Shown: positions 1 through 37,156 of the stretch, in pieces
How positions within the stretch are numbered: the first letter of the stretch is position 1
Layout of the letters: every line of letters begins with the position of its first letter
Notes under the pieces: generated by a model
Databases searched by the model: none
The model's input: only the letters and a program-made list of their open reading frames with translations
Told to the model about the DNA's origin: nothing
Translations under genes and position numbers: made by a program
Virus record (IMG/VR): IMGVR_UViG_3300044946_000150
Span: 1 to 37,156 of that record
Length of the DNA: 37,156 bases
Source of the DNA: a virus
Direction: 5' to 3' (one strand)

Positions 1-127
1 GCGGCTTGTCGCGCCACACCCCCGGCGTCATCAGCAGCTGCTCGGCCGGGCCCGGCGTCGTGACGTCGATGGTCGGCGTCGCACGCCACGGCGTGGCCTT
101 GGCCGGCGCCTGGTGGAGTCGGCGCCC
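1..127. repeat. Terminal 127-bp direct repeat, left copy
   Basis: These bases are identical to 37030-37156. The exact 127-base length matches a common maximum assembly k-mer, and one reading frame crosses the join cleanly. The simplest reading is the overlap of a circular contig, giving a unit length near 37,029 bp. A true direct terminal repeat of a linear virion cannot be excluded from sequence alone. Confidence 0.95.
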
Positions 128-304
128 TACGTCGGCCAGGGCCGTGCGCAGGGCGTCGATCTCGCGGTCCTGCGCCGCCATCACGTCCTTGCGGCACTCG
201 GCGAGGGCGCGCCACTCGTCGCGCTGCCGAGTGCGCTGATTGAACGCATCCAGGAGGGCGACATGCTCGCTCCGGAGCTCGGCGATCAGGCGGCGGCTAC
301 GCAC
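1..304 (-). CDS. Small coiled-coil hypothetical protein spanning the circular join (5' part)
   Basis: I do not recognise this gene. It starts at a GTG at 304 (VRSRRLIAELRSEH), overlapping the stop of the upstream gene by 8 bases. It runs off the left end of the window. On the circle it continues into 37029-37010 and ends DKPHEWWRS, giving 107 residues. The first 65 or so residues are rich in Arg, Glu, Leu and Ala in a pattern suggesting one long coiled-coil helix. The tail is Pro/Thr-rich and ends in a Trp-containing motif. Its TGA overlaps the GTG of the downstream methyltransferase, so the two are probably translationally coupled. Continuity across the join supports a circular molecule. No function can be assigned. 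Confidence 0.75.
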   Translation of the reverse strand, partial: MRSRRLIAELRSEHVALLDAFNQRTRQRDEWRALAECRKDVMAAQDREIDALRTALADVGRRLHQAPAKATPWRATPTIDVTTPGPAEQLLMTPGVWRDKP

Positions 305-635
305 CGGTCGCCTCCTCCCGGGCCCGTCGCCGGTCGTCGGCCGCGACCCACGTCCGGCACGGCCCGCACAGGTTCGTGCCGGTCTGGTCGTGCCACTCGA
401 CTGCGGTCCGGTTGCCGTGGATGACCCCGGACGAGGGCACCGGGCGCGCCGGACGATCGGCGGTCTCGTCGATGCCGAGGTGAGCGAGGATCACCGCGGC
501 GTCTGCCGGGGCCGTGCGGCGCCGGACCAGCGCCCGCGCCCGCTCGCGCTGGGCGTCGGTCACGCGCGGCACCGAGAGCGCGTCCGCGCGGGCGACCATG
601 TCCTCCACGCAGTCCATGTCGTACCGGCTAGACAT
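297..635 (-). CDS. Hypothetical small protein with CxxC motif
   Basis: This 112-residue protein starts at an ATG at 635 (MSSRYDMDCVEDMV) and overlaps the end of the upstream gene by 8 bases. A longer upstream extension in the same frame is low-complexity Arg/Ser and looks spurious. The C-terminal third holds HGN, WHD and CGPC motifs, which could bind zinc like a small treble-clef finger. This is inferred from cysteine and histidine spacing only. The N-terminal half is helical and charged. It belongs to the early minus-strand operon. I do not recognise the family. Confidence 0.65.
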   Translation of the reverse strand: MSSRYDMDCVEDMVARADALSVPRVTDAQRERARALVRRRTAPADAAVILAHLGIDETADRPARPVPSSGVIHGNRTAVEWHDQTGTNLCGPCRTWVAADDRRRAREEATGA

Positions 636-879
636 CGGAGGGCCCGGGCTCTGTCGGCCAGAGCGCGCCGATCGTGGCCGCGCAGATGTCGTCCGAAACC
701 GCCTCGGCGAGCGCATCCCAGTCGGCGTCAGCCGGGTCGGTACCGAGCGCGGCGGCAAATTCACCTTCGAGTTCCTCGCCGATGTCGACGAGGCTGAGGT
801 CGCGGATGGCCTGGGCCTCGATGGCGACGACCTTGCGGGCGAGTCGGCGCACGAGCGCGGGGTGGGGCTGATAGGGCAT
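628..879 (-). CDS. Hypothetical small acidic protein
   Basis: This 83-residue protein (MPYQPHPALVRRLARK) is predicted to be mostly helical and acidic in its C-terminal half, ending WPTEPGPSDV. The ATG at 879 is preceded by a purine-rich AAGGAGGGCGAC, a good ribosome-binding site. The frame ends inside the start of the downstream gene, as is usual in this operon. There are no cysteines, membrane segments or motifs that I recognise, so no function is proposed. Confidence 0.7.
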   Translation of the reverse strand: MPYQPHPALVRRLARKVVAIEAQAIRDLSLVDIGEELEGEFAAALGTDPADADWDALAEAVSDDICAATIGALWPTEPGPSDV

Positions 880-921
880 GTCGCCCTCCTTCGGTGGTAG
901 GTGTGGTGTCGTCCGCCGCGC

Positions 922-955
922 CCGGGGGCACGCCAGTCACCCGGCGCGCCCCCGG
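922..955 (-). terminator. Strong intergenic hairpin (possible terminator or attenuator)
   Basis: An inverted repeat lies between two early genes. Arms CCGGGGGC (922-929) and GCCCCCGG (948-955) enclose a second pair, CGCC (931-934) and GGCG (943-946), across one A/C mismatch, with an 8-base loop. The stem is about 12 bp and almost entirely G:C. There is no T-run on either side, so it may act as an attenuator, an RNA-stability element or an actinobacterial-type terminator lacking a U tract. Confidence 0.55.
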
Positions 956-966
956 ACAGAACCCGG

Positions 967-1389
967 CTAGTCCTGCACGAACCGCTCGACATCCGCCTGC
1001 TCGCGCTGACGACGCAGCACGTACGTCCCCGGCGCAACCAGCAGCCCCCCGTGCTCCGGGTGCGAGAGCAGCGCCGACGGCCCCTGCGGCACCGTCAGCA
1101 CCCCGAGGTCCAGGTCCGACGGGTCGACCCCGGCCGTCGTGGACGGCGTGTAGCAGCCCGCGCCGAACAGGGCGTGGGTGTTGCCGCCGTTCTCCCCCTG
1201 CACGACCGGGTAGCCGGCCGCGGGGATCGGGGTGGTCGACGGCGCGGCGGTGTCGTCGCGGATGATCGCGACGTCGCCCTGGAACCCGAGCCGGTCGACG
1301 GTCGGCAACTCGACGCTGCGGTCGAGGTGCTCGTGGTGGCTCACGCCGAACATCCGCTCGGCGTCGGCGAGAGTGGTGATCTGGGACAC
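967..1389 (-). CDS. Hypothetical phage protein, 140 aa
   Basis: This protein starts at a GTG at 1389 (MSQITTLADAERMFGV), preceded by AAGGAG, a strong ribosome-binding site. It runs 140 residues to FVQD. The middle is rich in Gly, Pro and Thr, resembling a compact beta-rich fold, with a stretch around GENGGNTHALFGAGCY. The C-terminal 25 residues are charged and helical. There are no transmembrane segments or known catalytic motifs. It stands between two intergenic gaps and so may have its own processing or regulation. I do not recognise the family. Confidence 0.7.
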   Translation of the reverse strand: MSQITTLADAERMFGVSHHEHLDRSVELPTVDRLGFQGDVAIIRDDTAAPSTTPIPAAGYPVVQGENGGNTHALFGAGCYTPSTTAGVDPSDLDLGVLTVPQGPSALLSHPEHGGLLVAPGTYVLRRQREQADVERFVQD

Positions 1390-1437
1390 GGGTGTGTCTC
1401 CTTCAGGTTGGTTGGATGGTTTCGGATTGGTGCGGTG

Positions 1438-2877
1438 TTACCGGCGCACCTGAGCGAGCGCGTACTGCGCCGCGGTCAGGCCGTATCCCCAGGCCGCTGC
1501 GCCGAGCGCGGTCGGGATGTCTGCGGGGACGGTCAGTCCGAACCGGCGGCGGGTGCCGTCGCGCTCGATCGTGCCGTTCGTGCAAAGGAGAACTCTCACT
1601 CGCTGGCCCCACAGCCGCTCCGGCACGTCGTAGAGGGCGAGCTCGTGCCCGTCGTTGCCCGGGTCCGGGCAGCGGTCGACCGGCGTGAGCTCGGCTGCGG
1701 CAACGAACTGCTCCCACCCCATTGATTCGATCCCGCACCGGCGCACCTCCGCGTTCTCCTCAGCCGCGATCGCCTGCACAGTGGGGTGCTCGACGACCCA
1801 CGCCGGCACCCGTGTGCCATGCCACGCGTAGAAACCCCACCCGTCCGGGTACTGGATCGCCATCCCGGTCTCGCAGTGCAGCCGACCGAGCTGATCACGG
1901 TGCAGTTCTGCGGGACGCTCGGTGATGATCGCGAAGTCGCGGAACGCCCACCACCAGCCTGCCGACCGGGCGACCTGCTGCTGCCCGTGGATCGGCTCGA
2001 GCCCGGTGACGCCGATGCGTTCCATCGCGTCGAGGTAGGAGTACCAGCCGGCGAGGTGCTGCCCCCAGAGGCGTCCGCGCCACCATTCGCTCAGGCGCTT
2101 CTTGAATTCCTGGCCGTACACCTGGCCGTCCACCTGGTCGCCCACCTGGCCGCGCACCTGGCCGTACACCTGGCCGTCCACCTGGCCGTACACCTGGTCG
2201 CGCACCTGGCCGCGCACCTGGTCGCCCACCTGGCCGTCCACCTGGCCGTACACCTGGCCGTACACCTGGCCGTACACCTGGCCGTCCACCTGGCCGTACA
2301 CCTGGCCGTCCACCTGGCCGTCCACCTGGTCGCCCACCTGGTCGCGCACCTGGCCGTCCACCTGGCCGTCCACCTGGCCGTCCACCTGGCCGCGCACCTG
2401 GCCGTACACCTGGCCGTCCACCTGGCCGTACACCTGGTCGCGCACCTGGCCGCGCACCTGGTCGCGCACCTGGCCGTACACCTGGCCGTCCACCTGGCCG
2501 TACACCTGGTCGCGCACCTGGCCGCGCACCTGGTCGCGCACCTGGCCGTCCACCTGGTCGCCCACCTGGCCGTCCACCTGGCCGTACACCTGGCCGTCCA
2601 CCTGGCCGCGCTTCGCGCGGCAGTGCAACCGCTGCAAACCCTCGGCCACAATCTCGGGCGCAACGGCCTGGCCAACGGCTCCGGCCCACGGCGAGCCGAG
2701 CCAAATCATGAACCGCGGCGGCTCGAGCCCAGCGGCACGGTATGCGGCAGCGACGCCGGCCTCGGCGGTGGGACGGTCGGCGGGTGCAATAGACAGGCCG
2801 TGTGCGAGCCATTCGTCGCGCACGATGGGCAGAATCGGTTCCTGGTCGGGGGTCAGCTTCGTGATTTTCTGCGTCAT
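1438..2877 (-). CDS. DUF6745-like protein with 41 QVxx tetrapeptide repeats
   Basis: The 479-residue protein starts at an ATG at 2877 (MTQKITKLTPDQEPIL) with GAGG seven bases upstream. Residues 1-91 form a globular N-terminus. Residues 92-255 are 41 consecutive QV-x-y tetrapeptides, encoded by 12-bp units. Residues 256-479 form a Trp/Tyr-rich C-terminal domain with HGQQQVARSAGWWWAF and GWGFYAWHGTRVP. From memory, this architecture resembles DUF6745 proteins of actinobacteria and their phages, whose function is unknown. A same-frame upstream extension is rejected because it is low complexity and the chosen ATG has a ribosome-binding site. The repeats keep every frame open and produce spurious ORFs on both strands. 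The array probably varies in copy number between relatives. Confidence 0.85.
   Translation of the reverse strand: MTQKITKLTPDQEPILPIVRDEWLAHGLSIAPADRPTAEAGVAAAYRAAGLEPPRFMIWLGSPWAGAVGQAVAPEIVAEGLQRLHCRAKRGQVDGQVYGQVDGQVGDQVDGQVRDQVRGQVRDQVYGQVDGQVYGQVRDQVRGQVRDQVYGQVDGQVYGQVRGQVDGQVDGQVDGQVRDQVGDQVDGQVDGQVYGQVDGQVYGQVYGQVYGQVDGQVGDQVRGQVRDQVYGQVDGQVYGQVRGQVGDQVDGQVYGQEFKKRLSEWWRGRLWGQHLAGWYSYLDAMERIGVTGLEPIHGQQQVARSAGWWWAFRDFAIITERPAELHRDQLGRLHCETGMAIQYPDGWGFYAWHGTRVPAWVVEHPTVQAIAAEENAEVRRCGIESMGWEQFVAAAELTPVDRCPDPGNDGHELALYDVPERLWGQRVRVLLCTNGTIERDGTRRRFGLTVPADIPTALGAAAWGYGLTAAQYALAQVRR
2113..2604 (-). repeat. 41-unit 12-bp tandem array in the coding sequence
   Basis: Forty-one contiguous 12-bp units encode residues 92-255. 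Reading each unit as QV plus two residues, only five kinds occur: DG (14), YG (12), RD (6), RG (5) and GD (4). The variable codons are GAC, TAC, CGC and GGC, and the following codon is GGC or GAC. Units 6-11 and 12-17 are the same six-unit block repeated in tandem. Units 13-18 and 33-38 also match at the residue level. This indicates block duplication as well as single-unit slippage. Confidence 0.95.
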
Positions 2878-2907
2878 GATGTCCTCGGGTTGGTTGGTGG
2901 TCCCGGT

Positions 2908-2932
2908 CCCGCCGTGGTTTGGCAGCGGCGGG
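2908..2932 (-). other. Hairpin in the leader of the repeat-protein gene
   Basis: CCCGCCG (2908-2914) and CGGCGGG (2926-2932) form a perfect 7-bp inverted repeat with an 11-base loop. It lies in the gap between the zinc/HTH gene and the repeat-protein start at 2877. It could be a weak terminator, or a leader structure protecting or controlling the downstream message. No U-run follows it. Confidence 0.4.
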
Positions 2933-2978
2933 GCCGGGCGTTGGGCGCGTGGTGGTGGAGGCGGCCACCGCCACGCAG

Positions 2979-3320
2979 TCAGCGGGCCGCAGGCGCCGAG
3001 TGGCGCTGCACCGTCCGCGCCGAGCAGCCGATCCGCTCGGCGACCTCCCGGATCGACAGGCCCCGCGCCCGCAGGATCCGCACCGCGGCCCCGCGCTCGG
3101 CGGGCGACATCGGCACGGGCGGCTCCCCGGCCACGGCGCGGGCGATCGCGGCCTCGTCGGCCTCGCGCGGGCGCATATCGCACCTCGACGGCGGTGGCCC
3201 GGACGCGGGGCGCCCCTGCCTGAGCCAGCGGGTGTAGCAGGGCCCGCACCAGCCATGGCCGAAGTGTTCTCCGACGTTGCCGCAGTTCGCGCAGGTGGTG
3301 GTGGCGCGGCCGTGCCTCAC
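2979..3320 (-). CDS. Zinc-finger plus helix-turn-helix DNA-binding protein
   Basis: The 113-residue protein begins with GTG (MRHGRATTTCANCGNVGEHF). An N-terminal zinc ribbon is suggested by CANC (residues 10-13) and CGPC (25-28). The C-terminal part contains a clear helix-turn-helix of the sigma-region-4/resolvase type: MSPAERGAAVRILRARGLS, then IREVAERIGCSARTVQRH. The GTG overlaps the TGA of the upstream gene, and GGAGG lies upstream. It is probably a small early regulator that binds DNA. Its target is unknown. The zinc site is inferred from spacing only. Confidence 0.75.
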   Translation of the reverse strand: MRHGRATTTCANCGNVGEHFGHGWCGPCYTRWLRQGRPASGPPPSRCDMRPREADEAAIARAVAGEPPVPMSPAERGAAVRILRARGLSIREVAERIGCSARTVQRHSAPAAR

Positions 3321-3616
3321 CGTCCCGCCTCCCTGCGCTCGGCCGCGTCCCGTGTGAGCCGGAGGGCGGCGCGTACGACGGCGGTGGAGTCCTCGAGGCT
3401 CATCCGGCCGGGGATGGCGGGCGCGGGTTCGGGGTGGTCGACGGGAGCCGGGGGAGCCGACGCGTCCTGGTCGGGCCAGGCGACGTACCGGTCGCCCGGC
3501 GCCTGGCGCGGTCCGGCCGCGGTGTCACGGCGGTCCGCGCGGGCCATCGCCCACCAGGCGCCGGCGAACGCGGCCAGACCCGACCCGAACACGACGCAGG
3601 CAGCGAGCACGCTCAC
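3317..3616 (-). CDS. Small single-pass membrane protein
   Basis: The 99-residue protein starts at GTG 3616 (MSVLAACVVFGSGLAAFAGA), sharing GTGA with the stop of the Rad52-like gene. Residues 2-25 are a hydrophobic segment followed by ARADRR, consistent with one N-terminal membrane helix or an uncleaved signal anchor. The rest is a Pro-rich linker and a charged C-terminal helix (LEDSTAVVRAALRLTRDA). It is co-translated with both neighbours. Superinfection exclusion is one possible role for small phage membrane proteins, but nothing here proves it. Confidence 0.7.
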   Translation of the reverse strand: MSVLAACVVFGSGLAAFAGAWWAMARADRRDTAAGPRQAPGDRYVAWPDQDASAPPAPVDHPEPAPAIPGRMSLEDSTAVVRAALRLTRDAAERREAGR

Positions 3617-4848
3617 GCTGCCACGCCCGTCCGCAGGTCGACGCCGGTCTGCTGCGCCAGCGCCCGATGCGACCAGCCACCGGCCGCCGCACCGTCCCGC
3701 TGCTCCACAAGCACGTCACCGCGCTCATCGACCGCGGCCGCGACAGCTTGCCACGCGTGGTCCGGCAGCGATCCGGCGTCCCGCAGCTCGGTCGCGCGCG
3801 ACAGGATCGCGTCGAGCGCGCCCAGGTCCGCAGCGGCGACCTCGGCGAGCAGGTCGGCGCGGAGCCGGTTGACCCGGTGGGCCTCGGAGACCGCGGCACC
3901 CGCGTCGTACGGCACCGGGGGCGCCTCGGGCTCGGCCACGGGCGGCGACAGGGTTTTGAGCAGCCGCGACGCCTCCTCGTACGTGTACTGGTTCAGCGAC
4001 GTGACCTGGCGTCCGGCGAACCGCGAGAGCCTCGAGTAGCGTTCTTCGTCGGCCATATCGGGGTGCTTCTGCTTGAGCAGCGCGAAGATGGCCTTGCGCT
4101 GGCCGTCCGAGATCATCGGCTGCTCGGCCGGGGCGCCTGGCGCAGGCTGTGTCCACTCGTCCTCGGTCGGCTGCTGCGGCTTCGAGCGCTGGGCGCTGCG
4201 CGGACGCGCGGGCTTCGGCTCCCGCACCGACGGCTCGTCCTGGTGCTCGGCGCGCTGCTCGTCGAGCTCCCCGGATGTCACCGGGGCGTCCTCGGGGACC
4301 TCGACGTTCCAGTCGGAGGCCTTGGGTGCGAACGGGTGCCCGAGCGTCTGCTGGACCACCGCCTTGTCGTCCTGCCGCCGCGTCTTGCTGTAGAGCGAGA
4401 GCCCGAACTGGTCGCCGAGGTCGATAGCGCACCGCTTGAGCGCCTGCGAGTACGCCGTCTTCAGCGCCATGTCGTGCGCGTCGCCGATCGAGGGCTGGTT
4501 CACCGACTCGCCGGCGGCCGCGCCGTCGGAGAACTTCAGCTCGTTGCCCCAGACGTCGCGGATGTGCAGGCGCAGGCGAACGCGATAGACCGCGGTGCAG
4601 CGGAACTTCCCCTCCTCCTTCGCCGGCCAGATCCGCTCGTGCACCAGCACCTCGGAGAGGCACTCCTCGGACCACCCGGTGAACCCGAAGATGCGGTTGA
4701 GCCAGCGGCGGATGTCCCACGCTTCGAGGTGGTCGTTGCCCTTCTGCTGGCGGACACGCCCCTCGGCGATCATGCGGAGCAGCAGTTCCACCTGCTCGGC
4801 GGTCAGGCCCCAGGGCGTGGTGGTGGTGCGCTCGTCGAGGGCGGTCAC
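3613..4848 (-). CDS. Rad52-family single-strand annealing protein
   Basis: The 411-residue protein starts at GTG 4848, overlapping the upstream stop (GTGA). Residues 15-160 carry the Rad52/22-like core: LEAWDIRRWLNRIFGFTGWS, YRVRLRLHIRDVWGNELKFS, a Gly/Ala/Asp segment, then AYSQALKRCAIDLGDQFGLS. In that family this region forms a ring that binds single-stranded DNA and anneals complementary strands. In phages it serves recombination-dependent replication and repair. The rest is a Pro/Glu/Arg-rich linker (170-240) and a helical C-terminal region (DGQRKAIFALLKQKH) like those seen in related proteins. No exonuclease partner gene is recognised nearby. Its first nine codons match those of the WhiB-like gene at 34580 exactly. 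Confidence 0.85.
   Translation of the reverse strand: MTALDERTTTTPWGLTAEQVELLLRMIAEGRVRQQKGNDHLEAWDIRRWLNRIFGFTGWSEECLSEVLVHERIWPAKEEGKFRCTAVYRVRLRLHIRDVWGNELKFSDGAAAGESVNQPSIGDAHDMALKTAYSQALKRCAIDLGDQFGLSLYSKTRRQDDKAVVQQTLGHPFAPKASDWNVEVPEDAPVTSGELDEQRAEHQDEPSVREPKPARPRSAQRSKPQQPTEDEWTQPAPGAPAEQPMISDGQRKAIFALLKQKHPDMADEERYSRLSRFAGRQVTSLNQYTYEEASRLLKTLSPPVAEPEAPPVPYDAGAAVSEAHRVNRLRADLLAEVAAADLGALDAILSRATELRDAGSLPDHAWQAVAAAVDERGDVLVEQRDGAAAGGWSHRALAQQTGVDLRTGVAA
4821..4848 (-). repeat. 28-bp direct repeat at a gene start (copy 1)
   Basis: These 28 bases are identical to 34553-34580. Both copies cover the GTG start and the first nine codons (encoding MTALDERTT) of otherwise unrelated genes: the Rad52-like gene here and the WhiB-like gene there. 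In both places the GTG overlaps the preceding gene's TGA. A shared translation-start cassette or a recombination scar are both possible. Confidence 0.9.
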
Positions 4849-5198
4849 AGCGCACCCTCTTTCGCGGCGAGTGCCTGCTCCTCCGCGTCACGCGAACACA
4901 CCAGCGACTGGTAGCCCGCAGTCAGCAGCGACCCGTCCGCCAACGTCAGCAGCATGAACGCCGCCCCGTCCTCGCGGACCGGCTCGGCCCGGACGATCTC
5001 CACCCACCGGTCGGCCACGAGCACGTCATCACCGGCCATCAGCGTCCGCGCCGGCCGCGGCGTGCCCTGCTCCCCGCTCCCGGTGGCCGGCCGCGGCGAT
5101 GGCGTCTGCGGGACGCGCGTGGCGTCCCACCCCGCGCCCTCGCGACGCGGCGACGACCAGCGGCGGGCCAGCGTGCGCGCGTACTCCAGCGGCGTCAC
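4845..5198 (-). CDS. Hypothetical protein, 117 aa
   Basis: The start is GTG 5198, placed by its four-base overlap with the upstream stop; the protein then reads TPLEYARTLARRWSSP. Residues 50-105 look like a compact beta domain (GDDVLVADRWVEIVRAEPV, AFMLLTLADGSLLTAGYQSL), and the tail is helical and alanine-rich. The beta part resembles small SH3- or Hint-like folds only by pattern, so no function is claimed. A longer same-frame extension is discarded because it overlaps two better-supported genes. Confidence 0.7.
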   Translation of the reverse strand: MTPLEYARTLARRWSSPRREGAGWDATRVPQTPSPRPATGSGEQGTPRPARTLMAGDDVLVADRWVEIVRAEPVREDGAAFMLLTLADGSLLTAGYQSLVCSRDAEEQALAAKEGAL

Positions 5199-5485
5199 GA
5201 CGCCACTCCCAGCCGCTGCGCCGCGGCGGCCGCCGGGGAAGCGGCCCCGAACGTCAGCGCGTCCTCCACCGCGAGCGCCAGCTTCTCCGGCGTCAGCGCG
5301 CCGGTCGCCGCCAGCCCGCGCAGCCACCCGACCAACGCGGCCACCGTCGTGCCGTGCCGGTCCGCACGCGCCTGGGCGCGCTCGAGGTCCGAGAGCCCGG
5401 CGGGCGCCTGCCACGCGATGTACGCGGCGTGCGCGTCCCGCATGCGCTCGGTCGGCGTCGCCGTGGTCTGAGTCGTCGTGCTCAT
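5195..5485 (-). CDS. Hypothetical helical protein, 96 aa
   Basis: This protein starts at ATG 5485 (MSTTTQTTATPTERMRDAHA), which overlaps the upstream stop by four bases, and its own stop overlaps the next GTG. After a Thr-rich N-terminus it is predicted almost wholly helical, with repeated alanine and leucine (LSDLERAQARADRHGTTVAA). No cysteines or known motif are seen. It may be a small DNA-associated or adaptor protein, but that is a guess from composition only. Confidence 0.65.
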   Translation of the reverse strand: MSTTTQTTATPTERMRDAHAAYIAWQAPAGLSDLERAQARADRHGTTVAALVGWLRGLAATGALTPEKLALAVEDALTFGAASPAAAAAQRLGVAS

Positions 5486-5916
5486 CCGTCGCCTCCGTGG
5501 TCCGGGCACAGGTAGTCGGAGCCGACACGCAGGAGCGCGGTCTGCGCGCACCCGTGCGCCAGGCACTTGATCGAACGGATCTCCGGGCCGTCTCCCGGCT
5601 CGGCGAGCATCGCCCGGATCGGGAAGAACAGGTCCGCCTTCCCGGCCGCGTGCGCCCGCTCCACCCAGCCGAGGATCACCTCGACCACCTCCGGCTCCCA
5701 CGACGAGAGCCAGCCCGCGATCTGCCGGTCGTAGTCGCCGAGCTCGACACCCGCGGTGCGCAGCGTCGCCAGCTCGATGCCCTCGAGGATCCGCGGCATC
5801 ACCGCGAGTCCGCGGTTGGCGGCAGCGGCCTGGTAGACGTGCCGGGCCTCCGCGAACGCGGCGTCGTGCGACTGGTAGGGGCCGTGCACGACGGGACGGT
5901 CATCGATGGCGGTCAC
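5482..5916 (-). CDS. Hypothetical protein with C-terminal zinc-like motif
   Basis: The 144-residue protein starts at GTG 5916 (MTAIDDRPVVHGPYQSHDAA). The bulk is helical with LATLRTAGVELGDYDRQIAG and WEPEVVEVILGWVERAHAAG. The C-terminus carries CLAHGCAQTALLRVG, then YLCPDHGGDG. The arrangement of Cys and His (CxxxxC then CPxH) could bind one zinc ion. It is linked to both neighbours by 4-base overlaps. I do not recognise the family. Confidence 0.7.
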   Translation of the reverse strand: MTAIDDRPVVHGPYQSHDAAFAEARHVYQAAAANRGLAVMPRILEGIELATLRTAGVELGDYDRQIAGWLSSWEPEVVEVILGWVERAHAAGKADLFFPIRAMLAEPGDGPEIRSIKCLAHGCAQTALLRVGSDYLCPDHGGDG

Positions 5917-6437
5917 GCGGACGCACCCGCCTTCATCGCGTCGAGCCGCGCCAGCACCTCAGGTGTCAACCGCAGCACCCGCTCCGTACCGCCCTCGGCG
6001 TACGCCACCGCCATGTCCCAGTCCATCAACTCCAACGTCCAGCCGCGCACCCGCGCACCCAGGACCCCGAGCCCCTCGTCCAACGCCGCCATACGCCGGT
6101 CCGTCACCCGCACCATCTCGTGCCACGCCGCATGCGCCCGCATCGTCAGGACCGTGATCTGGTCCAGGAAGACCGCGTCCGCCATGAAGTTCGACGGGAA
6201 CACCCGCACCGGCGGCTGCGGCGCCTCCGGCACCTGCATCCCCAGCGTCCGCGACCCCCGCTCCGACTGCACCGCCAGCACCGGCAACGGCACCGTGGCC
6301 TCCGGCTGCGGCTCCCGCTCCACCGGCAGACCCAGCGCCATCCGCAGCCGCGGCATCCGCACCGTCGACTCCGCCGGGCTGCCGTCCTCGTGAATCACCC
6401 GGCGATGGCGCCGGGACTTGGTAGGCTGATGGAACAT
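5913..6437 (-). CDS. Hypothetical protein, 174 aa
   Basis: The ATG at 6437 (MFHQPTKSRRHRRVIH) is chosen over an ATG six bases upstream because AAGAAAGGG then stands six bases before it. The N-terminus is strongly basic. The middle is Pro-rich (VEREPQPEATVPLPVLAVQS). Residues 95-170 are helical, with a repeated hydrophobic pattern around MADAVFLDQITVLTMRAHAA and VLGARVRGWTLELMDWDMAV. It is the first gene after a strong intergenic hairpin. No function is assigned. Confidence 0.7.
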   Translation of the reverse strand: MFHQPTKSRRHRRVIHEDGSPAESTVRMPRLRMALGLPVEREPQPEATVPLPVLAVQSERGSRTLGMQVPEAPQPPVRVFPSNFMADAVFLDQITVLTMRAHAAWHEMVRVTDRRMAALDEGLGVLGARVRGWTLELMDWDMAVAYAEGGTERVLRLTPEVLARLDAMKAGASA

Positions 6438-6469
6438 GACCATCCCTTTCTTGGTGATCTGGTCTGTAC

Positions 6470-6498
6470 GCGTCCCCTGACTCCCGATCAGGGGGCGC
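6470..6498 (-). other. Strong leader hairpin between early genes
   Basis: An inverted repeat with CCCCTGA (6474-6480) and TCAGGGG (6488-6494) extends through a G:T pair to GCG/CGC, giving an 11-bp stem and a 7-base loop. It lies between the stop of the 91-residue gene (6505) and the start of the gene at 6437. A terminator, attenuator or transcript-end protector would fit. There is no T-run. Confidence 0.55.
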
Positions 6499-6504
6499 GC
6501 TTCG

Positions 6505-6780
6505 TTACTGGGCCTGAGCGGCCCTCTCCTCGCGGCGGCGACGGAACGCGGCCACCGAGGCAGCCCTCGCCTTCGCCAGATGCGCCTGCCGCAGCAGCTC
6601 CGCCCGCTGCGCCCGCTCCTGCGGCGAGAGCACGCCATCCGGGTCGACCTGGCGCTCGAGCTTGCGGGTGAACCCGTCGCGCCACGCCTGCGTGCGTGCG
6701 GTCCGGTTGGGCTCCATGGCCCAGCCGGTCAGCGCGGCCGCTTGTGCGTGGAGGCGACGCTCCATCGGCGACTCGCTCAT
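6505..6780 (-). CDS. Small helical basic protein, 91 aa
   Basis: This protein starts at ATG 6780 (MSESPMERRLHAQAAALTGW), overlapping the antirepressor stop by four bases. It is predicted helical throughout and is rich in Arg, Ala and Gln. A Trp-containing middle (AMEPNRTARTQAWRDGFTRK) is followed by a long amphipathic helix ending REERAAQAQ. It follows the antirepressor in the same transcript. The charged surface suggests nucleic-acid or protein binding, but nothing specific can be identified. Confidence 0.65.
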   Translation of the reverse strand: MSESPMERRLHAQAAALTGWAMEPNRTARTQAWRDGFTRKLERQVDPDGVLSPQERAQRAELLRQAHLAKARAASVAAFRRRREERAAQAQ

Positions 6781-7571
6781 GCCGCCACCGGCTCGGCGAG
6801 CAGGCCGGCCACGTCCGCCGTGCCGCCGAGGCGCCTGTGCAGTTCGGCCAGACCCTTCGGCGTGATGCGGACCTGCGGCGGGTCGAGCACGAGCTCGCCG
6901 GTGCGCGGGTGGTAGTGCGACTGCGGCAGCACCAGGAGGCGCCCGTTGTCCACGTGCCGCTGGTAGGGGGCCCAGTGGCCGCTGGTCCGGTAGATCCACT
7001 GGGCGTTGGCGAGGTAGGAGAACAGCCGCGTGCGGCCCGTCCGGATCGCCGGGTCGCGCGACAGGATCTTCGCGGCGTCGGCGACGTCGTAGTCGTCGGA
7101 CGCGGTGGCCAGGGTGTTCCAGTGGTGCGCGGCCGGAGCGAGCTCGGCGACCCGGGTGGCCAGCAGCTCGGCGCGCTCCGCCTGATCGGCGGCCGCGCGC
7201 AGGGCCTCGGCGTAGGTCGCCGGGATCTGCGGGAGCTGACCGAGCGAGTACGAGCCGGTCCTGCGGATCGCGGGCAGCACCTCGTGCGTCACCCAGCGCC
7301 GGAACGACTTCACCTGAGGCGAGCGGCTGATCATCATCAGCGCGTAGATCCCGGGCTCGTTCACGACGGACATGCACTGAGGGCCGCCGGGGGTGTCCAC
7401 GACGGCGGACATCCTCTCGTCGTCGTCCAGCTGGGCCACGGCGTCGCGGTACTTCGCGATGCCGACGACGTCGCAGGCGTCCTTGGCGACGAAGAAGACC
7501 TCGCCCGTGATGAAGACCGTCCGGACCGTCTGCCCGGTCGTCGGGAAGGTGAAGGGCTGGATCTCGGTCAT
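6777..7571 (-). CDS. BRO-N / KilA-C type phage antirepressor
   Basis: The 264-residue protein has a BRO-N domain at residues 1-110: FPTTGQTVRTVFITGEVFFV, DVVGIAKYRDAVAQLDDDER, NEPGIYALMMISRSPQVKSF, then FRRWVTHEVLPAIRRTGSYS. A C-terminal ANT/KilAC-like domain follows at 135-255 (ADAAKILSRDPAIRTGRTRL, ITPKGLAELHRRLGG). Proteins of this type bind DNA and often counteract phage repressors or help switch on lytic growth. The ATG at 7571 shares four bases with the stop of the Cro-like gene, so the two are co-translated from the early leftward promoter. Confidence 0.85.
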   Translation of the reverse strand: MTEIQPFTFPTTGQTVRTVFITGEVFFVAKDACDVVGIAKYRDAVAQLDDDERMSAVVDTPGGPQCMSVVNEPGIYALMMISRSPQVKSFRRWVTHEVLPAIRRTGSYSLGQLPQIPATYAEALRAAADQAERAELLATRVAELAPAAHHWNTLATASDDYDVADAAKILSRDPAIRTGRTRLFSYLANAQWIYRTSGHWAPYQRHVDNGRLLVLPQSHYHPRTGELVLDPPQVRITPKGLAELHRRLGGTADVAGLLAEPVAA

Positions 7572-7834
7572 TCTGACACCTGCTCCTTTCCATCCCGGGA
7601 TTGGGATGAGTCAGGCAAAAAAAGATCACCTACGGTGCGGCCCAGGGCTGACGCAATGATCAGTGCGGCGTCCTCGTCGAGCGTGGGGCGCCTGCCGGTC
7701 AGGAGGTAGCCGATCTGCGTCCGGCTCTTTCCGGTCAGCTCGGCGAGGCTGCGGACGCTGTGCGGCCGGATGACGCGCTGGGACTTGCGGACGCACTCCC
7801 GCAGGTGGTCGAGGTCGCGGATGCGGTAACGCAT
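7568..7834 (-). CDS. Cro-like helix-turn-helix regulator
   Basis: The 88-residue protein (MRYRIRDLDHLRECVRKSQR) has a classic XRE/Cro helix-turn-helix: SVRSLAELTGKSRTQIGYLL, followed by TLDEDAALIIASALGRTVGD and the family ending DLFLP. It is the first gene of the leftward early operon, starting 29 bases below the predicted promoter -10. It faces the repressor gene on the other strand, the usual place of a Cro-type regulator. Excision or replication control are possible alternative roles. Confidence 0.8.
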   Translation of the reverse strand: MRYRIRDLDHLRECVRKSQRVIRPHSVRSLAELTGKSRTQIGYLLTGRRPTLDEDAALIIASALGRTVGDLFLPDSSQSRDGKEQVSE

Positions 7835-7844
7835 TCATGCTCCA

Positions 7845-7863
7845 TTTCGTCTCTGGGATGAAA
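7845..7863. promoter_or_regulatory. Candidate operator at the early leftward promoter
   Basis: An imperfect inverted repeat, TTTCGTC-N5-GATGAAA, has arms matching at 6 of 7 positions. It covers the predicted start point of the leftward transcript and touches its -10 element, so a bound repressor would block early transcription. A related site, TTTCATC-N3-GATGAGA, lies at 8424-8439 (read on the minus strand). Confidence 0.5.
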
Positions 7864-7892
7864 CACTACCGTGCGCCGGGACGGTGCGTCAA
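7863..7892 (-). promoter_or_regulatory. Predicted early leftward promoter
   Basis: On the minus strand there is a -35 TTGACG (7887-7892), an 18-base spacer and a -10 TAGTGT (7863-7868, the actinobacterial TANNNT form). It drives the Cro-like/antirepressor operon. Its -35 overlaps the -35 of the opposite promoter, so the two probably compete for polymerase. Confidence 0.6.
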
Positions 7893-7917
7893 CACTCCCG
7901 AGTGCTCCGGGTAGTAT
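7889..7917 (+). promoter_or_regulatory. Predicted repressor promoter
   Basis: On the plus strand there is a -35 TCAACA (7889-7894), a 17-base spacer and a -10 TAGTAT (7912-7917). Transcription would start near 7924 and lead into the repressor gene. The -35 shares bases 7889-7892 with the opposing promoter. GAAAC half-sites at 7927-7931, 7954-7958 and 7968-7972 lie just downstream and could serve autoregulation. Confidence 0.5.
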
Positions 7918-7980
7918 CCCGTTCTGGAAACGTGGACAATGTGTCCCAGGATAGAAACCACCACGCAGAAACGGTCCGTC

Positions 7981-8367
7981 ATGCCCGAGCAGCCCATGCT
8001 GAGTGACATGATCAAGAAAGAGGTTGACAAGGGCGTCACCTACGCGGAGCTCGAGAAACGTGCCGCCGACCCCACCACGGGCACGACGCGCATCAGCGAC
8101 TCGCAGATCAACCGCTACGCCCTTGGCACCGCCACCCGCATGCCCACGGAAGAGCAGGCGCGGGGGCTGGCTACAGCACTGCGCCTGCCCTACGAACACG
8201 TCCGCCAGGCCGTCATCGCCCAATGGCTGCCCGCCGCGGACGAGGAAGAGGCCGAGCGCGAGCGCCGCGAGCAGATCGCCGAACTCAAGCGGCTGCGCGA
8301 CCAGGCGAACGCCGCTCTCGCGCGGCTCGAGCAGCAGGATGAGGCCGGGGGGCTTCCCGCCGGCTGA
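7981..8367 (+). CDS. Immunity repressor-like protein
   Basis: The 128-residue protein (MPEQPMLSDMIKKEVDKGVT) has an N-terminal DNA-binding domain: TYAELEKRAADPTTGTTRIS, DSQINRYALGTATRMPTEEQ, ARGLATALRLPYEHVRQAVI. This resembles the XRE-type repressors of actinophages. The C-terminal helix (EEAERERREQIAELKRLRDQ) is a strong coiled coil, probably for dimerisation. It is transcribed away from the Cro-like gene from an overlapping divergent promoter, the standard place for the lysogeny repressor. The start is uncertain: 7981 is chosen, but ATGs at 7939 and 7996 are possible because none has a clear ribosome-binding site. Confidence 0.75.
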   Translation: MPEQPMLSDMIKKEVDKGVTYAELEKRAADPTTGTTRISDSQINRYALGTATRMPTEEQARGLATALRLPYEHVRQAVIAQWLPAADEEEAERERREQIAELKRLRDQANAALARLEQQDEAGGLPAG

Positions 8368-8423
8368 ACATACGCGCCGAACCTCTCAAACGCACCGGAT
8401 CATCCCGAGTGCAGCTGAGCGTC

Positions 8424-8439
8424 TCATCCGAGATGAAAT
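8424..8439. promoter_or_regulatory. Second candidate operator (TCATC-CGA-GATGA)
   Basis: A perfect 5-bp inverted repeat, TCATC CGA GATGA (8424-8436), is followed by AA. Read on the minus strand it contains TTTCATC, the same half-site as in the 7845-7863 palindrome. It lies between the repressor and excisionase-like genes and may let the repressor control excision genes. Confidence 0.4.
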
Positions 8440-8440
8440 C

Positions 8441-8479
8441 GGGCCGGTCATGGCGGAACATCCCGCCCATGACCGGCCC
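8441..8479 (+). promoter_or_regulatory. Long inverted repeat covering the start codon of the excisionase-like gene
   Basis: GGGCCGGTCATGG (8441-8453) and CCATGACCGGCCC (8467-8479) are perfect 13-bp arms. One bulged C and three more pairs follow, leaving a six-base loop. The ATG at 8469 lies inside the right arm. In an mRNA starting upstream, the start codon would be buried in a very stable stem. As DNA, the palindrome could be an operator. A leaderless transcript starting at 8469 would escape it. Confidence 0.75.
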
Positions 8480-8678
8480 ACTCGTACCTACCGGCGACGC
8501 CGCCAAGGCCATCGGCGTCGGCCACTCGACCCTCGCGCGCTGGTGGCAGGAAGGCATCGTCACCCCCGCGCTCGTCACGCCTGGCGGTCACGCACGGTGG
8601 GACGTCGATGACCTGCGCGAACAACTCAGAGCGCTACGGCGTGGGGACGGTCCGAGCTCAGGGCAGGCCAGCGGCTGA
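8469..8678 (+). CDS. MerR/HTH_17-like protein, candidate excisionase
   Basis: The 69-residue protein (MTGPLVPTGDAAKAIGVGHS) carries a winged-helix/MerR-type helix-turn-helix: TGDAAKAIGVGHSTLARWWQ, then EGIVTPALVTPGGHARWDVD, which is the wing, and a terminal helix DLREQLRALRR. Small proteins of this kind next to phage integrases act as recombination directionality factors or regulators. It lies between the repressor and the convergent integrase. The start at 8469 gives the compact domain. Longer starts (GTG 8409, ATG 8433) would add an unstructured leader and disrupt no neighbour, so the start is uncertain. Confidence 0.7.
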   Translation: MTGPLVPTGDAAKAIGVGHSTLARWWQEGIVTPALVTPGGHARWDVDDLREQLRALRRGDGPSSGQASG

Positions 8679-8779
8679 GTACTCGATCGGGTGACGATTG
8701 AAATCCTCTCTTTCGCTCCCGAACATCCCGCAGTACGGTGAGGCCTTCACTATCCGCTGGCGCATGTCAGGGGGACGAG

Positions 8780-8950
8780 ATGGTCAATGCGGGGCGTCGT
8801 AGACAGATCCGGGCACGAATGATCGAGATCCGCGCAGAGTTGGAGCAGCTGATCGCCGAACTGGAAGGGGATGGTGCGGACCCCCTTCCAGGCCGCGCTC
8901 CACGCGGATGGCGCAACGCGCGCCCCCGCTGGCCGCGCTCAACGAGATAG
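8780..8950 (+). CDS. Small basic helical ORF, 56 aa
   Basis: This protein starts at ATG 8780 (MVNAGRRRQIRARMIEIRAE), with GGGGGACGAG directly upstream. Residues 8-35 form one charged amphipathic helix (IEIRAELEQLIAELEGDGAD), and the C-terminal 20 residues are Arg/Pro-rich. It is too short to classify. The ribosome-binding site and position before the terminator make it a plausible gene, but it could be a leader of the preceding transcript. Confidence 0.45.
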   Translation: MVNAGRRRQIRARMIEIRAELEQLIAELEGDGADPLPGRAPRGWRNARPRWPRSTR

Positions 8951-8964
8951 GTGAGACAGCACCA

Positions 8965-9001
8965 AGCCCGCGTCCCTTCCCCGGCGCGGGCTCTTCTGTG
9001 T
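8965..9001. terminator. Convergent terminator between the immunity module and integrase
   Basis: AGCCCGCG (8965-8972) and CGCGGGCT (8985-8992) form a perfect 8-bp stem with a 12-base loop. On the plus strand it is followed by the T-rich CTTCTGTGTTC. It lies exactly between the converging plus-strand module and the integrase gene and would stop both. Confidence 0.75.
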
Positions 9002-9007
9002 TCAGGA

Positions 9008-9895
9008 TCAGAGGTCCCCCAAGTTCAACCCGCGCGCCTCATCCAGCGCCCGCGCGGCCTGCCTCCCCTTTGTATACCGCCGCAGCATCTCCGGCCGCTC
9101 CCACCCGGCCACCGCCATCAGACCACCCTCACTACCCCCGGCCGTGAGCCAGCGGTCAGCGAACGTGTGCCGCAGCTGGTGCGGGTGGAACTCCGGCAAC
9201 CCGGCCGCATCCGCACGCGCCGTCAGCGCGCAGTACAGACCGCTGTACCCGAGCCCCTTGCCGCGGTCCCCCAGCCACAGCGCGTCCGTCGCCGCGAGCC
9301 GGTGCGCCCGACGCCCCCGGATGTACCGGTCCAGCGCCCGCGCGGTGAACGGCCCGAACGGCGCTATGCGCCCTTTCCCGCCCTTCCCCCGCCGGATCAC
9401 GACCGTGCCGGCCGCGATGTTCGTCTCCGACAACAGCATGTCCACCGTCTCCGACGCCCGCGACCCGCACTCCACCATCAGCCGGATCAGCGCCTCGTCG
9501 CGCCGCTCCCGGAACCCGTTGCCCTTGCACGCCGCGAGCAGGCCCTTCAGCTCGGCCTCACCCAGCGGCATGATGACCTTCTCGTCCAGCGACGGCCCCT
9601 GCATCCCGGCCAGCGGGTCGGCCGGGATCTCCTTCTCCTCGGCCAGCCACGCGGTGAACCGGCGGCACGCCAGGTGGCGCGAGACCACGGTCGCGGACTC
9701 GCGGATCTCGGCGATGTCGGCGATGAACCGCTGGAAGTTCCGCTTCGACAGGACCGGCGGCGTCCCGGTGGCCTCGCACCAGCGTAGGAACGCTTTCACG
9801 CCGTTGGTGTAGCTCTTCACGGTTTCGGCGCTCTTGCGCTCAGCTCGCAGGGTCAGGTCCCACGACTCGAGCATCTCCCGCAGGTCTATCTCCAC
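9008..9895 (-). CDS. int: Tyrosine-recombinase integrase
   Basis: The 295-residue protein starts at GTG 9895, with GGAGGGG upstream. The N-terminal SAM-like core-binding domain spans residues 5-95 (TVKSYTNGVKAFLRWCEATG). The catalytic domain spans 105-290 with the family residues: Arg146 in CGSRASE, Lys174 in GKGGKGR, His239 and Arg242 in HPHQLRHTFA, Trp265 in AVAGWERPEM and the nucleophile Tyr274 in RRYTKG. It lacks a long arm-binding N-terminal extension. It would integrate the phage at attP, which should lie in the adjacent region up to the tRNA gene at 10509. It faces the immunity module across a shared terminator. Confidence 0.92.
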   Translation of the reverse strand: MEIDLREMLESWDLTLRAERKSAETVKSYTNGVKAFLRWCEATGTPPVLSKRNFQRFIADIAEIRESATVVSRHLACRRFTAWLAEEKEIPADPLAGMQGPSLDEKVIMPLGEAELKGLLAACKGNGFRERRDEALIRLMVECGSRASETVDMLLSETNIAAGTVVIRRGKGGKGRIAPFGPFTARALDRYIRGRRAHRLAATDALWLGDRGKGLGYSGLYCALTARADAAGLPEFHPHQLRHTFADRWLTAGGSEGGLMAVAGWERPEMLRRYTKGRQAARALDEARGLNLGDL

Positions 9896-9957
9896 GACAC
9901 CCCTCCATGATCGGTGTGGGCAATATTTCCACTGAACCAATTACGCCCAACACGAAA

Positions 9958-9989
9958 GTAGCGCCCCGACCTCATGATCGGGGCGCTAC
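9958..9989. terminator. Perfect 12-bp inverted repeat upstream of integrase
   Basis: GTAGCGCCCCGA (9958-9969) and TCGGGGCGCTAC (9978-9989) form a perfect stem with an 8-base loop. Read leftwards it is followed by TTTCGTG, so it could insulate integrase from upstream transcription. Its arm core AGCGCCCCG is shared with the hairpin at 10145-10180. Confidence 0.6.
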
Positions 9990-10435
9990 CAGGGAAAATA
10001 GGCCTCATGGGCCCGGTCGGTCAGTCGAGGTAGTCGCGCACTATACTGCGCGAACCTATTGAGCTCAGGTGCTGGTGGGCTGGTGGGTAGAAGGCACTGA
10101 GCCCTGCAATACCCTTGATTGAGATTCACCCTCTAGAGCCGGTCAGCGCCCCGTCCCTGGTCGAGCAGGAACGGGGCGCTGGGCGCTTGGCCGGTGGCAC
10201 GTGTGCAGCGTACGAAGCGCGCTCCGAGCGTACACCGCGGTGACGACGAAACGCCTGCGCCTGTCACCGGATCCTGCTATCGTCGTACCGCTCCCCAAGA
10301 AAGTCCGAGTGGCGAGAAGAGACCTGTCTACCTCGCCCGCAAGCCCTAAATACGCAAGTCCCCCTCGCGCCTGCGGGCCCGTTGGGGCAGTGCCTGGGCC
10401 CGAAGTACCTGGAACAGGGTGAGGGGAGCTCTCAA
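9990..10435. other. Gene-free region between integrase and tRNA (attP neighbourhood)
   Basis: With the hairpins on either side, this makes about 540 bases without a convincing gene. It holds a TCGCGCA-CTATAC-TGCGCGA palindrome (10034-10053), a long hairpin at 10145-10180 and two AGCGTAC direct repeats near 10208 and 10227 that might be integrase arm sites. Phage attP sites usually lie beside the integrase gene and share sequence with a host tRNA 3' end. The exact core cannot be fixed without a host genome. Confidence 0.5.
10145..10180. terminator. Long GC-rich hairpin (possible bidirectional terminator)
   Basis: AGCGCCCCGT (10145-10154) and ACGGGGCGCT (10171-10180) are perfect 10-bp arms. 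Inside the loop, CCTG and CAGG can extend the stem after a C/A mismatch. It shares its arm core with the hairpin at 9958-9989. There is no strong U-run. Confidence 0.55.
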
Positions 10436-10509
10436 CGCGCCGTGGAGCAGCTCGGTAGCTCGGGGGCCTCATAAGCCTCAGGTCGTGGGTTCGAATCCCA
10501 TCGGCGCCA
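10436..10509 (+). tRNA. tRNA-Met (CAT), initiator-like
   Basis: A complete 74-base cloverleaf. The acceptor CGCGCCG pairs with CGGCGCC in six of seven positions, with a C1xC72 mismatch. The D stem is GAGC/GCTC, the anticodon stem GGGGC/GCCTC with loop CTCATAA, the variable loop AGGTC, and the T arm GTGGG-TTCGAAT-CCCAT. The discriminator is A and CCA is not encoded. The 1:72 mismatch, the A11:T24 pair and the D-arm sequence (TGGAGCAGCTCGGTAGCTCG) are hallmarks of actinobacterial initiator tRNAs. Pairs 29-31:39-41 are all G:C but not the canonical GGG:CCC. It may be a working phage tRNA or a tRNA gene carried at attP. Confidence 0.88.
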
Positions 10510-10562
10510 CCTACCAATTGATCACGCGCAGGGCGGTCTCGAGGGTCAGTGGATCGTCCGAC

Positions 10563-10595
10563 ACGATGCCCGTCGCCACCAGCGGCGGGCATCGT
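10563..10595. terminator. Convergent terminator between tRNA and GntR gene
   Basis: ACGATGCCCG (10563-10572) and CGGGCATCGT (10586-10595) form a perfect 10-bp stem with a 13-base loop. It lies between the plus-strand tRNA and the minus-strand GntR gene. It has the usual GC-rich stem but only a weak U tract. Confidence 0.65.
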
Positions 10596-10603
10596 GCTAT
10601 GCG

Positions 10604-11341
10604 CTACCGCCCGACCCACGTCCGCGCCCTGTGCACCTGGATCGCATACTCCAACACCGTCCCATCCGGACCCAGCACCTGCGACACCTCCAGCAACACC
10701 GGCGAGCCCTCCGCCACGCCGAGGAACCCGGCCTCGAGCTCGCGCGCCTCGTCCGCCGCGACGAACGGGCGCGGAAGCGTCATCTCCAGCCCCAGGATCC
10801 GGCGGATCGCACCGACGCCCCCGTCCACGATCGGCTCGGGCACCCCCAGCTCCGGCACCCGCGCCCAGATCTCCGGCGGGAACCAGGACGTGCCGTACGT
10901 CAGTCCGGCCCCGGCCGCGTCGCGCACGACGTACTCGCGCATCCCGATCACCGCGTCCCGCTCGAGGCCGAACGCGGCCAGCGCCTCCGGGTGCCCCACG
11001 ACGAGCTGCGCGGTGATGATCTGCGGGACCTCGCCAGGGCGGAACAGGACGCCGGTACGCACGGAGCGGTCCAGGCGCTCGAGCGGACCCGACACGGAGT
11101 GCTCGCGGATCGCGACGATCGAGCCCTGGCGCGGCCGGGTGATGATGGTGCCCTCGTCGGCCAGTATCCGCAACGCGGCCTGCGCGGTCATCGGGGCGCA
11201 GGTGTATTCCTCGGCGACCTCGCGGCTCGAGGGGATGAGCGCGCCAGGGACGAATTCGCCGGCTGCGATACGGGATCGCAGGGCCTCGGCGATCTCGTCG
11301 CGGCGCCGGGTCGGCTCTTCGCGCTGCTTCGGCATACCCAT
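10604..11341 (-). CDS. GntR-family (UTRA) transcriptional regulator
   Basis: The 245-residue protein starts at ATG 11341 (MGMPKQREEPTRRRDEIAEA) with GAGGAG upstream. Residues 12-75 are the GntR winged helix (RIAAGEFVPGALIPSSREVA, TAQAALRILADEGTIITRPR). Residues 95-240 are a UTRA/HutC-like effector-binding domain (VIGMREYVVRDAAGAGLTYG, LEVSQVLGPDGTVLEYAIQV). Such proteins repress promoters until a ligand binds. It faces a plus-strand gene across an intergenic palindrome. GntR/UTRA regulators are common in integrative elements of actinobacteria and may control transfer, excision or a carried trait. Whether it belongs to phage regulation or is acquired cargo is unclear. Confidence 0.88.
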   Translation of the reverse strand: MGMPKQREEPTRRRDEIAEALRSRIAAGEFVPGALIPSSREVAEEYTCAPMTAQAALRILADEGTIITRPRQGSIVAIREHSVSGPLERLDRSVRTGVLFRPGEVPQIITAQLVVGHPEALAAFGLERDAVIGMREYVVRDAAGAGLTYGTSWFPPEIWARVPELGVPEPIVDGGVGAIRRILGLEMTLPRPFVAADEARELEAGFLGVAEGSPVLLEVSQVLGPDGTVLEYAIQVHRARTWVGR

Positions 11342-11394
11342 CTGACTGCTCCTCAACTGGTACGGCATCGCCTCTTGGCAGCGTACTACCACAG

Positions 11395-11424
11395 TGATAC
11401 ACCTGACATAGGCCAGCTGTATCA
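11395..11424. promoter_or_regulatory. Candidate GntR operator in a divergent intergenic region
   Basis: TGATACA (11395-11401) and TGTATCA (11418-11424) form a perfect inverted repeat with a 16-base spacer, in the roughly 100-base gap between the GntR gene and the plus-strand gene at 11440. TTGGCA at 11375-11380 may be a -35 for the plus-strand gene, with a weak -10 falling on the left arm. Autoregulation with control of the divergent gene is the likely design. Confidence 0.55.
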
Positions 11425-11439
11425 ACCTGGAGGCTCACT

Positions 11440-11691
11440 ATGACCGACCCGACCGCCCCGGCGCGCTCCGGCGCACGCCAGCGCATCAACGCACTCCCGC
11501 ACGAGCTCGAGCCCGGCGACGTCATCCGCGACTACGGCGTCGAACGCACCGTCACCGGCATCCAGGCCAGCGACAACGCCGTCCTCGACGTCGTCAGCAT
11601 CCTCCTCGACGACCACCCGGACCACGCGCACCTGCCCGACCAGCTCAGTGTCACCGCGACGCAGCCCGTCACCGCGTGGAGAATGGGCTGA
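11440..11691 (+). CDS. Hypothetical protein divergent from GntR
   Basis: The 83-residue protein starts at ATG 11440 (MTDPTAPARSGARQRINALP) with GGAGG seven bases upstream. The sequence from residue 18 onward (ELEPGDVIRDYGVERTVTGI, VLDVVSILLDDHPDHAHLPD) looks like a small beta-barrel or SH3-like fold. It probably shares control with the divergent GntR regulator. I do not recognise the family, and nothing shows a catalytic role. Confidence 0.7.
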   Translation: MTDPTAPARSGARQRINALPHELEPGDVIRDYGVERTVTGIQASDNAVLDVVSILLDDHPDHAHLPDQLSVTATQPVTAWRMG

Positions 11692-11755
11692 GGGCTACCG
11701 ATCACGCGGCGGGCAGTGTAACGTCACGGCCCGTCACCCATCCCGAGGGGGGAAC

Positions 11756-12142
11756 ATGGACCAGCGCGAACCGCAAGACGCTACGCCAGCCCGGCCCGCG
11801 CCGGCCTACACCCCGCCACCCGGCGCGCTCAAGGCCCTGCGCCACCTCGCACGCATCATGGCCCTCGCCATCAGCGACGACGGCACCGAGATCTGGCCCA
11901 GCATGCGCCGCGACCGCTACCCCATCGCCGGAACAACCGTGGAACTCGAGCTCGGCGAGAAGCACGTCACCGCGACCCGCGCCGTCACGATGAGCGTGTT
12001 CGCGCTCGCCGCCAAGAAGCAAGACCTGCACCTGATCTTCAGAGGGCACGGCTTCGAGTTCGCCGCCAAGGTCCCCGGCGCCGGAAAGGGCCGCGCCCGC
12101 GAGTTCGTCGCCGCGTTCAACACGCACGCGCAGAACCTCTAG
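11756..12142 (+). CDS. PH-like (DUF4429-type) domain protein
   Basis: The 128-residue protein starts at ATG 11756 (MDQREPQDATPARPAPAYTP) after a strong GAGGGGGGAAC. After a Pro-rich N-terminus, residues 45-125 read as a small PH-like fold: EIWPSMRRDRYPIAGTTVEL, TRAVTMSVFALAAKKQDLHL, IFRGHGFEFAAKVPGAGKGR and a final helix EFVAAFNTHAQNL. Similar domains occur in actinobacterial proteins of unknown function (my recollection, DUF4429-like). With the gene at 11440 it forms a two-gene plus-strand unit beside GntR, possibly a lysogeny-expressed cargo operon. Its end overlaps the end of the converging lysis gene. Confidence 0.65.
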   Translation: MDQREPQDATPARPAPAYTPPPGALKALRHLARIMALAISDDGTEIWPSMRRDRYPIAGTTVELELGEKHVTATRAVTMSVFALAAKKQDLHLIFRGHGFEFAAKVPGAGKGRAREFVAAFNTHAQNL

Positions 12143-12417
12143 TGGTGCGAGAGCGACCAAAGGATCAGCCCCGACGCCGATGAGAGCGCGCCCGACACGC
12201 CGATCGCGATACCCGCGGCCCTACTGATCCGTTTGTCCTGCGCGGTCAGCCGGTCCGTCAAATCCTTGATCGCGTCCGAGTGCGCCTTCTCGGCGATCCC
12301 GGCCGTCCGGTCGCGCTCGCTGAAAACGGCGAGCTTCCCGTCGACCTGGGCGAACCCGACCTCCACGATGCGCTGGAGATCCGCGAGCCGGGTGTCCAGT
12401 GTCGTCTCCCCGCTCAT
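12139..12417 (-). CDS. Holin-like (XhlA-type) membrane protein
   Basis: The 92-residue protein (MSGETTLDTRLADLQRIVEV) has an N-terminal coiled coil (VDGKLAVFSERDRTAGIAEK, AIKDLTDRLTAQDKRI) and a single C-terminal membrane segment, AAGIAIGVSGALSSASGLIL, ending SLSHH. This layout matches XhlA-type hemolysin/holin proteins. It directly follows the lysin gene at the end of the late operon. It would help release the lysin or act in the membrane. Only one membrane helix is seen, so a partner may be needed. Confidence 0.7.
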   Translation of the reverse strand: MSGETTLDTRLADLQRIVEVGFAQVDGKLAVFSERDRTAGIAEKAHSDAIKDLTDRLTAQDKRISRAAGIAIGVSGALSSASGLILWSLSHH

Positions 12418-12419
12418 GA

Positions 12420-13118
12420 TCAGGCCGTCGGCTTCGGCACGGCGCCCGCAGCCTGGATCGCGGCGATCTCGGCCGCGCTGACCGTGACCTGCGGGACCTT
12501 CGCGGCCACGTACCCGTCCACCGACTCCCCGTCCGGGACGTGCGTGAACTGGCCGCTGGCGTGCCGGATGTAGCAGTTCGTCGTGCCGGCCTCGCGGTAC
12601 AGGATGATGCCCATGTCGTCGGTCTCCTCGGTAGGTGCGGTCGGCGCGGGGGCAGGTGCGGGCGCCGGGTCGACGCCGGGCCAGTAGTCCGCGACGGAGG
12701 ACTCGTCCCACCCGGCGGTCGAGACGTACTGGTGCGCGATGGCGCCGGACGGGATCGCCGGGTCGTCGTCGTACGCGGCGATCCAGTAGTACGGGGGCCG
12801 CACGTCGTGCGTGGCGAACGCGGCACGTACCGTCGGCCAGGTGCTCGCCGAGCAGTACACCGTCGGGTCCACCCCGGCCGCGCGGCGCGCCAGGACCCAG
12901 TTCACGGCGTCCTCGGGAGTGGCGTCGCCGTTCTCGACGTCGAGCACGAGGCCCGCGTCCGCGGCCGCGGACACCGCGATCGGGACGTGCACCGCATGCG
13001 GGAATTTGACCACGAGGGTCGGATAGTCGGGCCAGGTCCCGTCCACGTACCCCGCGACCATCGCGGCGCCGGCTGGGAGCGCCGAGGCGGTGATGCCGTC
13101 GTACATGATGCGCGTCAT
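12420..13118 (-). CDS. Endolysin-like cell-wall hydrolase
   Basis: The 232-residue protein starts at ATG 13118 (MTRIMYDGITASALPAGAAM) with GGAG upstream. Residues 1-150 resemble a GH25/DUF1906-like TIM-barrel hydrolase: YDGITASALPAGAAMVAGYV, GLVLDVENGDATPEDAVNWV (acidic Asp/Glu on a strand end), DPTVYCSASTWPTVRAAFAT, YYWIAAYDDDP, then AIPSGAIAHQYVSTAGWD. A Pro/Ala linker (APAPAPAPTAPTEETDD) leads to a small C-terminal domain (GIILYREAGTTNCYIRHASG), perhaps for wall binding. Its place next to the holin-like gene at the end of the tail genes supports a lysis role. The exact bond cleaved is not established. Confidence 0.7.
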   Translation of the reverse strand: MTRIMYDGITASALPAGAAMVAGYVDGTWPDYPTLVVKFPHAVHVPIAVSAAADAGLVLDVENGDATPEDAVNWVLARRAAGVDPTVYCSASTWPTVRAAFATHDVRPPYYWIAAYDDDPAIPSGAIAHQYVSTAGWDESSVADYWPGVDPAPAPAPAPTAPTEETDDMGIILYREAGTTNCYIRHASGQFTHVPDGESVDGYVAAKVPQVTVSAAEIAAIQAAGAVPKPTA

Positions 13119-13131
13119 GACGCTGCTCCGA

Positions 13132-13668
13132 TCATGGTGAGGCCAGGGACACGAGGCGTCCCTCGAAGAACGAATTACCGCCACTGCCCCCGACGTCGGT
13201 GTTCAACGCGCCGCCGGAGTTCTGGTACGTGTAGACCGCCATCACGTCGCCCACGTTGCACGGGATCGTCAGCGACCGGCCTGGCATGTCCGACGAGGCG
13301 GTCATCGCCGGCTCGGCGACCTGCGACCCGGTGACCGCGGACCCGTTCTGGTACAGCAGATCGATTCTGAAACCGGTCGCGTTGCCCACGTAGCCGACGC
13401 CGAGTTTGAAGGTCCACCTGCCAGCGAACGGGATCACGTAGGAATACGGGCTCGTGCCCGACCGTCCCGTGTCACTGTCGTACACGGGCGTATCCATGAT
13501 GGCCTGCGTGAACGTGGCGGTCGGGATGCTCTGGACAGTGGCCTGGTACATGCGGAACATCGGCGGGTTGGCCCAGAACTGCGTGTAGGTGGTGATCTGG
13601 TTCAGGAGGCTTGAGGTGATCTCCTGGCCGGTGCTCCAGGTCGGCATCGTCGGCAGCGTGCGCGCCAT
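13132..13668 (-). CDS. Minor tail / tip protein, 178 aa
   Basis: The N-terminus MARTLPTMPTWSTGQEITSS, followed by LLNQITTYTQFWANPPMFRM, is typical of phage proteins that begin with a short helical anchor. It leads into a C1q-like jelly-roll: SPYSYVIPFAGRWTFKLGVG, RIDLLYQNGSAV and VYTYQNSGGALNTDVGGSGG. Such domains form trimeric tips that may bind the host surface. It lies between the large minor tail protein and the lysin, where receptor-binding proteins of actinophages are often found. The receptor is unknown. Confidence 0.75.
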   Translation of the reverse strand: MARTLPTMPTWSTGQEITSSLLNQITTYTQFWANPPMFRMYQATVQSIPTATFTQAIMDTPVYDSDTGRSGTSPYSYVIPFAGRWTFKLGVGYVGNATGFRIDLLYQNGSAVTGSQVAEPAMTASSDMPGRSLTIPCNVGDVMAVYTYQNSGGALNTDVGGSGGNSFFEGRLVSLASP

Positions 13669-13678
13669 GTCATCCCCC

Positions 13679-15952
13679 TTAGTAGGCCAGCGTGATGCCG
13701 GGCGTGTCGCACAGGCCGAGGGTCGCCGAATCGCACTGGTAGGTCGGGCCCTGCGCGGGGGACGTGTTCCAGGCGAACGTGTGGGTTCCGGCGCCGATGG
13801 TCTCGGCGTAGCCCTCGATGTAGTACGAGCCCGACGACGGCGACGCGGAGGTCGCGGGCCAGTTCGTGACCTGCACGACGGTGGAGATCTCGGCGGCGAG
13901 CACCGCGTCGTAGAACGCCGGGCCGTACCCGGCCTGCCCGGTCAGGGTCGCGACCTCGCAGGCGAGCGGGTTGTGGCGCGGCGCCGGGTTCGCTCCGGCG
14001 AGGTTCATGGCGGCGCCGAGGGATCCGGATTCGAGCGCGTTGATCGTGATCGTGGACACGGAGTTGGAGTAGACGCCGAGCAGGTTCTGGCTCACGACGC
14101 CGTTGGTGTTGACGGTCAGCGCGCCCTGCCCGGAGGGAGTGACGACCTGCTGGTTCTGCAGGTACTGGAAGTCGTCCGCCCACGTCGTGGTTTTATCCAG
14201 GTCGAGCGCGTTGATCGTGAACGCCGGGGCGGGGTTCTGCCGCAGCGTCGAGGGCTGCAGGACGATGCGGCCCTGGCGGTCGACGAACAGCGGCATGTTC
14301 TCCGTCGCTGCCGCGGCCTGCATCGCGGTCAGCGGCTGCTGCGTCGCCAACTGCTGGAACCCGGCCGGATGCGCCGTCTCCGCCGGGATGTTGATGAACG
14401 GCGTCACGCCCGTGGTGACGTCCTCGGCACCCAGGCCGAACGCGCTGAACGACTGCACGGGCACCGGCACCCCCGCATACTGGGCGAGCCGGATGACGCG
14501 ACGCCCGCACGACTCGGGCACCGAGTAGGCCAGGTTCGGGGACTGCCACATGGTGCTGCCCGCCTGGTAGGCGCCGTACCAGTCGGGGTTCTGGACGTTG
14601 CTGGGGTAGGCCTCGATCGCGAGGTCGCTGATAGACCCCTGGAAAAGGCTGACCTGGCCGGCAGGCAAATAAACGGTGTTGAAGATCTGCCAGGATTCCG
14701 CGCCGCCGAGCGTGAACCGGCTGAGGGTGGCGATCGGGACGATGTCAATAGACTCGGTGCCGCCGGTGAGGTAGCCGAAACTGTAGGACCCATCGATCCA
14801 CACCTGCAGCACGCCGTTGCCCGCATACGGCGTGCCGGCGTACGCGGCGGCCGTCTCGATTTTCACGACGACCTGGTGCCAGTTGCCGTCGGCCAGGTTC
14901 GAATTACTGAAGTTGACCGAGTTGACGTTGCCGATCGTGGTGTACACGCCGTTGAGCGGATACTGGGTGATCACAAGCGGGCCGGAGCCGTTCGTCCCGC
15001 CGAGCAGTCCGCACCACAGCCCGTAGTTACTGGCGGGGTCGGTCCACGACCAGATCGGCTGATTCGCGGTGGAGGTGGTCTGGATCCAGCAGCTGACGAC
15101 GGCCACGACCCCGTTCGGGCCGACGGCGCCCTGCAGGTATGAGCCCGCCGGGTACGGGCCCGGGGTGCCGTAGAAGCTCGTCGGCGTGCCGCTCGGGGTG
15201 AATGAGACCGTGGACGCGCCGTCATAGCCGGGGGCGGAGGTGTTGCCGAAGGATATGCCGGCTCCGGCGTTCACCCCCTGGTTCTTGACCGCCAGCGTCG
15301 ACTGGGCCGCCGGGGCCTGCCCGGAGATATCCGAGACGTAGGCCGCTCCGGACGGCTCGTGCAGCGGCCAGTACCCGATGATGTACGGGCCGCCGACCGG
15401 GTCGTTCAGCCACTCCTCGGCGATCGCGGTCTGGTACTTCGGGACGTTGCCGAGCAGCACGAACCGATCGCTGGCGCTGATCATCGTCTTCGCGTACTGG
15501 CCCTCCCACGACACCGGCAACGTCTGAATGAACCCGACGAACCGCGTGCTCGCAGTCTGCGACGGCGGCACCACGTCCACACGCAGCCACGCACCCTTGT
15601 GGATCTGCCCGTACCACGCGCCTGCCGGATTCGCCGGAGACCAGCGGCCGTCCGAGTTGTCCACCGTCAGGGCAACCGTGCCGACCTGCGGAGCCGACTC
15701 CGCGTCCGGCCGGCCGCGGTTGATCCGAATCGTCGCCGGGATGTCGACGAACTCCGTCACCTCGATCCACGCCGGAGCCGCCGTCGTCACCGAGTCCCAC
15801 GCCACATACACGTGGACGGCGAACCCCCACGTCCCGAGCTGCTGCGCGAACGTGAGCGTCGCGGCCGGCACGGGCTTGGCGGCGCGCCACGGCGTGCGCC
15901 TCGGCGCCTGGCGCGGCAGGGGGCGCGTGATCCGCGGCTTCGCGTACGGCAT
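13679..15952 (-). CDS. Large minor tail protein with a concanavalin/LamG-like domain
   Basis: The 757-residue protein (MPYAKPRITRPLPRQAPRRT) begins with a basic stretch. A domain seen in actinophage tail proteins follows (VTEFVDIPATIRINRGRPDA, VDNSDGRWSPANPAGAWYGQ). Residues 240-440 look like a LamG/concanavalin beta-sandwich (SNLADGNWHQVVVKIETAAA, VWIDGSYSFGYLTGGTESID). The C-terminal part is a baseplate-hub-like region (TVQVTNWPATS-type strands, SGSYYIEGYAETIGAGTHTF). It follows the tape measure gene, the expected place for the distal tail or tail-associated protein. The LamG part may bind cell-wall sugar. Confidence 0.85.
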   Translation of the reverse strand: MPYAKPRITRPLPRQAPRRTPWRAAKPVPAATLTFAQQLGTWGFAVHVYVAWDSVTTAAPAWIEVTEFVDIPATIRINRGRPDAESAPQVGTVALTVDNSDGRWSPANPAGAWYGQIHKGAWLRVDVVPPSQTASTRFVGFIQTLPVSWEGQYAKTMISASDRFVLLGNVPKYQTAIAEEWLNDPVGGPYIIGYWPLHEPSGAAYVSDISGQAPAAQSTLAVKNQGVNAGAGISFGNTSAPGYDGASTVSFTPSGTPTSFYGTPGPYPAGSYLQGAVGPNGVVAVVSCWIQTTSTANQPIWSWTDPASNYGLWCGLLGGTNGSGPLVITQYPLNGVYTTIGNVNSVNFSNSNLADGNWHQVVVKIETAAAYAGTPYAGNGVLQVWIDGSYSFGYLTGGTESIDIVPIATLSRFTLGGAESWQIFNTVYLPAGQVSLFQGSISDLAIEAYPSNVQNPDWYGAYQAGSTMWQSPNLAYSVPESCGRRVIRLAQYAGVPVPVQSFSAFGLGAEDVTTGVTPFINIPAETAHPAGFQQLATQQPLTAMQAAAATENMPLFVDRQGRIVLQPSTLRQNPAPAFTINALDLDKTTTWADDFQYLQNQQVVTPSGQGALTVNTNGVVSQNLLGVYSNSVSTITINALESGSLGAAMNLAGANPAPRHNPLACEVATLTGQAGYGPAFYDAVLAAEISTVVQVTNWPATSASPSSGSYYIEGYAETIGAGTHTFAWNTSPAQGPTYQCDSATLGLCDTPGITLAY

Positions 15953-18492
15953 CAGGGCGCCGCCATCCGTGCCGCCGTGAACACGCCGCCCTGCTGCTGG
16001 AACACGACCATGGTGCGGTTGATCTGCTGCCCGTTGAGCATCAGGTCCAGCTCCGCATGCAGCGGGTTCGACGCCGAGCCCGGCAGCTGCGCCGGGTCGA
16101 ACCCGGCGCCGCCCATCCCCGAATTCTGGAGCGCGACCGTCATCGCCTGCTCGAGCGCCGGGATCGGCGAGACGATCTCAGCCTGGCCGGCCTCGGCCAC
16201 CGTCACCTGCGTGCCGCCCGGCTGCGGCAGCACCAGGCCACCGGCAGCGAGCTGAGGGATCTTCGGGATGCTGATGCCGAACCGGTCCCCGCCCACGCCC
16301 GGCACCCACGACGGGATCGACACGCTGATCGAGTCCAAGCCGCCGATCACGTCGTCGACCAGGTCGATGATGCCGTTCAGCGGAGCTTTCATCACGCCCT
16401 CGGCGTCGCCGAACGCCGAGGTGATGAACCCGGGTATCGCACCGAACGTGCTGGAGAACGCGCTCTCGACATCGTGCACGGCGCCCTTGACGGGGTCCAC
16501 GAACACCGAGTCGAACAGCGCGACGCCCTCTTCGAACCAGCGCGGGATGTCGGTGCCGAACAGTTGCGCGATCGGGTGCTCGAGGTCCGAGGTGAAGAAG
16601 CCGGTCACATCGTGCACCGCGGTCTTCACCGGGTCCACGAACACCGAGGTGAAGCACGCGGTAGCGTCATCCCAGTACCCGGGGATGTCCACGGTGAAGA
16701 ACTGCCCGACGGGCTTGACCAGGTCGTCCATGAAGAAGTTCGCGACATCCTTCGCGGCGCCGGAGAAAAACGCGGTGACCGCCTGCCAGTGCTGGACCAG
16801 CTCGAGGATCCCGTACGCGACCAGCGCCACCGCGGCGGCGATCGCGATGTACGGCGCTGCGGCCACCACCGTCGCCGAGGCGGCCGCGATCGTCGCGGCG
16901 GCCTGATCCGCCCACGCGACCGTCGAGGCGATGACCGCCGGGATCGCCTGCGCGACCAGCACCACGCCGACCGCGGCCAGACCGATCCCGAGCGCCTCGG
17001 CAACCGTCTTGTTCTGCTCGAACCAGTGCCCGACGTCCTCGGCGGCGTGCGCGACGTCGCCGAAAACATGCATGACGTCGCCCGCATGCGACACGATGTC
17101 GATGAACCCGCCGACCAGCGCTTTCGCGACCGGCATCAGGAGCGTCCCGATCCGGATGGCGAGGGTCTCGACGACCTCCTTGGCCTGGTCGAGCTTGAAC
17201 GACAGGGTGTTGGTGACGTCCGACCAGCCGGTGACATCCTTCGACGTGGACTGCCCGGCCGCGCCGATGGCCTTGACGTTCGCCTCGAACATGGCGGCGT
17301 TCTCCCCGCTCAGCATCAGCGACGTCGTCAACCCGGTGGCGCCGCCGGTCATCTTCTCCAGCGCGGCGTTGTAGGTCTGCGCGGCCGGCCCGCCCGCGGC
17401 GAGGAGCGAGTTGAACGAGTGGGTCTTGTCGGCGACGGACGCGAACTGCGCCATCAGATGAGACTGCACCGGGTCCAGGCCCTGCAGGTCGGTGCGCCAC
17501 GTCTTCGCCGACACTGACCCGTCGAGGTAGGAGTTGGCCAGGGCCTGGAGCGAGGACGGCATCTGGTCGATCATTGTTTTCGCGTCCTGCGCCGCGGTCG
17601 TCGAGGACGCGAACGCCGACTGGAGCACCGTGCCGGCCGGCCCCATGTGCGTGGTGATCGCCGAGGTGAGCTCCGCCAGCGTCCCGGTCAGCCCCTTCTG
17701 CCCGAGCTGCATGGAGACCTGGTTGCTGTTGAGCCCGAGCTGCTGCATCTCCTGGACGGCGACCGCGTTCGGCGCCTGGAGCGAGCGGATCTCGTTCGCC
17801 AGGTCCTGTGTGGCCTGCTGCGCGGACATGCCGTGCAGCGTCATCGTGGCCTCCGCGCCGGCGACCTGCGCGAAGGAGAGGTGCGCGGAGCTGGCCAGCG
17901 GCACGACGTTCGACAGGGACGAGGCGAGGTCGCCCATCTGCTGCTTGCCCGCGGCCACCGTGGCGACGAGCATGTCGGTGACGTCCACGGCCTTGGAGGC
18001 GGGCTCGTGGTAGTCGTTGAGGACGTCGGTCAGGGCGTTGCCGACGTCGCCGAGGTCTGCGTTGCCGACTTTCGCGCCCTCGGCCGCGGCCTTCAGGACG
18101 GTGAGGCCGGCGGCACCGTGGAACCCGGCGGACTCGATCATGTACATGCCGGAGATGAGCTGCGTCGTGCTCGTCCCCGTCGACACCGCCATGTCCAGAA
18201 TCCCGTTGGACACGAGCTTCATGTTCTTCTGCGACTCGCCCGCGCCCGTCACCAGCGTCGTCATCGCCGACTGGAACTTGGCGGCCATGTCGATGCACTT
18301 CACGGCCAGCACGGCCGCGCCCGCGCCGACCGCGAGCAGCGCCGTACCAGCGCCCATCCCGAACAAGCCCGAGGACTCGTTCGCCTCGTCGCTCGCCGCC
18401 CCGGTCTCCTTCGCCGAGTCCCGGACCTCCTTGAACGCGGCGGACGCCTCGTTGATGCCGAGCAGCCGGAACACGAGGTCTGTAGTGGACAC
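15952..18492 (-). CDS. Tape measure protein
   Basis: The 846-residue protein (MSTTDLVFRLLGINEASAAF) is helical and Ala/Gly-rich. It has a TP901-type tape-measure region at residues 70-330 (FQSAMTTLVTGAGESQKNMK, AGLTVLKAAAEGAKVGNADL). Hydrophobic segments lie near 45-65 and in 500-580 (EALGIGLAAVGVVLVAQAIP, PYIAIAAAVALVAYGILELV). These help eject the protein and DNA through the membrane. By the usual rule of about 0.15 nm per residue, the tail would be near 127 nm. It directly follows the frameshifted chaperones. The C-terminus includes a repeated aromatic segment (FFTVDIPGYWDDATACFTSV). Confidence 0.92.
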   Translation of the reverse strand: MSTTDLVFRLLGINEASAAFKEVRDSAKETGAASDEANESSGLFGMGAGTALLAVGAGAAVLAVKCIDMAAKFQSAMTTLVTGAGESQKNMKLVSNGILDMAVSTGTSTTQLISGMYMIESAGFHGAAGLTVLKAAAEGAKVGNADLGDVGNALTDVLNDYHEPASKAVDVTDMLVATVAAGKQQMGDLASSLSNVVPLASSAHLSFAQVAGAEATMTLHGMSAQQATQDLANEIRSLQAPNAVAVQEMQQLGLNSNQVSMQLGQKGLTGTLAELTSAITTHMGPAGTVLQSAFASSTTAAQDAKTMIDQMPSSLQALANSYLDGSVSAKTWRTDLQGLDPVQSHLMAQFASVADKTHSFNSLLAAGGPAAQTYNAALEKMTGGATGLTTSLMLSGENAAMFEANVKAIGAAGQSTSKDVTGWSDVTNTLSFKLDQAKEVVETLAIRIGTLLMPVAKALVGGFIDIVSHAGDVMHVFGDVAHAAEDVGHWFEQNKTVAEALGIGLAAVGVVLVAQAIPAVIASTVAWADQAAATIAAASATVVAAAPYIAIAAAVALVAYGILELVQHWQAVTAFFSGAAKDVANFFMDDLVKPVGQFFTVDIPGYWDDATACFTSVFVDPVKTAVHDVTGFFTSDLEHPIAQLFGTDIPRWFEEGVALFDSVFVDPVKGAVHDVESAFSSTFGAIPGFITSAFGDAEGVMKAPLNGIIDLVDDVIGGLDSISVSIPSWVPGVGGDRFGISIPKIPQLAAGGLVLPQPGGTQVTVAEAGQAEIVSPIPALEQAMTVALQNSGMGGAGFDPAQLPGSASNPLHAELDLMLNGQQINRTMVVFQQQGGVFTAARMAAP

Positions 18493-18507
18493 CGGCTGCT
18501 CTCCTTC

Positions 18508-19019
18508 CTACGACGGGGGTGTGTTCATGTGGTCGACGAACGGCGTCAGGACCCTCACGTCCTCCTCGGTCAGGAGGTCCCACTCCCAGGGACGGATGCC
18601 GAGGAAGTGCGCGAAGAGGCCGAGGTAGCGCGTGCGCGTGCGCGCGGGCGAGTCGCTGCCGGACGCTGCCCGGACGTGCCGGGGGACGTTGGGGTTTCCG
18701 GCCCATCGGTCGGGCCGGCGGTAGGGTTTTCCGTCTCGCCGCGCATCTGGATGGCGTTGATGTCGAAGTCGAACTCGGCGAACGGCCACTCGTCGGCCGC
18801 CTGGCGCACGCCGATGCCCTTGCGCTGCGCGCGCTGGCGCAGCATCGCAATCCAGACCGTCACGCCCACGGCGAGCGTGTGGCCCTGCCCGGCGAGCTTG
18901 GTGTACTCCTGGGTGTTCAGCCCGGCGTGCTGCTGGATCAGCATGGCCTCGGAGAACATCAGCTTCTCGTTGTCGAGGACGTATTCTTCGCCGTCGAGCT
19001 CGAACCTATGGATCGTCAC
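18508..19019 (-). CDS. Tail assembly chaperone, -1 frameshift fusion (G-T type)
   Basis: The upstream frame from 19019 (MTIHRFELDGEEYVLDNEKL) joins the downstream frame ending at 18508 by a -1 shift at the heptamer A-AAC-CCT (18723-18729, minus strand). Base 18723 is read twice. The fused product has about 170 residues: 99 from the first frame, then YRRPDRWAGNPN to FVDHMNTPPS. The downstream frame has a domain-like end (LGLFAHFLGIRPWEWDLLTE) and no convincing start of its own, as in other siphovirus G/GT pairs. The chaperones coat the tape measure during tail assembly. Slippage efficiency is unknown. Confidence 0.85.
18570..19019 (-). CDS. Tail assembly chaperone, unshifted product (G type)
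   Basis: The 149-residue product is translated without slippage. Residues 1-95 are the chaperone domain (LMFSEAMLIQQHAGLNTQEY, VGVTVWIAMLRQRAQRKGIG, DEWPFAEFDFDINAIQMRGE). After the slippery site the frame is low-complexity Thr/Pro/Arg/Ser (TGPTDGPETPTSPGTSGQRP), as expected if its end is under weak selection. It would be made in excess over the fusion. It lies directly before the tape measure gene and after the tail-completion gene. Confidence 0.85.
   Translation of the reverse strand: MTIHRFELDGEEYVLDNEKLMFSEAMLIQQHAGLNTQEYTKLAGQGHTLAVGVTVWIAMLRQRAQRKGIGVRQAADEWPFAEFDFDINAIQMRGETENPTAGPTDGPETPTSPGTSGQRPAATRPRARARATSASSRTSSASVPGSGTS
18723..18729 (-). promoter_or_regulatory. Programmed -1 ribosomal slippery site
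   Basis: On the minus strand the sequence A AAC CCT fits the X-XXY-YYZ rule, in frame with the first chaperone. After slippage the tRNAs re-pair on AAA and CCC. The preceding GGAA overlaps an alternative weaker heptamer, GGAAAAC. Two G/C-rich potential stems lie just downstream. Confidence 0.8.
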
Positions 19020-19031
19020 AGGGGCACCTGT

Positions 19032-19592
19032 CTATTCGTGGAGGATGGCGTCGGCAGCGGCTTCCATGCCGAGGTGTGCGGCGTCCATGAGGCCGTCCGC
19101 GTTCTTCTTGATGACCGCGTCGAAGTAGGGGGCGCCGACCTGGGTGACCCACGTACCCTTGTTGCCGAACACGGGGTGTCTCCAGCCTTTCGGCCGGTTC
19201 CAGGCCTTCGCGAGTCTGCGCTGCGACAGCGGCAGCACGCTGCTGCGCGTCTTGAACGTCAGGTTGATGTTCGTCGCGGTCGCGGAGGCCGACGACCCGA
19301 TCCCGGAGGCGATCGTCTGGCGCAGCCCGGACCGCTTCTCCGCGCTCGCGGCCGCCGACGCCCGGGTCGACTTCGACTTCGAGAGCCGGTACGCGGCGCG
19401 CGTCGACGAGCCCGAGCCGCTCGAGCGTCCGCCCGGCCCGGTCACCGTCGAACGCATCTCCGCGACCACGGGTTTGGCGGCGGTCGAGAAGCTCTTGCGC
19501 AGCTCGGCACGGATCTGCGCGTCTGCGCCGGTCAGCTTCGCCGCGAGCTCCCGCAGCTGCTCCGCGCCCTCGATCTCGACCTTCACGCCCAT
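19032..19592 (-). CDS. HK97 gp10-like tail-completion protein
   Basis: The 186-residue protein opens MGVKVEIEGAEQLRELAAKL, followed by AELRKSFSTAAKPVVAEMRS. This N-terminal pattern is typical of HK97-gp10-like neck/tail-completion proteins. The middle is Ser/Arg-rich (SKSKSTRASAAASAEKRSGL). The C-terminus has a conserved WRHPVFGNKGTWVTQVGAPY motif, then a helical tail. It normally sits before the tail terminator gene. Here it lies after the major tail protein, an unusual position. Its role would be to connect or finish the tail. Confidence 0.75.
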   Translation of the reverse strand: MGVKVEIEGAEQLRELAAKLTGADAQIRAELRKSFSTAAKPVVAEMRSTVTGPGGRSSGSGSSTRAAYRLSKSKSTRASAAASAEKRSGLRQTIASGIGSSASATATNINLTFKTRSSVLPLSQRRLAKAWNRPKGWRHPVFGNKGTWVTQVGAPYFDAVIKKNADGLMDAAHLGMEAAADAILHE

Positions 19593-19593
19593 G

Positions 19594-20718
19594 TCAGACC
19601 GTCGCGTCCGTCGACTGCATGATGATCGAAAGTGGTTCGTTCGTCAGGTCGTACAGGGCGGTGAACGGGAACGCGGTGCTGACGACGTTCTTGTTCGCCG
19701 CGGCCGGCGAGTCGCCGTTGAGGAAGATGTTGGAGAGCACGAACTGCAGCGCCGGGGTCGTCGCGGCTAGCGCGCCGGCCGAGAACGTGACGATCGCGAA
19801 CAGGGGGGTGTCGGAGTAGAACGCGTCGGCCCAGTACGTCTTGTTCACGAAATCCGAGGTGAACGTCCCGGTGAGCATGACGACGTCGTTGGTGATCGGC
19901 TCGTCTTTCAGGCCCGCGTTGCCGTAGTACTGCCGGTCGACCTTCAGCTTCCGCTCGACGGTCAGGTCGAACCCGGTCACTCCGTCGATCGGCGACGCGG
20001 TCGACGCCGCGGCGATCGAGGCGCCGATCTGCACCTGCGCGTTCGCGAAGTCCCACGGGACCGCGGTCGCATAGGAGGGGGTGGCTTGGGTGTACGGGGT
20101 CTGGCCGGCACCGTTCGGGTACGCCGGGTAGGTCGTGTCGATCAGCGGGTCCGCGAGGTAGCGCGAGTCCCACGTCGTGGCGCAGGTGAGCAGCTCGGCC
20201 GCCTTGCATGACCAGGCGAACTTCGTGGGCTTGCAGCCGAGCGCGTCGTACTGCCGGAGTGTCGCGTCGGCCGTCGGGATGCCGAGCTCCCACGCCACCG
20301 ACCGGCCCGCGATCGAGTTGCGGAAGGTGTGCGAGTAGCCGTAGACGGGCGCGGCCGGAGTCAGGCGCGCGCCGGCCGACCAGATCCCGCCGAGCGCGGC
20401 CTGCGAGCCCGCGGCGCCGGCCGTGTACGAGCTGGAGAGCTGGTTGAGCATCGTGGTGAAGTGCGAGGCCTGGCACCAGTCGAACGGCATGTCGACGGTG
20501 GCCGCGCGCTCGACGACGACGCGGCGGCTGGAGACATCCACGTACCGGCCGGCGGCCAGGCCGCTGGACTGCTTGGTGGTCTTGACCTTCTTCGGGGTGA
20601 TCGCGTTCGGTTCGAAGAACACCCAGGACGGGGAGGTCTGGACGGTGGCGTAGCCGAGTGCTTCGACCACCATTCCGGCGGATGCGCCGATGCCCGCGCC
20701 GACGGTCGTGAGGGTCAT
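19594..20718 (-). CDS. Major tail (tube) protein
   Basis: The 374-residue protein (MTLTTVGAGIGASAGMVVEA) shows the beta-rich pattern of phage tube proteins: SSGLAAGRYVDVSSRRVVVE, DMPFDWCQASHFTTMLNQLS, TVERKLKVDRQYYGNAGLKD and TNDVVMLTGTFTSDFVNKTY. It is longer than the usual 200-300 residues, so an extra domain is probably present. It lies between the tail terminator and the chaperones, as expected. The ATG at 20718 overlaps the stop of the preceding small gene. Confidence 0.8.
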   Translation of the reverse strand: MTLTTVGAGIGASAGMVVEALGYATVQTSPSWVFFEPNAITPKKVKTTKQSSGLAAGRYVDVSSRRVVVERAATVDMPFDWCQASHFTTMLNQLSSSYTAGAAGSQAALGGIWSAGARLTPAAPVYGYSHTFRNSIAGRSVAWELGIPTADATLRQYDALGCKPTKFAWSCKAAELLTCATTWDSRYLADPLIDTTYPAYPNGAGQTPYTQATPSYATAVPWDFANAQVQIGASIAAASTASPIDGVTGFDLTVERKLKVDRQYYGNAGLKDEPITNDVVMLTGTFTSDFVNKTYWADAFYSDTPLFAIVTFSAGALAATTPALQFVLSNIFLNGDSPAAANKNVVSTAFPFTALYDLTNEPLSIIMQSTDATV

Positions 20719-20936
20719 GCCGAGACTCCTTCAGGTGCGGGCTGGGCTGCGGCGGGCACGACCGGAGCGGGGGCAGGTGCGGGCGCGGGCGGGTCGGCCA
20801 CGGGGGCCCAGCCGCCTGCGGCCCAGTGCTCGGTCTCCTCGTCCGGGACGGTCACGACGGTGCCGGCCGGGACGAGGATGTAGCCGAGGGTCGGGCAGAT
20901 CCTGTCCTCGCCGAACGGGTTGCGGAACTTGGCCAT
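20715..20936 (-). CDS. Small Pro/Ala-tailed structural-region protein
   Basis: The 73-residue protein has a compact N-terminus (MAKFRNPFGEDRICPTLGYI, LVPAGTVVTVPDEETEHWAA) that looks like a small beta domain, followed by a Pro-Ala repeat tail ending QPAPEGVSA. Similar short proteins occur beside tail genes in actinophages and may be minor head-tail or decoration proteins. Its stop overlaps the start of the major tail gene, so the two are co-translated. Confidence 0.7.
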   Translation of the reverse strand: MAKFRNPFGEDRICPTLGYILVPAGTVVTVPDEETEHWAAGGWAPVADPPAPAPAPAPVVPAAAQPAPEGVSA

Positions 20937-20945
20937 GGGTGCTCC

Positions 20946-21464
20946 TCAGCTCGTCAGTCGGCTGCGACAGGAAACGTGGAAGGTGATCTCCCCGATGAGG
21001 CCGGAGCCGGAGGAGATCGGGGTGTACTGGAGGCCGCCCGAGATCTGCGAGAACAGCACGTTGCCGCCGAGCGTGCAGTCGCCGGGGCCGTTCAGGGGCG
21101 TGCCGCGCAGCATCGTCTCGAACTGCGCGAGCAGCGCGAAAGCCTGATCCCGCACCGTCTTGACCGCGGTGGTGTCGCCGGTCCAGTACCGGACCGTGTT
21201 GACGATCGTGAACGTCTCGTTGCGGGTGCGGGCGCCGAGGGCCGCGAACTCCTGATCCCCGACGACGACCGGGTTCTCCGGATTGTTCGGGTCGAACCCG
21301 ACCCACACCACCACCGGGTAGGTCTCTTCGCTGTCGACCGGCGCCGGGCCGTCGAGCACCAGGCAGGTCAGGCCGTTCGCCGCGGCGTAGGCGGCGTAGA
21401 TGCCGGTCGCGGTGGTGACGAGGTAGTCGAGTGCGGCGCCGGCGGTAGAGGTGACGGTGCTCAT
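20946..21464 (-). CDS. Tail terminator protein
   Basis: The 172-residue protein (MSTVTSTAGAALDYLVTTAT) has the alpha/beta pattern of lambda-gpU/HK97-type tail terminators: YPVVVWVGFDPNNPENPVVV, GARTRNETFTIVNTVRYWTG, and a C-terminal strand GEITFHVSCRSRLTS. It sits between the head-tail connector and the tail tube gene, the usual place. It caps the finished tail and joins it to the head. The start overlaps the connector stop by four bases. Confidence 0.75.
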   Translation of the reverse strand: MSTVTSTAGAALDYLVTTATGIYAAYAAANGLTCLVLDGPAPVDSEETYPVVVWVGFDPNNPENPVVVGDQEFAALGARTRNETFTIVNTVRYWTGDTTAVKTVRDQAFALLAQFETMLRGTPLNGPGDCTLGGNVLFSQISGGLQYTPISSGSGLIGEITFHVSCRSRLTS

Positions 21465-22342
21465 GCGATACCGCCGGCCTCGCGGGTGCCCGCGGCCTCA
21501 AGGATCTCTATGGCCCGGTTGGGGATCGCGAACCCGTACATCATCGTGACGTCGTCCTCGACGGGCACCGCGCCGCCGCCGCGGACGCCGTCGGGCCGCT
21601 CGATCGCCCACAGGTGCCGCAGGATGATCGAGGCCGCGAGGATGGCGTTGTCGGGGGCGGGCTGGCGCCCGACGGTGTACGTCATGTCGTATGGCCCGTA
21701 TATGAACGGCAGCCCAGCGCTGTGGCGGATCATGCCGAGGTCCATATCGACGGTCAGCAGCGACAGGTCGTAGACCAGGCCGTAGGTCAGAACGGGCGTC
21801 ATGGCGACGATCTGGTACGGCTGCGTCGCGGGCTGGTAGACCGGGCGCTTGTTCAGGGCGATGAACATGCCGCCCGCGCGCTGGCGCTCGACGATGGTGC
21901 GCACGACGATCGCGCCGGCCAGCTTCTCCACCACGCCGGTGATGGCCAGGCCGAACTCGCGGATGTCCTGGTCGAACTCGTCGGTGGCGGTCAGGCGCAG
22001 GCGCCGCTTCATGTCCGCCAGCGAGATGATCATGTCGTCGGTGGCCGACCGGACATCCCACGAATCCGTGTCCGCACCGACACCCGAGCCCACGCCGGGC
22101 GTGCCCGACGCCGTCCACGCGACCGTGTGCCGGCCGATCTGGAGCGTCGTGTACTCGTAGAAGTACCAGCCGGCCGGAGACCCGGTCTGGTCCGGCGGCA
22201 AACCAGCGGTCGGCGTCAGCGCGTGCGTGACGCCGTCGGGGGTGACCAGCGACAGGGCAATGGAGGCCGCGGCCGCGGGCGCGCCGGAGACGTCGGTCGC
22301 CTGGAACTCCAGGACCGCGACGTCTCCGAGGTCGTACGGCAT
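21461..22342 (-). CDS. Head-tail connector with N-terminal Ig-like domain
   Basis: The 293-residue protein has an N-terminal beta domain at residues 1-100 (MPYDLGDVAVLEFQATDVSG, PAGWYFYEYTTLQIGRHTVA). A helical gp6-like adaptor domain follows (DDMIISLADMKRRLRLTATD, EFDQDIREFGLAITGVVEKL, APDNAILAASIILRHLWAIE). The adaptor part matches connector proteins that sit under the portal. The N-terminal domain is an added Ig-like part, as in some decorated connectors. It lies between the capsid-associated genes and the tail terminator. Confidence 0.75.
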   Translation of the reverse strand: MPYDLGDVAVLEFQATDVSGAPAAAASIALSLVTPDGVTHALTPTAGLPPDQTGSPAGWYFYEYTTLQIGRHTVAWTASGTPGVGSGVGADTDSWDVRSATDDMIISLADMKRRLRLTATDEFDQDIREFGLAITGVVEKLAGAIVVRTIVERQRAGGMFIALNKRPVYQPATQPYQIVAMTPVLTYGLVYDLSLLTVDMDLGMIRHSAGLPFIYGPYDMTYTVGRQPAPDNAILAASIILRHLWAIERPDGVRGGGAVPVEDDVTMMYGFAIPNRAIEILEAAGTREAGGIA

Positions 22343-22355
22343 CCGCGTCCCCCGC

Positions 22356-22820
22356 CTACTCGGTCCAGGTGCAGCCGACGGTGGCCGTCGCCGACGTCAG
22401 CGCCGAGCCGGGCGTGAGCCGGATCCGGAAGAACGAGCTCGCGGGAACCTGCCACGCGTACGGGTCCGGCTCCCAGAACGTCATCCCGGCGGACGCCGAG
22501 ATCGAATGCTGCTCGTAGGACGCGTTGAACGTGCCCGCGCCCTCGGCAGTGGCGTTGACGCCGACGGTGCACTGCGAGGCGAGGCCGCTCAGGCCGTAGT
22601 CGACCCGCGCCGGGGTCACGCCCGTGTTGGTCGTGACCGCGGCGGAGAACAGGCCGATTTGGACCAGGACGTTCTTGTCGCCCGCGGTGACGGAGTTGAG
22701 CTCTACCCACCATTTGACGATCCGGGCGCCTGTCGTTGCCGGGGTCTTGATCTCCAGCGCGGAGTAGGCCGTGCTGGCGACCAGTGTCGCGGTGACGGTG
22801 GATGTCGAGTAGGTGGGCAT
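22356..22820 (-). CDS. Putative virion decoration protein
   Basis: The 154-residue protein (MPTYSTSTVTATLVASTAYS) is Ser/Thr/Ala/Gly-rich and reads as a beta-sandwich: TTGARIVKWWVELNSVTAGD, VLVQIGLFSAAVTTNTGVTP, FFRIRLTPGSALTSATATVG. A head decoration or fibre role is suggested by its place between the capsid-associated small genes and the connector, and by its composition. No specific family is recognised. Confidence 0.55.
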   Translation of the reverse strand: MPTYSTSTVTATLVASTAYSALEIKTPATTGARIVKWWVELNSVTAGDKNVLVQIGLFSAAVTTNTGVTPARVDYGLSGLASQCTVGVNATAEGAGTFNASYEQHSISASAGMTFWEPDPYAWQVPASSFFRIRLTPGSALTSATATVGCTWTE

Positions 22821-22832
22821 GGGTCAGCTCCC

Positions 22833-23246
22833 TCAGACCGCCGGGGTGGCGGGCGCGGTGGCGGGCTCAGTCGAGGTGGAGGGCGTGCTCGACGGCGCCG
22901 AGGAGTCCTCCGCGGTGGTGCTCGGCGCCGGGGTGGGGTCCACGGCCACCGGGGCGGCGACGGGCTCGGCCGGGGCGGGCGCCTCGACGACGGGCGCCGG
23001 GGCGGGCTCGACGACCGGAGCGGCGGGCACGACCGGAACCGCGGCGTGGCCGTGCAGCGCGCCGTACAACTCGCCGAACACCGCCTTCACCGCAGTCTCG
23101 CCCGCGTGCACGTCGGTCTCCGCCGCGTTCTCGATCTGCGCGATGTGGTCCTCGACGGTCTTGAGCAGACCGCTGTTGGTCCAGCCCGCGACCTCGTCAC
23201 GGAACGAGCTGAGTACGCCGAGAGCGGCGCTGATCAGGTTCGACAT
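22833..23246 (-). CDS. Structural-region protein with Pro/Ala-rich tail
   Basis: The 137-residue protein starts at ATG 23246 (MSNLISAALGVLSSFRDEVA), overlapping the preceding stop in TGATG, with GAAGGA upstream. Residues 1-65 are helical (LLKTVEDHIAQIENAAETDV, HAGETAVKAVFGELYGALHG). The rest is a long flexible Pro/Ala/Thr/Glu tail. It may be a minor head or linker protein. A scaffold-like role is unproven. Confidence 0.6.
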   Translation of the reverse strand: MSNLISAALGVLSSFRDEVAGWTNSGLLKTVEDHIAQIENAAETDVHAGETAVKAVFGELYGALHGHAAVPVVPAAPVVEPAPAPVVEAPAPAEPVAAPVAVDPTPAPSTTAEDSSAPSSTPSTSTEPATAPATPAV

Positions 23247-23473
23247 CAAGAAGTCCTTCGGGGTCGGCGCTGCTCCGTGCGGGGCACCGCGGCGGTGGTC
23301 TCCCGTTGCGGGGAGACGGGGGTCGACCGGGCGGACAGCCGCCCGATCTCAAGGTCGATCTCTGCGACACGGTCGTGCTCGCGCGCCTGCTTGGCGTGCC
23401 AGCGCTCCCGGCGCAATTGCCCGAGCGCGTCCTGGCGGGACGCGGCCGGAGGAATCGGCTCAGGGGTCTCCAT
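23246..23473 (-). CDS. Small charged helical protein
   Basis: The 75-residue protein (METPEPIPPAASRQDALGQL) starts at ATG 23473, sharing TGATG with the preceding stop. The middle is a highly charged helix (RRERWHAKQAREHDRVAEID, LEIGRLSARST) and the tail is Arg-rich (EQRRPRRTS). It is probably a nucleic-acid- or protein-binding accessory of the head region. No family is recognised. Confidence 0.55.
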   Translation of the reverse strand: METPEPIPPAASRQDALGQLRRERWHAKQAREHDRVAEIDLEIGRLSARSTPVSPQRETTAAVPRTEQRRPRRTS

Positions 23474-23676
23474 CAGCCACCCGGCACGATCAGCGGCGAG
23501 CCGTTCGGCGCGACCACCTGCGACTGGCGCTGGAACACGATGTGCTCGGCGCACGTGGTCTGCGCGTTGAGGATCGCGACCGCGGGGCGCACCAGCGGCA
23601 GCGGGTCGGCGCCCGTCTGCTCGGCGACCTTCCGTTCGACGATGCACGCCACGCACTTGAGCGACGTCTGGATCAT
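23473..23676 (-). CDS. Small CxxC protein in the head region
   Basis: The 67-residue protein (MIQTSLKCVACIVERKVAEQ) has a CxxC near the N-terminus and one later cysteine (TTCAEHIVFQ). It then reads QVVAPNGSPLIVPGG. It is too short for confident classification. It may bind zinc or form an inter-subunit crosslink. It precedes a strong hairpin and follows the fibre-like gene. Confidence 0.55.
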   Translation of the reverse strand: MIQTSLKCVACIVERKVAEQTGADPLPLVRPAVAILNAQTTCAEHIVFQRQSQVVAPNGSPLIVPGG

Positions 23677-23710
23677 GGGTCCTCCCGGGCACGGGTAGGG
23701 GATGGATGGT

Positions 23711-23744
23711 GGTGGCGGCCAGCAGTGCCCTACCGGCCGCCACC
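23711..23744 (-). terminator. Perfect 10-bp hairpin between head genes
   Basis: GGTGGCGGCC (23711-23720) and GGCCGCCACC (23735-23744) form a perfect inverted repeat with a 14-base loop. It lies between the fibre-like gene and the small CxxC gene. No U tract follows in the minus direction, so it may be an attenuator or mRNA-processing stem that lowers downstream expression relative to capsid. Confidence 0.6.
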
Positions 23745-23748
23745 GGTC

Positions 23749-24396
23749 TCACTGCCTCGACAGGATCACGTAGGGGAGGAACCCGGTCGACGGAGCCGAC
23801 CAGGTGGTACCGGAGCTCGCGCCTACGGCGGGCGGCGAGGTGACGGTGCCGCTAGAGACCCCCGCGAGCGGGATCTGGCTGCCGATCAGGCCCTTGAATG
23901 CCGCCTTGCCGCCAGACATGCCGTCGAACTGGCTGCCGCTCGTGGTCCAGGTCTCGACGATCGCCACGCCGAGAACCTGCGGGCCGTTGCTGACAGACGC
24001 AGGCGCGGAACCCTGCGGCGTGTAGTCGGTTCCGGAGACCACAACCGGCGTCGAGAGCAGGATCTTGTTCGCGCCAAGGGTGAACGTTGTCGTCGCCGAC
24101 ACGGCCAGCACGGTGGCCGCGGCCGAGGATGTCGGCACAGCGCTGTAGACCACGACGAAGCTCGTCGAGCCCGCCGTCCCGGCCAGCGTGCCGATGCCGA
24201 AGGAGACGTAGTTGAATACGTCGCCCGGCTCCGCGCATACGGCAACCACGTACGGGGTCTGCGTCGCCGCGCCTGTAAGCGCCTGCCCCGTGACGTCGCC
24301 ACGGCTGATCGAGGTGCGGTACGGCGGGTTCGGCTGCCCGTCCAGCAGGTACTCGTTGAAGTAGTCCGGGTAGCGCCCGGAGACCAAATCACCCAT
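23749..24396 (-). CDS. Putative head fibre or virion surface protein
   Basis: The 215-residue protein (MGDLVSGRYPDYFNEYLLDG) starts at ATG 24396 with AGGAG upstream. It is Ser/Thr/Gly/Ala/Val-rich with repeated beta strands (VFNYVSFGIGTLAGTAGSTS, VVYSAVPTSSAAATVLAVSA, SGTTWSAPSTGFLPYVILSR). It directly follows the major capsid gene. A decoration or fibre protein on the head is the likely role. It is not homologous by eye to the gene at 22356, though of similar composition. Confidence 0.55.
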   Translation of the reverse strand: MGDLVSGRYPDYFNEYLLDGQPNPPYRTSISRGDVTGQALTGAATQTPYVVAVCAEPGDVFNYVSFGIGTLAGTAGSTSFVVVYSAVPTSSAAATVLAVSATTTFTLGANKILLSTPVVVSGTDYTPQGSAPASVSNGPQVLGVAIVETWTTSGSQFDGMSGGKAAFKGLIGSQIPLAGVSSGTVTSPPAVGASSGTTWSAPSTGFLPYVILSRQ

Positions 24397-24416
24397 GAGG
24401 TTCTCCTGTTCCGGGC

Positions 24417-26105
24417 TTAGAAGCCGAGGTTGACGGGGTTGAGCAGCGGGTTGAAGTTGCTGCTGGAGCCGGTGAACACCGAGCCGACCGACACGACCTG
24501 ACCCGGCGTCGCGTACGACTGGTACCGGTTCGTCAGGTAGGCCACGTAGTTGTAGACCTGGAAGCGGATCTGCAGATTGCCGCTCAGCACCTCGGACAGG
24601 ACGCGCGTGCGCATCTCCCCCTCCCACAAAAAGAGGTCGGAGGTGCGCTCGGCGAGGATCGGGGTGTAGTTCGCGTTCGTCCCGGAACCCGGGGCCGGCG
24701 CATAGGTGCCGTTGGAGATCGTGGTGATCTGCGGGGCGGTCGTACCGCCGAAGGTGAGCGGCATGTTGACGTCGAGGACCACCGGCAGCCCGTAGTACGT
24801 GCCGGCCGCGCCCTCGGTCAGCGGGCCGTCGTCGTCCATCGCCGCCTGGTTGAACGCCGCGCCACCGTTGCCGCCCGGCACGACCAGCGGCCGGTTCTGC
24901 GAATCGAGGGTGGACAGCAGCATGTACCAGAGGGTCGGGTTCCACACCCAGCGGTCCGGCGGCATCATGCGGTTGCGGCTCATCTGCGAGAGCAACTGCG
25001 CCGAGGAAAGGAACAGCGTGCCGGCGCCGCCGCCGGTGCCCACCGCGACCCAGGTCTGCCCGTTGGCGACCGTGTTGGTGTTGGTGTTCTGCACGACGAT
25101 CTGATTGCTCGAGGAGATCGCACCGGCCGGGTAGACGCCGGTGATCTGGCCGGCGAGGCCGGACCCGACGAGCGTCTGCCCGTCGAGCTGCATGTTGTAG
25201 TCCTCGGTCAGATCCTGGAAAATGATCTCGTCGAAGGTGACGGGGGACTGATCCAGGAGTTGGAGCGCGGCATCCTGCTGGCCGGCGACGGTACGCACCG
25301 GGGCGGAGACGAACGAGTCGGTCATGTCGCGGCCGGGCACGATGCCGCCGTCGGCGACCTGCGGACCGGTCGCGGTGCCGATGGTCACGCGCGGGATGTT
25401 GATGTTGTCGGTGCCGGCGGGAAGCGGAAGCTGGCGCGCCAGGTCGGCGTGCTCACGTCCGGCACGCAGGAACGGGATGTACTCGTCGATCAGCCACAGC
25501 GGCGGGACGAAGTACCCGCCGGCGCCGTCGACCCTGCTGATGAACCGCTTCTCGAACGGGCTCACGCCCTGCGAGAGCATGCGCATCGCAGCGCGGCGCT
25601 CGCGCTTGGACCCGGCCATCAGGGCCTCGGTGAACTTGCTCTCCGCGGCGCGGTCGATCTGCTGCTGCCGCTTGGGCAGGTCGACGTCGATCTCCTGTGC
25701 GTGCCGCTTGAGGCGGTCGCGGGCGGCGGTCGGGCCGCCTGAGCCGTCGCCGCGGTTGAGCTCGGAGCGGGCGAGGTCCAGGAAGTAGGACTGCTTGGAG
25801 CCCTTGCCGTAGGTGGTCGGCTCGTTGCCGACGGTCCAGCCGGAGCCGCGCTGCTCGTTCGGCGCGCCGTTGGTGTGGTCCTCGGTGCGTCCGCCGTTCT
25901 CGACGGCGCGGGATGCGGCGGCGCGCTTCTCGCGCTCGGCCTGGCGCTCGCGGATCTCGAGCTCGCCGTCGAGTTCGGTCACCTGGCCGTCGAGCTCGGT
26001 GAACCGGGCCCGCTGTTCGGCGTCCATCTTGTTCTTGCTGAGCTCGGACATCTCGTCGACGAGCTTGCTGCGATGGGCGCGGAGGTCTTCGATCACCCCG
26101 GGCAT
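24417..26105 (-). CDS. HK97-family major capsid protein
   Basis: The 562-residue protein (MPGVIEDLRAHRSKLVDEMS) has an N-terminal coiled coil at residues 1-75 (KMDAEQRARFTELDGQVTEL). This is the delta/scaffold segment removed during maturation, with a linker after it. The fold region reads ISRVDGAGGYFVPPLWLIDE, AGREHADLARQLPLPAGTDN, LTEDYNMQLDGQTLVGSGLA, SQMSRNRMMPPDRWVWNPTL and EMRTRVLSEVLSGNLQIRFQ. These match HK97-fold capsid proteins. It follows the protease and a small membrane gene. Its leader contains a hairpin that can hide its ribosome-binding site. Confidence 0.92.
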   Translation of the reverse strand: MPGVIEDLRAHRSKLVDEMSELSKNKMDAEQRARFTELDGQVTELDGELEIRERQAEREKRAAASRAVENGGRTEDHTNGAPNEQRGSGWTVGNEPTTYGKGSKQSYFLDLARSELNRGDGSGGPTAARDRLKRHAQEIDVDLPKRQQQIDRAAESKFTEALMAGSKRERRAAMRMLSQGVSPFEKRFISRVDGAGGYFVPPLWLIDEYIPFLRAGREHADLARQLPLPAGTDNINIPRVTIGTATGPQVADGGIVPGRDMTDSFVSAPVRTVAGQQDAALQLLDQSPVTFDEIIFQDLTEDYNMQLDGQTLVGSGLAGQITGVYPAGAISSSNQIVVQNTNTNTVANGQTWVAVGTGGGAGTLFLSSAQLLSQMSRNRMMPPDRWVWNPTLWYMLLSTLDSQNRPLVVPGGNGGAAFNQAAMDDDGPLTEGAAGTYYGLPVVLDVNMPLTFGGTTAPQITTISNGTYAPAPGSGTNANYTPILAERTSDLFLWEGEMRTRVLSEVLSGNLQIRFQVYNYVAYLTNRYQSYATPGQVVSVGSVFTGSSSNFNPLLNPVNLGF

Positions 26106-26289
26106 GGGGTCTCCTCTACGTCGGTGTCAGTGGACGTAGCCGCAGAGGAGTGGTGGCGGGTCGCGTGTCGAGTCGTGTCCCTGCGTGCGGGCCGGGGTCG
26201 GCGTGCGAGTGCTCCGGGTCGTGCCTGGCTGCAGGGTCAGGATACACCGGACGTCCGATTAACGGACAGTGGTGAACGGTCGGCGGACG
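26106..26289 (-). other. Leader region of the major capsid gene
   Basis: This 184-base gap holds palindromic CGGAC/GTCCG sites near 26248-26267. TATCCT on the minus strand near 26240 could serve as a -10. A hairpin at 26111-26150 is described separately. No gene is seen. It may contain a capsid-specific promoter or a post-transcriptional control element. Confidence 0.5.
26111..26150 (-). promoter_or_regulatory. Hairpin that sequesters the capsid ribosome-binding site
   Basis: CTCCTCT (26111-26117) pairs with AGAGGAG (26144-26150), and ACGTC (26118-26122) pairs with GACGT (26133-26137), with a 6-base bulge and a 10-base loop. On the minus-strand mRNA the AGGAG ribosome-binding site five bases before ATG 26105 is in the stem. 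Translation would need the stem to open, giving scope for regulation or thermal or ribosome-coupled control. Confidence 0.65.
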
Positions 26290-26706
26290 CTACGCGCTCG
26301 GCGGCACATCCCGCGACGCAACGAGCTCCCGGAGCTGCGCCAGCTCATGCAGGATCGCCTCGGCATCGTTGAACGTCATCTCCGACCGCTTGTCGGCCGC
26401 GCTGGCCTGGATGTTCTGACCCACGATGATGACCGACAGCAGCACCAGCTGAAGGAACTCCTCCGCGAACCAGTTCGCGAACCCGATCCCGCCCGGCTGC
26501 AACGCCACCGGCAGACCGTAGACCGCCCATCCGGCGAACAGCCACGCGCACGTCATCGTCCCGACGCCAGACGTGATCTTCACGGCCAGCCACGCGTTCA
26601 TCCGCGTATACCAGCCGGTACGCCGCAGCTGCGCGTCGACGGTCACCGGACCCTGCTGCCGGCGCCTGGCCAGGTGCGGGTGCGGCGCGTACGGGAACCT
26701 GCTCAT
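26290..26706 (-). CDS. Small membrane protein (DUF1003-like) between protease and capsid
   Basis: The 138-residue protein (MSRFPYAPHPHLARRRQQGP) has a membrane segment around VKITSGVGTMTCAWLFAGWA, a second around EEFLQLVLLSVIIVGQNIQA, and a cytoplasmic tail (RSEMTFNDAEAILHELAQLR). From memory, the second segment with its following charged residues resembles DUF1003. Membrane genes are unusual between prohead protease and capsid. The ATG overlaps the protease stop (ATGA). Confidence 0.65.
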   Translation of the reverse strand: MSRFPYAPHPHLARRRQQGPVTVDAQLRRTGWYTRMNAWLAVKITSGVGTMTCAWLFAGWAVYGLPVALQPGGIGFANWFAEEFLQLVLLSVIIVGQNIQASAADKRSEMTFNDAEAILHELAQLRELVASRDVPPSA

Positions 26707-27956
26707 GCCGCCAGACCTTTCAACTGAAGAACGCGCACCCGCAGCCGGGCGAGCGTCATGTCCTCTTCCTCGATCAGCCCCGACGCGTCCGTGATCACGT
26801 CGTCGAGGTCCCCCGCCGAGATCAGGCCGCCGTCGTCGTACAGGCACTGCCCGCACTGGTCGCAGTACCGCGCGTCCTGCGCGTTCGGAGCCTCACACTC
26901 ACCGGCCGGGCACGTCAGCGACGAATCGCCGTGCGAGGACGTGTCCTGCGCCGGGGCGGCCGAGAAGTCGGGCTCCGGTTCCGCGCCGGCCGCCGCGCGC
27001 CGCTCCGGCCGCCGCCAGTCCCACGCCGACGGAGCCTCGGTCGCGCCGTTCCCGGACCCGCCGTTGTCCGCGTCCCGGTCGGAGGCGATGTTCGTGCCGC
27101 ACTGGTCGCAGAACTTCGCGTCGTCGGCCGACCAGTTCCCGCATCCGCAGCGCTGCGTCTCGTTCTCCGCCGCGGTGCTCTGCCCGGTCGGGCGGACCGC
27201 GGTCCCGCACTGGTCGCAGTAGGCGGCGTCGCCGTCGTTCATGGAATGGCACTGCGGGCATTCCGCGTCCTCGCCGGCCTTGGCCGAGTACGGCGCGGTC
27301 GGCGTGCGCGCCTCGCGTAGTCCGGCCGCCCTCGCCGCGGCCTCCGACACGGGCACCGCAGTCATCGCGGCGCCGTTCGCGTTCGGGTTCGCCGCCCAGC
27401 ACACCACCGACACGTCGCCGCGGTTCAGGTTGATCTCGTTGATGCGGCGGGTCATCCAGTCCGGCGACCAGTCCTGCTGCGTGCATACGAACCCGATGGA
27501 CATCTCGTCCATGTCGCCGCGCGCCATTGCCGAGGCGAGGGACTGCACGATCGGCGAGCGGCCGTCGAGCGACGGGACGGCGACGTGCAGCCCGGACGTG
27601 TCAGCGGACAGGGCCATCGTGCCGGACTTGGTGCGGGCCAGGGAGATCCCGGCCTCGTCGTGGCCGATCAGGAAGTGGACGTCGGCGTTGTTCGCGAGGG
27701 TCCGGGTGCACGCGGACGCGCCGAGCACCTCCATGTACGGGTCGCCCCACGCGTCCCACATGTCGAACGGCTGTTCGAACGTGGCCGCGTAGCCCTCGAA
27801 CGCATAGGTCGTGCCGCCGGTGCCGTCGGGCTTGGCGCGGAACTCGAACTGGGCTGGGCGGGCACGGCGCTCGCGCTGGCCGCGCATGCCGGACCGGTGC
27901 TCGCGCAGCACGTCCACGGGGGTGCCCAGGACGGCCCGGGCGGTCTGAATGGCCAT
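26703..27956 (-). CDS. Prohead protease (S78-like) with three zinc ribbons
   Basis: The 417-residue protein (MAIQTARAVLGTPVDVLREH) has an S78-type protease core at residues 35-200, with FEGYAATFEQPFDMWDAWGD, candidate catalytic His99 in VHFLIGHDEAGIS and candidate Ser153 in GDMDEMSIGFVCTQ. The C-terminal half has three predicted zinc ribbons: C233/C236/C247/C250, C270/C272/C283/C286 and C349/C354/C365/C368. The CDQC motif occurs in each. It then ends in a helical tail (MTLARLRVRVLQLKGLAA). The ribbons are joined by disordered linkers. Protease function in capsid maturation is well established; the ribbon role is unknown. Confidence 0.85.
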   Translation of the reverse strand: MAIQTARAVLGTPVDVLREHRSGMRGQRERRARPAQFEFRAKPDGTGGTTYAFEGYAATFEQPFDMWDAWGDPYMEVLGASACTRTLANNADVHFLIGHDEAGISLARTKSGTMALSADTSGLHVAVPSLDGRSPIVQSLASAMARGDMDEMSIGFVCTQQDWSPDWMTRRINEINLNRGDVSVVCWAANPNANGAAMTAVPVSEAAARAAGLREARTPTAPYSAKAGEDAECPQCHSMNDGDAAYCDQCGTAVRPTGQSTAAENETQRCGCGNWSADDAKFCDQCGTNIASDRDADNGGSGNGATEAPSAWDWRRPERRAAAGAEPEPDFSAAPAQDTSSHGDSSLTCPAGECEAPNAQDARYCDQCGQCLYDDGGLISAGDLDDVITDASGLIEEEDMTLARLRVRVLQLKGLAA

Positions 27957-27957
27957 C

Positions 27958-29157
27958 TCAGGATCCGATCTTGGGGGAGCCGATGGGCGGCGGGGCCGGC
28001 AGGACCAGGGCATCGATCTCGGCCTGCTGCTCGGGCGTGGCCGGCGGGATGTCCTCCATCGCACGGATCTCGGATCCGGCGAGGATGCGGGCGCCGATCT
28101 GCATGTGGTGGATCTGCCACCTGGTGAGGGCGTCGGTGCGCAGCAGCTTGGAGTCATCGAGCTTCACGTACTGGCCGCGCGGCACGAGCTCGCTGTCCCA
28201 TTCCTCCCACCGCTCGATCCAGCCGATGAGTCCGTACTTCAGGAAGTCCACTGAGCGCGAGTCGACGTTGGCGTAGGTGATCGCGCTGCCTTCGCTGGCC
28301 TCACCGACGATCTCAGGCGGCACGCCGAAGAAGCCGCAGATCGCAGACCCGGTGTACTTCTGCGTCTCAAGGAATTGCGATTCGTCGGGGCGGATCTGGA
28401 TCTGCTCGTATTTCCAGCCGCCGCCCATCACCACGGGCTCGCGGGTGCCGTGCACTGCGGCGAGGAACCGCTGCTTGATCGTCTGCGCTTCCTCCTGGTC
28501 GACCAGCTTCTTCGTGTCGTTGGTCAGGATCCCGGAGGGGTGGCCGCCGTCCTCGAAGTACTGCGACCCGAAGCTCTGCGCGGTCACGCTGAGTTGGACC
28601 ATCTTCTGCGCGTACTTGATCGGCGACAGGCCCGTGCGCACGCCCGGCATGCGATAGGCCATCTTGTGCCAGACGGCCTCCGGATCCATGGTCCGATTGC
28701 CGAACTTGTACACCACGGTGCCGTCGCGCTCCTGGACAACCTTCACGCGGTCCGGGTGCTGGAGCTCGATCTGCTCCGGGTAGCCCGCCTTGCTGCGCCC
28801 GAGGATCTCGCCATACACGTTGCCGCGCAGCAGCAGGGAGACCATGGCCATATACCGGAAGTCGAAGCCCGAGGCGTCCGCGGACGGCTTGGTCAGGATC
28901 GTGGGCGCGGGCTGGCGGACCGCCTGGCCGTGGCCGACGCCAGGGCCCTTGTAGACCACGGGGGTCATCGACGCCATGACGTCCGACACCAGCCGGACGC
29001 ACTTCCAGACGGTGTGCTGGCGCATCGCCCCTTCGACGTCGCCGGACGCGTAGTCCTGGAGTGCCTGCGTGTAGGCGCCGATCGGCGGGGCGATGAAAGT
29101 CAGGGAGCGCTTCTCGAAGGGGCTGCCGGCCGGTCGGGCGGCCGTGAACAGGCCCAT
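27958..29157 (-). CDS. HK97-family portal protein
   Basis: The 399-residue protein (MGLFTAARPAGSPFEKRSLT) carries the HK97 portal pattern: HTVWKCVRLVSDVMASMTPV, SLLLRGNVYGEILGRSKAGY, AYRMPGVRTGLSPIKYAQKM, FEDGGHPSGILTNDTKKLVD, then QRFLAAVHGTREPVVMGGGW and GFFGVPPEIVGEASEGSAIT. Portals form the dodecameric gate at one vertex for DNA entry and exit. The Pro-rich end (LVLPAPPPIGSPKIGS) is flexible. It lies next to the terminase and protease. Its start shares TGATG with the preceding small membrane gene. Confidence 0.92.
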   Translation of the reverse strand: MGLFTAARPAGSPFEKRSLTFIAPPIGAYTQALQDYASGDVEGAMRQHTVWKCVRLVSDVMASMTPVVYKGPGVGHGQAVRQPAPTILTKPSADASGFDFRYMAMVSLLLRGNVYGEILGRSKAGYPEQIELQHPDRVKVVQERDGTVVYKFGNRTMDPEAVWHKMAYRMPGVRTGLSPIKYAQKMVQLSVTAQSFGSQYFEDGGHPSGILTNDTKKLVDQEEAQTIKQRFLAAVHGTREPVVMGGGWKYEQIQIRPDESQFLETQKYTGSAICGFFGVPPEIVGEASEGSAITYANVDSRSVDFLKYGLIGWIERWEEWDSELVPRGQYVKLDDSKLLRTDALTRWQIHHMQIGARILAGSEIRAMEDIPPATPEQQAEIDALVLPAPPPIGSPKIGS

Positions 29158-29402
29158 CAGTCGGCCTGGCCGCGCACGATCGGTCGGCGACGGGCCGCGA
29201 CGCCCGAGAGCTCGTTGGCGGCCCAGAGCAGGGCGCAGCCGCCGGTGATCCATCCGGCTGGAGAGTAGATCATGGACGCTCCCCACGACACCATCGCGGC
29301 ACCCGCCAGCCCAACGAGGCTGTGCGCTATGCGGACAGTATGCCCCGCAAATGCCACCATGGACAGCGGAAGCGTCCGGATAGCGGACAAGAGACGGCCC
29401 AT
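29157..29402 (-). CDS. Small two-segment membrane protein
   Basis: The 81-residue protein (MGRLLSAIRTLPLSMVAFAG) has hydrophobic stretches at about residues 12-40 and 44-65 (GAAMVSWGASMIYSPAGWIT, GGCALLWAANELSGVAARRR). It lies between terminase and portal, where a membrane gene is unexpected. An inner-membrane or superinfection role is possible but unproven. The stop overlaps the portal start. Confidence 0.65.
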   Translation of the reverse strand: MGRLLSAIRTLPLSMVAFAGHTVRIAHSLVGLAGAAMVSWGASMIYSPAGWITGGCALLWAANELSGVAARRRPIVRGQAD

Positions 29403-29424
29403 GGTCCACCATGATGCACCCGAA

Positions 29425-31038
29425 TCACCAAATCTGCTGCGTCACCGACGGCTCACGATCCCCGGCCAGCTCGGCCAGCGCCCACACGCCCATACACATC
29501 GCCACCGCACCGTCGATGTGGTGCCGGCTGCGGCCCTTCGAGAGCGTGAATCCCCGGTCCTGCTCCCGCTTCACCGCAGCATGCACCATCCGCCGCAGGT
29601 CATCGTCCCCGTTGTGAACGATCGTGCCCGCCACGATCTTGTCGTACGTCAGGCCGACCGCTGGAGCCATCCGCACTGGCGTCTGGTCGAACTGGATGAC
29701 CAGCAGCCCCTTGTCGTCCTCGAGGGCTTGGGCGTGCAGCTCGAAGTAGCGCGGGTCGTAGACGACACCCTCGAACCGGTCCTGCAGCTCGGCAGCCAGG
29801 ACCGCGATGTACTCCCAGATCTCGGTGTGCGGCAACTTCCCATTGTCCGGATACCAGATCCGCGCCGTCACGGCACTGCGGCCATCGGCCAGAGAGGCCA
29901 CCTGGACGACGGCCACCGAGTCCCGCTTGAGCGCCATGTCGATGGCGAGCACCGTGGGCTCGTCGCCCTGGATCTCCCACTCGCCCTGGCACTGCGACCA
30001 GGCACCCGGATGGTCTTTCAGCCACGATTCGGTGGCCTGATCCACCCACTGGTTGCCGTAATACCGCTGCCACTCGTTCTTCGAGGTGCCAGGGGTGTTG
30101 TACATCGCCACCCGATCCTCGACATTCCACAGGATCCCCGCAGCAGGCGACGCGGCGATGGCCGCGATACGCCGATCGGCCGGATCTTCGAAGTCCAGGC
30201 CGTCCGGGGCCTCGAAGATGTCGAAAAGCAGCCGCGGGGCGATCGACGGGTCCTTTTCCGCCTTCCTGGCCTGAACGACCATCTTCCCGAACAGGCTATG
30301 ATCGATGTCTGAACCGGCCGTAGAAAGTTTGAGAATCCGGCCAGGACCGCGGAAAACCTCGCGATAATCCTGCTCATCGCCCGAATCATCCGGAATACGG
30401 TAGAGAACGTTCCGTTTCTTCGTCGACTTCCCCACCACGGTGTACACACGGGCCTTATTCGACCCCTCATCGCCCCACTCGTGCATCTCATCGCACGCGA
30501 AAAACGTCGGCTGGCCGCCCTCATTGGTTCCCGCAGCCGCGGCGATGCGCCTGATGGTGCCCGGTCGGCCGTCGGAGAAGGAGATCTCGGTGTCGTACAC
30601 CTCGAAGAACCCGCACAGCGGCGACTCCTTGGCCATCTGGTCCCGGCCACCGAGCATGGTGCCGGTGATCGAGAACAGGAGGTCGGCCTGCTCGAAGCTA
30701 GCGGCCGAGATGATGATGTTCGGGGACGCCGGCGCCACCACCGCCGGCCCACCGAACTCCAGCGCCACCAGGGCGGCCACGAACGTCGTCTTACCGTCCC
30801 CGGTCGCCGCGGTGCGGATCGCCTCGCCGTAATGCCAGTAGTCGCACTGCGGGCAGTACTCGTACCAGCGGTAGACGAACCGCTTCTGGTCCCGCCGCAG
30901 CTTGATCAGCTGCCCGTAGAAGTCGCCTTCGGCGCAGATGCAGTTCTCTTCGATCCACCGGCAGGCGATCGCACCGTAGGTGGGCCACTTTGCCGCGCCT
31001 TCCGGCTGCCAGCCGCAGTTGGCGCACGGGCTAGCCAT
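29425..31038 (-). CDS. terL: Terminase large subunit with Cys-rich N-terminus
   Basis: The 537-residue protein starts at ATG 31038 (MASPCANCGWQPEGAAKWPT). An N-terminal region with C5, C8, C26, C33, C35, C62 and C65 probably binds zinc. The ATPase has a Walker-A-like ATGDGKTT (78-85) and a Walker B ending in D183-E184 (FFACDEMHEW). The C-terminal nuclease has D367 (LAIDMAL), D428 (VVYDPRYF) and D509 (HHIDGAVAM). It pumps DNA into the head and cuts it. The start overlaps the stop of the Cys-rich mini-protein. The N-terminal zinc-like region is an unusual addition. Confidence 0.92.
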   Translation of the reverse strand: MASPCANCGWQPEGAAKWPTYGAIACRWIEENCICAEGDFYGQLIKLRRDQKRFVYRWYEYCPQCDYWHYGEAIRTAATGDGKTTFVAALVALEFGGPAVVAPASPNIIISAASFEQADLLFSITGTMLGGRDQMAKESPLCGFFEVYDTEISFSDGRPGTIRRIAAAAGTNEGGQPTFFACDEMHEWGDEGSNKARVYTVVGKSTKKRNVLYRIPDDSGDEQDYREVFRGPGRILKLSTAGSDIDHSLFGKMVVQARKAEKDPSIAPRLLFDIFEAPDGLDFEDPADRRIAAIAASPAAGILWNVEDRVAMYNTPGTSKNEWQRYYGNQWVDQATESWLKDHPGAWSQCQGEWEIQGDEPTVLAIDMALKRDSVAVVQVASLADGRSAVTARIWYPDNGKLPHTEIWEYIAVLAAELQDRFEGVVYDPRYFELHAQALEDDKGLLVIQFDQTPVRMAPAVGLTYDKIVAGTIVHNGDDDLRRMVHAAVKREQDRGFTLSKGRSRHHIDGAVAMCMGVWALAELAGDREPSVTQQIW

Positions 31039-31165
31039 CGTCGTCTTCCTCGTCGAGGCACGGGCATTCCGCCACCCACTCGTCGCAGAACTCACACCAA
31101 TCGCAGTCCCCGGTGGTGCAGTAGCAGTTCTCGCCGGCCGTTCCCCATGGGGACACGTCAGTCAC
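31031..31165 (-). CDS. 44-aa Cys-rich mini-protein between terminase genes
   Basis: The start is GTG 31165, overlapping the stop of the small terminase gene by eight bases. The protein reads VTDVSPWGTAGENCYCTTGD, then CDWCEFCDEWVAECPCLDEE, then DDDG. Seven cysteines fall at residues 14, 16, 21, 24, 27, 34 and 36. The end overlaps the terminase start. Seven Cys in 44 residues suggests zinc or Fe-S binding or a redox role. It could assist the Cys-rich N-terminus of the large terminase. No family is recognised. Confidence 0.65.
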   Translation of the reverse strand: MTDVSPWGTAGENCYCTTGDCDWCEFCDEWVAECPCLDEEDDDG

Positions 31166-31652
31166 GCGGATCGTCCTCGTCTTCCTCGGCCGTCGCAGGT
31201 TGCATGTACCGGCGGTTCACGTCCTCGAGCGCAGTACGATTCGTGATGATCGCGATCCCTAGCCGGGCCCGGTTGAGCGCGCCCACCCCCAACTGCGCCT
31301 CGCACTTCTCCACCACGGCCATCGCCCTCGACGCGATCCCATACTTCGGGTTCTCCACCGGCTGACCCATCGAGCCCTTCGCCACCGGCGCCATATCCGC
31401 CTCGGCAACGAGCAGCGCGGCACGGTCAAGGTGGTCGGCCCAGCGGAGCAGCACCACCTCGTCCACCTCCGTCAGGGCGGCGGCCACCGGGTCGGCCCAG
31501 AACTTTGCCCACGCCCGGACGGTCTCGCCGCGCCAGCCGCCGGCACGCTCCGGCAGGTCGAACCTAGCCACCGACGGGATGGCGGCTATCTCGGCTTGGC
31601 GGCCGTTGCGACGGTCCACGGCGGTCCCGGCCGCCTTCTTAGTGCGCGGCAT
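31158..31652 (-). CDS. terS: Terminase small subunit
   Basis: The 164-residue protein (MPRTKKAAGTAVDRRNGRQA) has a basic N-terminus, a helical core (DEVVLLRWADHLDRAALLVA, NPKYGIASRAMAVVEKCEAQ, LGVGALNRARLGIAIITNRT) and an acidic C-terminus (ATAEEDEDDPRD). This matches phage P27-family-like small terminases that recognise the packaging site. It precedes the large subunit with only the Cys-rich mini-gene between them. The helical core motif LGVGALNRARLG is typical of the family (from memory). Confidence 0.8.
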   Translation of the reverse strand: MPRTKKAAGTAVDRRNGRQAEIAAIPSVARFDLPERAGGWRGETVRAWAKFWADPVAAALTEVDEVVLLRWADHLDRAALLVAEADMAPVAKGSMGQPVENPKYGIASRAMAVVEKCEAQLGVGALNRARLGIAIITNRTALEDVNRRYMQPATAEEDEDDPRD

Positions 31653-31890
31653 CGACGCCCAGCGCCTTCACTATCGCCAGGACGGTAGCGCATGGCCACG
31701 ATGCGCTGGCGCCAGCAGCCTCGATGCACTCCAGGCACTCGACCGGCGGCTCGTCGCCCAGGAATGTCGCAAGCGGGACTGGCTGATGTAACTCCAGGAC
31801 GGCAAGCAGAGCGGCGGCCATGAGGTCGTCTCCATCGCGCAGCTGATCGCGCGCGTACTCGACGGCGTCGCGGATCTTGGCGATGTTCAT
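31639..31890 (-). CDS. Small hypothetical protein with CLEC motif
   Basis: The 83-residue protein (MNIAKIRDAVEYARDQLRDG) is helical in its first 50 residues. It holds ECLECIEAAGASASWPCATV, which may bind metal, and ends ALGVDAAH. It overlaps the terminase small subunit by 14 bases. It is probably transcribed with the packaging genes. No function is recognised. Confidence 0.6.
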   Translation of the reverse strand: MNIAKIRDAVEYARDQLRDGDDLMAAALLAVLELHQPVPLATFLGDEPPVECLECIEAAGASASWPCATVLAIVKALGVDAAH

Positions 31891-32210
31891 CAGTCCTCCG
31901 TGGGCACGTCGGGGGTGGCGGAAACATTGTCGCGCGACACGGCCAGCTTCAGGCCGGCCAGCTCGGCAAAGTCGATGAGCGAGATGCAGCCGTCGAGCGG
32001 ATGGCCGTGCTCGAATTCGACGATCACCTCCGGCTCATCGTCACGCAGGTGCCACTCGGCATCCGAGAAGCGCTCGACGGAGCCAAGACCCGACCGGTAG
32101 CGCAGATAGTAGTAGCGGCCCTGATCATCCCACGCATCCCACTGGGAAGGGCACGCTCGGCACGTCTGAACTGCGCGAACGATGGTGATCCGATCGTCAG
32201 ACCGATCCAT
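31890..32210 (-). CDS. Hypothetical protein with TCRAC motif, 106 aa
   Basis: ATG 32210 (MDRSDDRITIVRAVQTCRAC) is chosen because AGGAGG stands six bases upstream. The rest is a compact acidic domain (WDAWDDQGRYYYLRYRSGLG, EVIVEFEHGHPLDGCISLID, LAGLKLAVSRDNVSATPDVP). It is the first gene of the late packaging operon after a terminator. No family is recognised. The CxxC could bind zinc or be structural. Confidence 0.65.
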   Translation of the reverse strand: MDRSDDRITIVRAVQTCRACPSQWDAWDDQGRYYYLRYRSGLGSVERFSDAEWHLRDDEPEVIVEFEHGHPLDGCISLIDFAELAGLKLAVSRDNVSATPDVPTED

Positions 32211-32493
32211 GATCATCCTCCTGGGTGATCTTGAAACTGATGGCCACGTGGTACCAGCGAAAAAAGGGAGCAATGGGCGGGGTCCTGGGCGTCCCCGCCA
32301 CTAAAAAACTCGATCATGTCGTGGCCTGTGGCTATGCATGATTATTGTCATCTTGCTTCTACACATGGGTGGTGCTGGTTGGGGGGTCTGTGGTGGTGTG
32401 TCCTGGTTCTGGCGGTGGCTGGTGAGGACACTCCCGTTGCTGGGTGTGGTGAATTCCGTGGTGATTGCTTTCCTTTTTCGCGGTGGCGTGTGT
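32211..32493. other. Gene-free region before the packaging operon (possible cos/rut region)
   Basis: This 283-base gap contains a terminator hairpin (32276-32299), an AT-rich patch near 32325-32360, and a stretch whose minus-strand transcript is rich in C and A and poor in G (32370-32450), like a Rho-loading site. A packaging site (cos) would also be expected around here in HK97-like phages with a neighbouring HNH gene. No cos end sequence can be identified. Confidence 0.5.
32276..32299. terminator. Terminator hairpin after the HNH gene
   Basis: GGCGGGG (32276-32282) and CCCCGCC (32293-32299) form a perfect 7-bp stem with a 10-base loop. On the minus strand a TTTTTT tract lies about ten bases beyond, and on the plus strand AAAAAA follows. 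It probably ends the accessory operon before the packaging genes. Confidence 0.7.
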
Positions 32494-32835
32494 TCATTTC
32501 CTGCCGCTGGCTTTGGTGGAGTTGCATGTGCGGCAGAGGACGTGGAGATTCCCTGGGTGGTCTGTTCCGCCGTGTGCTTTCGGGATGATGTGGTCTACGG
32601 TGAGGTCGGTTGCTGGGTGTGGTGGTCGGTTCCATCCTGGGCATATGCTGCCGTATTGTGCGCGGTGGTTGGTGAGGATCTGTGTGGATAGTGCTGTCCA
32701 TTGACTGCCGTATCCACGCTGGTGACGACTGCCTCGTCTGGTTTCGGTTCGCTGGTTGAGCGCTGTCTGGCATGGTGGGCAGCGTGATCCGCTGGTGGTG
32801 AGTTTTCCGCAGCCGAGGCAGAATTTCGTCGGCAT
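32494..32835 (-). CDS. HNH endonuclease beside the terminase
   Basis: The 113-residue protein (MPTKFCLGCGKLTTSGSRCP) has two N-terminal CxxC pairs that may form a zinc knuckle. Its HNH core reads DLTVDHIIPKAHGGTDHPGN, then LHVLCRTCNSTKASGRK. The catalytic His (in DH), a central Asn and the C-terminal CxxC-Asn match HK97-gp74-like HNH proteins, which assist terminase cleavage at cos. It lies next to the packaging genes, and its GC is much lower than its neighbours, suggesting transfer. It could alternatively be a homing endonuclease. Confidence 0.85.
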   Translation of the reverse strand: MPTKFCLGCGKLTTSGSRCPPCQTALNQRTETRRGSRHQRGYGSQWTALSTQILTNHRAQYGSICPGWNRPPHPATDLTVDHIIPKAHGGTDHPGNLHVLCRTCNSTKASGRK

Positions 32836-32837
32836 GG

Positions 32838-33107
32838 TCAGTGGTCGTATTTGCGGTCGACGGTAATCGTGGTGGTGATTCGTACTTGGCCGTACTCGCT
32901 GATGTCGATCGCGACTGAGCGCTTTCCGAGGACAACATAATGTATGCCGTTGATGATGAGCGGCATGTGCGGGTCGACGGGCAGTGTGAGTGCGTGAATT
33001 TCGTGCAGGGTGATGTACCGGTCGCCGTTTTCGGGATCGAATCCCTGGATGATGGTGATCTCGTTCGCCATGGTTTTGACCATCCGGTGTTCGTTGTCCA
33101 TGTTCAT
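32838..33107 (-). CDS. Hypothetical protein in a low-GC island, 89 aa
   Basis: The ATG at 33107 (MNMDNEHRMVKTMANEITII) shares ATGA with the stop of the gene upstream. The sequence reads QGFDPENGDRYITLHEIHAL, then TLPVDPHMPLIINGIHYVVL and VAIDISEYGQVRITTTITVD, a probable beta-rich domain. GC is lower than the phage average, like the neighbouring HNH gene. No function is recognised. Confidence 0.65.
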   Translation of the reverse strand: MNMDNEHRMVKTMANEITIIQGFDPENGDRYITLHEIHALTLPVDPHMPLIINGIHYVVLGKRSVAIDISEYGQVRITTTITVDRKYDH

Positions 33108-33256
33108 CGTCCGTTCTGTACGGCTGAGATGGTGAGGGTGATGGCGATCATTCCGCGGATGGTCCATGGGGTGGCGTTGTCGATCCAGCGGGGTGTGATC
33201 GTGCGCGTCCTGGGTTGGCCGGCTTGTGGTTCGGGGTTGCGTGGTCTGGCGTTCAC
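33104..33256 (-). CDS. Small hypothetical protein with C-terminal hydrophobic segment
   Basis: The 50-residue protein starts at GTG 33256, sharing GTGA with the upstream stop. The sequence is NARPRNPEPQAGQPRTRTIT then PRWIDNATPWTIRGMIAITL, with a short hydrophobic end (TISAVQ). It is a plausible small membrane-associated or leader-like product. Both ends overlap their neighbours, which supports translation. Confidence 0.55.
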   Translation of the reverse strand: MNARPRNPEPQAGQPRTRTITPRWIDNATPWTIRGMIAITLTISAVQNGR

Positions 33257-33672
33257 GTCTCGCTCCCGTCGTTTGTAGTGGGGTTCTGCGGGTTTCCTGG
33301 CGTCTGGCCCTGGTTCGGGTGCTCCGGGTGGCTTCTGCGGCCGTCCTGTGCGGTCTCCTGGCCCTCCTGGCGTGGTTCGTGGGTGAGCCAGTCGGGCAGC
33401 GCGTCGTCTTCGTCGAGCTGCTGTCGCGTGTCGGCGAGCTCGGCCCGGAGTCGGGCACGTTCGGCCTGGACTTCGGCGAGCGCGTCCTGGAACAGTTCGC
33501 GGCGGCTCTTCTCGGTGGCCGCTTCGACGAAGAGGAGCTGGTTCTCGTCGCGCGTGTCGGCGAGCGCCTGCAGCACGGCGCGGAGGTCGGCTGCGGCGTG
33601 GTCGGGCATGAGTACCTGGCCTGAGGTGGTGTCGAGCCACGCGGCAAGTCGTCCTTCGGCGTCGTGTGTCAT
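33253..33672 (-). CDS. Coiled-coil hypothetical protein
   Basis: The 139-residue protein (MTHDAEGRLAAWLDTTSGQV) has a central coiled coil (ATEKSRRELFQDALAEVQAE, RARLRAELADTRQQLDEDDA) and a polar C-terminal tail (GRRSHPEHPNQGQTPGNPQN). The coiled coil suggests dimerisation or scaffold-like behaviour. It sits in a run of small overlapping genes whose products carry Cys pairs. No family is recognised. Confidence 0.65.
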   Translation of the reverse strand: MTHDAEGRLAAWLDTTSGQVLMPDHAAADLRAVLQALADTRDENQLLFVEAATEKSRRELFQDALAEVQAERARLRAELADTRQQLDEDDALPDWLTHEPRQEGQETAQDGRRSHPEHPNQGQTPGNPQNPTTNDGSET

Positions 33673-33878
33673 GCCGGGTCCTCGGCGGTCAGCGGCTCGC
33701 CGCATTCGTCGCAGCGCCCGGATCCGTTGCGCGAGCCGTAGGGGTGGGTGCAGCGCGGCGCACGGAGTGCCGTCGTGCATGGGGTGTCGCGGTGTCCGTG
33801 GGTGCGGCATCGGTCGCCCGCTCCGGGACGCACCGGATAGCCGGAGTCGACGCAGTAAGCCTCGCCGGTCTCGGTCAT
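33669..33878 (-). CDS. Small Cys/His-rich protein
   Basis: The 69-residue protein (MTETGEAYCVDSGYPVRPGA) contains C9, several later Cys and His, and CDEC near the end (SGRCDECGEPLTAEDPA). The pattern fits one or two zinc-binding sites. Its neighbours are similar small Cys-rich proteins. Overlapping starts and stops support real translation. The function is unknown. Confidence 0.6.
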   Translation of the reverse strand: MTETGEAYCVDSGYPVRPGAGDRCRTHGHRDTPCTTALRAPRCTHPYGSRNGSGRCDECGEPLTAEDPA

Positions 33879-34090
33879 GCCGGGCCACCCTCGGCGGTCG
33901 GTGCGGTGGTGTAGCGCGGGTCGGGCACGGCGTGGATGCGGAACACGCCATCCACATCGATGGACCAGGACCCGCCGCAGTCGCAGACGTGGGGGCCGTC
34001 GGCGTGGGGTGCCTGGGTGCAGCGGCACCAGGCCTGGGCGGTGCCGCAGACGAGGGTGCCCTCGACGACCTGCGCGTCGGTCTCGGCCAT
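33875..34090 (-). CDS. Small Cys-rich protein
   Basis: The 71-residue protein (MAETDAQVVEGTLVCGTAQA) holds a Cys cluster (CGTAQAWCRCTQAPHADGPH, then CDCGGSW) that could bind zinc. The C-terminus is a short beta-rich stretch (SIDVDGVFRIHAVPDPRYTT). It lies just before the WhiB-like gene, two bases from its stop. The function is unknown. Confidence 0.6.
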   Translation of the reverse strand: MAETDAQVVEGTLVCGTAQAWCRCTQAPHADGPHVCDCGGSWSIDVDGVFRIHAVPDPRYTTAPTAEGGPA

Positions 34091-34091
34091 G

Positions 34092-34580
34092 TCAGCGCCT
34101 TCCGGTGGTGTCGGTGTCGGTGGCGTGCAGGTCGGCGGCCGCCTCAACCCGCGCACGCTTGATCCACGTCTTCGCGGTGTCGGCGGTGACGCCGTAGTGC
34201 TCGGCGACGGCGCGGTTGGCGTCGCCGTCGGAGTGCAGGCGCAGGCGGGCGCGGTGCCAGTAGGCGAGGGCGTCGCGGCGGCGCATGCGGGCGAGGGTGA
34301 TGCGGTCGCTGGTGGCGATGGGGGGCGGGTCGGTGACGGCGCGGTCGCGGCCGTCGTCCCAGTAGAGGCCGGCCCAGATGCCGGAGGTGCGTCCGGCGGT
34401 GCGGGCGTCGTCGAGGCATGCGGCACGGACGGGGCAGGTGTGGCAGTAGCCGACGGCGGTGCGGGCGTCGGGGGTGTTGGAGCGGTGGGGGAAGAAAATC
34501 GCGGGGTTGGGTGCGGTGCGGCAAGCGGCGTCGGTTCGCCAGTCGTGGCGGATGGTGGTGCGCTCGTCGAGGGCGGTCAC
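34092..34580 (-). CDS. WhiB-family regulator with C-terminal helix-turn-helix
   Basis: The 162-residue protein starts at GTG 34580. Four cysteines (C20, C46, C49, C55) follow the WhiB pattern CxxCxxxxxC, and GIWAG at about residue 67 matches the family turn. WhiB proteins bind a 4Fe-4S cluster and act with sigma factors or as redox-responsive regulators. Residues 95-150 (RRDALAYWHRARLRLHSDGD, AVAEHYGVTADTAKTWIKRA) add a helix-turn-helix not present in small WhiB proteins. The first nine residues equal those of the Rad52-like protein. It may control the accessory or late genes or host genes. Confidence 0.85.
   Translation of the reverse strand: MTALDERTTIRHDWRTDAACRTAPNPAIFFPHRSNTPDARTAVGYCHTCPVRAACLDDARTAGRTSGIWAGLYWDDGRDRAVTDPPPIATSDRITLARMRRRDALAYWHRARLRLHSDGDANRAVAEHYGVTADTAKTWIKRARVEAAADLHATDTDTTGRR
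34553..34580 (-). repeat. 28-bp direct repeat at a gene start (copy 2)
   Basis: This is identical to 4821-4848. It covers the GTG and first nine codons of the WhiB-like gene. Confidence 0.9.
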
Positions 34581-34888
34581 GGCTGGGCCTCGCCGTCGGG
34601 TCCGAACGAGCGGATCTTTCCGATGGGTCCTGCGGCAATGGCGCGGTCCAACTGCGCGTGCGTGTTCGGGAGCGCGAACTGGTCCCAGTCGTCCGGCCGG
34701 ATCGGCAGCCAGATCCCCATGTCCTCCTGCGACTGGTTGTCGATGATGTGCCGCGCGTCGTCGTAGCAGCGGACGCAGACGTAGGTGGTGCCGTTCTCAT
34801 CCCAGGGCCAGACGTTCAGGTCGAGTTCGAAGAGGGGGCGGCGCTGGCTGCACTTGGCGCAGACGCCTTCGCGGGGCTGGGTGGTCAC
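34577..34888 (-). CDS. Small zinc-ribbon protein, 103 aa
   Basis: The protein starts at GTG 34888 (MTTQPREGVCAKCSQRRPLF) with AAGGA upstream. CAKC at residues 10-13 and CVRC later (TTYVCVRCYDDARHIIDNQS) form a probable zinc ribbon. The C-terminus reads WLPIRPDDWDQFALPNTHAQ, LDRAIAAGPIGKIRSFGPDG. Its stop overlaps the WhiB start (GTGA). An upstream in-frame extension to 35695 is rejected as a shadow of the replication gene. Confidence 0.7.
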   Translation of the reverse strand: MTTQPREGVCAKCSQRRPLFELDLNVWPWDENGTTYVCVRCYDDARHIIDNQSQEDMGIWLPIRPDDWDQFALPNTHAQLDRAIAAGPIGKIRSFGPDGEAQP

Positions 34889-34917
34889 GTTCGGTTCCTT
34901 TCGATGGCGGTGTGCGC

Positions 34918-35184
34918 TCACCAGTCGTCGGCCTTGGTGCGCGCCGATTTGGCGTTGGCCTGGCGCAGCCGGGCGAGCCACTTCGTGTGGCCGGCATCTC
35001 CGTGGGTCTCGTCGCCGGTGGCCGCTCGCCCTGGCCGGCAGATCGGGCACGGACGCACCGCCTCGTGCCAGCGGCCGTGCTTGTGGAGCTTGTGCTCGAT
35101 CCAGCCGGCCTCGCAGCCGGCGGTGTGGGTGCAGGGGCAGCCGGGGCGGTCGCAGGGCAGCGGGCGCCACGGGACGGTATTCAT
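34918..35184 (-). CDS. Small Cys/His-rich protein, 88 aa
   Basis: The protein starts at ATG 35184 (MNTVPWRPLPCDRPGCPCTH), sharing ATGA with the initiator stop. CxxxxCxC and later CPIC (AVRPCPICRPGRAATGDETH) could form a zinc finger, and the tail is basic (LRQANAKSARTKADDW). It is co-translated with the replication initiator. An accessory nucleic-acid-binding role is possible. Confidence 0.65.
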   Translation of the reverse strand: MNTVPWRPLPCDRPGCPCTHTAGCEAGWIEHKLHKHGRWHEAVRPCPICRPGRAATGDETHGDAGHTKWLARLRQANAKSARTKADDW

Positions 35185-35945
35185 CGGTATTCGCTGGCCT
35201 TGAGCATCCAATTTCTCCATGTCGCCTCCCAGTCGAGTTTCGTTGCGGCTTGGCCGGTTTTCGCGGTCCAGTAGTTGCGGAATTTCTCGGTTTCGCGTTT
35301 GCCGTCGACGTGTTCGCTGATGTTGGTGTCGAACCAGGCGCGCATTTCGGGGGTGACGCGGAAATCGTCGGGGAGGCGGGTGCCTTTGCGTCGCGGTGGC
35401 TTGGGGGCGTTGGCGGCCGGCGTTTGCGCCGGCGGTTCGTGAGCCGCCCCGTTCGTAACGCCGTTACGTTGCGCGGACCCAAGCTCTTGTAGTTCGGGTA
35501 CGGGACGGGACGGGACGCCGTTACTACCCTCGTTACTAACGCCGTTACTAACAGCGTTACGCCTTTCGGCCTGCCGTTCGCGCCATTCCTGCTGGCGGCG
35601 GGCGTTATCGAGGCGGTCCGCATGCACCCGCTCGGCACTCGGCTGGTACTCCAGATAGTCGTGGATGACCCATCCGTCCCCGTTGTGGGGCGCAACGCAC
35701 CTGTCGGACGGGCAGGTCTCGTCGCCGAGATGCCAGAGTCGCCGGATCACGAGCTCGGCAGCGAAGCGGATCGGCGTTCGCACCCGCGCACACACGTCGT
35801 CGAGATCGTCCTTGGACACGAATCCGTCTGTGAGGTTTCGCGCGCACCAGAAGATCGCCGAGACGTGCAGGCGGAATGCAGCATCCGAAAGGCCTGCCGT
35901 CTTCCTGTGAATCGGGAACTGGTCATCGAAGCGGACCCAGGGCAT
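35181..35945 (-). CDS. Replication initiator-like protein (winged helix)
   Basis: The 254-residue protein (MPWVRFDDQFPIHRKTAGLS) has an N-terminal winged-helix pattern at residues 1-110, with DAAFRLHVSAIFWCARNLTD, GFVSKDDLDDVCARVRTPIR, VIRRLWHLGDETCPSDRCVA, HNGDGWVIHDYLEYQPSAER. This is typical of phage DnaD/replisome-organiser proteins. A low-complexity linker at 115-180 has NAVSNGVSNEGSNGVPS, and the C-terminus (RLPDDFRVTPEMRAWFDTNI, KFRNYWTAKTGQAATKLDWE) resembles phage replication-protein ends. The linker coincides with 12-bp iterons, as in lambda O. It would load host replication machinery. No helicase gene is present. Confidence 0.8.
   Translation of the reverse strand: MPWVRFDDQFPIHRKTAGLSDAAFRLHVSAIFWCARNLTDGFVSKDDLDDVCARVRTPIRFAAELVIRRLWHLGDETCPSDRCVAPHNGDGWVIHDYLEYQPSAERVHADRLDNARRQQEWRERQAERRNAVSNGVSNEGSNGVPSRPVPELQELGSAQRNGVTNGAAHEPPAQTPAANAPKPPRRKGTRLPDDFRVTPEMRAWFDTNISEHVDGKRETEKFRNYWTAKTGQAATKLDWEATWRNWMLKASEYR
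35519..35560. other. Candidate replication origin: 12-bp iterons in the initiator gene
   Basis: CGTTAC begins at 35519, 35531, 35543 and 35555, exactly 12 bases apart. The first three copies extend to CGTTACTA. Further CGTTACG and CGTAACG copies lie at 35463 and 35454. In several phages, such as lambda, origin iterons lie inside the initiator gene. The repeats also encode the NGVS/NEGS tetrapeptides, so function as DNA and as linker are not separable by sequence alone. Confidence 0.6.
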
Positions 35946-36328
35946 TAGTCCCGTGCTCCCTTGCTGCTATTGCAGGGGCCGCAGAGGGTCTGGAGATTGT
36001 CGAGGTCGTCCGTGCCGCCCTTGGACACGGGTGTGATGTGGTCGACGGTGAGGCCGCGGTGCGAGCCGCACCGTCGGCAGGTCCAGTCATCGCGGTCCCA
36101 CACCTTGCGCGACTTGGCGTGCGGCATCTTCCGGCGCGTCGACTTCGTCCGCCCCGGTGCGACATATCCCTCCTGCTGGGCTGCCCAGGCGATGCGTGAG
36201 CACGCGTCCGTGATCGGCTCTCCCGAGCCCCAGCCGAGTTCCCGGCAGGCTTGGAAGAGCTCGAGGGCGGCTATGCGCGCCCGCTCGTCGAGCTCATGCT
36301 CGCGGGCCACGTCCTCGTCGTACGTCAT
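35945..36328 (-). CDS. HNH endonuclease (second)
   Basis: The 127-residue protein (MTYDEDVAREHELDERARIA) has an N-terminal helical region, then a zinc-HNH core: RKVWDRDDWTCRRCGSHRGL, TVDHITPVSKGGTDDLDNLQ, TLCGPCNSSKG. The His in VDHI, the Asn and the CxxC-Asn match the HNH family. It lies next to the replication initiator. It may be a homing or recombination nuclease. It is distinct from the HNH beside the terminase. Confidence 0.85.
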   Translation of the reverse strand: MTYDEDVAREHELDERARIAALELFQACRELGWGSGEPITDACSRIAWAAQQEGYVAPGRTKSTRRKMPHAKSRKVWDRDDWTCRRCGSHRGLTVDHITPVSKGGTDDLDNLQTLCGPCNSSKGARD

Positions 36329-36356
36329 TCAGCCGCTCCGTTCTGGTGGTGTCTGG

Positions 36357-37013
36357 TCACTGGCCGGCTGCTGCGGACGCGGCGAGCTGCTCGAGCAGGT
36401 GGGCTCCGACGACCTGCGTGTACGCCGGCGGTATCGCCTGGGAGAGGCCTTCGCCGGTCATCCAGTCGATGTCCATGACCCGCGACCCGACCCAGGACCC
36501 GATGTTGCCGGTGACGGAGATGTTGTAGCCCTCGAGGTACTGCTTCTTGCGCTTGAACGTGCTGGTGAGCACGCGGTGGCGGGGGTGTGGGAGCTGGGGC
36601 GGCAACATGTAGTCGCCGAACTCGAACCACCTGTGTCGGTAGGTTCGGAGGCCGAACATGGCGCCGCAGAGCATCAGGTCGACGCGCATCGGCGAGCCAG
36701 GCACGTTCTCGATCACCCAGGGCGCCCGGACCCCCCCCAGCGCTTCCCGGGTCGCGGCGAGGAGATAACCGGTGCCGTTCGGTCCGGAGAGGGATCTCAG
36801 CGACGTGTGGTCGTGGCAGGGCGGTGAGGCGTGCACGGCGTCGAACTCGTGCCCGTGCTCGGCGAGGTACTCGAGCGCGTCGCCCTGGTGGAACTCGAAC
36901 GGATAGCGGGACTGGGGTTCGATGTCGACGCCGACGACGTCGAACCCGGCGCGGTGGTAGCCCATGCCGGCGCCGCCCTGCTTGCAGTAGAGGTCGAGCA
37001 GCCTGGGCCTCAC
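36357..37013 (-). CDS. C5-type DNA methyltransferase, small
   Basis: The 218-residue protein starts at GTG 37013, overlapping the stop of the coiled-coil gene (GTGA). Motif I is LLDLYCKQGGAGMGYHRAGF, motif IV SPPCHDH, motif VI VIENVPG, and motif VIII RHRWFEFG; the C-terminal motif is GEGLSQAIPPAYTQVVGAHL. The catalytic Cys is in PPC, with His after it rather than the usual Gln. The target-recognition region is short (about 50 residues). No restriction partner is seen. It probably protects phage DNA against host restriction. Confidence 0.85.
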   Translation of the reverse strand: MRPRLLDLYCKQGGAGMGYHRAGFDVVGVDIEPQSRYPFEFHQGDALEYLAEHGHEFDAVHASPPCHDHTSLRSLSGPNGTGYLLAATREALGGVRAPWVIENVPGSPMRVDLMLCGAMFGLRTYRHRWFEFGDYMLPPQLPHPRHRVLTSTFKRKKQYLEGYNISVTGNIGSWVGSRVMDIDWMTGEGLSQAIPPAYTQVVGAHLLEQLAASAAAGQ

Positions 37014-37156
37014 GACCGCCACCACTCGTGCGGCTTGTCGCGCCACACCCCCGGCGTCATCAGCAGCTGCTCGGCCGGGCCCGGCGTCGTGACGTCGATG
37101 GTCGGCGTCGCACGCCACGGCGTGGCCTTGGCCGGCGCCTGGTGGAGTCGGCGCCC
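37010..37156 (-). CDS. 3' part of the coiled-coil gene that crosses the join
   Basis: This stretch holds the last 49 codons of the protein described at 1-304, ending DKPHEWWRS at 37010. Bases 37030-37156 duplicate 1-127, so in the circular unit only 37010-37029 adds new coding sequence. Confidence 0.75.
   Translation of the reverse strand, partial: GRRLHQAPAKATPWRATPTIDVTTPGPAEQLLMTPGVWRDKPHEWWRS
37030..37156. repeat. Terminal 127-bp direct repeat, right copy
   Basis: These bases are identical to 1-127. They mark the assembly overlap of a probable circular genome. Confidence 0.95.

Follow-up and report, generated by a model that had tools for sequence, protein, structure and literature searches.

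The head maturation protease encoded in a 37-kb virus record from IMG/VR (the window, meaning this whole stretch of DNA) is fused to a tail of about 200 residues that carries three zinc ribbons. The protease probably cuts this tail itself, after residues 217 and 320, freeing the ribbons in the prohead. We consider it fairly likely that the tail is an interchangeable, self-cleaved propeptide of the head protease, whose ribbons would help the enzyme to be incorporated and held before they are removed. At the level of sequence, the fusion of the ribbons to the protease, their conservation, the modularity of the tail, and the presence of E-x-R motifs at its borders are well established. The finding suggests a way for this phage group to deliver its protease, together with accessory peptides, to the prohead and to clear them again, and a single, simple cleavage code (E-x-R) is proposed for the capsid protein, the portal, and the protease. 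For T4, what self-cleavage of the protease contributes to head maturation has been pointed out as an open gap (PMC9026906).

The protease gene and its zinc-ribbon tail

All of the features described here lie on the minus strand. Positions 26703..27956 translate without a stop into one protein of 417 amino acids (P0001), in agreement with the coordinates and frame given by an earlier, sequence-only reading of this DNA. The start codon directly follows the stop codon of the portal gene and agrees with the start found in the relatives. PHROGs assigned both neighbors: the portal protein (27958..29412, with a likely start, MGLFTAARP, at about 29157) and the major capsid protein (24417..26105), which has an N-terminal delta (scaffold) domain and is the expected main substrate. 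The large terminase is located further upstream and the tail genes downstream of this block (PHROGs), and mycobacteriophages display the identical portal-protease-capsid order. An open reading frame of about 137 codons with hydrophobic stretches (26290..26706), whose start overlaps the protease stop, lies between the protease and capsid genes; searched against Pfam and PHROGs, it gave no matches, and the same interval is shorter in the close relatives examined. Two HNH endonuclease genes (32494..32835 and 35945..36328) are found near the right end of the window, upstream of the terminase.

The gene product is the head maturation protease of an HK97-type temperate phage, Streptomycetaceae-type. 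Its catalytic domain (residues 48 to 194, 27375..27815) matches Peptidase_S78 (PF04586) with an E value of 1.9e-20 (74.1 bits versus a cut-off of 21), and the protein matches the head maturation protease family phrog_7053 (5.7e-32); the score for NCBIfam TIGR01543 (53.5 bits) is slightly below the cut-off of 59. The catalytic residues H99, S153, and D181 are kept in 25 of 25 aligned relatives, and the best PDB fold match to the P0001 model is T4 gp21, with a weak E value (4.7e-3) and a probability of 0.97. Family match, catalytic residues, synteny, and fold thus bear out the identification as a prohead protease.

Behind the core, in the same frame, follow a double zinc ribbon, a third ribbon, and a terminal helix, separated by disordered linkers. 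Ribbon 1 (residues 233 to 250, 27207..27260; C233, C236, C247, and C250) has the regular CxxC-CxxC spacing, while ribbon 2 (residues 270 to 286, 27099..27149; C270, C272, C283, and C286), which forms the double zinc ribbon with ribbon 1, starts with CxC, and ribbon 3 (residues 349 to 368, 26853..26912; C349, C354, C365, and C368) starts with Cx4C. CDQC makes up the second half of all three, and the canonical CxxC is present in ribbon 2 of two relatives (L031 and L035) and in ribbon 3 of another (L009). The Pfam families DZR (PF12773; 2.7e-9, 37.5 bits versus a gathering cut-off of 27.3, residues 233 to 287) and Zn_Ribbon_1 (PF13240; 2.3e-8, 34 bits versus 25) each match three stretches, exceeding their gathering cut-offs. 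In an AlphaFold2 model built with 25 relatives, ribbons 1 and 2 reach pLDDT values of 81 to 91 and ribbon 3 about 73 to 79, against 31 to 42 for the linkers. The proposal of three ribbons joined by disordered linkers, for which structure prediction had been suggested as a check, is therefore upheld by Pfam and the model. When the ribbon region was searched by itself, no significant fold match was returned. As modeled, P0001 shares with the double zinc ribbon (DZR/Zn_Ribbon_1) the four cysteines per ribbon and a confident pair fold, but its ribbons are fused to a head protease and include the CxC and Cx4C variants.

Since all 12 ribbon cysteines are invariant across 15 relatives, pairwise dN/dS is below 1 (0.17 to 0.47 for the ribbon region and 0.17 to 0.42 for the core), and a ribbon HMM run against every frame of the window found no other convincing match, the ribbons are not a chance feature. 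The same HMM result shows that the window's proteins do not carry ribbons in general. The sequence-only reading had named a ribbon region encoded in another frame as what would refute it; the continuous frame and the purifying selection rule out a separate gene or product. The ribbons presumably bind zinc, judging from their invariant cysteines, and the His-rich block that replaces ribbon 3 in two relatives (L034 and L085) fits metal binding. They are acidic (net charges of -4, -2, and -4 for ribbons 1, 2, and 3), and the net charge of whole tails ranges from -12 to -23 across 15 relatives.

E-x-R motifs at the module borders

After its core, P0001 contains exactly two E-x-R motifs, E215-A-R217 between the core and ribbon 1 (27306..27314; EAR217/TPT) and E318-R-R320 between ribbons 2 and 3 (26997..27005; ERR320/AA). 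Both predicted self-cleavage sites fall at module borders in low-confidence linkers (pLDDT 31 to 37). In 40 representative tails, E-x-R was observed 80 times versus 22.0 ± 4.4 in composition-preserving shuffles (1,000 rounds; maximum in any, 36), a 3.6-fold enrichment that overstates the certainty, because relatedness within the family means that the occurrences do not count independently. None of R-x-E, D-x-R, E-x-K, and E-x-x-R exceeds the shuffle expectation in these tails. Nearly all of the tail E-x-R sites are located at module borders (one is within a ribbon), and multimodule tails such as that of L133 have a separate site ahead of each added module; the motif is missing at one expected border in four relatives (L034, L082, L083, and L088). 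E-x-R also occurs within the folded core (e.g., ERRIT), so the motif alone is insufficient.

The same motif marks the predicted cuts in the two neighboring head proteins. At the border between the capsid delta domain and the shell, every one of 20 relatives has E-x-R, even the three whose insertion displaces the motif; in the window, the predicted maturation cut follows E185-K-R187 (25545..25553; E-K-R/F), where the P0001 protease would remove the delta domain. The portal N terminus carries a predicted cut after E-K-R (29107..29115; SPFEKR/SLTF), and E-x-R is conserved there both in the window and in each of the 29 readable relatives, mycobacteriophages among them. The six residues SPFEKR are the same as those of the capsid cleavage region. 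An experimental anchor comes from the mycobacteriophage LittleE, whose protease is 41% identical to the P0001 core: the N terminus of its capsid protein is DLDRNNGTGG by Edman sequencing (PMC3706429), and its capsid gene reads VGEEYR/DLDRNNGTGG, which places the cut after E-Y-R. Taken together, the border motifs, their identity with the capsid, portal, and LittleE cut motif, and the enrichment make self-cleavage of the tail very probable, and the earlier suggestion that the ribbons are removed in this way is strongly supported in silico.

The code does not hold throughout the family. The HK97 gp5 cut site lies between K103 and S104 (PMC10275583), and the HK97 record reads FNK/S at this point, which rules out cleavage after E-E-K. 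E-x-R is thus not universal in the family, and our claim is confined to this group of phages and to mycobacteriophages of the Omega-like kind. Proteases of the HK97 gp4 type have in common with P0001 the S78 domain, the invariant H/S/D residues, the portal-protease-capsid order, and the capsid delta domain, but HK97 gp4 comprises 225 residues without ribbons. The proteases of the Cluster J mycobacteriophages (Omegavirus) LittleE, Baka, and WXIN are closer (41 to 46% core identity) and have a long acidic tail as in P0001, but one free of cysteines and ribbons. T4 gp21, phiKZ gp175, and SPN3US gp245 are distantly related in fold and share a short P3-x-P1 cleavage motif; they cut after glutamate (L/I-x-E and A-x-E), whereas the predicted P0001 code ends in arginine, and the parts of their descriptions consulted mention no ribbons. 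We found no earlier description of an S78 head protease with a swappable zinc-ribbon tail, or of any zinc-ribbon prohead protease, in a literature search without most subscription journals, which is weak evidence of novelty.

Variation of the tail in relatives and in other head proteases

Dozens of relatives were collected from scans of IMG/VR and a genome collection, the family-level genome search covering 101 genomes; integrated copies occur in two Kitasatospora genomes (L046 and L055) and in two further genomes of the same family (L066 and L067). A tblastn search of cultured phages with the tail found nothing, with a low-complexity filter that may mask Cys-rich stretches. Most close relatives have three ribbons, yet L010 has only ribbons 1 and 2; L012, L046, and the L039-L044 group have only ribbon 3; and L037 has none, retaining the core and the terminal helix. 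In more distant relatives (L034, L085, and L090), a His-rich block takes the place of ribbon 3, and an inserted domain of about 70 residues separates ribbons 2 and 3 in L085, L088, L090, L098, and L099. DUF6582 is matched weakly in L099 and L149. In the tails of L034, L085, L090, L130, and L133, His-rich blocks (HxHxH repeats) stand in for the ribbons or accompany them. An N-terminal extension of about 100 residues precedes the protease in six relatives (L005, L006, L012, L031, L041, and L082), and small domains resembling it sit in the C-terminal tails of L085, L090, and L099.

The C-terminal helix of P0001 (residues 398 to 416, 26709..26765), with its RxLxL-type ending, is also present in ribbon-less relatives. 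Compact S78 proteases from the same host family (L056-L061, L063, L064, and L068) are about 220 to 250 residues long and ribbon-free, and most of them end in an ARxRALxL-like motif. Because this C-terminal motif is mostly shared, the ribbons are best described as a cassette inserted between the core and the conserved C-terminal helix.

Ribbon loss happened independently on at least four occasions: in the maximum-likelihood tree of the core, ribbon-poor forms are scattered over several separate places, for example with L046 beside L026 (99/96) and L037 with L005 and L009 (99/94). The capsid proteins of L026 and L046 are 86 to 88% identical even though ribbons 1 and 2 are present in the former and absent in the latter, indicating that these two ribbons are unnecessary for building that capsid. 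L037 has no ribbons at all and other relatives have a reduced set, so head assembly as such does not generally depend on them. In L012, the deletion of ribbons 1 and 2 fuses two RERR-coding repeat copies, as recombination between border motifs predicts.

Similar modules occur outside this family. The Clp-type (ClpP-type) head proteases L151 and L153 contain a His block and a YCDQCG-type ribbon, ribbons link the S78 and capsid parts of the fusion protein L152, a different S78 protease (L143) has them on its N-terminal side, and the S78 proteins L155 and L156 have one ribbon each. Family matches and inspection by eye point to one pool of modules that head proteases have in common. It is possible, though we remain doubtful, that the tails are a self-processing polyprotein slot in which small metal-binding modules (ribbons and His-rich blocks) and the domain of about 70 residues are swapped between E-x-R sites; given the similar modules of the nonhomologous L151/L153, L152, and L143, these would then form a toolkit carried into proheads by whichever protease is present, perhaps as internal head cargo.

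Proposed function of the ribbons before cleavage

In the mechanism that we propose, the protease would enter the prohead while still attached to its tail, in which disordered linkers connect the double zinc ribbon, the third ribbon, and the short helix at the end. Before cleavage, the acidic ribbons would most likely serve as compact folds for binding other proteins and so help to bring the protease into the prohead or keep it there. Once active, the enzyme would cut after E-x-R at the capsid scaffold/shell border and at the portal N terminus, and R217 and R320 would mark the cuts in its own linkers, with a further cut perhaps close to its N terminus. These cuts would free the protease core and release the ribbon pair and the ribbon-3/helix piece within the head. 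The two self-cleavage sites are predicted from sequence, and we infer the role of the ribbons in docking, placing, or holding the protease; that they target it to the prohead, as had been suggested, is plausible. There are parallels in other phages: C-terminal self-processing is established for the phiKZ and SPN3US proteases (PMC5694885), and the propeptides of T4 gp21 are proposed to target it to the prohead (PMC9026906).

The released ribbons might instead be cargo that stays in the capsid, leaves it together with the DNA, and acts in the host cell; the protease would then be a polyprotein that processes itself and thereby loads the head with small proteins. We regard this as unlikely, even if the tails of L130, L133, L134, and L142 chain several small domains that are mostly preceded by E-x-R, and the module set turns over fast while core and capsid stay alike (L026 versus L046). 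T4 provides a parallel in its internal head proteins, but its core protein fragments mostly exit the head (PMC9026906); moreover, an assembly role would also fit module types that recur at both ends of the protease as well as in head proteases of other kinds. It is less probable still that the ribbons keep the protease inactive or oligomeric until the prohead closes, with zinc loss or cleavage as the activating event. A ribbon-type fold beside the core could obstruct the active site, and autocleavage of T4 gp21 is proposed to be linked to activation (PMC9026906). However, the models contain no confident core-ribbon contact (pTM 0.35), and the close relative L037 keeps the same core and helix without ribbons, so inhibition cannot be generally required.

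Many zinc ribbons bind nucleic acid, and the sequence-only reading had included nucleic acid among the factors that the tail may recruit. That the ribbons bind, for instance, the packaged DNA end or mRNA seems very improbable to us: the ribbon model weakly resembles RanBP-type fingers, among them one with a structure in complex with RNA, at a nonsignificant E value of 7.9, but the acidic charge of each ribbon (-2 to -4) and of the tails argues against such binding, and no conserved basic patch is present. Together with the His-rich block in place of ribbon 3, this acidity favors a protein-binding or structural role. Nor do we give much credence to the ribbons being neutral baggage of recombination without a role in head assembly. 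The repeated losses and the joined RERR repeats of L012 are what such baggage could leave behind, but the ribbons are under purifying selection, their cysteines are invariant, and they recur in unrelated head proteases. A ready-made experiment already exists in nature, where the number of ribbons varies (0, 1, 2, or 3) among phages whose capsid proteins are similar.
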